In this document: positions 1 through 37,207 of the stretch, piece by piece
Layout: each line of letters starts with the position of its first letter
Position numbering within the stretch: position 1 is the stretch's first letter
Source of the DNA: Pseudomonadota bacterium
GTDB lineage: Bacteria; Desulfobacterota; Syntrophorhabdia; Syntrophorhabdales; Syntrophorhabdaceae
Assembly (NCBI GenBank): GCA_026388315.1
Contig: JAPLKA010000105.1
Span: forward strand, 1-37,207
DNA length: 37,207 bases
Direction: 5' to 3'
Notes under the pieces: model-generated
What the model was told of the DNA's origin: nothing
What the model saw: the letters and a program-made list of their open reading frames with translations, nothing else
Databases searched by the model: none
Program-made: the position numbers and the translations under genes

Positions 1-270
1 CCTGTAACCAATGCCACCCTGAACAATCTACTTACAGCATACAAGAAGGTCAAACCGGAGCCGGGCAAAACGAAGCTCATACCTATGACAAAACAGATTG
101 CCAACTTGCGATCCGTAGAGTCAAGCATTGAGACGGGCATTGCAAAATACACAAAGCCTGACCTTCAGACGCTTCTTGATGAGCTGCGGGTTTTCTGTGC
201 TTTAGTGGAACTGCGGATACCGATAGCCCCGGAACCTGCGCCGGAGAAGAAAAAGCCACCACAGGTGTAA
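1..270 (+). CDS. 3' end of an unidentified gene (5' end outside window)
   Basis: Frame 1 is open from the first base to a TAA at 268-270, giving 89 residues of a longer protein. An internal ATG at 85 exists but has no ribosome binding site, so it is probably not the start. The visible part is helical, Lys/Glu rich and free of Cys. It ends in a Pro/Lys-rich tail (APEPAPEKKKPPQV). I do not recognise a family. Codon use is ordinary for the window. Confidence 0.5.
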   Translation, partial: PVTNATLNNLLTAYKKVKPEPGKTKLIPMTKQIANLRSVESSIETGIAKYTKPDLQTLLDELRVFCALVELRIPIAPEPAPEKKKPPQV

Positions 271-518
271 GCAGGCGAGAAGAACCGAACCGGCGAGACG
301 GCGTATCGGCGAAACGGCGATGAAGGCAGTGAAAGGAGCGTAGAGCGTAGAGCGGGTAGCCGCAGGCCTGTCCTGCCAAGAACTCTGTTTCCGTTGCTGT
401 TGAGCGCTCCTTCCTGAAGTCCACAGTTTCACAGAAAAGCAGTTTATGCTGTGTTTCAAATGGCATTCAACGTCCAAGTAGGTATCGGTTTTTAACCATA
501 ATATTCGGTACGTTCGTA
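271..518. repeat. Gene-free spacer with short imperfect tandem repeats
   Basis: No convincing gene. At about 288-326 a GGCGARACGGCG-like unit recurs (CGGCGAGACGGCG, then CGGCGAAACGGCG), followed at about 337-352 by two copies of AGCGTAGAG. Similar AGCGTAGAG/CTCTACGCT words recur in the spacer at 13803-13880, so this may be a scattered intergenic repeat of the genome. Confidence 0.35.
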
Positions 519-547
519 TTGACTGTTTGCTTTTGTTTTGCTATTCA
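519..547 (+). promoter_or_regulatory. Candidate sigma70 promoter for the autotransporter
   Basis: TTGACT (519-524), 17-bp spacer, TATTCA (542-547). The -35 is good and the -10 is weak (4 of 6). It would start transcription at about 554, directly at the ATG at 555, and it argues against the TTG start at 519, which overlaps the -35. Confidence 0.35.
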
Positions 548-554
548 TAATTGT

Positions 555-3500
555 ATGCTGAAAAGCAAATTCCTGTCAGTTGCCATGAATACCACGAAGA
601 TATTTTTGTTTTTCTGCCTGGTAGTGTTTTTTCCTGTCAGCGTTCTTTGTCAGGGTACCCCCTTCTATCCGAACGATCCTTATTTTTTTTATAATGCAAC
701 AGAAAGGCCCGGTTTTCCCGGCCAGTGGCACCTGGTGAACCAGGGACCTGCCAGCATCAGTTTTTACTCGGTTTCCAACAAGACAACTACGCAGATGATC
801 AACGGAGGTATAGACGCCGGCCTGCGGCAGGCCTGGAGCCTTGGTTACACGGGTTATGGGGTCACAATCGGCATCGTTGACAGTGGCGTTGACGGCTCCA
901 ATTATGACATTGTCCCCGGATATCGTGCAAATCTCAGTAAAAATTTCAGCGATAATACGACCGTTGCGAATGCCTCCCAAGGGCCTCAGTCCATCAAGGA
1001 TAATCATGGGACGTCTGTGGCAGGGGTAGCGGCTGCCAGGGGAGGCAACAGTATCGGCGGGACAGGGGCCGCTCCCTATGCCGGCATTGCCGGTCTGAGG
1101 ATAAACCTTGAAAATAATGAAGAGATTGGCGGTAAAACCGTCTGTCCTGCTGGCGATCCGTGCGTATCCGACACGAATTATCAAGATGCCTATTACTGGA
1201 AGAGCGGTGTGAATCCCACCACCGGGGTCATTGAGGGAACCCCGGAGATCCAGATCAAGAACCACAGCTACGGCAATACCTCCACCTTCAGTGACCAGAC
1301 CGATAGTGTGACCCTGGCTTTGAAGCGCACTGCCGTGAACGGTGTTATCCATGTTTTTGCCGCGGGAAACAATCGTGATAAAAAAGCTGAGGACGCAAAC
1401 AAGGATGCCGACCATAATAACTCCAGCGTCATCACAGTCGCTGCTCTGGGAAGCGACGGGAAGTTTGCCAACTACAGCAGCTACGGTTCAAGCGTCTTTG
1501 TTACGGCGCCGTCAAACCGCAGCGATTATACCGGTTTCGGGATCACCACAACAGACCGCACCGGGGAAGGGCTGGGATATAACCGCTATTCCCCATCAAA
1601 TACTTCGGGCGATGCGGATGATCTTTTCCCTGATACCAGTTACGCAAGCATGTTCGGCGGCACATCGTCGGCAGCCCCTCTTGTTTCGGGCATCATGGCC
1701 CTGGGGAAGGAGGCCAACCCGGAGATGGATGTAAGGATGGCCAAGCACGCCCTCGTCAAGACCAGCACCGTTGTGGACCCCAACGATGCCTCTGACAGCA
1801 GCAGCGGCGGATGGAGGACAAACGGGGCAGGGAACAAATTCAACCCCAACTATGGCTTCGGCAACATCAACGCCGGCGCCTTCGTCCAGAAGGTAAAAAG
1901 CGTGGCCTATATAACGGAACAGACCTCCATCACAAAGAGTTTGACCTTCAGTACCCCCATCCCGGACAACGACCCCAACGGGGTAAGCAAGACCTTCAGC
2001 ATCACCGCGACGGAGGCCAAGCAGCCCCTCGAGGGCGTGGAAGTGGGGCTTACCTTCACCCATGAAAGAATAGGGGACCTCACCGCAAAGATTGAATCGC
2101 CCACCGGGATGCAAAGCCGGATATTATACTCAACGAGTCACCTTGCTTCTGGCCAGCAGGACACTGCATCCGTCACAAATGGCAGTTGGACTTTCCTTAC
2201 CAACGCTTTCTGGGGCGAGAACAGTACCGGTGTCTGGACGCTCAACCTGGCCGACATCGTGGCAGACAAGACAGGTACCTGGCTCGCCTACAACGTAACC
2301 CTCCTCATGGGGGATATGGTCCTACTCACACCGGGCACTATGACCCAGAGCACAGACATCAACGCCCAGTCCCTTACTGTTGCAAACTCCACCACCTACC
2401 AGATACCGACGGGCATGATCTTCCGTGTCCGCAACAACGTTTTAGTGGACGGCGGCACCCTCACGGTCAACGGACAGATCACCGAGGCTCCTGGTTACCA
2501 AAGCACGTTCAGTCTCGTGTCGGGAACGGTGGGAGGCTCCGGCACCATCACCGCGTCCCGGGGATTTATTAATAGCGGGGGTACAGTAAGCCCCGGCAAT
2601 TCTATCGGTACCCTCACCATCAACGGCAATTACACTCAAGCCGCAAGTGGAAAATTGAGTATTGAAGCATCGGCAACAGGCAATGACCGTCTTACAATAA
2701 ATGGCTCGGCCAACCCTGGCGGCAGTCTCGAAGTCCTATGGGTAGACGGATATATCCCGGCGGCGCGGAGTACATTCACCTTTCTCACTGCCTCAGGAGG
2801 GGTAAACGGAACGTTTGCCCAGTACAACAAATATTATATTACCCCTACCCTCACATTTCTGCCCAAATATGATATCCCCAACCAGGTATACCTCATGGTA
2901 GAAAGAGACTACACCAACCAGACCCTCCTCCCCTACCTCACTGCGAACCAGAGGGCGGTAGGCTCCATGCTCAATTCCGTGGGGAATACAGCAACAGGGG
3001 ATCTCGATACGGTCTTAACCGTCCTTGATGGCCTCCCCGCATACGGACAAACAGCGTCTGCTCTTGATCAGCTTGCCCCAAAAGGCAGTGATGCCCAATC
3101 CGGCATGGGGATCAGCAGCGCCTCCTTCCAGACAGGGAACCTCTCTGAACGCTTAAGCGATCTGAGGCACGGGATACGGGGCATGAGTCTCAACGGACTG
3201 TACTTCAAACACGGCAATGGAAAACCGGTAATGCTTGCCGATATAAACCCCGACCTCACCGGTATGCTTCCCTCGGGGGTAGATGAAAGATGGGGCTTCT
3301 TCGTAAAGGGCAATGCCGTCTACGGGGATCAGAAAGACACACCGGATGCAACAGGGTATAACTTCACCAGCATGGGTGTCACCATGGGCTCCGACTACCA
3401 CTTTTCCAAAAGCTTTATCGCCGGTCTCATGCTGGGGCTCAACACCTCCAGGGCCAATGTGGACAATACGGGCAGCAAGGTGAAGATGGACGGCTATACC

Positions 3501-4118
3501 CTGGGAGCCTACGGGACCTACTACAAAAAGAACTTCTACATGGACGGCAGCATAAGCTACGGCTTCGCCAACTACGACAATACCCGCCGCATCGTCTTCC
3601 CCGGACTTGACCGTACCGCCACGGCATCCCCTAACGGCAATCAGCTTACCGCTTACACAGGCACAGGCTACGACATCCGCAAAAACAACTGGATCATCAC
3701 CCCGAACGTGTCCTTCCAGTATGTCAAGCTTGGTATTGACAGCTATACCGAGAGGGGTGCAGGCGCCTTGAGCCTCGATGTGGATAAACAGAATACCGAA
3801 TCCCTCCAGGGGAATATAGGGGCCAGGGTGTCCTATACCTGGCAGACCGATAAGGCAGTCATCATGCCGGGTATCCGCGCCTCCTACGGATATGAGTTTT
3901 CACGGGACAGCCAGAACGTTACTTCACGTCTCGCCCAGGGGAGCTCACCTTTCAGTATCCAGACCATGTCCCCTGACAGGAACTTTCTCTCCCTCGGTGC
4001 AGGGATTACCGCCTTTACCGTCCGCGATATGTCTGTCTACATAAACTATGATGTCCAGATCGGTGAGAACAAGTATGTAGCCCAAAGCGTGAATGCAGGG
4101 CTGAGGGTGGGGTTTTAG
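555..4118 (+). CDS. Subtilisin-like serine protease autotransporter with P-domain
   Basis: Predicted surface protease of the type V secretion (autotransporter) class, 1187 residues from ATG 555; ATG 585 is an equally possible start, and neither has a Shine-Dalgarno. An N-terminal signal segment (about residues 15-33, FLFFCLVVFFP) is followed by an S8 catalytic domain: Asp109 in GIVDSG, His151 in DNHGTSVAG, Ser371 in FGGTSSAAP. Next comes a region like the proprotein-convertase P-domain (about 465-590, with ESPTG and GVWTLNLAD), then a repetitive beta-helix passenger (GGTLTVNG, GSGTITASRGFINSGGTVSPGNSIGTL split by short linkers). The last ~280 residues form an outer-membrane beta-barrel of alternating residues ending in Phe (LRVGF), the usual autotransporter terminus. 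Substrate unknown. It could process its own passenger or neighbouring surface proteins. Confidence 0.88.
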   Translation: MLKSKFLSVAMNTTKIFLFFCLVVFFPVSVLCQGTPFYPNDPYFFYNATERPGFPGQWHLVNQGPASISFYSVSNKTTTQMINGGIDAGLRQAWSLGYTGYGVTIGIVDSGVDGSNYDIVPGYRANLSKNFSDNTTVANASQGPQSIKDNHGTSVAGVAAARGGNSIGGTGAAPYAGIAGLRINLENNEEIGGKTVCPAGDPCVSDTNYQDAYYWKSGVNPTTGVIEGTPEIQIKNHSYGNTSTFSDQTDSVTLALKRTAVNGVIHVFAAGNNRDKKAEDANKDADHNNSSVITVAALGSDGKFANYSSYGSSVFVTAPSNRSDYTGFGITTTDRTGEGLGYNRYSPSNTSGDADDLFPDTSYASMFGGTSSAAPLVSGIMALGKEANPEMDVRMAKHALVKTSTVVDPNDASDSSSGGWRTNGAGNKFNPNYGFGNINAGAFVQKVKSVAYITEQTSITKSLTFSTPIPDNDPNGVSKTFSITATEAKQPLEGVEVGLTFTHERIGDLTAKIESPTGMQSRILYSTSHLASGQQDTASVTNGSWTFLTNAFWGENSTGVWTLNLADIVADKTGTWLAYNVTLLMGDMVLLTPGTMTQSTDINAQSLTVANSTTYQIPTGMIFRVRNNVLVDGGTLTVNGQITEAPGYQSTFSLVSGTVGGSGTITASRGFINSGGTVSPGNSIGTLTINGNYTQAASGKLSIEASATGNDRLTINGSANPGGSLEVLWVDGYIPAARSTFTFLTASGGVNGTFAQYNKYYITPTLTFLPKYDIPNQVYLMVERDYTNQTLLPYLTANQRAVGSMLNSVGNTATGDLDTVLTVLDGLPAYGQTASALDQLAPKGSDAQSGMGISSASFQTGNLSERLSDLRHGIRGMSLNGLYFKHGNGKPVMLADINPDLTGMLPSGVDERWGFFVKGNAVYGDQKDTPDATGYNFTSMGVTMGSDYHFSKSFIAGLMLGLNTSRANVDNTGSKVKMDGYTLGAYGTYYKKNFYMDGSISYGFANYDNTRRIVFPGLDRTATASPNGNQLTAYTGTGYDIRKNNWIITPNVSFQYVKLGIDSYTERGAGALSLDVDKQNTESLQGNIGARVSYTWQTDKAVIMPGIRASYGYEFSRDSQNVTSRLAQGSSPFSIQTMSPDRNFLSLGAGITAFTVRDMSVYINYDVQIGENKYVAQSVNAGLRVGF

Positions 4119-4300
4119 GAATCTGGAAGGTTGGAGGTTTTTTGCACTCAGGATGTTGTTTATAAAACTAATGCTGCTTCCTTGAAATCCCCAGATCATC
4201 AACCTCTGCAAAAATGCAGGACTCCAATCCGTAATAAACATCATTCACACCCAACGACAAACATCGACACTACACCACACATTTTGTGGCCAAGATTTCC
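4119..4300. other. Spacer between the autotransporter and PDZ genes
   Basis: No gene seen. A weak hairpin (CTGCA-AAAA-TGCAG, about 4205-4218) without a T-run is the only structure, so no clear terminator follows the autotransporter. Confidence 0.3.
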
Positions 4301-4329
4301 TTGACATACAAGACCGAAATTTTTATAGT
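4301..4329 (+). promoter_or_regulatory. Strong sigma70 promoter placed for leaderless transcription
   Basis: Perfect -35 TTGACA (4301-4306), optimal 17-bp spacer, -10 TATAGT (4324-4329). The ATG of the next gene begins at 4336, six bases after the -10, where transcription should start. The upstream sequence has no Shine-Dalgarno. Confidence 0.75.
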
Positions 4330-4335
4330 TCAACT

Positions 4336-7300
4336 ATGCAAAAGCAATATCTTATCAAGCGCATATTGTTGCTGGCGGTAATTATACTCACAGTAAGTGC
4401 GGGTGGCATTCATGCCTCTGATATCCCGAAATATACCACAGAATGGGGCTTTTACGGTACCATTACAGAGGGCAACGGCATGCTCGTGTCGCAGGTAACT
4501 CCGAAATCGGCGGCGGCGGATGCCGGCTTGCAATCCGGTGATATTATCATCGCTATGAATGGTGTTGCTGTGAAAAGTTTTTCAGCCTTTGCCAGGAGGC
4601 CGCCCTATGTTCCGGTCAAGTTGCTTGTCAGGCGGCAAGATACAGAAATCGAACGGACAATCCTACCCCGGGGCTTGGTAAAACTTGAGGTATTAGACCT
4701 TAAACAAAAGTTCACCATTCCTGGGGTGCCCGCCCACGAAAACCCATCTGCCGTTTCTGCCATCGACGCACTGGATTACATCAACGTGCTCGATCAGGTA
4801 GTGCTGGATCCCAAGTCGGGGCAGATTACCATTATCGGCCATTATGACAAAGATTATGACACCGGAGTAATACCTTTCCTTGATCTGTTAAAGACTGCCC
4901 TGGTTTATCCCGCACCAGTACTCAACCTAAAACCTACCCCGGATACTAAAAAAGAGTTTATAGAGATTGGACTTAGGAAAGAATATGCCACCTTTGAACA
5001 AATGATTGCAGCCGTACGGGGTCATCCTGAACTGGAAAGAGACCGACAGCTAATGATTAAAGAGATGTCTAAGGCATATGGCCTTACACCGGATGAGTAC
5101 GTGGCCTGGTATAATTATGTCAAGCTTGATAAAAACAAGGAAATCTTTCCGCCGTCGCCTATCCGCGGCATTCAGGTTAAAGTCTTTTCCAAACTCGGCT
5201 ATAGCGAAGTTGCCAAGGCATTAGAACTCTCTTTTCAAAACACGCCGGATGCCGCTATTAAAGCCCTGCAGGTGCTGGGCCGTAGCGACGAGGCTCGCAC
5301 CATTCTCAACCAGAACAGCGCCAATAGTGATATGATGGTTGGTGCCTTGATGGGTGCTACATATCTCGCCATTCTCAAAGATACCAAGTTAGCTTCACCG
5401 GAACAGTTGGCCACACTTCATGATAGATACATCGCGCAGAGCATGACCTGGCAGACCGTTCTCAAAACGGCCCAGAATTTCCTCATGCCCTATCAACCAA
5501 AAAACAGTAAACCCAACATTATGAATGAGGCATTTAACAGAATAACCCTTTCCACTCCCGCAATGCTGCTTCTTGAAAGAGTACATCCCGGTTACTCCTA
5601 CATTGAGCCTATTAATCTGGATAAAAATTCCCAACTGGCAAGAATCATGTACGAGGCAGACTACGCGCTCAAAAGTATAAGCGTAATGCCGGAACTGTTC
5701 CAAAACATTCCCGGTAGCCGCACCAAGATGGAATACGGGATTGAGAATAGATTGATGGACGGCGAAAAAAGACAATTTTTACATGTTTGGCTCGAACCCA
5801 AGATGGTTCAAATGACAGTCTCTCCGGAACGCACGGTGGTTGCCTTCGTCTCTTCGCAAATGCTGTTTAGCGCGGGGGACGACGCCGATTACTGGAATCT
5901 TCCCCCTGATAAAGAACTTAATCATGAATACGATGCCTGGTGCGCACAAGTCATGAACCATTATGACGCCTATGCCCGCATCATACCAGCCTTTCACAAA
6001 GTCAGGGAAGCGGCCAAGATTATAGCTCTGGCCAAATGGATAATTGCCGAGAAAATACCACTTGACCTGAGAACCGTAACCCAGGAAAAATGGGATATGC
6101 CCGACAAGGTGCCGATTTTCTGGGTTCTGATGCAGTCCTACTTTCAGCCCAAAGGTAAAGCAGACTACGTGGGACAGATTGATCGAATGGCGAATGGCGG
6201 CATATCCTTCGAAAGATCAAACTGGACCCGGATGACGCCGTCCACCATAAGCGAAACCAGGGTAGCCGACCAACTCACACTGAGCGCCGGTCTCGGGCAA
6301 AAAGCGGTGAAGGCCCTCAAGGACGGCGACATGGAACAAGCCCGGTATCTTGCCGAGCTGAGCGCCCAGGCGATGAGCGGTGGCCTGTCGAGGGCCAACT
6401 TGGCGAAGCTGAACATCGTCGTGCCGGAGGCCAAGCCGGTGCCGGTTTCACCGGCCAATGTCCAGTTACAGAAAGAGGTAATTAAAAAGACCCACCAACT
6501 GATCGTAACCTTGGGCCAGGACCCATCGTCTATAGGAACGGCAACCTCCACCCTGGCTCAACTGAATAGACTCTATGACCAGGTGCGGGATAACCCGGCA
6601 GCGGCCAGCGATTACCTGCTGCAACTGCAGACAGGCAAGCTTCCTCCTACTGTGACGGCACAGACGACGGCAGCTAAACCGCCAACTGATACGGTCTGCG
6701 GCGAAAGCTCCTTGGGAGCGACAACACTGTCAGCCGAACGTGAAGAGTATCTGACCAAAAAAATGAACGAGGCGCAAGACCGGCTGAGACACATTAACGA
6801 GGCGCTGAAGAAGCTTGTCGCTATCAACGTCGCACAGCAAGCAGAGATCAACAAGCTGACGGCGGAGATTACGGAGCAATACAAAAAGGCTCAGGACCGG
6901 GCCTGGGACGTGGTCTTTGACCTGTTGACCAGCGTATCGCTGGATGCCTTTGGGGCTGAGCAGGTAAAGCGGGTGAAGGGTATCGAGGATGCCATCACGG
7001 GCAAGATCGCCCTGAAGACAACGCCGCTGAATGCGGCTGCCCTGCAGAAGGTCGAGGAAGAGATTAAACTGCTGCAGTCGACGAAATTCCGCTTGGAGGA
7101 AGCCTATTCCTCCACCGATAATCTGATCGCTCTTTTTAAGGGGGTCAGCTACGCTAATAATATCGACGACTGGCAGCGAAAGAACCAGAGTGCCTGGGAG
7201 CGGGCTAAGACCAGTCTGGCGTTACTCGGCAATCTTGCGCTTGACCACCCGGCTCTGGAAAAATGGCTGGGCAAAAAGGCCTTCTTTGCAGGCGAGAAAT

Positions 7301-7506
7301 TGTGGCAAGTGGCGGCGATGGGCAAAATGGCCTATTACGCCTGGGGGTTCTACATGGACATTCTTACCCAGATAGCAATCTGGGAGCCGATGACCGCAAA
7401 TCTCCAGAACAACCTTAACTACAACACCCAAGCGATGGAGTCCCTCAGACAGAAGGCGGCAAAGACCTACCGGGAAATCGGCTGCATCGAAGAAAAGCTG
7501 CGGTAG
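4336..7506 (+). CDS. Large exported PDZ-domain / coiled-coil protein, function unknown
   Basis: 1056 residues. The start ATG 4336 is fixed by the signal peptide it encodes (KR, then LLLAVIILTVSAGGIHA, cleavage near residue 27). Residues ~36-105 form one PDZ domain (GMLVSQVTPKSAAADAGL, QSGDIIIAMNGVAV), the type found in HtrA-like and other periplasmic proteins, but no protease triad follows. The middle (~110-770) is helical and unrecognised. A Thr/Pro-rich linker (~775-800) leads to a coiled coil (~805-870) and a helical C-terminus. It is probably periplasmic or envelope-associated. Possible roles are substrate recruitment to a protease, perhaps the neighbouring autotransporter, or a structural scaffold, but this is only context. 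It is convergent with the MORN gene (19-bp gap). Confidence 0.8.
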   Translation: MQKQYLIKRILLLAVIILTVSAGGIHASDIPKYTTEWGFYGTITEGNGMLVSQVTPKSAAADAGLQSGDIIIAMNGVAVKSFSAFARRPPYVPVKLLVRRQDTEIERTILPRGLVKLEVLDLKQKFTIPGVPAHENPSAVSAIDALDYINVLDQVVLDPKSGQITIIGHYDKDYDTGVIPFLDLLKTALVYPAPVLNLKPTPDTKKEFIEIGLRKEYATFEQMIAAVRGHPELERDRQLMIKEMSKAYGLTPDEYVAWYNYVKLDKNKEIFPPSPIRGIQVKVFSKLGYSEVAKALELSFQNTPDAAIKALQVLGRSDEARTILNQNSANSDMMVGALMGATYLAILKDTKLASPEQLATLHDRYIAQSMTWQTVLKTAQNFLMPYQPKNSKPNIMNEAFNRITLSTPAMLLLERVHPGYSYIEPINLDKNSQLARIMYEADYALKSISVMPELFQNIPGSRTKMEYGIENRLMDGEKRQFLHVWLEPKMVQMTVSPERTVVAFVSSQMLFSAGDDADYWNLPPDKELNHEYDAWCAQVMNHYDAYARIIPAFHKVREAAKIIALAKWIIAEKIPLDLRTVTQEKWDMPDKVPIFWVLMQSYFQPKGKADYVGQIDRMANGGISFERSNWTRMTPSTISETRVADQLTLSAGLGQKAVKALKDGDMEQARYLAELSAQAMSGGLSRANLAKLNIVVPEAKPVPVSPANVQLQKEVIKKTHQLIVTLGQDPSSIGTATSTLAQLNRLYDQVRDNPAAASDYLLQLQTGKLPPTVTAQTTAAKPPTDTVCGESSLGATTLSAEREEYLTKKMNEAQDRLRHINEALKKLVAINVAQQAEINKLTAEITEQYKKAQDRAWDVVFDLLTSVSLDAFGAEQVKRVKGIEDAITGKIALKTTPLNAAALQKVEEEIKLLQSTKFRLEEAYSSTDNLIALFKGVSYANNIDDWQRKNQSAWERAKTSLALLGNLALDHPALEKWLGKKAFFAGEKLWQVAAMGKMAYYAWGFYMDILTQIAIWEPMTANLQNNLNYNTQAMESLRQKAAKTYREIGCIEEKLR

Positions 7507-7525
7507 TCAGTATTTACCGGCAAGA

Positions 7526-8242
7526 TTACAGTTGCTGGCCGGAGTCATACTTCCCATCTTTCCATTGACCTTCATAGATCACTTTGCCGTTGGACTCTTT
7601 TAAAATACCGTAGCCATTTAAATTATCATTACGCAAATCCCCTTCATATATGGCACCCTTGGGGAATTTCAATATCCCCTTGCCGTTCATCATGCCTTTC
7701 TTCCAGTCGCCATTGTAGGTCTGACCATTAGGCCATTTCATTACGCCTTTCCCGTCGTGTTGGCCGGCTTTCCATTCGCCCTCGTAAATCTGACCATTAG
7801 CTTCTTTCATTATGCCCTTGCCTTCCACCTGGTCGGCTTTATAGTCGCCCTCGTAAATCTGACCATTTGACCATTTTGTTATGCCCTTGCCTTCGCGTTT
7901 ACCAGCCTTATAATCGCCGTTGTAGGAAATGCCATGTGACCACTTCATGGTGACTTTACCTTCCAGCAGTCCGGCGACCATCTCTGCTTCGCCCCAGTAC
8001 TTCCAGTCTTTGCCGTCTTTATCCCGGACGGTCAGTGTGAGAGTGCCTTTTCCCTCGGCTTTGCCGTCAACCACCGAACCGGACCAACTTGCCGCACTCA
8101 AGGTAAAGTAGGAGTCCCAGCCTATCTTGCAACCGGTGGCTGGGTCAGACACCCAACTTTCCGCCGCCCGGGCAGTAGCGCTGGCGGAGATAATCAACAA
8201 ACAGACCAATAAAAATATTACCGTTAGTCTAATCGACTTCAT
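7526..8242 (-). CDS. Exported MORN-repeat protein
   Basis: 238 residues from the ATG at 8242, chosen because GGAGGTG lies five bases upstream; the longer frame to 8293 has no such site. A signal peptide (LTVIFLLVCLLIISASATARA) precedes about six to seven MORN repeats of 23 residues with the pattern YxGDxKxGxxxGKGxxKxxNG (for example QIYEGEWKAGQHDGKG). MORN repeats form extended beta-hairpin rods and often bind lipids or partner proteins. Here the protein should be periplasmic or surface-attached. The repeat units are also close at DNA level, so repeat number may vary by slippage or recombination. Function unknown. Confidence 0.85.
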   Translation of the reverse strand: MKSIRLTVIFLLVCLLIISASATARAAESWVSDPATGCKIGWDSYFTLSAASWSGSVVDGKAEGKGTLTLTVRDKDGKDWKYWGEAEMVAGLLEGKVTMKWSHGISYNGDYKAGKREGKGITKWSNGQIYEGDYKADQVEGKGIMKEANGQIYEGEWKAGQHDGKGVMKWPNGQTYNGDWKKGMMNGKGILKFPKGAIYEGDLRNDNLNGYGILKESNGKVIYEGQWKDGKYDSGQQL

Positions 8243-8432
8243 GTGCACACCTCCATTTTTTAAAATAACTGATAAGTATTTGCTTTTCATCATGCCACGC
8301 TCCTATCAAGGCCAGGGTTACCCTTCCTCTGGTCCATTGACTGTTTCTTTTGTAAAATTGTAACGTTAACAAGAAGAAAAATCAAGGGTTGTACGAGTTG
8401 CAAACATTTTCGACATTGACCCATTTTCTATA

Positions 8433-8580
8433 AGGAAAGCATGCAAAACCGGGGGAGGCGCTGAAAGCCGGCTATTCTATTTTGCCAGATTCATTTCATT
8501 TTGCCGCGATGTGTTTAAAAAACCTCCTTTTTCCAACACCGGCAATCTCACAAACCGCCCCCGGTTGTGCATGCTTTCCT
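8433..8580. mobile_element. MITE-like element, 148 bp, with 23-bp terminal inverted repeats
   Basis: The ends 8433-8455 and 8558-8580 are inverted copies matching at 22 of 23 positions (both begin AGGAAAGCATGCA when read inwards). Partial inverted similarity continues inside (GGGGG then GG, TGA, GCCGG). There is no transposase inside and no obvious target duplication. The right end abuts the truncated response-regulator fragment exactly, as if this insertion, or a deletion next to it, broke that gene. Confidence 0.5.
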
Positions 8581-8724
8581 ACTCCAAATATTGATCTTAT
8601 CCTAATGGACATCAACATGGGAAAGGGCATGGATGGTACCTATACGGCAGGGATTATTCTGAAGGAGAGAGACGTCCCCATCCTTTTCCTTTCCAGCTAT
8701 ACACAGCACGACGTAGTGGGGTAA
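8581..8724 (+). pseudogene. Fragment of a response-regulator receiver domain
   Basis: About 47 residues resemble the centre of a CheY-like receiver: the phospho-acceptor strand IDLILMDINMG, the loop GMDGTYTAG, helix 3 and strand 4 (VPILFLSSYT). The N-terminal acidic pair and the C-terminal Lys are missing. The frame stops at 8724, where a receiver would normally continue. No start codon or ribosome binding site is present. This is a dead remnant, cut off on its 5' side by the MITE-like element. Confidence 0.6.
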
Positions 8725-8970
8725 CCCCAACATTCGTGCAACCAGGGGAAAATTGATTAAAAAAATTGTTATCGTCAGATCTTACATAGGTTTTCTGTTC
8801 CGTTGCTACTCAGACTCCGACAGGTAGCAGACATCACAAATGAATTGAACAAGGTTTCTTGTGGTAATTCTTAATATTTAATAAAAGTCAAATCATTGAC
8901 GTGTAGGTGGAGTTATTACGTATAGTAATTTGAAATATTCACTTTTTATTACATTGAGGACCTGCCGGAG

Positions 8971-8999
8971 GATGTTGTTGACACAGTGTCAACAACATC
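8971..8999. promoter_or_regulatory. Perfect 29-bp palindrome (14-1-14)
   Basis: GATGTTGTTGACAC, one central A, then the exact reverse complement. There is no T-run, so it is not a terminator. The single-base centre favours a dimeric protein-binding site over an RNA hairpin, although a 13-bp stem with a 3-base loop is possible. It lies ~170 bp upstream of the universal stress protein gene. The binding factor is unknown. Confidence 0.55.
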
Positions 9000-9106
9000 A
9001 TAAATATCTGTAAAGTCAATACGGACGCTGTTTAACACGATTTCACTTTTAAAACTCCCTGATGAGATTCGGAATTCAGGATTTAGTGCTTTTGTCAAAA
9101 AAACGT

Positions 9107-9135
9107 TTGACTAAAAAACAAATAACATATATAAA
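9107..9135 (+). promoter_or_regulatory. Promoter of the universal stress protein gene
   Basis: TTGACT (9107-9112), 17-bp spacer, TATAAA (9130-9135). This predicts a leader of ~25 nt and a ribosome binding site AAGGGGG at 9153-9159, seven bases before the ATG. Confidence 0.55.
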
Positions 9136-9166
9136 AACCTATACTATATTTATAAGGGGGCGCATC

Positions 9167-9622
9167 ATGTTTAAAAAAATACTCTATCCAATAGATTTTT
9201 CTGAGTATACAGAGGAGATTACCAACTACGCGGTTAGTATTGCAAAAAAATATAGCTCTGAACTCCACTTGCTTCACATCATACCCAATTTAAATTATTT
9301 TACTCCCTATGAATCTTTCCTGACCCCGGAAAACCTTATTGCCATCGAACGAAATATCGAGAAGGAGATAGAAAAGGATTTTAATAAGGTAATCAAAAAG
9401 ATAGATGTTCCAGTCAAAAAGATTATCAAGACAGGGGTCACTTTTGTTGAGATAATTGACTATATCAAAGAAGTGGGTATCGACCTTGTGGTTATGGGGA
9501 CACACGGGAGAAGCGGCATTGAACATATCCTCATAGGTAGTGTTGCTGAAAAGGTGGTAAGAAAATCTCCCTGTCCGGTCCTTACAGTAAGGCCGAAGGA
9601 CTTGGTATTCCATATGCCATAG
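9167..9622 (+). CDS. Universal stress protein (UspA family)
   Basis: 151 residues, the usual length for a single-domain Usp. The start is ATG 9167 (MFKKILYPIDFSE), supported by AAGGGGG upstream; the frame continues to 9062 without a good start. The Rossmann-like fold begins with the typical strand ILYPIDFS. The C-terminal nucleotide-binding signature is GTHGRSG followed by GSVAEKVVRKSPCPVLTV, which marks an ATP-binding Usp. It is cytoplasmic and probably a stress or energy-state sensor. It stands alone with its own promoter and is convergent with radA. Confidence 0.93.
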   Translation: MFKKILYPIDFSEYTEEITNYAVSIAKKYSSELHLLHIIPNLNYFTPYESFLTPENLIAIERNIEKEIEKDFNKVIKKIDVPVKKIIKTGVTFVEIIDYIKEVGIDLVVMGTHGRSGIEHILIGSVAEKVVRKSPCPVLTVRPKDLVFHMP

Positions 9623-9630
9623 TAGCCTCT

Positions 9631-9726
9631 GGCAATGAAGAATTAAGAATGAATAATTGTGAATGAAGGGCTTAATGCGATGTATGCTTTAATCAATTCT
9701 TCATTGCCAATTCTTCATTCTTAATT
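9631..9726. repeat. Nested inverted repeats between convergent usp and radA
   Basis: GGCAATGAAGAATT (9631-9644) is the exact inverse of 9695-9708. An overlapping pair, AATTAAGAATGAA (9641-9653), is inverted just beyond it, ending at 9726. The right arms encode the last residues of RadA. This probably acts as a bidirectional terminator or messenger-stabilising structure for both genes. Its AT-rich words look like a spreading intergenic repeat. Confidence 0.45.
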
Positions 9727-11036
9727 AATTTTTCATGCAGTTCCTTAACATTTCTGAGTGGAATAATTTTCATCCCATCAACCCCTTCGACTCCATTCGG
9801 ACAGAATATTCTATTGATGCCGAGTCTTTCACATTCCTTTAACCGGAGTTCCATGTTCACAACCTTCCTTACTTCGCCGGTTAAGCCTATCTCCCCGAAG
9901 AGACAGGTATTTTTTCCAATATTTATATCTTTGTAACTGGAAAGGATAGAGGCAGCTACAGCAAGATCTATCGCAGTTTCGTTGACCTTCATCCCCCCCG
10001 TTACATTCACATATACATCCCTGTCAAAAAAAGGTTTTCCCAATACCTTTTCAAGGATTGCGATGATTATGAACAACCTGTTACTGTCGTATCCGAGGGA
10101 TATCCTTTTAGGGATGGAAAAGTTCGTCTTCGGCGTTATTGCCTGTACCTCAAGGATTATCGGCCGTGAACCCGTTATATAGGGAAACAGAGTACTGCCG
10201 GAACCTATATTGCTGCGCTCTGAAACAAAAAACTGTGAAGGATTCTCGACGCTTATGAGCCCTTGCTTGCTCATCTGAAATATGCCTACTTCATCAACGG
10301 GTCCGAAGCGATTTTTAATGGCCCTTAACAGCCTGTACGGAAGCATTTTATCACCTTCAAAATAGAGAACAGTGTCAACCATATGTTCGAGGATCTTGGG
10401 GCCTGCAATAACCCCCTCTTTGGTCACATGTCCTATAAAAATATGTGCCATATCGGCCCTTTTCATCTCCATGATCAGCCTTGAAGAGACATCTTTTATC
10501 TGACCGATGCTGCCCGGAAGCATGGGGAGACTCGTATTGTAGGTAGATTGGATAGAGTCAATCACAACAAGATTGTAAGGAGTTTCCCTTATGGCATGAA
10601 GAATATCCTCCAGGCGGTTTGAAGTAAGCATGGAGAAGGGCTTTTGTAAATTTAACCGTTTTTTCCTTAATGAAAGCTGTTTTAAAGACTCCTCTCCCGA
10701 AATATACAGCACATTATGCCCAAGCTCGACCATCTTTGAGGCGATCTCAAAGCAAAGGGTTGTCTTACCGATACCCGGGTCTCCTCCGAGAAGTATCGAG
10801 GAACCAGACACCAGTCCTCCCCCGAGAACCCTGTCCATCTCTGTCATGCCCAATACAATTTTTTCCTCAATAAAATCTTCATCGTTGATAATCAACGGTT
10901 TTTCATGAACCTGGGTCTCTTCTTTTTCAACCTTATACTCTTTTATTGTGTCCCAGCCTGAGCACCTCGGACACTTTCCCATCCATTTATGTGTTTCATA
11001 TCCGCATGCATCACAGGCGAAAACCGTTTTTTTCAT
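9693..11036 (-). CDS. radA: DNA repair protein RadA (Sms)
   Basis: 447 residues from the ATG at 11036; the frame extends further 5' but over the upstream gene. Order of domains: N-terminal C4 zinc finger (Cys8, 11, 22, 25: CDACG ... CPRC), RecA-like ATPase with Walker A GGDPGIGKT (84-92) and Walker B NLVVIDS, the RadA-specific KNRFG motif (241-245), and a Lon-protease-like C-terminal domain (VTGGMKVNETAIDLAVAAS). RadA drives branch migration and processing of recombination intermediates. The start overlaps the upstream stop by one base (TAATG), so translation is probably coupled. It is a housekeeping gene at the end of a minus-strand run. Confidence 0.95.
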   Translation of the reverse strand: MKKTVFACDACGYETHKWMGKCPRCSGWDTIKEYKVEKEETQVHEKPLIINDEDFIEEKIVLGMTEMDRVLGGGLVSGSSILLGGDPGIGKTTLCFEIASKMVELGHNVLYISGEESLKQLSLRKKRLNLQKPFSMLTSNRLEDILHAIRETPYNLVVIDSIQSTYNTSLPMLPGSIGQIKDVSSRLIMEMKRADMAHIFIGHVTKEGVIAGPKILEHMVDTVLYFEGDKMLPYRLLRAIKNRFGPVDEVGIFQMSKQGLISVENPSQFFVSERSNIGSGSTLFPYITGSRPIILEVQAITPKTNFSIPKRISLGYDSNRLFIIIAILEKVLGKPFFDRDVYVNVTGGMKVNETAIDLAVAASILSSYKDINIGKNTCLFGEIGLTGEVRKVVNMELRLKECERLGINRIFCPNGVEGVDGMKIIPLRNVKELHEKLIKNEELAMKN

Positions 11037-11830
11037 TACTGTTCCATCCCGAGGTTCATCTTTAAAAACGCCAATTGATATTTCATGACTTTGACCAGCC
11101 ATTCGCGCGTCCTGGGCAATTCGCCGGGAGATACCTCAAGGGTAATCATTCCGTCATAGCCCAACCTCATCATTGTACTCAAAAGCTTTGCAATCGGCAA
11201 TTCCCCACTTCCCAAAAACAGATGGCTTCCGGAGTTACCATAATCGCTGATATGCACGTTCTTCAATCTGCCTGTCTTGAAAACTGTCAAAAATGCTGCA
11301 ATCACATCGCCGCCAAAGGTAGCACAGTGTGTGGTGTCAAAGGTGAAATAGAGATTCTTCCTGACACCAAATTCTACCAGGTCTCTATAGTCGTTTAAAA
11401 CATAAGGGGCAAGCATCAATCTTTTTCCTGAAAGGGGCATATTTTCGATGGTAAGCGCCATATTTTCACAACCGAGCTCTTTTTGAAAGTCTTTAATTTT
11501 TTTAAACCATTTGAAAAATTGCAACTCCATGTTAAACCATGAAGGCGGATGAAAATTGACCACTTCTATATGCAATTGCCTGGCAATCTCCAGTGTCTGC
11601 AGAAGGGCATTTATCTTATTTCCCCAGGACACCATCTTCATAAACGGTGCGTGGATAGAATAAACAGGGAGGACCTGGAGGCATTCTTTTACGGTATCTA
11701 TGTAATCTTTTTTATTGAAATGTGTGTTTATTACCAGATCGCAGCCATCAAAGCCTGCTTCTCCGGCAAGATTGAAAATATCATTTATCGGCAGATAGTA
11801 AAGGCAACCCGTGGAAAAAAGGATTTTCAT
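11036..11830 (-). CDS. Sugar phosphate isomerase/epimerase-like TIM-barrel protein
   Basis: 264 residues of the AP-endonuclease-2 / xylose-isomerase-like TIM-barrel superfamily. Metal-ligand-like positions recur in barrel strands: SIHAPF, VVNFHPP, ALTIENMP (Glu), FTFDTTHC (Asp, His), VHISDYG (His, Asp) and ITLEVSP (Glu). Members are isomerases, epimerases or endonuclease IV. The exact substrate cannot be read from sequence, and an AP-endonuclease role is less likely because the length and motif spacing fit the isomerase branch. The start ATG overlaps the stop of the M24 peptidase gene (ATGA) and the stop overlaps the radA start, so the three genes are translationally coupled. Confidence 0.8.
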   Translation of the reverse strand: MKILFSTGCLYYLPINDIFNLAGEAGFDGCDLVINTHFNKKDYIDTVKECLQVLPVYSIHAPFMKMVSWGNKINALLQTLEIARQLHIEVVNFHPPSWFNMELQFFKWFKKIKDFQKELGCENMALTIENMPLSGKRLMLAPYVLNDYRDLVEFGVRKNLYFTFDTTHCATFGGDVIAAFLTVFKTGRLKNVHISDYGNSGSHLFLGSGELPIAKLLSTMMRLGYDGMITLEVSPGELPRTREWLVKVMKYQLAFLKMNLGMEQ

Positions 11831-12999
11831 ACAATGACGATATTTTCATCAATATCGGTAAGCACCCTGTAACAACCGTTCTCCATGAGGATAGTATTTT
11901 CGATACCGCAGGCGCCTTTTTTCGGGAACACCATCTTTGGTTCTATCGCAAAAACCATACCCTCTTCTATGGGGTACGTGTGGTTGGCGGAAATGAAGGG
12001 GAATTCGGCAAGCTCAATTCCGATACCGTGGGCAAGAAACCGCACTTTGTGAGGCTTGTAACCGAGAAATACATCTCCGTAACCCATGTTATCTGCAAGT
12101 TTTTTCGAATATTCGAAAAGTTCTTTACTGATCATGCCTTCAAGCGCCTTATCGAGCACCCTGTAATGGATCTCTTTGCATGCATCGTATGCCTTCACAA
12201 AAAGTTCAGGCATGGACTGAATGGCATACATCCTTGTCTGATCAACCTGATAACCGTGATAGCAGATACCGAAGTCAATAAGTATGGGTTCATTTTTTTT
12301 AATCTTCTTCATGCTTGCCCCCACCGGAAAGGCCGGTGAAAGCCCCAGACCTCCCATGGGTGAATCCGACTGGCTTACGATACTTCCCGTATGCCCGCTT
12401 ATGACATGCCATGAATATGCCTCATAATTCAAAGACCTTACACGCAGTAAGCCTTCATGTCCCAACTTTTTCGCATATGCTTCCAGGAGACCGCCAAGCT
12501 CAATCTCAGTCATACCCTCTTTCAGTACCTCAGGCACCAGTTGATAGACCTTCTTCTGTATCGCAGCCGCCCCTTCCATTAATCCTATCTCGAAGGGCGA
12601 TTTTATCTTCCTTATTTCCTTTGTAAGGGGTGAGACATTTATAATCTCCGTATCCCCTATGATGTCCATGAATTTGATGACATCATTGTACGGCATCACA
12701 TCAAGCTGCAACCCCACCCGTTTCATCGGTTTTATATGTGGCTTGATATCCTTGGCTGAACGCATGGGGACAATCTGTCGTATAGGTGATTCCCTCCGTG
12801 CCCTGGAGATTTCCCGTTTTACAAATAAGATGGGCTCCCCCTCGAGGGGAATAAAGATAAGGGAATCCTGCATCGTCCCTGAAAGATAATAATAATCTAT
12901 TTTATAGTGAAAAAAGGCCCCGTCAATAGAGGCCTTTTCCATTAATATCTTTAACTTCGCTATTCTGTTTTCTATTTCTTTTTTTGGAACGTAAAGCAT
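11827..12999 (-). CDS. M24-family metallopeptidase (Xaa-Pro aminopeptidase-like)
   Basis: 390 residues from ATG 12999 (MLYVPKKEIENRI); the frame reaches 13068 but would then overlap dch. The N-terminal creatinase-like domain is followed by the pita-bread fold with the five metal ligands: Asp in ILIDFGI, Asp in YQVDQTR, His in AHGIGIE, Glu in FAIEPKM and Glu in CGIENTI. Members remove N-terminal residues before proline or hydrolyse related amide/C-N bonds. It is cytoplasmic (no signal). It lies 13 bp after dch in the same direction, and no metabolic link to benzoate is evident. Confidence 0.88.
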   Translation of the reverse strand: MLYVPKKEIENRIAKLKILMEKASIDGAFFHYKIDYYYLSGTMQDSLIFIPLEGEPILFVKREISRARRESPIRQIVPMRSAKDIKPHIKPMKRVGLQLDVMPYNDVIKFMDIIGDTEIINVSPLTKEIRKIKSPFEIGLMEGAAAIQKKVYQLVPEVLKEGMTEIELGGLLEAYAKKLGHEGLLRVRSLNYEAYSWHVISGHTGSIVSQSDSPMGGLGLSPAFPVGASMKKIKKNEPILIDFGICYHGYQVDQTRMYAIQSMPELFVKAYDACKEIHYRVLDKALEGMISKELFEYSKKLADNMGYGDVFLGYKPHKVRFLAHGIGIELAEFPFISANHTYPIEEGMVFAIEPKMVFPKKGACGIENTILMENGCYRVLTDIDENIVIV

Positions 13000-13012
13000 A
13001 ACCTGTCCCGCT

Positions 13013-13783
13013 TTATTTATCTTTCCAAACGGGTTTTCTTTTTTCCATAAAGGCAGCGATACCTTCATTGGCGTCCTCTGTCTTCATGCAGCCATCAAGA
13101 TACAGTATTTCTGAGGCCTTAAGCGCTTCCATGAAGTCAACATTAAGGCTTGCCTTGATAGCGCGCTTCGTCCACATGGCGACGGGCCTGCTTTGCTTCA
13201 GGAAGTCGGCGAGGAATTTATCCACGCCTTCTTTGAAACCCTCTACCGGCAGGACAACATTAACGAGACCCATTGCCTCGGCTTCTTTTGCGTTGATAAT
13301 CTTCCCGGTGAGGAGAAGTTCATATGTCTTTTTGAGCCCTATAATCTTGACAAACCAGGCCGCCGCAACCGGAGGAAAAACACCGACAGCGATCTCGGGC
13401 TGTCCTATCCTCGACTTCTCCGATGCAATCACTATATCGCAGAAAGCCATAAGCTCACATCCGCCTCCAAGAGACCTGCCGTTCACAACTGCAACGGTCG
13501 TTACATCCATTTCGGACATGAGCCGGAACATCCGGTGAAAGACTTCAATCATATCGTTCACTTTGTCCGGCGTGTGATCCGCTACATCCACACCGTCGCA
13601 GAACGCCTTTTCGCCGGCATGGTCAAAAATCAAAAGCTGTACCGAAGAATCCTTCTTTACCTCAACCAACACCTCATTAATCTCTCTCATCATTAAAATG
13701 GTAAGCCAGTTTGAAGGCGGTGCATTCAAGGTGATCCGTGCTACTTTGTCCTTTTTTTCATAAGCAATATAATTAAAACCCAT
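13013..13783 (-). CDS. bamR: Cyclohexa-1,5-diene-1-carbonyl-CoA hydratase
   Basis: 256 residues from ATG 13783, chosen because GGGAGG lies seven bases upstream (MGFNYIAYEKK); the longer frame to 13813 lacks a site. Crotonase fold with CoA-binding GEKAFCDGVDVADH and the oxyanion/active-site segment NGRSLGGGCELMAFCDIVIAS. In the benzoyl-CoA pathway this enzyme hydrates the dienoyl-CoA made by benzoyl-CoA reductase to 6-hydroxycyclohex-1-ene-1-carbonyl-CoA. The family is hard to separate from other enoyl-CoA hydratases by motif alone, and the call rests on had and oah lying next to it. A strong terminator separates it from oah, so it probably has its own promoter. Confidence 0.82.
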   Translation of the reverse strand: MGFNYIAYEKKDKVARITLNAPPSNWLTILMMREINEVLVEVKKDSSVQLLIFDHAGEKAFCDGVDVADHTPDKVNDMIEVFHRMFRLMSEMDVTTVAVVNGRSLGGGCELMAFCDIVIASEKSRIGQPEIAVGVFPPVAAAWFVKIIGLKKTYELLLTGKIINAKEAEAMGLVNVVLPVEGFKEGVDKFLADFLKQSRPVAMWTKRAIKASLNVDFMEALKASEILYLDGCMKTEDANEGIAAFMEKRKPVWKDK

Positions 13784-13886
13784 GGTAATCCTCCCTTCAT
13801 GAGCGTATAGCATTTAGCGTATATAGCATTTAGAAAAAAATCTTTAAACTCTACGCTATGCGCTCAACGCTCAACGCTGGTAAAAT
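13784..13886 (-). repeat. Leader of dch with short direct and inverted repeats
   Basis: GCGTATAGCATTTA and GCGTATATAGCATTTA stand in tandem (13802-13833). The inverse word CTACGCTATGCGCT and a doubled CAACGCT follow to 13878. No clear -35/-10 pair could be chosen. The same vocabulary appears at 335-352. Confidence 0.35.
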
Positions 13887-13914
13887 AAAAAAAAGGGGGG
13901 ACAAGCCCCCCTAA
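13887..13914 (-). terminator. Rho-independent terminator after oah (minus strand)
   Basis: On the minus strand, GGGGGG, a 5-base loop, CCCCCC, then a run of eight T. It lies 15 bp after the oah stop and should end the SDR-had-oah transcript. Confidence 0.85.
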
Positions 13915-13928
13915 AGTTTGTGCTATCC

Positions 13929-15077
13929 TTACTTCGCCTGCGGTTTGCCGAGCACTTCGCCGAAGTATGCTTCGTTGTTCAGCGCGCCCTTTGCGATGAG
14001 CTGACGGTTCTTAATAAAGTCGATCGTATCCACACCGGTGATCTTCTTGGTACTGAATGCGCCGAAACCAAGGAAGGCCTCGCCCATCATGTTTGTTGCC
14101 AGCCAGTATCTGTGGTCGTTCTTGATCTGATCCCAGAAGAATTTCTTTTTCTGTCTGATACCGTCAATGGACTTATTCAAGCATCCGGGGAAGAGGTTCG
14201 CGAAAATCCAGATAACCCTGTCAACCTCTGCATCGAGAGCCGAAAAATCGTATTTGTTGTTTTTCAGTTGCTCGTTTACCCATGCCCGTGCATCTTTGGC
14301 TTCCTGACCCGACTTGTTTTCGCCGTACACGATCGCGCCGTCTTTTACGTATGTATCGGTGATGACCTGCGGGTTCCTGACCCAGTTGCCCTTGTCATCT
14401 TTCAGGACAGGGATTGCCTTGGAGATGAGGTTTTTGGCCTTCATCTTGTATGCCGAGAACATTTCGCAGCTTACGCAGCTCCACATTGCATCCTCAGCGC
14501 TTAAGAACCAGGGGAGAAAGTCAGAGGAACCGCCCACAGGGGCTGAACCGTGACGGGGACCTGCCTGACCGAAGATTGCGAGGTCAGACGAAATGGCGAT
14601 ATCACATGCAAGACCGATTTCCTGGCCGCCGGCTACCCTCATACCGTTTACACGGCAGATAACCGGTTTCTTGCACATAAGGATGGAGTCTACCATGTTG
14701 TTAAAAAGTTCCATATATGAGCCGTATTCTTCCGGGCGCATACTATAATATTCTGAATACTCTTTCGTATTGCCGCCGGTACAGAAGGCGTTGGGGCCCG
14801 TGCCGGTAAAAACTACGGCAACTACTTCGCGGTCTGTGGAAGCATTCTCAAAACCGGCGATGACACCTTTTACCATCTCTGTGGTATAGGAATTATACTG
14901 GGCCGGGTTATTGAGTGTGATCCATGCATTGTAAAGACCCGGTATTACGTTGCCCTTCGGGTCTTTCAGGGGTCTTTTTTCATACACTGTACATGGAGCT
15001 TCCGTACCCCACCATTCTTTTCCATGTCTGCTGTGGTCCTTTAATCCGTTTTCTCTTGGCATCCATTCTAAACCCAT
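13929..15077 (-). CDS. bamA: 6-Oxocyclohex-1-ene-1-carbonyl-CoA hydrolase
   Basis: 382 residues, the normal length for BamA/Oah, with ATG 15077 preceded by GAGGAGG. It is a crotonase-family ring-cleaving hydrolase that adds water and opens the ring of 6-oxocyclohex-1-ene-1-carbonyl-CoA to 3-hydroxypimeloyl-CoA. Characteristic segments are the extended N-terminus (MGLEWMPRENGLKDHSRHG), TGTGPNAFCTGGNTKEY, VICRVNGMRVAGGQEIGLA, and FGQAGPRHGSAPVGGS, which ordinary enoyl-CoA hydratases lack. bamA is the standard marker gene for anaerobic aromatic degraders. It is the last gene of the SDR-had-oah operon, 30 bp after had. Confidence 0.96.
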   Translation of the reverse strand: MGLEWMPRENGLKDHSRHGKEWWGTEAPCTVYEKRPLKDPKGNVIPGLYNAWITLNNPAQYNSYTTEMVKGVIAGFENASTDREVVAVVFTGTGPNAFCTGGNTKEYSEYYSMRPEEYGSYMELFNNMVDSILMCKKPVICRVNGMRVAGGQEIGLACDIAISSDLAIFGQAGPRHGSAPVGGSSDFLPWFLSAEDAMWSCVSCEMFSAYKMKAKNLISKAIPVLKDDKGNWVRNPQVITDTYVKDGAIVYGENKSGQEAKDARAWVNEQLKNNKYDFSALDAEVDRVIWIFANLFPGCLNKSIDGIRQKKKFFWDQIKNDHRYWLATNMMGEAFLGFGAFSTKKITGVDTIDFIKNRQLIAKGALNNEAYFGEVLGKPQAK

Positions 15078-15107
15078 ACTTTCCTCCTCTTAATGTTTTG
15101 TTTTTAA

Positions 15108-16217
15108 TTAAAAATCGGGTGTTAACACCACTCTTTTTGCAGGAGAACCTGCTTTGTGAATCTCTTCAAATGTTGCTGCGATTGTGCTCATCGGCCGCAC
15201 TTCAACAAATGGGTCGATTTTGATCTTCTTTGAGAGGACCATATCGAGCACGATCGGGTAATACTCAGGCAGGCAACCCCATGTTCCGATTACCTCTGCA
15301 TCAAAAGCCATCAGTTTTGAGAACATGTATTCGCTTTTTGCCATTCCGAAGCCGACGAGTATCAGCTTTCCAACAAAGGAGAGCAGGTCAAGTGCGAGTT
15401 CCTGGCCGGCCTTTGAACCTGTTACTTCAAAGATCTTCCAGCCTGTATTGGCAAGACCGTTAGCCTTGCAGTAGGCTCTCCATTCGCCCACGACCGTTTT
15501 ATTGTCTTTATCTACCGTGCTGATTACTGCATCGCATCCATATTCGAGCGCCCTCTGGAGTTTTTCAGGGTTTCTGGCGATACCGATAACAGTTTTTGCG
15601 CCGAGTGCCTTTGCGGTCTGAGCCATATATACACCCACACCACCGGTTGCACCGAGTATGATTACATTGTCGCCAGGCTGCAGGTCTGCTCTTTTGCATG
15701 CCTGATACGGGGTTGTCGCTGCATCTGCAACAACTGCAAGCTGTTCAAGGGCATAGCCCTTTTTGTCCTGAACCAGACAAAGGTCGACTGAAGGGACAAC
15801 GATATGACTGGCAAATCCACCAAATACACCAATCGAGTTGCCGGGCATTTTCTGGGCAAGGCACCTGTTGCCTCTTCCTGTTTTGCAGAGGATACATTTT
15901 CTGCATGGCATGACTGCGGGGATAATAACCTCTTTTCCTACCCAGGCAGGATCACCTGCGATAACCGTTCCGGCAATCTCGTGACCGAGTGCCAGAGGGG
16001 GCTTGCTGACGGTTGGAACACCATCAAAGAAATAGCCAAGGTCTGTATGACACACACCACAGCCGGCGATTTCCACTAATACTTCGCCCTCTTTCAGTTC
16101 CGGTACAGGAATTTCTGCCATGGCAAGTTTGCCGGGCGTTTTTTCCTTTGTCTCTCTGTTAAATACTGTCGGTTGAACCATCTGCCACTGTTTAATTGTT
16201 TTTGGTACTTCAGCCAT
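15108..16217 (-). CDS. bamQ: 6-Hydroxycyclohex-1-ene-1-carbonyl-CoA dehydrogenase
   Basis: 369 residues, start ATG 16217 with AAGGAGGTG just upstream. Zinc-dependent medium-chain alcohol dehydrogenase. The catalytic zinc site is in CGVCHTD and GHEIAGTV, the structural zinc site is the four-Cys lobe CRKCILCKTGRGNRC, and the NAD-binding motif is ILGATGGVGVYMAQ. It oxidises the 6-hydroxy intermediate made by dch to the 6-oxo compound that oah cleaves, with NAD as acceptor. Close packing with oah and the SDR supports the specific call over a generic alcohol dehydrogenase. Confidence 0.92.
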   Translation of the reverse strand: MAEVPKTIKQWQMVQPTVFNRETKEKTPGKLAMAEIPVPELKEGEVLVEIAGCGVCHTDLGYFFDGVPTVSKPPLALGHEIAGTVIAGDPAWVGKEVIIPAVMPCRKCILCKTGRGNRCLAQKMPGNSIGVFGGFASHIVVPSVDLCLVQDKKGYALEQLAVVADAATTPYQACKRADLQPGDNVIILGATGGVGVYMAQTAKALGAKTVIGIARNPEKLQRALEYGCDAVISTVDKDNKTVVGEWRAYCKANGLANTGWKIFEVTGSKAGQELALDLLSFVGKLILVGFGMAKSEYMFSKLMAFDAEVIGTWGCLPEYYPIVLDMVLSKKIKIDPFVEVRPMSTIAATFEEIHKAGSPAKRVVLTPDF

Positions 16218-16266
16218 TACAACACCTCCTTAATATATTTGAAACTGAATATCACCTTCCTACTTC

Positions 16267-17019
16267 TTACGTCATTCCATAACCACCGTCTACTGGCAGG
16301 ACTTGTCCTGTAATATACCGTGAGTCATCTGAAGCAAAAAATACGAAGGCTGGTGAAACGTCTTCCGGTTCTGCATACCTTCCAAGAAGGATTCTTTTTG
16401 TATAAATTTCTCTTAATTTTTCATCATTTTGAAGTGTAGAAGTCATCTCTGTTGTAACAATGCCGAGAGAAATTACATTGGCAGTCACATTGTACTTTGC
16501 AAGCTCTCTGGCGGCTGATTTTGTCAGGGTAACAACCCCGCCTTTTGCCGCTGCGTAATTTATCTGGCCGATTGTGCCAACCATGCCGGCAACAGAAGTT
16601 ACATTGACAATCCTTCCGTAATTCTGCTGCATAAAATATTTTGATGCCGCCTTAATACAAAGCCATGGACCTCTCATCTGTACATTGACCACCTCGTCCC
16701 AGGTAGCCACGCTCAATTTATGCAGCATGCCGGGTTTTGAAATACCCGCATTGTTGATGAGTATATGAATTGAACCAAAATTTTCAACACAGGTGTCGAT
16801 GATTTTCTGTGCGTCCGCTTCCTGACCCACATCGCCCTTCACCGCAACCGCTTTTCTTCCCATAGCAGTGATCATCCCGACCACTTCATCGGCTGCTTTC
16901 TGGTTCCCTGCATAGTTCACGACAACATTGGCCCCCTCTTTTGCGAATTCCAGGCTTATAGCCCTGCCGACGCCCCTTCCGCCGCCTGTGACTACAGCAT
17001 TTTTGCCCTCTAATTTCAT
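16267..17019 (-). CDS. Short-chain dehydrogenase/reductase (FabG-like)
   Basis: 250 residues from ATG 17019; the GTG at 17025 lies inside the Shine-Dalgarno (AAGGAGAGGTG) and is rejected. Classical SDR motifs: cofactor loop TGGGRGVG (residues 11-18), NNAG, catalytic Ser in VTSVAG and YAAAKGG with Tyr and Lys. It ends in the FabG-like tail TGQVLPVDGGYGMT. As first gene of the SDR-had-oah operon it could be the 3-hydroxypimeloyl-CoA dehydrogenase acting after ring cleavage, but a 3-oxoacyl-ACP reductase cannot be excluded. Confidence 0.87.
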   Translation of the reverse strand: MKLEGKNAVVTGGGRGVGRAISLEFAKEGANVVVNYAGNQKAADEVVGMITAMGRKAVAVKGDVGQEADAQKIIDTCVENFGSIHILINNAGISKPGMLHKLSVATWDEVVNVQMRGPWLCIKAASKYFMQQNYGRIVNVTSVAGMVGTIGQINYAAAKGGVVTLTKSAARELAKYNVTANVISLGIVTTEMTSTLQNDEKLREIYTKRILLGRYAEPEDVSPAFVFFASDDSRYITGQVLPVDGGYGMT

Positions 17020-17068
17020 AGTCACCTCTCCTTAATTTTTTAATTGTGAAAATTTTAGTAAACAAAAT

Positions 17069-17096
17069 ATTATATGTTAATAGGGATTTATGTCAA
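17069..17096 (-). promoter_or_regulatory. Promoter of the SDR-had-oah operon
   Basis: On the minus strand, TTGACA (17096-17091), 16-bp spacer, TATAAT (17074-17069), both hexamers perfect. Predicted start near 17061, a ~42-nt leader, then AAGGAG before the ATG at 17019. Confidence 0.8.
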
Positions 17097-17296
17097 GACA
17101 AAAAGACATTTCCCATCAAAATTCTAAGAACGTTTTATACCGTCAATACAGTTGCGAGCATTTGTCCTGACTTATAAAAGCAATCCGGTTTCTTCCCTGC
17201 TCTTTTGCATTATACTATGGTGGCGTTCTTTCAAACAGGGTAACGCTCGATACCTGTAACATCAGTGTAATACAATAAATTTAAAATAAATTTCAC

Positions 17297-17324
17297 TTGA
17301 CAAATAAAAAGGCTACTATACAAT
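17297..17324 (+). promoter_or_regulatory. Plus-strand promoter in the divergent region
   Basis: TTGACA (17297-17302), 16-bp spacer, TACAAT (17319-17324). It points to the broken GNAT gene and on towards the bam operon, and is followed by the phased repeats at 17329. Confidence 0.65.
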
Positions 17325-17328
17325 TATT

Positions 17329-17361
17329 TTATAGTCACATTATAACTACTTTATAACCATA
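17329..17361 (+). promoter_or_regulatory. Three phased 11-bp direct repeats (candidate operator)
   Basis: Three contiguous units, TTATAGTCACA, TTATAACTACT and TTATAACCATA, begin five bases after the -10 and so cover the transcription start. The 11-bp period puts each copy on the same helix face, as for a regulator binding cooperatively to direct repeats. The bound factor is not encoded nearby. Confidence 0.45.
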
Positions 17362-17477
17362 TACTACTAATAACGAAGACAGGGAGGAGGAGGTGTGCTC
17401 AAAAAAACGGGAAGCAACTGGAGAGCCGAAAAATACTCTCAACGAAGGGCCCAAAAAAGATTTTAAGTAAAGTAAAG

Positions 17478-17769
17478 TTCGAAGTCTATGGAGAAGAAAT
17501 GCTTGAGATCCAGGAGTCTATAACAAAAAGGAAAATAGCAAAGATATGAACTCAGACTATTGAGGCGCATCTCAAAAAACAGAATGTCGTCGGGTTTGTT
17601 GCCGAGGATGAAGACGAAGTAGTGGGTTTTATCATCGGGGAGACAAAGGGACCAGGATATTTATACTGCTGTGCGCTGGGACGCCGTTGATATGCTGTCC
17701 TTTTTTAAATCCATCGGATTTGATCGGTCCGAATTCATTAACCTTGCGAAGCGCTTGGAATGGTTGTAA
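17478..17769 (+). pseudogene. Broken GNAT-family N-acetyltransferase
   Basis: The remaining translation resembles a GNAT domain: an N-terminal helix (EEMLEIQESITKRK), central strands VVGFVAEDEDEVVGFIIGE, and the C-terminal helix/strand FFKSIGFDRSEFINLAKRL. It has an in-frame TGA at 17547-17549 where a Trp would fit, a second TGA at 17688-17690, a frame change after it, and loss of the acetyl-CoA-binding segment (Q/RxxGxG). A short frame with a good ribosome binding site just upstream (17395-17466) may be its displaced 5' end or an unrelated leader peptide. GNATs near acyl-CoA genes sometimes acetylate CoA ligases, but this one cannot work. Confidence 0.6.
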
Positions 17770-17832
17770 AATTTTTTCACAAGATAGTGAAGAGACTTGA
17801 CAAAAAAATTTCAAATCAAGGAGAATGGTTAA

Positions 17833-17985
17833 ATGTCTGCATATCGCTTGACACAACCACGGGCGCAGTTCACAACGGGAGCGCATTATGCGGAAGACCT
17901 TGTAAGACGAAAGGGGATAATTATCGTTTACAAAAAGGGTGCAAAAAACATGAACAAACTGATACATAGAGGGGTCAAAAAATGA
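17833..17985 (+). CDS. Small ORF (50 aa) coupled to a bamB-like start
   Basis: ATG 17833 follows AAGGAG (17818-17823) and the frame ends in a TGA overlapping the ATG of the truncated bamB copy at 17982 (ATGA). The sequence is basic (MSAYRLTQPRAQF ... GVKK). The last ~20 codons are repeated directly before the real bamB with mostly conservative replacements (I to L, K to R, H to Y), again ending in ATGA at the bamB ATG. That pattern suggests a translated partner of bamB, but I recognise no family, and the second copy has lost its 5' part. Confidence 0.35.
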   Translation: MSAYRLTQPRAQFTTGAHYAEDLVRRKGIIIVYKKGAKNMNKLIHRGVKK

Positions 17986-18031
17986 GGTATGCAGAGACAG
18001 GGTTTAATTTAGAAATTGATCTATCCCGTTC
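17917..18031 (+). repeat. Direct repeat, copy 1, of the bamB leader and 5' end
   Basis: About 115 bp here is repeated at 18132-18246 with few changes. It covers the end of the 50-aa ORF, the ribosome binding region (AGAGGGGTCAAAAA) and the first 16 codons of bamB. Confidence 0.8.
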
Positions 18032-18047
18032 AACTTTTTTTTCTTGA
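17982..18047 (+). pseudogene. Truncated 5' remnant of a second bamB
   Basis: Reads MRYAETGFNLEIDLSRS and then runs out of homology into a TGA at 18045, against MRYGETGFNLEIDLSRG for the intact gene. The break falls just before the promoter element at 18044. This is either the relic of a tandem bamB copy or a scar from recombination between two bamB loci. Confidence 0.7.
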
Positions 18048-18106
18048 CAAACTGTGCCTGCGTGATATATTTAACATTGTTAAATAATTCACATACGTAG
18101 TATGTG
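18044..18106 (+). promoter_or_regulatory. Promoter/operator of the bam operon, shared with the ETF operon
   Basis: TTGACA (18044-18049), 16-bp spacer, TATATT (18066-18071). A palindrome TTTAACA-T-TGTTAAA (18070-18084) overlaps the -10 edge and start, followed by CACATAC-GTA-GTATGTG (18090-18106). Most of the first ~55 bp recurs at 27082-27137 before the membrane FeS oxidoreductase gene. The leader to bamB is ~120 nt. Confidence 0.7.
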
Positions 18107-18131
18107 GAACAAGTAATGGGATTTTAGAAGA

Positions 18132-18246
18132 GATTAATTATCGTTTACAGCAGAGGTGCAAAAAACATGAACAAACTGATATATAGAGGGGTCAAAAAAT
18201 GAGGTACGGAGAGACAGGATTTAATTTAGAAATTGATTTATCACGA
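18132..18246 (+). repeat. Direct repeat, copy 2, of the bamB leader and 5' end
   Basis: Partner of 17917-18031. This copy leads into the intact bamB. The 50-aa ORF is truncated here by a TAG at its upstream edge. Confidence 0.8.
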
Positions 18247-20187
18247 GGAAACATTGAGAGGGTAGAAACTGACCCAAAATTAACAGAACTTTATCTTGGG
18301 GGTCTCGGTACGAACGCCAAGATATTATGGGATAGGGTTCCCCCTGAAACTGACCCTTTTTCACCTGATAACCTCCTTATATTCAGCACCGGTCTTTTAT
18401 GCGGTACACCTGCTCCCGGTGCTAATCGTACCATTGTTACTACCTATTCTCCTCAGACTTTGTTAATGGCATATTCAATGATGGGGGGATTCTGGGCACC
18501 GGAATTGAAGTATGCCGGTTATGACAAGGTAATCTTTCGCGGCAAGTCCCCCAATCTGGTGTATGTGTGGATAAACAATGACAAAGTAGAAATACGTGAT
18601 GCCTCTCATTTGCAGGGTAAAGGTGCTGTTGAAACTCAAGAACTTATTCGGCAGGAGTTGAAGGAGCCGAACGCCCAGGTGGCCGCTATCGGCCTGGCCG
18701 GTGAAAACAGGGTATATATGGCATCCATCGAGCAGGGCCGCTCCAGTTCCAGCCGGCTCGGAGTAGGCGCCGTTATGGGAGACAAAGGGATAAAGGCGAT
18801 AGCTGTTCGTGGAACAAAGGACATCAATCTTGCCCGACCGGATGAATTTATGAAGCTTTGCAACGAAGTGCTGAAATATATAAAAGACCGGGAAGATAAG
18901 CCGGTTCCGGGGGTAATGCCCATTTTAGCGGGGCTTGGGTCACCTCAAGAGATGAAACACATTGATGAGAAGTGGCACACCGAAAATTTCTCCTGGGGAA
19001 ATTCCCGCGTTCGTAGAAAAGATTTCTGGACCAAGGAAATCGAAGAGAAGTGGAAGGAGATTCAATTAAGCACGCGGACGCGGTTAATAAGCTGCTATAA
19101 CTGTCCGATGAAATGCGGGGCCATAATTTCCGTCCCGGGAATTTCGGTCTACATGATGAAATGCTTCTCAAAACTTACTTATACAATGGCGGCCTTTGTA
19201 GACGACCTGGAGTTTGGTTTTAGGATCGCGCAACGTGCTACGGAGTATGGAGTGGACGGATTCTCAACCCCACAAACTATGGCCTTCGGCTTCGAGCTTT
19301 TGGAAGCCGGCATTTTGACTGACGAGGACTTCGCAGGGACGTCTGCTTATGAAGCATGCCCGTCCGATAACGAGGGGAAATTTTACTGGTTACTTGACAG
19401 AATTGTCCGGCGGGAAGGAATAGGAGATATTCTGGCCAATGGCACCCATTGGGCGGCCCAACAGATCGGTAAGGGCGCAGAAGCATTTGCTCATAATAAC
19501 ATTAAGAAACATGAGCAGCTCCCTCTCAAGCTTGGAATGCTGAATCCCATTTATTTCCTTATGTATTCTACCGGTGAGAAGATAAACATTACCCAGATTG
19601 AAGGGCAGTTTCCCCAGTCACCTTTTCCTACAATGGAGGAAAGAGAAGACTTTGTAAAAGATTGGATACATGTTCCTGATGAAAAGTTTAAGCAATATTT
19701 GCTGGACTGGGAAATGCGCGGAGAACACTCAAATCCATATTACCCGACTGTTGAAATGAGTTGTGACATTGTTGACTGGCAAGAGATGATACACTACATC
19801 GATGACGCCCTCGGGGTGTGCGCCGGTTTGTCGTCATTCCCCTTAAAGCCTCCCTATCATATACACAATTACCCGCATTTTATCTCATCAGCGACGGGGA
19901 TCGATATGGATGAAGAGAAACTAACGGAAATATACAGAAGGAACCGAACTTTACTCAGAGCCATTAATGTAAGAAGAGGCTTGAGGAGAGTTGATGAGAA
20001 GCCACCTGAAGATCATTGGAAAAAGAGATTTCCCGAGCTTGAAGAAAAGCTCTTAGATGCGTATTACAAATTTAAGGGGTGGAATAACGACGGTATTCCT
20101 ACAAAAGAGTCTTTACAGGAATTGGATTTGGCTTACGTTGCCGAAGACTTTGAACAGAGAGGGATTATAAAAAATGAGCAAGGTTAA
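18199..20187 (+). CDS. bamB: Class II benzoyl-CoA reductase, tungsten active-site subunit BamB
   Basis: 662 residues, aldehyde:ferredoxin oxidoreductase family. It carries the bis-metallopterin tungsten site where benzoyl-CoA is reduced to cyclohexa-1,5-diene-1-carbonyl-CoA without ATP. The [4Fe-4S] ligands are Cys299, Cys302 and Cys306 (CYNCPMKC) plus a late Cys in DDALGVCAGL. Codon positions give Glu251, His260 and Cys322, the same numbers as the active-site residues I recall from the Geobacter metallireducens BamB structure, so the protein is collinear with the characterised enzyme. ATG 18199 is preceded by AGAGGGG. The stop overlaps the bamC start by 14 bases. The 5' end is duplicated upstream. 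Confidence 0.96.
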   Translation: MRYGETGFNLEIDLSRGNIERVETDPKLTELYLGGLGTNAKILWDRVPPETDPFSPDNLLIFSTGLLCGTPAPGANRTIVTTYSPQTLLMAYSMMGGFWAPELKYAGYDKVIFRGKSPNLVYVWINNDKVEIRDASHLQGKGAVETQELIRQELKEPNAQVAAIGLAGENRVYMASIEQGRSSSSRLGVGAVMGDKGIKAIAVRGTKDINLARPDEFMKLCNEVLKYIKDREDKPVPGVMPILAGLGSPQEMKHIDEKWHTENFSWGNSRVRRKDFWTKEIEEKWKEIQLSTRTRLISCYNCPMKCGAIISVPGISVYMMKCFSKLTYTMAAFVDDLEFGFRIAQRATEYGVDGFSTPQTMAFGFELLEAGILTDEDFAGTSAYEACPSDNEGKFYWLLDRIVRREGIGDILANGTHWAAQQIGKGAEAFAHNNIKKHEQLPLKLGMLNPIYFLMYSTGEKINITQIEGQFPQSPFPTMEEREDFVKDWIHVPDEKFKQYLLDWEMRGEHSNPYYPTVEMSCDIVDWQEMIHYIDDALGVCAGLSSFPLKPPYHIHNYPHFISSATGIDMDEEKLTEIYRRNRTLLRAINVRRGLRRVDEKPPEDHWKKRFPELEEKLLDAYYKFKGWNNDGIPTKESLQELDLAYVAEDFEQRGIIKNEQG

Positions 20188-20716
20188 GAAGAAAATCAAA
20201 ACAATCAAGGTCGATCTTGATAAATGCAATGGTTGCCGGGCATGTGAGGTAGTCTGCTCCGCCTTTCACGCTGCGCCGAAATATAGCAGCAATAATCCGG
20301 CGAGGTCTCGTATCCGGATGATTCGCGATCCAATAAGAGACGTATATGTTCCTGTATACGCGGGTGAGTATACGGCAGCCGAATGTATGGGCAGAGACAA
20401 ATATATCATTGACGGAAAGGAATACAACGAGTGCGGCTTTTGCAGGGCTTCATGCCCATCCAGGGACGCTTTCAAAGAACCCGATTCCGGTCTTCCTCTA
20501 AAATGCGATATGTGTGAAGACGATCCACCACGAGAAAAACCCTTATGTGTTGAGTGGTGCCTTAACGATGCCCTGATCTACGAAGAAAGGGAAGAGGAAG
20601 TCGAAGAAGAAGAAGTGAAGCCGGGCGACATAGATGTAGGATTGGAATCAATGGTAAACAAATATGGATTGCAGAAGGTAATAGATACCGTTGCCCGGAT
20701 GTCAAAGAAGGGCTGA
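20174..20716 (+). CDS. bamC: Benzoyl-CoA reductase FeS electron-transfer subunit BamC
   Basis: 180 residues with three Cys-rich ferredoxin-like groups: CNGCRACEVVCSAFH, CGFCRASCPS and CDMCEDDP...CVEWC, which would hold three [4Fe-4S] clusters. BamC partners BamB in the BamBC core and wires the tungsten site to the other subunits. The C-terminus has an acidic stretch (EEREEEVEEEEV). It overlaps the bamB end, so translation is coupled. Confidence 0.93.
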   Translation: MSKVKKKIKTIKVDLDKCNGCRACEVVCSAFHAAPKYSSNNPARSRIRMIRDPIRDVYVPVYAGEYTAAECMGRDKYIIDGKEYNECGFCRASCPSRDAFKEPDSGLPLKCDMCEDDPPREKPLCVEWCLNDALIYEEREEEVEEEEVKPGDIDVGLESMVNKYGLQKVIDTVARMSKKG

Positions 20717-20751
20717 AACATTAAGGCGAAAGAAGAGGTTGGAAAAAGATA

Positions 20752-21909
20752 ATGGAGACTTTACCCTTAGAACCCTTTAAAGTTGTAATAGATGGCATAA
20801 AAGAGGCAGGTGGAGACGCCTTCAAATTCTGCTATCAATGCGGAAAATGTGAGACTGTTTGCCCGTGGAACCGGGTACGGAAATTCTTTGTGCGCAAAAT
20901 TGTCAATCAGGCAAAATTCGGTGTGGTTCCTTTCGAATCCGAAGACATATGGCTCTGTGCCACCTGCGGGAGATGCCCTCAGCGGTGCCCCAGAGGTGTA
21001 GAAATAATCGATGTGATGAGGGCTATGCGCAGGCTGTTGGTGCCGGACGGTGTCGTTCCTGCGAGCATCCCCAGTCTTCGCAGTACAATGACAAACATTG
21101 CCAGTGTAGGCAATCCCTGGGGACAGGAACCGAATGACCGGGCAAACTGGGCGAAAGATCTGGGGGTAAAGGAGTTCGACGAGAATACTGAGGTGCTCTA
21201 TTTCCCCTGCTGCTATCCCAGCTACGACCCGAGATTAAAGAAGGTAGCGCAAGCCACGGCCACTATCCTCAATAAGGCGGGGGTAAATTTCGGGATACTG
21301 GGTTCCAAGGAGATGTGCTGTGGCGAGAGTGTACGCAAAGCAGGCAATGAGGCATTATTCAAACGCCTCGCCAGGGAAAACATAAAAACATTTATCGATA
21401 GTGGAGTGAAAAAGATCGTTGCTTCTTCCCCCCATTGCTATCATACCTTCAAAAACGAGTATTCCGAATTCAGAGCCAACTTTGAGGTGGTCCATATCTC
21501 CCAATATATATTCGAGCTGATCAATGAGGGAAGGCTTACACTCACCAAAGAGTACGCAAAAAAAGTCACGTATCATGATCCATGTTACCTGGGTCGACAT
21601 AATGGCATATATGACGAACCCCGAGAGATCTTAAAGAAGATATCCGGCCTGGAACTGACCGAGATGGCTGAAGCGCGGGAAGATAGCCTCTGTTGCGGCA
21701 TGGGAGGAGGCAGAGCCTGGATGGAAACCGAAAAAGCTGAACGATTCTCCAACCTCAGAGTAGAACAGGCTGTCGGGGTCGGAGCTCAAGTGCTCGCCAC
21801 TTTCTGCCCCTACTGCGTCTCCGCTCTTGAGGATAGCAAGCTTGTCACGAATCATGCCGACGACATAGAGGTGAAGGACATCACGGAGATTCTCCAAGAA
21901 GTGATTTAG
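20752..21909 (+). CDS. bamD: BamD, HdrD/HdrBC-like iron-sulfur subunit
   Basis: 385 residues. N-terminal pair of [4Fe-4S] sites (CYQCGKCETVCPW and CATCGRCPQRCPRG, as in HdrC), then two CCG domains as in HdrB/HdrD: first CCYPSYDPR ... EMCCGESVRKAG, second HDPCYLGRHNGIYDEPR ... CCGMGGGRAW. In the Bam complex this subunit links the BamBC core to the HdrA-like BamE. It lies 35 bp after bamC and three bases before fdhD. Confidence 0.9.
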   Translation: METLPLEPFKVVIDGIKEAGGDAFKFCYQCGKCETVCPWNRVRKFFVRKIVNQAKFGVVPFESEDIWLCATCGRCPQRCPRGVEIIDVMRAMRRLLVPDGVVPASIPSLRSTMTNIASVGNPWGQEPNDRANWAKDLGVKEFDENTEVLYFPCCYPSYDPRLKKVAQATATILNKAGVNFGILGSKEMCCGESVRKAGNEALFKRLARENIKTFIDSGVKKIVASSPHCYHTFKNEYSEFRANFEVVHISQYIFELINEGRLTLTKEYAKKVTYHDPCYLGRHNGIYDEPREILKKISGLELTEMAEAREDSLCCGMGGGRAWMETEKAERFSNLRVEQAVGVGAQVLATFCPYCVSALEDSKLVTNHADDIEVKDITEILQEVI

Positions 21910-21912
21910 AGG

Positions 21913-22725
21913 ATGAAGAATCGAAACATGCAAGAAGCGATTGACATATCGGATCTGAAGGGTACCGTAGCTGACGCAGTCTGCAATCGCTTTTCCGAGG
22001 AGGGGTGGGTCAGGACTTCTGTTCACGTGCCTCTCGAAAGGGAGCTTACGGTCTATGTCAATCTCCGGGAACTGGTCACTATCCTGTGTACTCCAACCAA
22101 GCTTAATTACCTTGTCCTCGGATTCCTGTACTCAGAGGGAATCATCTCAGGTATGGGCGACGTGATGATGATGCGGGTCTGTGAAGAGGAATCGGAAGTC
22201 GATGTGAGGCTCTCCAACCCCGAGCTTGAATTGCCAACGAAGCGGAGACTCACCTCCGGGTGCGGTGGCGGTGCAACCTTCACAACTCAGGGACAGAGGG
22301 TTGATTCGGGTCTTGTCGTTACACCTTTGGAAGCGCTGTCACTGATGAGGCAGCTTCAAGAGCAGATGGATCTCTATCAGCTTAGTGGCGGCGTGCACGC
22401 CTCGGCCCTGGCCGATACGAAGAACCTGCTGGTAGTGGCTGAGGATATCGGACGACATAACACCCTGGACAAGATCCAGGGCGAATGTCTGTTCAGGGGA
22501 CTATCAACCAGAGATCGATTGTTATTGAGTACCGGTCGCATTTCGTCGGAGATGTTGCTCAAGGCGGCAAGGATGCAGGTCCCGGTTGTTGTTTCGCGAC
22601 ACTCGCCGACGGGGACCGCCATTTTGCTTGCCAGCGATCTGGGTATTGCCCTGGTTGGCCGTGCACGTGGGAACCGCCTGTCGGTGTATTCTCACCCAGA
22701 GCGACTTGGCTGCTCAACAAATTAA
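21913..22725 (+). CDS. fdhD: FdhD-like sulfur carrier for a molybdo/tungstopterin enzyme
   Basis: 270 residues of the FdhD family, which passes sulfur from a cysteine desulfurase to the metal cofactor of formate dehydrogenase. Family landmarks: EGIISG, the Cys loop (Cys117 in TSGCGGG), GGVHASALAD, VAEDIGRHNTLDKIQG, LLSTGRISSEMLLKA and RGNRLSVYSHPERL. The second Cys of the usual CxxC is a Gly here (CGGG), as in some other family members I recall. It starts three bases after bamD with no visible formate dehydrogenase gene, so it may serve BamB's tungsten cofactor (inference). Confidence 0.9.
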   Translation: MKNRNMQEAIDISDLKGTVADAVCNRFSEEGWVRTSVHVPLERELTVYVNLRELVTILCTPTKLNYLVLGFLYSEGIISGMGDVMMMRVCEEESEVDVRLSNPELELPTKRRLTSGCGGGATFTTQGQRVDSGLVVTPLEALSLMRQLQEQMDLYQLSGGVHASALADTKNLLVVAEDIGRHNTLDKIQGECLFRGLSTRDRLLLSTGRISSEMLLKAARMQVPVVVSRHSPTGTAILLASDLGIALVGRARGNRLSVYSHPERLGCSTN

Positions 22726-22788
22726 GTACGGCTTACGCAGCCGAACCCGGACACTACGGGAACATAGAACCTTATGAGGGGATAGAAA

Positions 22789-25700
22789 ATGGAAAACGTA
22801 GTATCGCTAAAAGAAAATACTCAACAACTTTGTAATAATTTTGGAGACAGTAATTTTGGAGACGTAATGGTTGTCGGTGGAGGGATCAGCGGTATTCAAG
22901 CCTCTCTTGATCTTGCCATTGCCGGTTTTAAGGTTTATCTGGTTGAAAAGGCGCCGAGCATAGGCGGCCATATGGCCCAGCTTGACAAGACCTTTCCGAC
23001 CAATGACTGCTCCATGTGAATACTCGCACCCAAACTGGTCGAGGTCGGCCGGCATCCCAATATAGAGGTCCTCACCTATACTGAAGTTGACAGTGTAGAA
23101 GGGCAAGCAGGAAACTTTAACGTAACGCTGATTAAAAAGCCCAGATATATCCTGGAGGACAAATGCACGGGTTGTACTACCTGTGTAGAATACTGCCCGG
23201 TAAAATATCCTGATCAATATAATCAGGAAATATCGATGAATAAAGCCGTCCATGTATATTTCGCTCAGGCAATTCCCCTTATCACATATATTGATGAAAG
23301 CTGTCTTTACCTTAAAGAGAAAAAATGTCGTATTTGCGAAGCAGTATGTAAAAATAACGCTATAGACTTAAATCAAACGCCGGAAAAGGTTGAAGTAAAT
23401 GTAGGTGCCATAATTCTGTCTCAGGGCATTGAGCCATACGATCCTAAGGTGAGGAAAGAATATCGCTACGGAGAGTTCCAGAACGTGGTAACCAGTATGG
23501 ACTATGAAAGACTTCTATGCTCCACCGGGCCATATGCTGGTGAGATATTCCGTGCTTCCGATTTGAAGCACCCCCATAACATTGCCTGGATTCAATGCAT
23601 TGGTTCACGACAGGTTATCGAAGGCGGCAACAGCTATTGTTCGGCGGTATGTTGCGCCTATACGCAGAAACATGTAATTTTGACAAAAGACCATGACGCA
23701 GGGGCAAAGTGTACGGTATTTCATAACGATATCCGTTCCTACGGGAAGGATTTTGAGCGATTCTATCAAAGAACAGAGGCACTTGCCGATGTTCGTTTTT
23801 TCAGAAGTTATCCATCAATAGTGAGAGAGGACCCGGTAACCAAAAATGTCACCGTACGGTATACTACACCTGAGGACGGTGTCATAGAAGAAGAATTCGA
23901 TATGGTGGTGTTGTCCGTTGGATTGAATCCTCCTGTTGGTGTGAAGGACATTGCACAAAAATACGGCATTGAACTTGAATCACACGATTTTTGCAAACTC
24001 AACCCTGTTAATCCTATAGAGACCAACAGACCGGGGATTTTTGTAAGCGGAGGCTTACAGGGACCTATAGATATCCCCGAGTCGGTTTTTAGCGCCAGCG
24101 GAGCCAGTTCCCAAATTGGAGAGCTTCTTGACTACAGACGGGGAAATCTTTCCAAGGAAAGGATATATCCGCCGGAAAAAGATGTCTCGCAAGAGGAGCC
24201 AAGGGTAGGAGTCTTTGTATGTCATTGTGGGGCTAATATCGGAAGGATAGTGAATGTTCCCGAAACGGTTGAATATTGCAAAACCTTACCCAATGTTGTC
24301 TATTCTCAGGAACAGCTCTTTTCATGTGCTACAAATTCCGCCAAAGAAATAACAGACATGATAAATGAAAAAGGGCTCAATCGAGTAGTTGTAGCAGCCT
24401 GCAGTCCAAGAACCCTTGAGCCGTTATTCAGGGACACCCTTCGGGAGGCAGGAATTAATCAATATTACTACGAAATGGCTAATATAAGGGAGCATAACTC
24501 CTGGGTGCACTCGAAAGAAAAGGAAGAAGCCACCGAAAAGGCGCACGATATAATCCGGATGTCGGTAGCACGGGCGTGCCAGTTGGAACCCCTGCAGGAG
24601 TTTGATCTGCCGGTAAATAAGAGGGCCTTAGTAGTTGGTGGAGGTATAGCAGGTATGAATTGCGCTCTATCCATTGCAAACCAGGGGCATGAAGTTTACA
24701 TTGTGGAAAAGGATACTGATCTTGGTGGGATTGCGCGAAAAATTCATACCACCCTTGAAGGACTGGATGTTCAGGCCTATTTGAGGGGTCTTATACAAAA
24801 GATATATCAGCATCCCTTAATACATGTATATACGGATGCGACAATTACGGAGGCTACAGGTTATGTGGGGAACTTCGTAACCACGGTGAAGTCCGATAGA
24901 GGGGTTACAGAAATAAAACATGGTGCAGTCGTCATCGCTATCGGTGCTGATCTCTATACACCTACGGAATACCTCTATGGAGAAGATGACAGGGTCATGA
25001 CCCATCTTGAGCTGGAGGAGAAAATCGTCACGGGAGACGAAAAGGTTACGAACGCACAATGCCTCGTGATGATCCAATGCGTAGGCTGCAGAAATGAAGA
25101 CAGAAATTATTGCAGCAGGATCTGCTGCAGCGAGTCCGTAAAGAACGCATTGTTACTGAAAGAGAAAAACCCTGCTATGGACATCTACATCCTCTTCCGG
25201 GATGTACGAACCTACGGGTTCAAAGAGGATTATTACCGGGAAGCGGCGGGTAAGGATGTCAAGTTCATTCGCTATGAGCTTCAGGATAAACCTCAGATAG
25301 AGCCTGGTGAGTCGGATGAAGACGGTCGCCCCGTTCTCAAGGTTACCGCGATAGATTATATTCTCGGTGATAAGGTCGAAATAGCTGCTGATATCATTGC
25401 TTTGGCCGCTGCAATTGTTCCCTCCGCAGCAACCAAGGAAGTGGCAAATCAGTTCAAGGTAACGTTGAGCCCCGATGGTTTCTTCAAAGAAGCCCATGTC
25501 AAATTAAGACCTGTTGAGTTTGCTACAGACGGCGTGTATCTTTGCGGATTGGCTCATTATCCCAAGTTTATTCAGGAAACGATTAACCAGGCCTATGGGG
25601 CCGCAGGCAGAGCCTTGACGCTTCTTTCACACGATATTGTTGTGGCCTCCGGCTCTGTGTGCGAGGTGGATGAGAAGAGGTGTATGGGGTGCGGGGCATG

Positions 25701-25929
25701 TGCTGCAATCTGTACGTATGGCGCCCTTGAACTTCGTGATACAAAACAAGGGAAAAAGGTCTTTGTAAACCCTGTCCTCTGTAAAGGAGATGGCCTGTGT
25801 AATGCAAAGTGTCCCACAGGAGCTATTTCACTAAAGCACTATACCGATGAAGAGGTAGTGGCTGAAATTGATGCAATGACTGACGAAGAGATTATCCAAC
25901 AGATTGATGCGGCGGTTGGAAATGCGTAG
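22789..25929 (+). CDS. bamE: BamE, HdrA-like flavoprotein; selenoprotein (UGA at 23017)
   Basis: 1046 residues when the in-frame TGA at 23017-23019 is read as selenocysteine 77. The context CSM[18 protein letters not shown] matches the conserved HdrA segment where the position is normally Cys, and the frame continues without any other stop to 25929. Domains: FAD site VVGGGISG (28-35), a 4Fe-4S group [12 protein letters not shown] (from Cys126), a second HdrA-like half with VVGGGIAG (from 615) and CVGCRNED...CSRICC, and a C-terminal ferredoxin domain ([15 protein letters not shown] from 965; [12 protein letters not shown]). It probably bifurcates electrons or relays them to BamD and BamF. A plain gene caller would split it into a 76-aa piece and a piece starting at 23236. 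Confidence 0.93.
23035..23052 (+). promoter_or_regulatory. SECIS-like hairpin for Sec77 of bamE
   Basis: CTGGTC (23035-23040), loop GAGGTC, GGCCGG (23047-23052): a 6-bp stem including G-U pairs. The apical loop carries GGUC as in the Escherichia coli fdhF SECIS (AGGUCU), ~21 nt after the UGA and inside the usual bacterial range. Confidence 0.7.
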
Positions 25930-25980
25930 AAATATACGAATGGATAAAGCCGGCGTTACTTACAAAGGAGGTGGAAACGA

Positions 25981-26826
25981 ATGAGTACAGGACTGAAATT
26001 TAAACCAAAAGTATTGGGTTTTGCATGCAACTGGTGAGCGTACGGAGCTGCTGACCTGGCTGGAGTTTCCAGACTGCAATATACAACTGAAATGAGGATT
26101 ATTCGCGTCATGTGTTCCGGGAGAGTAGACATGGCATTTGTACTCAGAGCCTTCTCGAATGGAATAGACGGGGTATTTATTGGTGCTTGCCATTTAAATG
26201 AATGTAATTATACCACTCATGGTAATTACCAGACTCTTAACATGGTGCTTTTACTCAAAAAAATAATGGAACGCATCGGGCTGAATCCTCAAAGATTGCG
26301 GATACAGTTTATGTCCGGTGCTGAAGCAAACATTTTTGTCGAATCTACTAATGATTTTATAAAGAAGATAAAAGAGTTGGGGCCTATCGGCAAAAGCGAA
26401 GGAATAGAGAAAAATGAATTAAACGCAAGACTTGAACAAGTGAAAAAGTTAGTCCCCTACATTAAGATCGTAAAAAACGAAAAGCTGGGGACACGTCTTG
26501 AAAAACATGAAGAATATGACAACTTTTTCACCAAAGACGAGATCGACAAATTATTCGACGAAATGTTCTCGTACTATGTTGATCCGCAGAAGTGTCAGGC
26601 TTGCACGACCTGTTTCAGAAGATGCCCTATGGGGGCGATTATAAGCGCCAAGGGTGAGGTTCATATTATCGATCAGGATAAATGCATACGATGCGGAAGC
26701 TGCTTTGAGGCCTGTCCTCCTCGATTCGGCGCAATAACGAAGATTACAGGCGAACCTGTTCCGCCTCCTCTTCCCGAAGGTCAAAGAGCTATAATCAAAA
26801 AGGCTAAAGAAAAAGAAGTTGCGTGA
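25981..26826 (+). CDS. bamF: BamF, MvhD-like subunit; selenoprotein (UGA at 26035)
   Basis: 281 residues from ATG 25981, with AGGAGGTG seven bases upstream. The in-frame TGA at 26035-26037 is residue 19 in GFACNW-Sec-AYGAADLAG, the [2Fe-2S] ligand segment of the MvhD/FrhD family where Cys is usual. The frame then runs open to 26826. MvhD motifs follow: RIIRVMCSGRVD, FLIGACHLNECNYTT-like VFIGACHLNEC, and GLNPQRLRIQFMSGAEA. The C-terminal third adds two [4Fe-4S] sites (CQACTTCFRRCP from Cys205; CIRCGSCFEACPP from Cys235). It hands electrons to the HdrA-like BamE. Without recoding, the gene would seem to start at 26092. It is the last gene before the operon terminator. Confidence 0.93.
26060..26072 (+). 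promoter_or_regulatory. SECIS-like hairpin for Sec19 of bamF
   Basis: CTGGA (26060-26064), GTT loop, TCCAG (26068-26072). A lower helix with mismatches can extend it. The loop G-U lies ~28 nt after the UGA. Weaker than the bamE element. Confidence 0.45.
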
Positions 26827-26853
26827 AGCAATAGGATTATCGTGTTGAATTCA

Positions 26854-26885
26854 ATGACCCCGCAATTTTTGCGGGGTCATATTTA
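26854..26885 (+). terminator. Terminator of the bam operon
   Basis: A perfect 12-bp stem (ATGACCCCGCAA / TTGCGGGGTCAT), 3-base loop, then ATTTATT. It lies 28 bp after the bamF stop. Confidence 0.85.
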
Positions 26886-27080
26886 TTGCCCCGCGGGTAA
26901 ATACCCCGAAGCTTGCTTCGATGTTTTCGTGTTGTTGTTTTTTCTTTGATCCTGGTGGCTTGCCGCGGGGGTAATTCATTGCTCATTCAGAAGCTGTCTA
27001 CTGTCTCCCAAAGATTTTACCGGAAGATATAGTGAAATGGATATCGGTTTTGATTCTTAAATGACACAGATTCTTTTTTG
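26886..27080. other. Gene-free spacer with GC-rich palindromes
   Basis: No gene. It holds CCCCGCGGG, the palindrome CGAAGCTTGCTTCG (~26909) and GCCGCGGGGGTAATT (~26963), resembling a degenerate REP-type unit. The rest is AT-rich up to the promoter at 27082. Confidence 0.4.
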
Positions 27081-27081
27081 C

Positions 27082-27137
27082 TTGACAAACTGTGTGTGCT
27101 TGATATAAAAAAACATTGTTAAATAATTCACATATGC
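27082..27137 (+). promoter_or_regulatory. Promoter/operator of the FeS-ETF operon, twin of the bam element
   Basis: TTGACA (27082-27087), 16-bp spacer, TATAAA (27104-27109). Identical to the bam element in the first 14 bases around the -35 and again through ACATTGTTAAATAATTCACA after the -10. The inner palindrome AACATTGTT is kept, while the second palindrome seen at the bam promoter is only half present. Confidence 0.7.
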
Positions 27138-27168
27138 AATCTGTTTATAATATGGATAGGAGGTAATT

Positions 27169-29232
27169 ATGTCGCCAGTTAGCGCGACCTATTGGGGCAT
27201 ACCGGGCTATGTCATTTTCTGGGCTATGTTCTTTATTGCCATTGGTTTATTTGCACAAAGGGCTTATTTCCTTTTCCGCATCATGTGTCTCGGGAAGCAG
27301 GAGAACCGCTTCGATGACATAGGGCAGAGAATAAAGAATATGCTCGTCGAAGTTATTCCTCAACGGTGTACGCTGAAAAGCGTTACCGGAAAGGACCTGG
27401 CAGGACTCGGGCATGCCTTCATGTTTTGGGGATTTAGCTGTTTCTTGATCGGCTATATAATCTTTATTGGTTTTGCAGAAGGTTTAGGTCTATACCCGTA
27501 TATCATGGGCGGAGACTTCGAGACGTTTTATTTTTCTATTCTGGATATTGCCGGTTTATTTGTTATCATAGCTATAGTATGGGCAGCTATCAGGCGCTTT
27601 ATCGTGAGACCGGAGAGACTGGAGATGAGCGTTGAGGCAGGTGTCATCATGCTTATGGTTTTCAGCCTTATGGTGCTCCATTTTATAATAGAGGGTTTTG
27701 ATTTTGCAGCTACAGGGGAAACGTCCGGATGGCCGATTGTGTCGAAGGCAATTGGTTGCTACCTCGCTGGCACCGGAATCCCGAAAGACACAATGTTAGC
27801 TGTTTCGCATGTGGCATGGTGGCTTCATTACGCCTTGATCCTTGCCTTTGCAATTTATATCCCGCGCTCAAAGCATCTCCATGTTCTTGCATCCGGTTTC
27901 AATGTTTTCTTCAGGCCGATAGGACCTAAAGTGGTGCTTGAGCCGATTCCTCTTGAAGCCCTTGAAGCCCTTGAAAACGGTGACGAGTCGGTATCACTGG
28001 GCGTATCGAAGATTCAGGACCTCAAATGGAAGGACCTGCTCGATCTTTATGCCTGTGCCGTGTGCGGTAGATGCCATATCAATTGTCCTGCCCATCTCAG
28101 CGGTAAGTCTCTATCGCCCAAAGAGGTCATTCATGACTTGAAAGAACATTTGCTGGAAGTAGGTCCTGGATTGCTTGCTGGTAATGCAGAGGCATCTGCA
28201 GAAAGTCAGGGCAAGAGTCTGATTGGCGATGTGGTAGACGAAGATAAGATCTGGGCCTGTACCACCTGTGGCGCCTGCCAGGAGGTGTGCCCTGTTGGAA
28301 TAGAGCATATACGCAAGATAATCCAAATGAGGCAAAATCTGGTGCTTGTACAAAACAAGATGCCGGAAAGTGCTCAGCTTATGCTCAGAAATATGCAAAC
28401 AAGAGGTAATCCGTGGGCTGGAGCCCAGTCACTGAGGTTAAGAGGCGATTGGACGAACGACATGGGACTTAAGATACTGGGTGAATGCGAAGATAATCCC
28501 AGCACCCTGTTCTGGGTAGGCTGCACCGGGGCTCTTATTGAGCGTAATGTCTTAGCTACTCTTTCTTTAACAAAGGTACTTAAGGCAGCCGGAGTCGATT
28601 TCTGTGTATTAGGTGATGCAGAGCCTTGTTGTGGTGATCCGGCAAGAAGAACAGGTTATGAATTCCAGTTTCAGATCTCAGCAGAGGAGAATATAGAAAC
28701 CCTTAAGAATTATAACATTAAAGAAGTTATCACCTCCTGTCCCCACTGCTTTAACGCCTTGAAGAATGAATATCCTCTGTACGGCGCTGAATTCAAGGTA
28801 GTGCACTATACTGAACTGGTCGCCGATCTCATCAGGCAGGGCAAATTAAAACTTACCAACGATGTGGATTCCGTCATCGCCTATCATGACCCTTGCTATT
28901 TAAGCCGTTATAATGAAATTTATCAAGAGCCACGTCAGATAATACAGAATATGCCGAAGGCCAGATTTAAAGAAATGGAACGCTCAAAAACAACTACATT
29001 TTGTTGCGGCGGCGGCGGCGGACACATGTGGATAGAAGAACAGCACGGCACGACTAAGATCAATCACATCCGTATGGATGAAGTTATCAAGACTGGGGTT
29101 GATATGGTCGTAACTTCATGTCCTTATTGTCTGCAAATGCTCGAGGAGGGCATTGAACAGAAAGGTGTGAAAGATTCATTAAAGGCAAAAGACCTTATTG
29201 AAGTGGTTGAAACGGCAATGAAGCAATCTTAA
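27169..29232 (+). CDS. Membrane-bound FeS oxidoreductase, ETF:quinone oxidoreductase type (EMO-like)
   Basis: 687 residues, ATG 27169 with TAGGAGG upstream. The N-terminal ~260 residues are a NarI-like membrane part with about five to six helices and paired His suited to haem b (GHAFMFWGFS, HFIIEGFDF, HVAWWLHYALILAF). Next are two [4Fe-4S] sites (CAVCGRCHINCPAH, CTTCGACQEVCPVG) and two CCG domains (CCGDPARR; HDPCYLSRYNEIYQEPR ... CCGGGGGHMW). This architecture is that of the FixB-associated FeS oxidoreductases. In syntrophic acyl-CoA degraders the type, called EMO, moves electrons from reduced ETF to methylmenaquinone. etfB and etfA follow directly. The second half is homologous to BamD in this window. 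Confidence 0.9.
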   Translation: MSPVSATYWGIPGYVIFWAMFFIAIGLFAQRAYFLFRIMCLGKQENRFDDIGQRIKNMLVEVIPQRCTLKSVTGKDLAGLGHAFMFWGFSCFLIGYIIFIGFAEGLGLYPYIMGGDFETFYFSILDIAGLFVIIAIVWAAIRRFIVRPERLEMSVEAGVIMLMVFSLMVLHFIIEGFDFAATGETSGWPIVSKAIGCYLAGTGIPKDTMLAVSHVAWWLHYALILAFAIYIPRSKHLHVLASGFNVFFRPIGPKVVLEPIPLEALEALENGDESVSLGVSKIQDLKWKDLLDLYACAVCGRCHINCPAHLSGKSLSPKEVIHDLKEHLLEVGPGLLAGNAEASAESQGKSLIGDVVDEDKIWACTTCGACQEVCPVGIEHIRKIIQMRQNLVLVQNKMPESAQLMLRNMQTRGNPWAGAQSLRLRGDWTNDMGLKILGECEDNPSTLFWVGCTGALIERNVLATLSLTKVLKAAGVDFCVLGDAEPCCGDPARRTGYEFQFQISAEENIETLKNYNIKEVITSCPHCFNALKNEYPLYGAEFKVVHYTELVADLIRQGKLKLTNDVDSVIAYHDPCYLSRYNEIYQEPRQIIQNMPKARFKEMERSKTTTFCCGGGGGHMWIEEQHGTTKINHIRMDEVIKTGVDMVVTSCPYCLQMLEEGIEQKGVKDSLKAKDLIEVVETAMKQS

Positions 29233-29252
29233 AAAGGAGAGGAGAAGATTAT

Positions 29253-30047
29253 ATGAATATTATCGTTTGCGTTAAACAAGTACTTGATCCCGAGATACCA
29301 CCGGCCAAATTCAAGATTGATCCTGAAAAGAAACAGGTAGTGCCGCCCGCAGGAGTGCCCCCTGTAATCAGCGTTTATGATGAAAGAGCATTGGAAGGAG
29401 CATGCAGGCTCAAGGATAAGAACAAAGGGAAGATAACCGTGCTAAGCGTGGGATCTGAAAAGGCTGCTGACGTGATAAAAAATGCCATAGCCATGGGGGC
29501 CGACGATGGATTTGTTTTGAGTGATCCGGCCTTCGAAAACCTGGATAGCTTTGGTACTGCATATGTTCTTTCGAAGGCTATACAGAAGATTGGTGCATAC
29601 GATCTGGTTTTGTGCGGTAGACAGGCCGCTGACTGGGGCGCTGGCCAGGTGGGTTCAATTCTGGCTGAAATACTCGGCATCCCTGTTGTTACTCTTGCCT
29701 GTGCTATTGAGGCAGCAGGCACGAATGTCAAAGTAAAGAGAATAGTAAGCGATGGCTATGAAATAGTGGAAGCCCCTATGCCGAGCCTCGTTACCGTCAG
29801 TAGTGAGATTGGTCTGCCTCGTCTCCCTGCTGGAGTGCGCCTCATGATGGCTAAGAAAAAACAGATCCCTGTCTGGAAGGCACAGGATATTGGTGCTGAA
29901 GCAGCACAGTTGGATAAGGGTAACGCACATACCGAGATTACCGACCTCTCTGTGCCGGTGCGTAAGACCGAGTGTGAGATTGTTACCGGTGCTACTCCTG
30001 GCGAAGCTGCAGCAAACCTGGTTTCGAAGCTTGCTAATCTGATATAA
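29253..30047 (+). CDS. etfB: Electron transfer flavoprotein beta subunit
   Basis: 264 residues with the standard start (MNIIVCVKQVLDPE), SVYDERALEGACRLKD and the nucleotide-binding signature region VLCGRQAADWGAGQVGSILAEILG. With EtfA it collects electrons from acyl-CoA dehydrogenases and, in this operon, passes them to the membrane oxidoreductase. 20 bp after that gene, ribosome binding site AAAAGGAGAGGAG. Confidence 0.95.
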   Translation: MNIIVCVKQVLDPEIPPAKFKIDPEKKQVVPPAGVPPVISVYDERALEGACRLKDKNKGKITVLSVGSEKAADVIKNAIAMGADDGFVLSDPAFENLDSFGTAYVLSKAIQKIGAYDLVLCGRQAADWGAGQVGSILAEILGIPVVTLACAIEAAGTNVKVKRIVSDGYEIVEAPMPSLVTVSSEIGLPRLPAGVRLMMAKKKQIPVWKAQDIGAEAAQLDKGNAHTEITDLSVPVRKTECEIVTGATPGEAAANLVSKLANLI

Positions 30048-30064
30048 TGAACGGAGGATATTAA

Positions 30065-31066
30065 ATGGATAATTATAAAGGTGTTTTAATTTGTGGTGAA
30101 ATCACTGATGGGCAATTAGCGCCAATTACGATAGAACTCCTTGGAGTCGGAAGAAAGCTTGCCGATGAACTGGGTGAGGAATTAAGTATCCTGTTAATGG
30201 GCAGCAAAGCAGGGAGTTTGAGCAAGGATGCAATCGCCTATGGGGCAGACAATGTCTATACTGCTGAAGATAGCCTTTTAAACGATTATAACTCAGATGC
30301 GTACACTCAGGTGGTGGCAAACCTTTGTAAGAAAGTACTTCCTTCTGTTATGCTTTTTGGCCATACGGACATCGGGTGTGATATGTCCCCGAGGCTTAAT
30401 GGCCGCTTAGGAGGCGGGCTCTCTATGGAATGTTCGGCTTTATCCATTGACCCGGCAACTAAAATGCTGCTTGCGACAAGACCTGTTTTTGGTGGCAATG
30501 CAATTGCTACGATGGTGTCAAAGGCTGCACGCCCTCAGATGGCTACGATGAGAGCAAAAGTAGTGCCGCCTGCAGAGCGCAATGATGGCCGGCAGGGTAA
30601 GGTCATTCCTGTAGAAGACAAGGTTGACGCTTCGGCGATTAAAGCCAAGGTTGTCGAACGGATTAAAGAAGAAGTGGAAGGTGTCAAGCTGGAAGATGCT
30701 GAAGTCGTCGTTGCCGGTGGACGTGGTATGGGTACGGCTCAGGATTTTGCTAAGCTCCGCGAACTTGCAGATATTCTTGGTGGCGCTGTAGGTGGTACAA
30801 GGGTTGCCTGTGACGAAGGTTGGGCACCGGCGACGCTTCAGGTTGGCCAGAGTGGAAAGGTAGTCAGTCCAAAACTGTACATAGCGGTTGGTCTTTCCGG
30901 AGCCATGGCGCATATCGCCGGGTGCCTGGGATCAAAGTGCATTGTGGCTATAAATAAGGATAAAGAGGCTAACATCTTCAACGTAGCCCACTTCGGGATA
31001 GTCGGGGACTGGAAAGAAATATTACCTGACCTGACCGCGAAATTTAAGGAGCTAAAAGCAGGGTAA
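30065..31066 (+). CDS. etfA: Electron transfer flavoprotein alpha subunit
   Basis: 333 residues without an N-terminal ferredoxin extension. The FAD-binding C-terminal domain is clear: GGRGMGTAQDF, GGTRVACDEGWAP, QVGQSGKVVSPKLYIAVGLS in pieces, then AHIAG and IVAINKDKEANIF. Partner of EtfB. The operon order membrane oxidoreductase-etfB-etfA suggests one electron route from CoA-ester oxidation to the quinone pool. Ends before a strong terminator. Confidence 0.95.
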   Translation: MDNYKGVLICGEITDGQLAPITIELLGVGRKLADELGEELSILLMGSKAGSLSKDAIAYGADNVYTAEDSLLNDYNSDAYTQVVANLCKKVLPSVMLFGHTDIGCDMSPRLNGRLGGGLSMECSALSIDPATKMLLATRPVFGGNAIATMVSKAARPQMATMRAKVVPPAERNDGRQGKVIPVEDKVDASAIKAKVVERIKEEVEGVKLEDAEVVVAGGRGMGTAQDFAKLRELADILGGAVGGTRVACDEGWAPATLQVGQSGKVVSPKLYIAVGLSGAMAHIAGCLGSKCIVAINKDKEANIFNVAHFGIVGDWKEILPDLTAKFKELKAG

Positions 31067-31088
31067 GCCGCGGATTAACGACAAATTC

Positions 31089-31137
31089 AACGACCTATTT
31101 TGACGGCCAATCTGCCGTCAAAATAGGTCGTTTTGTT
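31089..31137 (+). terminator. Terminator after etfA
   Basis: A perfect 19-bp stem (31089-31107 with 31114-31132) around a 6-base loop CAATCT, followed by TTTTGTT. Starts 23 bp after the etfA stop. Confidence 0.92.
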
Positions 31138-31174
31138 GAGAGGCCGAAGTGCTTTTCACGGCAAGCTTTGTCAA

Positions 31175-31500
31175 CTACGGGCCGTGATTCTTTGACGTAC
31201 CTAAAATGTCTGGAGGTTTATTGCTTGTTTCAGCAATGACAGCCCCGACGACCGCTTCTTTTTGCATCAGGTCAAAATAGAGAGATATGGCATCCGAGGC
31301 GTGCTTTCGCTGTTCCGGAGTCTGGTTCTTCTCCTGTAATTTTTTTATGAACTGATGAAGGCTTTCCTCTGTTGCAGTGAGGTGATGATACTTCCGGCAA
31401 AAGTCAAGGTAGAATCTCAGCCACTTTTTATAATAATTTCTCAACGGGTCAGGAACTGACCTTTTTGTCAGGATGGATTCAAAACGAGTCAGCAGATCTG
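31175..31500 (-). pseudogene. N-terminal fragment of an integron-type tyrosine recombinase
   Basis: From about 31500 leftwards the minus strand reads DLLTRFESILTKRSV...YYKKWLRFYLDFC...FIKKLQEKNQT...ISLYFDLM, then stops at 31175. I recognise this as the N-terminal DNA-binding region seen in deltaproteobacterial integron integrases. The catalytic domain (R-H-R-Y) is absent, so the protein cannot recombine. The only ATG in range (ATGATTATTATT, ~31510-31521) is out of frame across a tract of ten C, so the 5' end is shifted too. Its position and orientation relative to the cassettes are those expected for intI. Confidence 0.6.
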
Positions 31501-31509
31501 GGGGGGGGG
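31500..31509. repeat. Homopolymer of ten G
   Basis: It lies between the minus-strand ATG and the integrase reading frame. Eleven (or eight) bases would put the ATG in frame with the fragment. This is either a slippage-prone tract or a base-call problem. Confidence 0.6.
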
Positions 31510-31614
31510 AATAATAATCATTTGAAGTTATCTATCTCTATTGATAATCATGTAAATTGTAATGTTATCCAGTTAGGACATTATAAAAAACTGTTTAATT
31601 TTTTCAATTATTGA

Positions 31615-31643
31615 TTGCACATTTTTTTCAGCATTGGTAATAT
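31615..31643 (+). promoter_or_regulatory. Candidate cassette promoter (Pc)
   Basis: TTGCAC (31615-31620), 17-bp spacer, TAATAT (31638-31643), each hexamer 4 of 6. It lies between the integrase fragment and the first cassette boundary, where Pc is expected, and would read all three cassettes. Confidence 0.4.
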
Positions 31644-31666
31644 CCATAAAACTATGTAATTATATG

Positions 31667-31673
31667 GTTATGT
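31667..31673 (+). other. First cassette boundary (attI-cassette junction), GTTATGT
   Basis: Exact reverse complement of the R'' box ACATAAC at 32877-32883. Cassette 1 would start with the first T (31668). A second GTTAGGA word at 31572 could belong to attI. Confidence 0.7.
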
Positions 31674-31699
31674 GAAAGACGAAGAAAGGATAAAGAAGA

Positions 31700-32866
31700 G
31701 TGGGCACGGCGTTCATAATAATGCAGATAGGCAACCCTGAGCTTGACAAAGTTTGTGTCGAGGCCATGGTTCCTGCATTAAAGGCGTGCGGGCTTGATCC
31801 GAAGCGAGTTGACAAGCACAATAAGGGCGGTCTTCTAAAGAGCGAGATCATCCAGTTTATCCAAACCTCCGAGATCATTCTTGCCGACCTCACGAATGAA
31901 CGGCCCAATTGCTATTTGGAAATAGGATACGCAATGGGCATCGACAAATTGCGGAACCTTATACTGACAGTCCGTGAAGACCATTTTCCAGAAAACCCTG
32001 CTTTTGTGCAAGGTGGGCCAAAAGTTCATTTTGATCTTGCCGGTTACGACATTCTCTCTTGGAAAAAGGACGAACTTGACGTCTTTCGGCAGGAGTTGGA
32101 GAAGCGTATCAGAAGACGGCTAGCCGTTCTTGAACCTAAAGAGGAGAAGCGGCCATCGGTTTGGGACGAAGAGTGGCTAGCCAAAAACCGTGAAGCTGCT
32201 CTCACCGGGCTTACGAAATCAAAACTCCCGGGCGGCAGAGAAATCTGTTTTGCGCTCCATCCCCCCAATTCTGTTTGGGGTCCGCAAGAACTGAATGAAG
32301 CCGCCCGTAGATCGGTGATTAAGACTACCGGCTGGCCTATCGGAGTCTATCTTGAAAATAGAGAAGAGTTTCGCCCAAGGCCTCGTGCAGATGGAATAGT
32401 GGCAGAGATAGCAATCGAGGATCGGTCTTCATACGACTACTGGGCCATTAAACGCAATGGAGACTTCTATTCCCTGTCTTCCCTCTTGGAAGACCGGCTG
32501 ACACCAACTCACTTGTATCTCGATACAAATGTAATAAGAACTACAGAGGGTTTGCTGTATTGTGCACGGCTGTACGCTCGGTTGGGGGTAGACCCGTCTT
32601 CGAAAGTCCAGTTCTCGCTTCGCTTCACAGGGTTGAAGGATCGAATTTTGACCACAACCCGAGGCGAAAATCCTTTCCCCGATCACCGCTGCATCGAAGA
32701 TGAAATAGTTTCCGAGGTGTCTACTTCTCTCCAGGAGATCGAGGCTAAAACCGTGGCACTTATAAAGCAGCTCCTGAGTCCGGTGTTTATACTTTTTGAT
32801 TTCTTCGAACTTTCAGATAGCGTATACGATGATTTAGTGAATAAATTTGTGCAGGGAAAAATGTGA
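31700..32866 (+). CDS. Nucleoside deoxyribosyltransferase/TIR-like protein, putative defence effector (cassette 1)
   Basis: 388 residues from GTG 31700, 27 bp into the cassette. Residues 1-~130 fit the nucleoside 2-deoxyribosyltransferase / TIR-like Rossmann fold: FIIMQIGNPELD, VPALKACGLDPKRVD, and the signature IILADLTNERPNCYLEIGYAMG with the likely catalytic Glu74. In bacterial immunity such domains cleave NAD or other nucleotides at the N-glycosidic bond. The C-terminal part (~180-388, with DYWAIKRNGDFYSLSSL and TEGLLYCARLYARLG) resembles accessory sensor-like regions but I cannot name it. No signal or membrane segment. The sole gene of its cassette. Alternative: a metabolic base-exchange enzyme, which the large C-terminal domain makes less likely. 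Confidence 0.65.
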   Translation: MGTAFIIMQIGNPELDKVCVEAMVPALKACGLDPKRVDKHNKGGLLKSEIIQFIQTSEIILADLTNERPNCYLEIGYAMGIDKLRNLILTVREDHFPENPAFVQGGPKVHFDLAGYDILSWKKDELDVFRQELEKRIRRRLAVLEPKEEKRPSVWDEEWLAKNREAALTGLTKSKLPGGREICFALHPPNSVWGPQELNEAARRSVIKTTGWPIGVYLENREEFRPRPRADGIVAEIAIEDRSSYDYWAIKRNGDFYSLSSLLEDRLTPTHLYLDTNVIRTTEGLLYCARLYARLGVDPSSKVQFSLRFTGLKDRILTTTRGENPFPDHRCIEDEIVSEVSTSLQEIEAKTVALIKQLLSPVFILFDFFELSDSVYDDLVNKFVQGKM

Positions 32867-32876
32867 TAGATATACC

Positions 32877-32941
32877 ACATAACCCGTAGGTGCACCGGAC
32901 GTGGCTAAAGGCGTGCCACGCCGGTGACCACCATGTTGTGC
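32877..32941 (+). other. attC site 1
   Basis: 65 bp. R'' ACATAAC (32877-32883) and R' GTTGTGC (32935-32941) pair at six of seven positions including one G-T. Between them CACCGG-A-CGTGGC pairs with GCCACG-CCGGTG, leaving one extrahelical A as attC folding requires. Ten bases after the gene-1 stop. Confidence 0.85.
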
Positions 32942-32978
32942 AACAAAATGAAATCCATAAACAGGAGGCAACAGAAAA

Positions 32979-33719
32979 GTGAACTGGGATGATGTAGTTC
33001 AAAAAATAACCCCCTATGTCGTAAAAATTGAGACTCCAGCGAATAATGGAACGGGATTCCTGTTATCATATAATGATGACCATTCTTGGTGCGGCGTAGC
33101 CACTGCACTGCACGTTGTCTCTGATGCTGATTCTTGGCAACAACCGATAAAAATACATAATCATAATTTCTCAAAAACCGCCTTTCTTGGGGCCGGTCAG
33201 CGTGTTGTCTTCACAGATTATGCGACCGATTCTGCCGTAGTTTTTTTTGAAAGCAGCCAACTTGAGTTGCCAAATGACTTGATACCACTCCGTCCTATAG
33301 ACACACGTCTCAATATCGGTGTTGAGGTTGCTTGGCTCGGCTATCCCGCTATTGAGGCATGGACTTTGTGTTTTTTCTCTGGTACTGTCAGCGCAAGGCG
33401 GGACGATCTCAAGGCCTATCTCATTGACGGAGTTGCTATCAACGGCGTCAGTGGAGGGCCGGTTATCAACAGTACTGTCACGGATGGTGTCCAGTTTGTT
33501 GGAGTCATGACCGCATACAGGGCAAATCGAGCTTATGGTGATTCCCTGCCCGGCCTTTCCATTGCTCAAGATGTTTCCCATTTTCACGGTGTCATCCAGC
33601 ATGTTCGCTCCATAGACGAGGCGCACAGGAAGAAACAAGAAATTGAACAACAACAGGCAGATAAAAGCATCGCACAACCAGTTGCTGCACCGAACGCGGA
33701 AGGAACCCCGCGTCGGTGA
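32979..33719 (+). CDS. Trypsin-like serine protease (cassette 2)
   Basis: 246 residues from GTG 32979, ribosome binding site AGGAGG (~32962). Chymotrypsin-fold catalytic triad: His45 in TALHVVS, Asp84 in YATDSAVVFF, Ser158 in NGVSGGPVIN. No signal peptide or PDZ domain, so it is cytoplasmic rather than an HtrA/DegP. Stand-alone trypsin-like domains recur in bacterial conflict systems as effectors or activators. The last ~15 codons lie inside attC 2, so the C-terminal tail (QPVAAPNAEGTPRR) is a by-product of the recombination site. The cassette has room for this gene only. Confidence 0.85.
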   Translation: MNWDDVVQKITPYVVKIETPANNGTGFLLSYNDDHSWCGVATALHVVSDADSWQQPIKIHNHNFSKTAFLGAGQRVVFTDYATDSAVVFFESSQLELPNDLIPLRPIDTRLNIGVEVAWLGYPAIEAWTLCFFSGTVSARRDDLKAYLIDGVAINGVSGGPVINSTVTDGVQFVGVMTAYRANRAYGDSLPGLSIAQDVSHFHGVIQHVRSIDEAHRKKQEIEQQQADKSIAQPVAAPNAEGTPRR

Positions 33720-33733
33720 ATTTTATGTTAGCG
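33672..33733 (+). other. attC site 2 (overlaps the protease 3' end)
   Basis: 62 bp. R'' GCACAAC (33672-33678) is the exact inverse of the cassette-2 start GTTGTGC (32935). R' GTTAGCG is at 33727-33733. The stem CACCG-A-ACGCGG / CCGCGT-CGGTG again leaves one extrahelical A. The protease stop codon lies within the site. Confidence 0.85.
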
Positions 33734-33746
33734 AGAGAGGAAAGAC

Positions 33747-34988
33747 GTGACGAAAAAGTTGCTCACTTTCGAAACTCCATTTGATACGTACACGGCATCC
33801 GCAGTCATCGGTGAAGGTGGTGCGGGTCGGGTGTATGCCGTTATGAATGCTTCTGGAGAGGAGTTCGCCCTCAAGCGCTTAACCCCTGAGCGCGTAACTG
33901 CTGAACGCTTAAAGCGTTTTAGGAATGAAATACAGTTCTGTCAGAACTGCGGCCATCCGAACGTTGTCAGGGTCGTCGATACGGGTGCCACCCTCATAAA
34001 AGAAGTTAAGTGCCCTTTCTATATTATGCCTCGTTACTCCGGGACGCTTAGAACGCTGATGGGTAACGTGAAGCCTGACGAAATAGTGGAGCTTTTCTCG
34101 CAGATATTGAATGGCGTCGAAGCCGCGCACCTCGCGAAAGTGTGGCACAGAGATCTAAAGCCGGAAAACATACTTTATGAAGGACGCGCAAACCGTCTGC
34201 TGGTCGCAGATTTCGGAATCGCCCGATTCGAGGAAGAAGAATTATATACCGCTGTTGAGACCAAGGCAGCCGACCGGTTAGCTAATTTCCAATATTCAGC
34301 CCCGGAGCAACGCATCAGGAATTCCAAAGTTGACCATCGAGCTGACATTTTTGCCCTTGGCCTAATTCTCAATGAACTGTTTACGAGAGAAATACTGCAG
34401 GGTGCCGGTCACAAAAGAATAGCTGATGTTGCCACGCACTATGCTTATCTTGATGACCTCATAGAGCTCATGACTCAGCAAAATCCCGCAAATCGTCCGG
34501 AGTCGATAGAAAGAATCAAGATAGAACTGATCGGTAGGAAAAATGTGTTTGTTGCGCTGCAGAAATACGACGAATCGAAGAAACAAGTTGTCTTTGCCAC
34601 CGAACTCCCTCAGTTCGAACCAATTCGGATTGTCGGCCTGGATTATGAATCCGGGATATTGAAATTGAAGTTAAGTCGAAACATTCCACCCGGGTGGGTG
34701 CAAGAATTCCAATATCCTCGTGGTGGACATTCATCTATCATGGGATACGGACCCGAACGATTTGAAATTCGCGGTAATATAGCTTCAATAGGGGTGCGCA
34801 ACGACGAAAGTTTCATACAACAAATTGTCGACCATGCAAAGAATTACGTGAATGCCGCCAATCAAGGCTATGTCCAGCAAGAGCAAGACCGGGCAAGGAA
34901 AGAAGAGCAGCAACGAAGAACCGCTTTAGAGAAACAAATTACTGAAGCAGAAATGAGGAAGAATATTCTTTCTAACGTAAAACTTTGA
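33747..34988 (+). CDS. Hanks-type Ser/Thr protein kinase with coiled-coil tail (cassette 3)
   Basis: 413 residues from GTG 33747, just after the cassette start at 33728. Kinase core complete: glycine loop GEGGAGRV (22-29), Lys43 in FALKRL, helix-C Glu61, HRDLKPEN (134-141), DFG (155-157), SAPEQR and DHRADIFALG. After ~265 comes an unrecognised beta-rich region (IVGLDYESGILKLKL, FEIRGNIASIGVRND) and a C-terminal coiled coil (EQDRARKEEQQRR). No transmembrane segment, so it is not a PASTA/PknB-type receptor. Soluble kinases with unknown tails occur in phage-defence loci (Stk2 is one example). Its target could be the neighbouring cassette proteins, but independent cassettes need not cooperate. 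Confidence 0.87.
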   Translation: MTKKLLTFETPFDTYTASAVIGEGGAGRVYAVMNASGEEFALKRLTPERVTAERLKRFRNEIQFCQNCGHPNVVRVVDTGATLIKEVKCPFYIMPRYSGTLRTLMGNVKPDEIVELFSQILNGVEAAHLAKVWHRDLKPENILYEGRANRLLVADFGIARFEEEELYTAVETKAADRLANFQYSAPEQRIRNSKVDHRADIFALGLILNELFTREILQGAGHKRIADVATHYAYLDDLIELMTQQNPANRPESIERIKIELIGRKNVFVALQKYDESKKQVVFATELPQFEPIRIVGLDYESGILKLKLSRNIPPGWVQEFQYPRGGHSSIMGYGPERFEIRGNIASIGVRNDESFIQQIVDHAKNYVNAANQGYVQQEQDRARKEEQQRRTALEKQITEAEMRKNILSNVKL

Positions 34989-34991
34989 CTT

Positions 34992-35057
34992 CGCTAACCA
35001 GGCGCTGAAGCCGATCGTGGCCCTATCAGGCCACTCCGGCTTAGCTTTTTGTTCTCC
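34992..35057 (+). other. attC site 3
   Basis: 66 bp. R'' CGCTAAC (34992-34998) is the exact inverse of the cassette-3 start GTTAGCG (33727). R' is GTTCTCC (35051-35057). The arms GCT-G-AAGCCG / CGGCTT-AGC leave one extrahelical G and the tip is GTGGCC / GGCCAC. The CAGGCGCTGAAGCC block resembles common environmental attC sites. Confidence 0.85.
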
Positions 35058-35180
35058 CGGCGCTTCGCGCCGCGAGAATCGGGGTAGTTAAGCCGTCAAC
35101 TCCTTCCCGTCGCTCCGCTTCGGGAGAACAAGGAATTGAAGACCGATGCCCCTTCGGGGCACGGCTTAACTACCCCGATT
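35052..35180 (+). other. Gene-less cassette 4 with attC-like site 4
   Basis: It starts at GTTCTCC (35051-35057). The exact inverse GGAGAAC lies at 35123-35129, followed by an attC-like fold (TGCCCC-TTC-GGGGCA, CCG/CGG and AAG/CTT helices with unpaired A residues). The expected R' is degenerate (GATTGGA at ~35178). Within ~120 bp there is no ORF, only hairpins. Confidence 0.55.
35077..35180. repeat. Perfect 20-bp inverted repeat inside cassette 4
   Basis: AATCGGGGTAGTTAAGCCGT (35077-35096) is the exact inverse of 35161-35180. Smaller hairpins lie inside and beside it (TTCTCCCG/CGGGAGAA; GGCGC-TTC-GCGCC). The words GTTAAGC and GCTTAAC in the arms also match attC cores, suggesting an inverted duplication of an attC end. 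Confidence 0.7.
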
Positions 35181-35198
35181 GGAACCAAGAAAATGATA

Positions 35199-35506
35199 AA
35201 CAGTCATAAATCTTCAATGACTGAAATATACAGACACTGTGTCTGTAACATTGTCGAAACTGTTGCGACAGAATTTAAAATCCTCATAAAGCCAATACAG
35301 GCTTTGGTTTGTACAATTAAACGTTTTTTGTATTCACTGTGAATACAATTTTGAAAACTGTTGAAAGATTGTTTTTTATGTAGTACAAAAAAAATATAAA
35401 AGAAGGTTTTAAAATGGCTTGTTTTTTCTCTCCATAAGATTTATAGAAAAGAACAAAGACAAAAGACATGCTAAAAGCTATAATAAAAACAAAACCATGA
35501 AAAATT
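35199..35506. repeat. Structured repeat, copy A (left of the transposase element)
   Basis: A ~308-bp block homologous to 36741-37043. Hairpins: ACAGACAC-T-GTGTCTGT (35230-35246), TGTCGAAA-CTG-TTGCGACA (35252-35270) and GTATTCAC-T-GTGAATAC (35330-35346). A conserved single-stranded stretch contains AATTTAAAATC and ATAAAGCCAATACAGG. No gene on the plus strand. On the minus strand a short hydrophobic frame (GFVFIIAFSMSFVFVLF) has a counterpart in copy B. Confidence 0.7.
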
Positions 35507-35529
35507 TCTGGGGGAATGTATGGGGGGGA

Positions 35530-36565
35530 ATGGGGTCAAATCTTTATCCTTGACATCATCCCTCATTTCTTGGTAATATTACCCCATGGCCCGCCCGTTA
35601 CGCATCCAGTTTGAAAATGCTTACTATCACGTTACCTGCAGAGGCAACGCAGGGGAACCGATCTTTTCCGAGGACTATGACAGAAGGAAGTTTCTTCTTC
35701 TTTTACAGCATTCCGCTGAAATCTATCGGGTAAATATCCTTGCCTTCGTCCTTATGACAAATCATTTTCATCTCATCATAAAGACACCTTCCGCAAATAT
35801 CCAGGAGTTTATGCGCCACTTTAACATCTCATACACTGCCTTCTTTAACAAACAGCACGGGAGATGCGGGCATCTCTTCCAGGGCAGATATAAGTCCTTT
35901 GTGATTGACGCCGATGCCTACCTGCTGGAGGCATCCCGGTACGTACACTTGAACCCCGTCCGTATACAAAAAGGGTTAAGCACCGAACAGAAGATCACCT
36001 TATTAAAGAACTACAGATGGAGCAGCTATTATGACTACAGCGTACGCATCCGCCATCCTTTTCTCTCCTTGGAGGTGATACTTAATTACTTCAAAGGGAA
36101 GAAGGAACGCTACAGGGATTTTGTGGAAAGCGGCATAACACTCACAATAAATCCGTTAGAAAAGGGAAAGGGGCATGGAATTGTAGGGGATGCGCCGTTC
36201 ATTGAGAAGCTCATGACCGGAATTATTATAAAGCCCAAACGGGAACAGCCTGCCATGAAACAGATCATAAAAAAGGTGCAGCCGGAGAGGATACTTCAGG
36301 TAATAGCCGGCTTGCTGAACCTTCGCACAGAAGAGTTCCTGCAGAAAGGACACAAAGGTATTGCCCGCGGTCTTGCCATGGAGATGCTCTACCGCTACGG
36401 CGGTATGAACCAGAGAGAGATCGGCGAACTCATGGGGATCGACTACAGCGCCGTCAGTGTAGCAAGGAAGCGCCTTGCAGGAATGCTTGAGAAAGACAAA
36501 GACCTGACAAAGACATTCCATGAGATACAAGGGCTTCTGAGTCAAGGATAAAGATTTGACCCCAT
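35530..36565 (+). mobile_element. Transposase element bounded by 25-bp perfect inverted repeats
   Basis: 35530-35554 and 36541-36565 are exact inverse copies (outer part ATGGGGTCAAATC). They enclose the Y1 transposase gene, whose last codons and stop lie inside the right repeat. There is no target-site duplication, as expected for HUH elements. Two diverged copies of a ~305-bp repeat flank it. Confidence 0.7.
35586..36551 (+). CDS. Y1 (HUH) transposase, REP-associated type, with DnaA-like C-terminal domain
   Basis: 321 residues. The N-terminal IS200-like domain starts with the family signature MARPLRIQFENAYYHVTCRG. The metal-binding HUH motif is His60-Phe-His62 in TNHFHLII and the nucleophile is Tyr119 in EASRYVHLNPVR. 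The C-terminal ~90 residues resemble a DnaA domain IV-type helix-turn-helix (AMEMLYRYGGMNQREIGELM, DYSAVSVARKRL), a fusion common in deltaproteobacteria. It cuts single-stranded hairpin DNA, so the hairpin-rich repeats on both sides are possible substrates. The reading frame is intact. Confidence 0.93.
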   Translation: MARPLRIQFENAYYHVTCRGNAGEPIFSEDYDRRKFLLLLQHSAEIYRVNILAFVLMTNHFHLIIKTPSANIQEFMRHFNISYTAFFNKQHGRCGHLFQGRYKSFVIDADAYLLEASRYVHLNPVRIQKGLSTEQKITLLKNYRWSSYYDYSVRIRHPFLSLEVILNYFKGKKERYRDFVESGITLTINPLEKGKGHGIVGDAPFIEKLMTGIIIKPKREQPAMKQIIKKVQPERILQVIAGLLNLRTEEFLQKGHKGIARGLAMEMLYRYGGMNQREIGELMGIDYSAVSVARKRLAGMLEKDKDLTKTFHEIQGLLSQG

Positions 36566-36740
36566 ATCTTTTTGATTGCTGACCTCTAATCGCTAACAGC
36601 TTGATAATATTGACTTTACTAAGATATTTACAATTGCAGAAACTGTTGCAGCACATGCGCCACAAATCAAGGGGGGGATAAAGGGAACGATGGGGGCGTC
36701 CTTCAATATTTTAATTAAACGGATGGCGGGGAGTAAGATG
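36566..36740. other. Spacer right of the transposase
   Basis: No gene seen. It includes GGGGGGATAAAGGG (36671-36684) and a GGCGGGGAG word just before repeat copy B. Confidence 0.3.
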
Positions 36741-37043
36741 AACAGTCATAAATCTTCAATAATGAGACTTTGCGGACACTGTGTCCGTAACACTTGTAGA
36801 AAATGTTTCTACAGAATTTAAAATCCCATAAAGCCAATACAGGCGATGGTTTGGAACATTAATACTTTTTTCATTCACTGAGAATGAGAGTATGGAAACT
36901 TCCTGATAAATGTTTTTTATAGAGTACAGAAAGCAAAAGAGAAAGTTTTTAAACCGGTTGGTCTTCCTCTCAATGAGAAGTTAAGAGAAGAATAAAGACA
37001 AAAAGCAGAATAGGGGCTATAATAACAAAGAACATGGAAAAAC
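36741..37043. repeat. Structured repeat, copy B (right of the transposase element)
   Basis: Homologous to 35199-35506 at roughly 70% by eye. The same three hairpins persist with changed pairs: CGGACAC-T-GTGTCCG (36773-36787), TGTAGAAA-ATG-TTTCTACA (36795-36813) and TCATTC-ACTGA-GAATGA (36871-36887). The ATAAAGCCAATACAGG stretch is identical. Confidence 0.7.
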
Positions 37044-37128
37044 CGATAGAGGTAAAAGATAAAGTTCCAACACCTATAAGGCCTCCCCGTGTCAATAGAT
37101 AAATCTCTCCTCCAACGAAAAATGTTAC
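36970..37128 (-). pseudogene. Possible remnant of a small membrane protein
   Basis: A 52-codon open minus-strand frame reads FFVGGEIYLLTRGGLIGVG, then a hydrophobic helix MFFVIIAPILLFVFILLL. It has no proper start, but an ATG at 37159 joins it with a one-base slip in an A8 tract (37128-37136 region). Repeat copy A has a similar hydrophobic frame. A decayed gene is the simplest reading; it could also be chance in AT-rich DNA. Confidence 0.25.
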
Positions 37129-37207
37129 TTTTTTTTCGCCCTAACTTACAACTTACCATCTGACTTAATTGCCAACGGCTCCGGCTTTATTTCTTATATC
37201 GGTGCAA

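Follow-up and report, generated by a model that had tools for sequence, protein, structure and literature searches.

Three-palindrome repeats as putative clusters of parS-like sites related to a multicopy ParB-like gene family in Syntrophorhabdaceae

ParB usually acts as one protein with one conserved site, and changes of its specificity have so far been studied with few protein-site pairs. One of the parS sites of B. subtilis is located within spo0J, which provides a precedent for a site lying in its own gene, and the OB site of the KorB-OB system is an odd-numbered palindrome. Palindromes within protein-coding genes are known from the Rickettsia palindromic elements, and among the integron cassettes that lack an ORF, one from Xanthomonas encodes sRNA-Xcc1. 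In the ParB/Spo0J-parS system, specificity is set by residues of the recognition helix, and residues N178 and R173 of Caulobacter ParB are both parS contacts (PMC7383237). VirB, the ParB-related protein of the VirB-virS system, uses CTP to act in gene regulation (PMC10770331).

The locus studied here lies in a window of 37,207 nucleotides (the whole stretch of DNA that was analysed) and consists of two repeat copies, A and B, each with three palindromes. We consider it likely, judging from sequence comparison, that these palindromes are putative parS-like sites of many parallel ParB-type proteins, and that each repeat groups three of them in a non-coding cluster. A limited search of the open-access literature turned up no earlier description.

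Layout and covariation of the repeats

Copies A (35195–35500; match to the element model R1 at 35223–35366, 147.8 bits) and B (36737–37043; R1 match at 36765–36907, 142.3 bits), both on the plus strand, can be aligned across about 300 nt. In copy A, palindrome 1 (35229–35247, +; TACAGACA-CTG-TGTCTGTA) has C at arm position 2 and G at arm position 4, and its inner arms are those of the palindrome of L194, a ParB-like gene of the same genome. Palindrome 2 (35252–35270, +; TGTCGAAA-CTG-TTGCGACA) has A and G at these positions, and palindrome 3 (35328–35348, +; TTGTATTCA-CTG-TGAATACAA) has C and T, with inner arms of the FTVN type. The linker (35278–35312, +) is homologous to the HTH coding DNA of ParB-like genes (...KPIQALV...), with the coding lost. 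The palindromes of copy B are found at 36771–36789 (TGCGGACA-CTG-TGTCCGTA), 36795–36813 (TGTAGAAA-ATG-TTTCTACA) and 36869–36889 (core CATTCA-CTG-AGAATG), all on the plus strand; positions 2 and 4 are equal in A and B for all three palindromes, though the arms differ.

The sequence-only reading of this DNA had proposed that three hairpins are conserved in both copies through compensatory changes. The three hairpins are indeed present in both, but their arms are not fully paired throughout, with an A:G mismatch at arm position 3 of hairpin 2 in copy A and an A:A mismatch beside the loop of hairpin 3 in copy B. The individual changes from A to B were recovered as described. In hairpin 1, A35232-T35244 is replaced by G36774-C36786, hairpin 2 has A-T in place of C-G, and in hairpin 3 the pairs G-C and T-A have become T-A and C-G; the copies do not differ along the AAAGCCAATACAGG stretch, and pairing is preserved by compensating changes.

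The genome contains seven strong copies of the element. Across them, 93.7% of cells are paired, 13 of 32 pairs show double changes, and covariation amounts to 0.372, a value that none of 500 shuffles reached (0.170 after shuffling; slid controls ≤0.11). A covariance model built from these seven copies, with copies counted above 60 bits, retrieved 47 copies from four related genomes. Seven are from this genome and 2 from another of the same genus; the remaining copies, 16 and 22, come from two genomes that belong to a single other genus. A search of 35 further genomes of the family gave no copy above this threshold. These whole-genome counts rest on searches and on fetched stretches, 33 of which hold element copies. 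For the 47 copies, 93.0% of cells are paired and covariation is 0.422 vs 0.138 shuffled (0 of 500 shuffles; slid controls ≤0.08), the figures from the seven copies being the more independent ones because the 47-copy alignment was fitted to the structure of the model. The search of the genome and its relatives and the statistical test that had been suggested along with the original claim gave strong covariation, and the excess of paired changes persists in the larger sets of 7 and 47 copies.

A fourth hairpin proposed by RNAalifold in the linker showed almost no covariation in the 47 copies and was discarded as unsupported. At the 3′ end of copy B, a promoter-like AAGACA-N17-TATAAT motif seen in the sequence (36995–37023, +) faces outward, and a loose form of it occurs in 17 of the 47 copies. 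Searching GTDB contigs with the core motif returned a MAG of the same genus from Lake Pavin and one Balneolia match, which was set aside as chance; the motif was not found in viral contigs. As in the sequence-only reading, no named family with this layout was found.

Selection of the structure as an RNA, one of the two explanations offered earlier, was not borne out. In the three variable hairpins, G.T mismatches (23) and A.C mismatches (20) are equally rare. A folded RNA is expected to tolerate G.U far more than A.C, so that the hairpins would be DNA palindromes rather than RNA stems; similar palindromes in coding genes are nearly wobble-free (2 GT and 1 AC of 360). A scan of the window against Rfam gave no match, and the first 150 nt of copy A fold better than shuffled sequence (z −2.4). 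Codon-phase entropy in the elements is flat (0.87/0.87/0.93), which indicates that the element is non-coding. A protein gene was considered, as some copies read MIENIDF...TDTVS..., but the frames are often broken and the codon-phase signal is absent. Altogether, the substitution pattern points to palindromes kept at the level of DNA.

A palindrome within the genes of a ParB-like family

At other places in these genomes, further palindromes share the A-C-N-G-T centre; a relative without the element has hardly any. Many are located inside genes for ParB-like proteins, and others in non-coding elements or as single palindromes. The linker of the element matches the DNA of the ParB HTH, and many weak R1 matches (30–50 bits), which might have been taken as noise, coincide with ParB-like genes. 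ParB_N (PF02195) was detected in 31 of 31 members of this gene family and HTH_ParB (PF17762) in 30 of 31, the motifs GERR and TENLQREDLNP are invariant among members, and a Foldseek search with the predicted model (mean pLDDT 76, pTM 0.49) gave matches to Noc, ParB and KorB. With an N-terminal domain bearing GERR and ENLQR, an HTH_ParB domain and a ParB fold, these proteins are probable members of the ParB/Spo0J family.

In four genomes the ParB-like family has 46–64 matches each, fragments included, and two more genomes have 13 and 5; elsewhere in the Syntrophorhabdaceae, genomes typically have 1–2 ordinary ParB homologues. Among 247 genomes drawn from the phylum, close matches were present only in members of this family. 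In a search for a mobile-element boundary common to the ParB-like genes, shared flanks were confined to subsets of the genes, and no common neighbour gene was found. The contig starts within a member of the family (window 4–216, C-terminal part, 48% identity to the query), which fits an assembly broken by repeats, and a decayed fragment with an internal stop codon and its own palindrome (8970–9000) is found at 8956–9078 (+). At another locus (L198), a more ordinary ParB-type gene without the palindrome lies upstream of a family member and adjoins it.

A nearly perfect palindrome whose arms vary was present in all 60 ParB-like genes examined (40 plus 20), always at the same codon position, its centre lying 25 nt 5′ of the AKSIQT codons in 40 of the first 40. 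In these 40 genes, 355 of 360 arm pairs are Watson-Crick, corresponding to 8.88 of 9 pairs per palindrome in comparison with 6.45 after synonymous recoding. All four bases appear at several arm positions, several arm pairs out of the nine show little or no variation across genes, and the amino acids track the palindrome (LTVR, PTVG, DTVS, FTVN, STVD). Eight ordinary ParB genes of the Syntrophorhabdaceae and one other ParB of this genome form only 1–4 of the nine pairs at that position, where the longest hairpin arm of ordinary ParB genes is 3–4, and 8 in one gene. The gene palindromes depart from the canonical 16-bp parS (TGTTTCACGTGAAACA) in being odd-numbered and in having variable arms, and all that one palindrome class has in common with parS is the inner CAC-N-GTG.

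Outside the residues encoded by the palindrome itself, the strongest associations between residues and arm bases link residue 172 with position 4 and residue 176 with position 2. In the 40 genes, R/K172 occurs with G4 in 21 of 21 cases and G4 never occurs without R/K172, while R176 goes with C2 in 20 of 21 and N176 with A2 in 18 of 18. The rule was set on these genes and written down before 20 further genes were fetched. In the held-out set, the rule for residue 172 and position 4 was followed in 13/13 and 7/7 genes, and that for residue 176 and position 2 in 7/7 and 13/13. The recognition helix spans residues 171–182 in the predicted model, and by spacing residue 176 corresponds to Caulobacter ParB N178 and residue 171 to R173.

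On a backbone tree built without the HTH, each trait changed 19 times; its supported branches provide 7 independent pairs, all concordant (p = 0.016 for each trait). A tree of the module flanks leaves 2–3 supported independent pairs, again all concordant. The HTH module may be exchanged as a block, and residue and site could therefore move together; the ancestry test covers the sites in genes, not the use of the non-coding elements. As in parS, the bases of the in-gene palindromes fit the recognition helix of their own ParB. The best explanation of the residue-base association is a proposed reading in which helix residues 172 and 176 would read arm positions 4 and 2, respectively.

The elements were compared with the genes at the same positions. 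C2/G4 is found at hairpin 1 in 33 of 43 copies and C2/T4 at hairpin 3 in 39 of 45, the remaining arm bases of both varying while positions 2 and 4 stay; hairpin 2 varies. In the ParB-like genes, the letter pairs CG, AG and CT go with R/K172+R176, R/K172+N176 and P/T/S172+R176, respectively, and members of all three types are present in this genome. For hairpin 1, exact matches between element and gene arms are no more frequent than with column-shuffled arms, and for hairpin 2 they are about twice as frequent, which is weak evidence of exact arm reuse.

Transposon and integron surroundings

Between the two copies lies a Y1/HUH transposon unit (35530–36565, +) with an ORF at 35586–36551 (Pfam Y1_Tnp) and 25-bp perfect inverted repeats at its ends. 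The hairpins had been suggested earlier as single-stranded DNA for this transposase. Relatives of the transposase were found in only 2 of the 33 fetched stretches, one of them distant (36% identity, L012), and the unit is also found, at 80% identity, in a part of the genome where the repeats are absent, which argues against that suggestion. With regard to a place among REP or IS200/IS605-like transposon ends, the hairpins do not travel with the transposase. The HUH transposon between A and B is an independent insertion, unrelated to the repeats.

Upstream of copy A, an attC-like site of an integron cassette (34993–35053, +) was recognised by eye, comparable sites being present in the array on contig C46. 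A palindromic element of about 130 bp (CTCCCGGCGCTTCGCGCC...CTTAACTACCCCGATT; 35052–35178, +) sits inside the attC core site, and its copies on C46, C54, C84, C125 and C128 of the same genome, 92–98% identical, lie at attC core sites and beside the integrase gene. Past copy B, GTTCCAAC (37064–37071, +) starts an attC-like site that is interrupted by a repeat reaching the contig end. The same approximately 140 bp (window 37072–37207) are found at the ends of C46, C113 and C125, and this repeat is probably an IS end that cuts the attC-like site of copy B and breaks the assembly. The genome encodes an integron integrase that scores 370 bits against TIGR02249, which exceeds the curated cut-off, and a cassette array lies adjacent to it; its 491-aa ORF (G000:C46:8824-9753; L015, L031) carries an N-terminal extension that makes it longer than the 315-position family model.

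An attC-like core site, GTTGGAACC, immediately precedes several element copies, and some others are preceded by a different conserved sequence. Several copies finish with GTTCCAAC, and an attC-like palindrome comes next. A simple motif search found core-site-like sequence upstream of 20 of the 47 copies and inverse-core-like sequence downstream of 23, and several copies have no attC nearby. Since attC-like sequences border them, many copies, although not all, may be ORF-less cassettes, and the elements would often be carried as integron cassettes. The C55 copy contains a MITE-like insertion (L011, ~1020–1190) with ATACCAATT-type inverted repeats at both ends. At the other end of the window, positions 519–4118 encode an autotransporter with subtilase and P domains.

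Interpretation and comparison with known systems

If the palindromes are parS-like, every intact ParB-like gene would carry a candidate site within the stretch that encodes its HTH, immediately 5′ of the recognition-helix codons. The A/B repeats would be non-coding derivatives that kept the middle palindrome and the linker, with one palindrome on each side, so that three specificities are predicted per copy (positions 2/4: CG, variable, CT). Homodimers of the matching paralogues might load on the element sites and spread, and once loaded they might regulate or mark neighbouring cassettes; we infer actual binding, CTP use and action in trans on the elements, the ParB CTPase motifs being what the sequence offers. 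There is, in our estimate, an even chance of a broader picture: each genome would possess dozens of natural ParB-type protein/site pairs, every gene encoding its own site beside the recognition-helix codons so that specificity and site change together, and sites would also be released as non-coding three-site integron-cassette modules that put neighbours under chosen paralogues.

The main rival is that the elements are decayed and multiplied fragments of ParB-like genes without a function of their own, whose palindromes persist by inheritance or exchange with the genes, or through template-switching repair during replication. The homology of the linker to HTH codons and the existence of frame-decayed fragments such as that at 8956–9078 fit this explanation, as do the equal GT and AC counts, which palindrome repair yields with no need for selection. 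We nevertheless regard it as rather unlikely in view of the three-palindrome layout with fixed spacing in 47 copies, the constancy of positions 2 and 4 in hairpins 1 and 3 while other arm bases change, and the residue-base rule in the genes, which is unexpected from mutation alone. The in-gene sites and their code would stand even if the elements were passive relics.

That palindromes are found in coding genes, but also in non-coding elements and singly, would likewise suit a selfish palindromic element of the Rickettsia kind, spreading and tolerated within coding genes and cassettes. Such an element is improbable, given that intact genes always carry the palindrome at the same codon position and that its bases in unseen genes follow from the helix residues next to it; homologues lacking exactly the palindrome segment were not seen, the only ordinary ParB genes compared being distant. 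We give slightly less credit still to a structured RNA, either an sRNA or a leader with three hairpins: strong covariation and the favourable folding of copy A would agree with it, but G.U does not exceed A.C, an Rfam match is absent, and many copies start directly after an attC core site, leaving no space for an upstream promoter. Equally slight is the prospect that the hairpins act as single-stranded DNA for the HUH transposase or for the integron integrase, as an attC-like or attI-like site. The transposase between A and B, the position of many copies at cassette boundaries, and the conservation of structure over sequence in attC sites would favour this role; against it stand the scarcity of HUH genes near the copies and the transposon found without repeats, the separate ordinary attC-like sites that flank the copies, and the same kind of palindrome in ParB-like genes away from integrons.

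With what appear to be dozens of ParB variants in single genomes and a candidate site attached to each gene, the evolution of protein-DNA specificity becomes directly testable, and two residue-base rules can be read from sequence alone and were confirmed on unseen genes. Many parallel ParB/parS pairs could also serve for DNA labelling. The repertoire raises the question of why a bacterium has so many ParB-like pairs and why their sites ride on integron cassettes.

With ParB/Spo0J-parS, the family described here shares ParB_N with GERR and ENLQR, HTH_ParB, and a putative palindromic target with inner CAC..GTG; it differs in its number of paralogues, dozens per genome where one or two are usual, and in having an odd-numbered palindrome with a central base and hypervariable arms, a candidate site that overlaps the codons beside the recognition helix in every member, and sites that also occur in non-coding three-site elements. 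Noc-NBS and KorB-OB are likewise ParB relatives with a site unlike parS, and the fold predicted here matches both proteins, but each has a single specificity in contrast to the diversified repertoire of these genomes. VirB-virS may be a model, by analogy, for the function of the ParB-like family, although VirB is encoded by a single plasmid gene and an in-gene palindrome is not reported in PMC10770331. Like other ORF-less integron cassettes, the elements are non-coding cassette cargo repeated in an array; their conserved content, however, is palindromic sites homologous to a ParB-like gene and not a known sRNA. Finally, the Rickettsia palindromic elements also lie within protein-coding genes, whereas the in-gene palindromes described here occupy one fixed position in one gene family, with their bases matched to helix residues.
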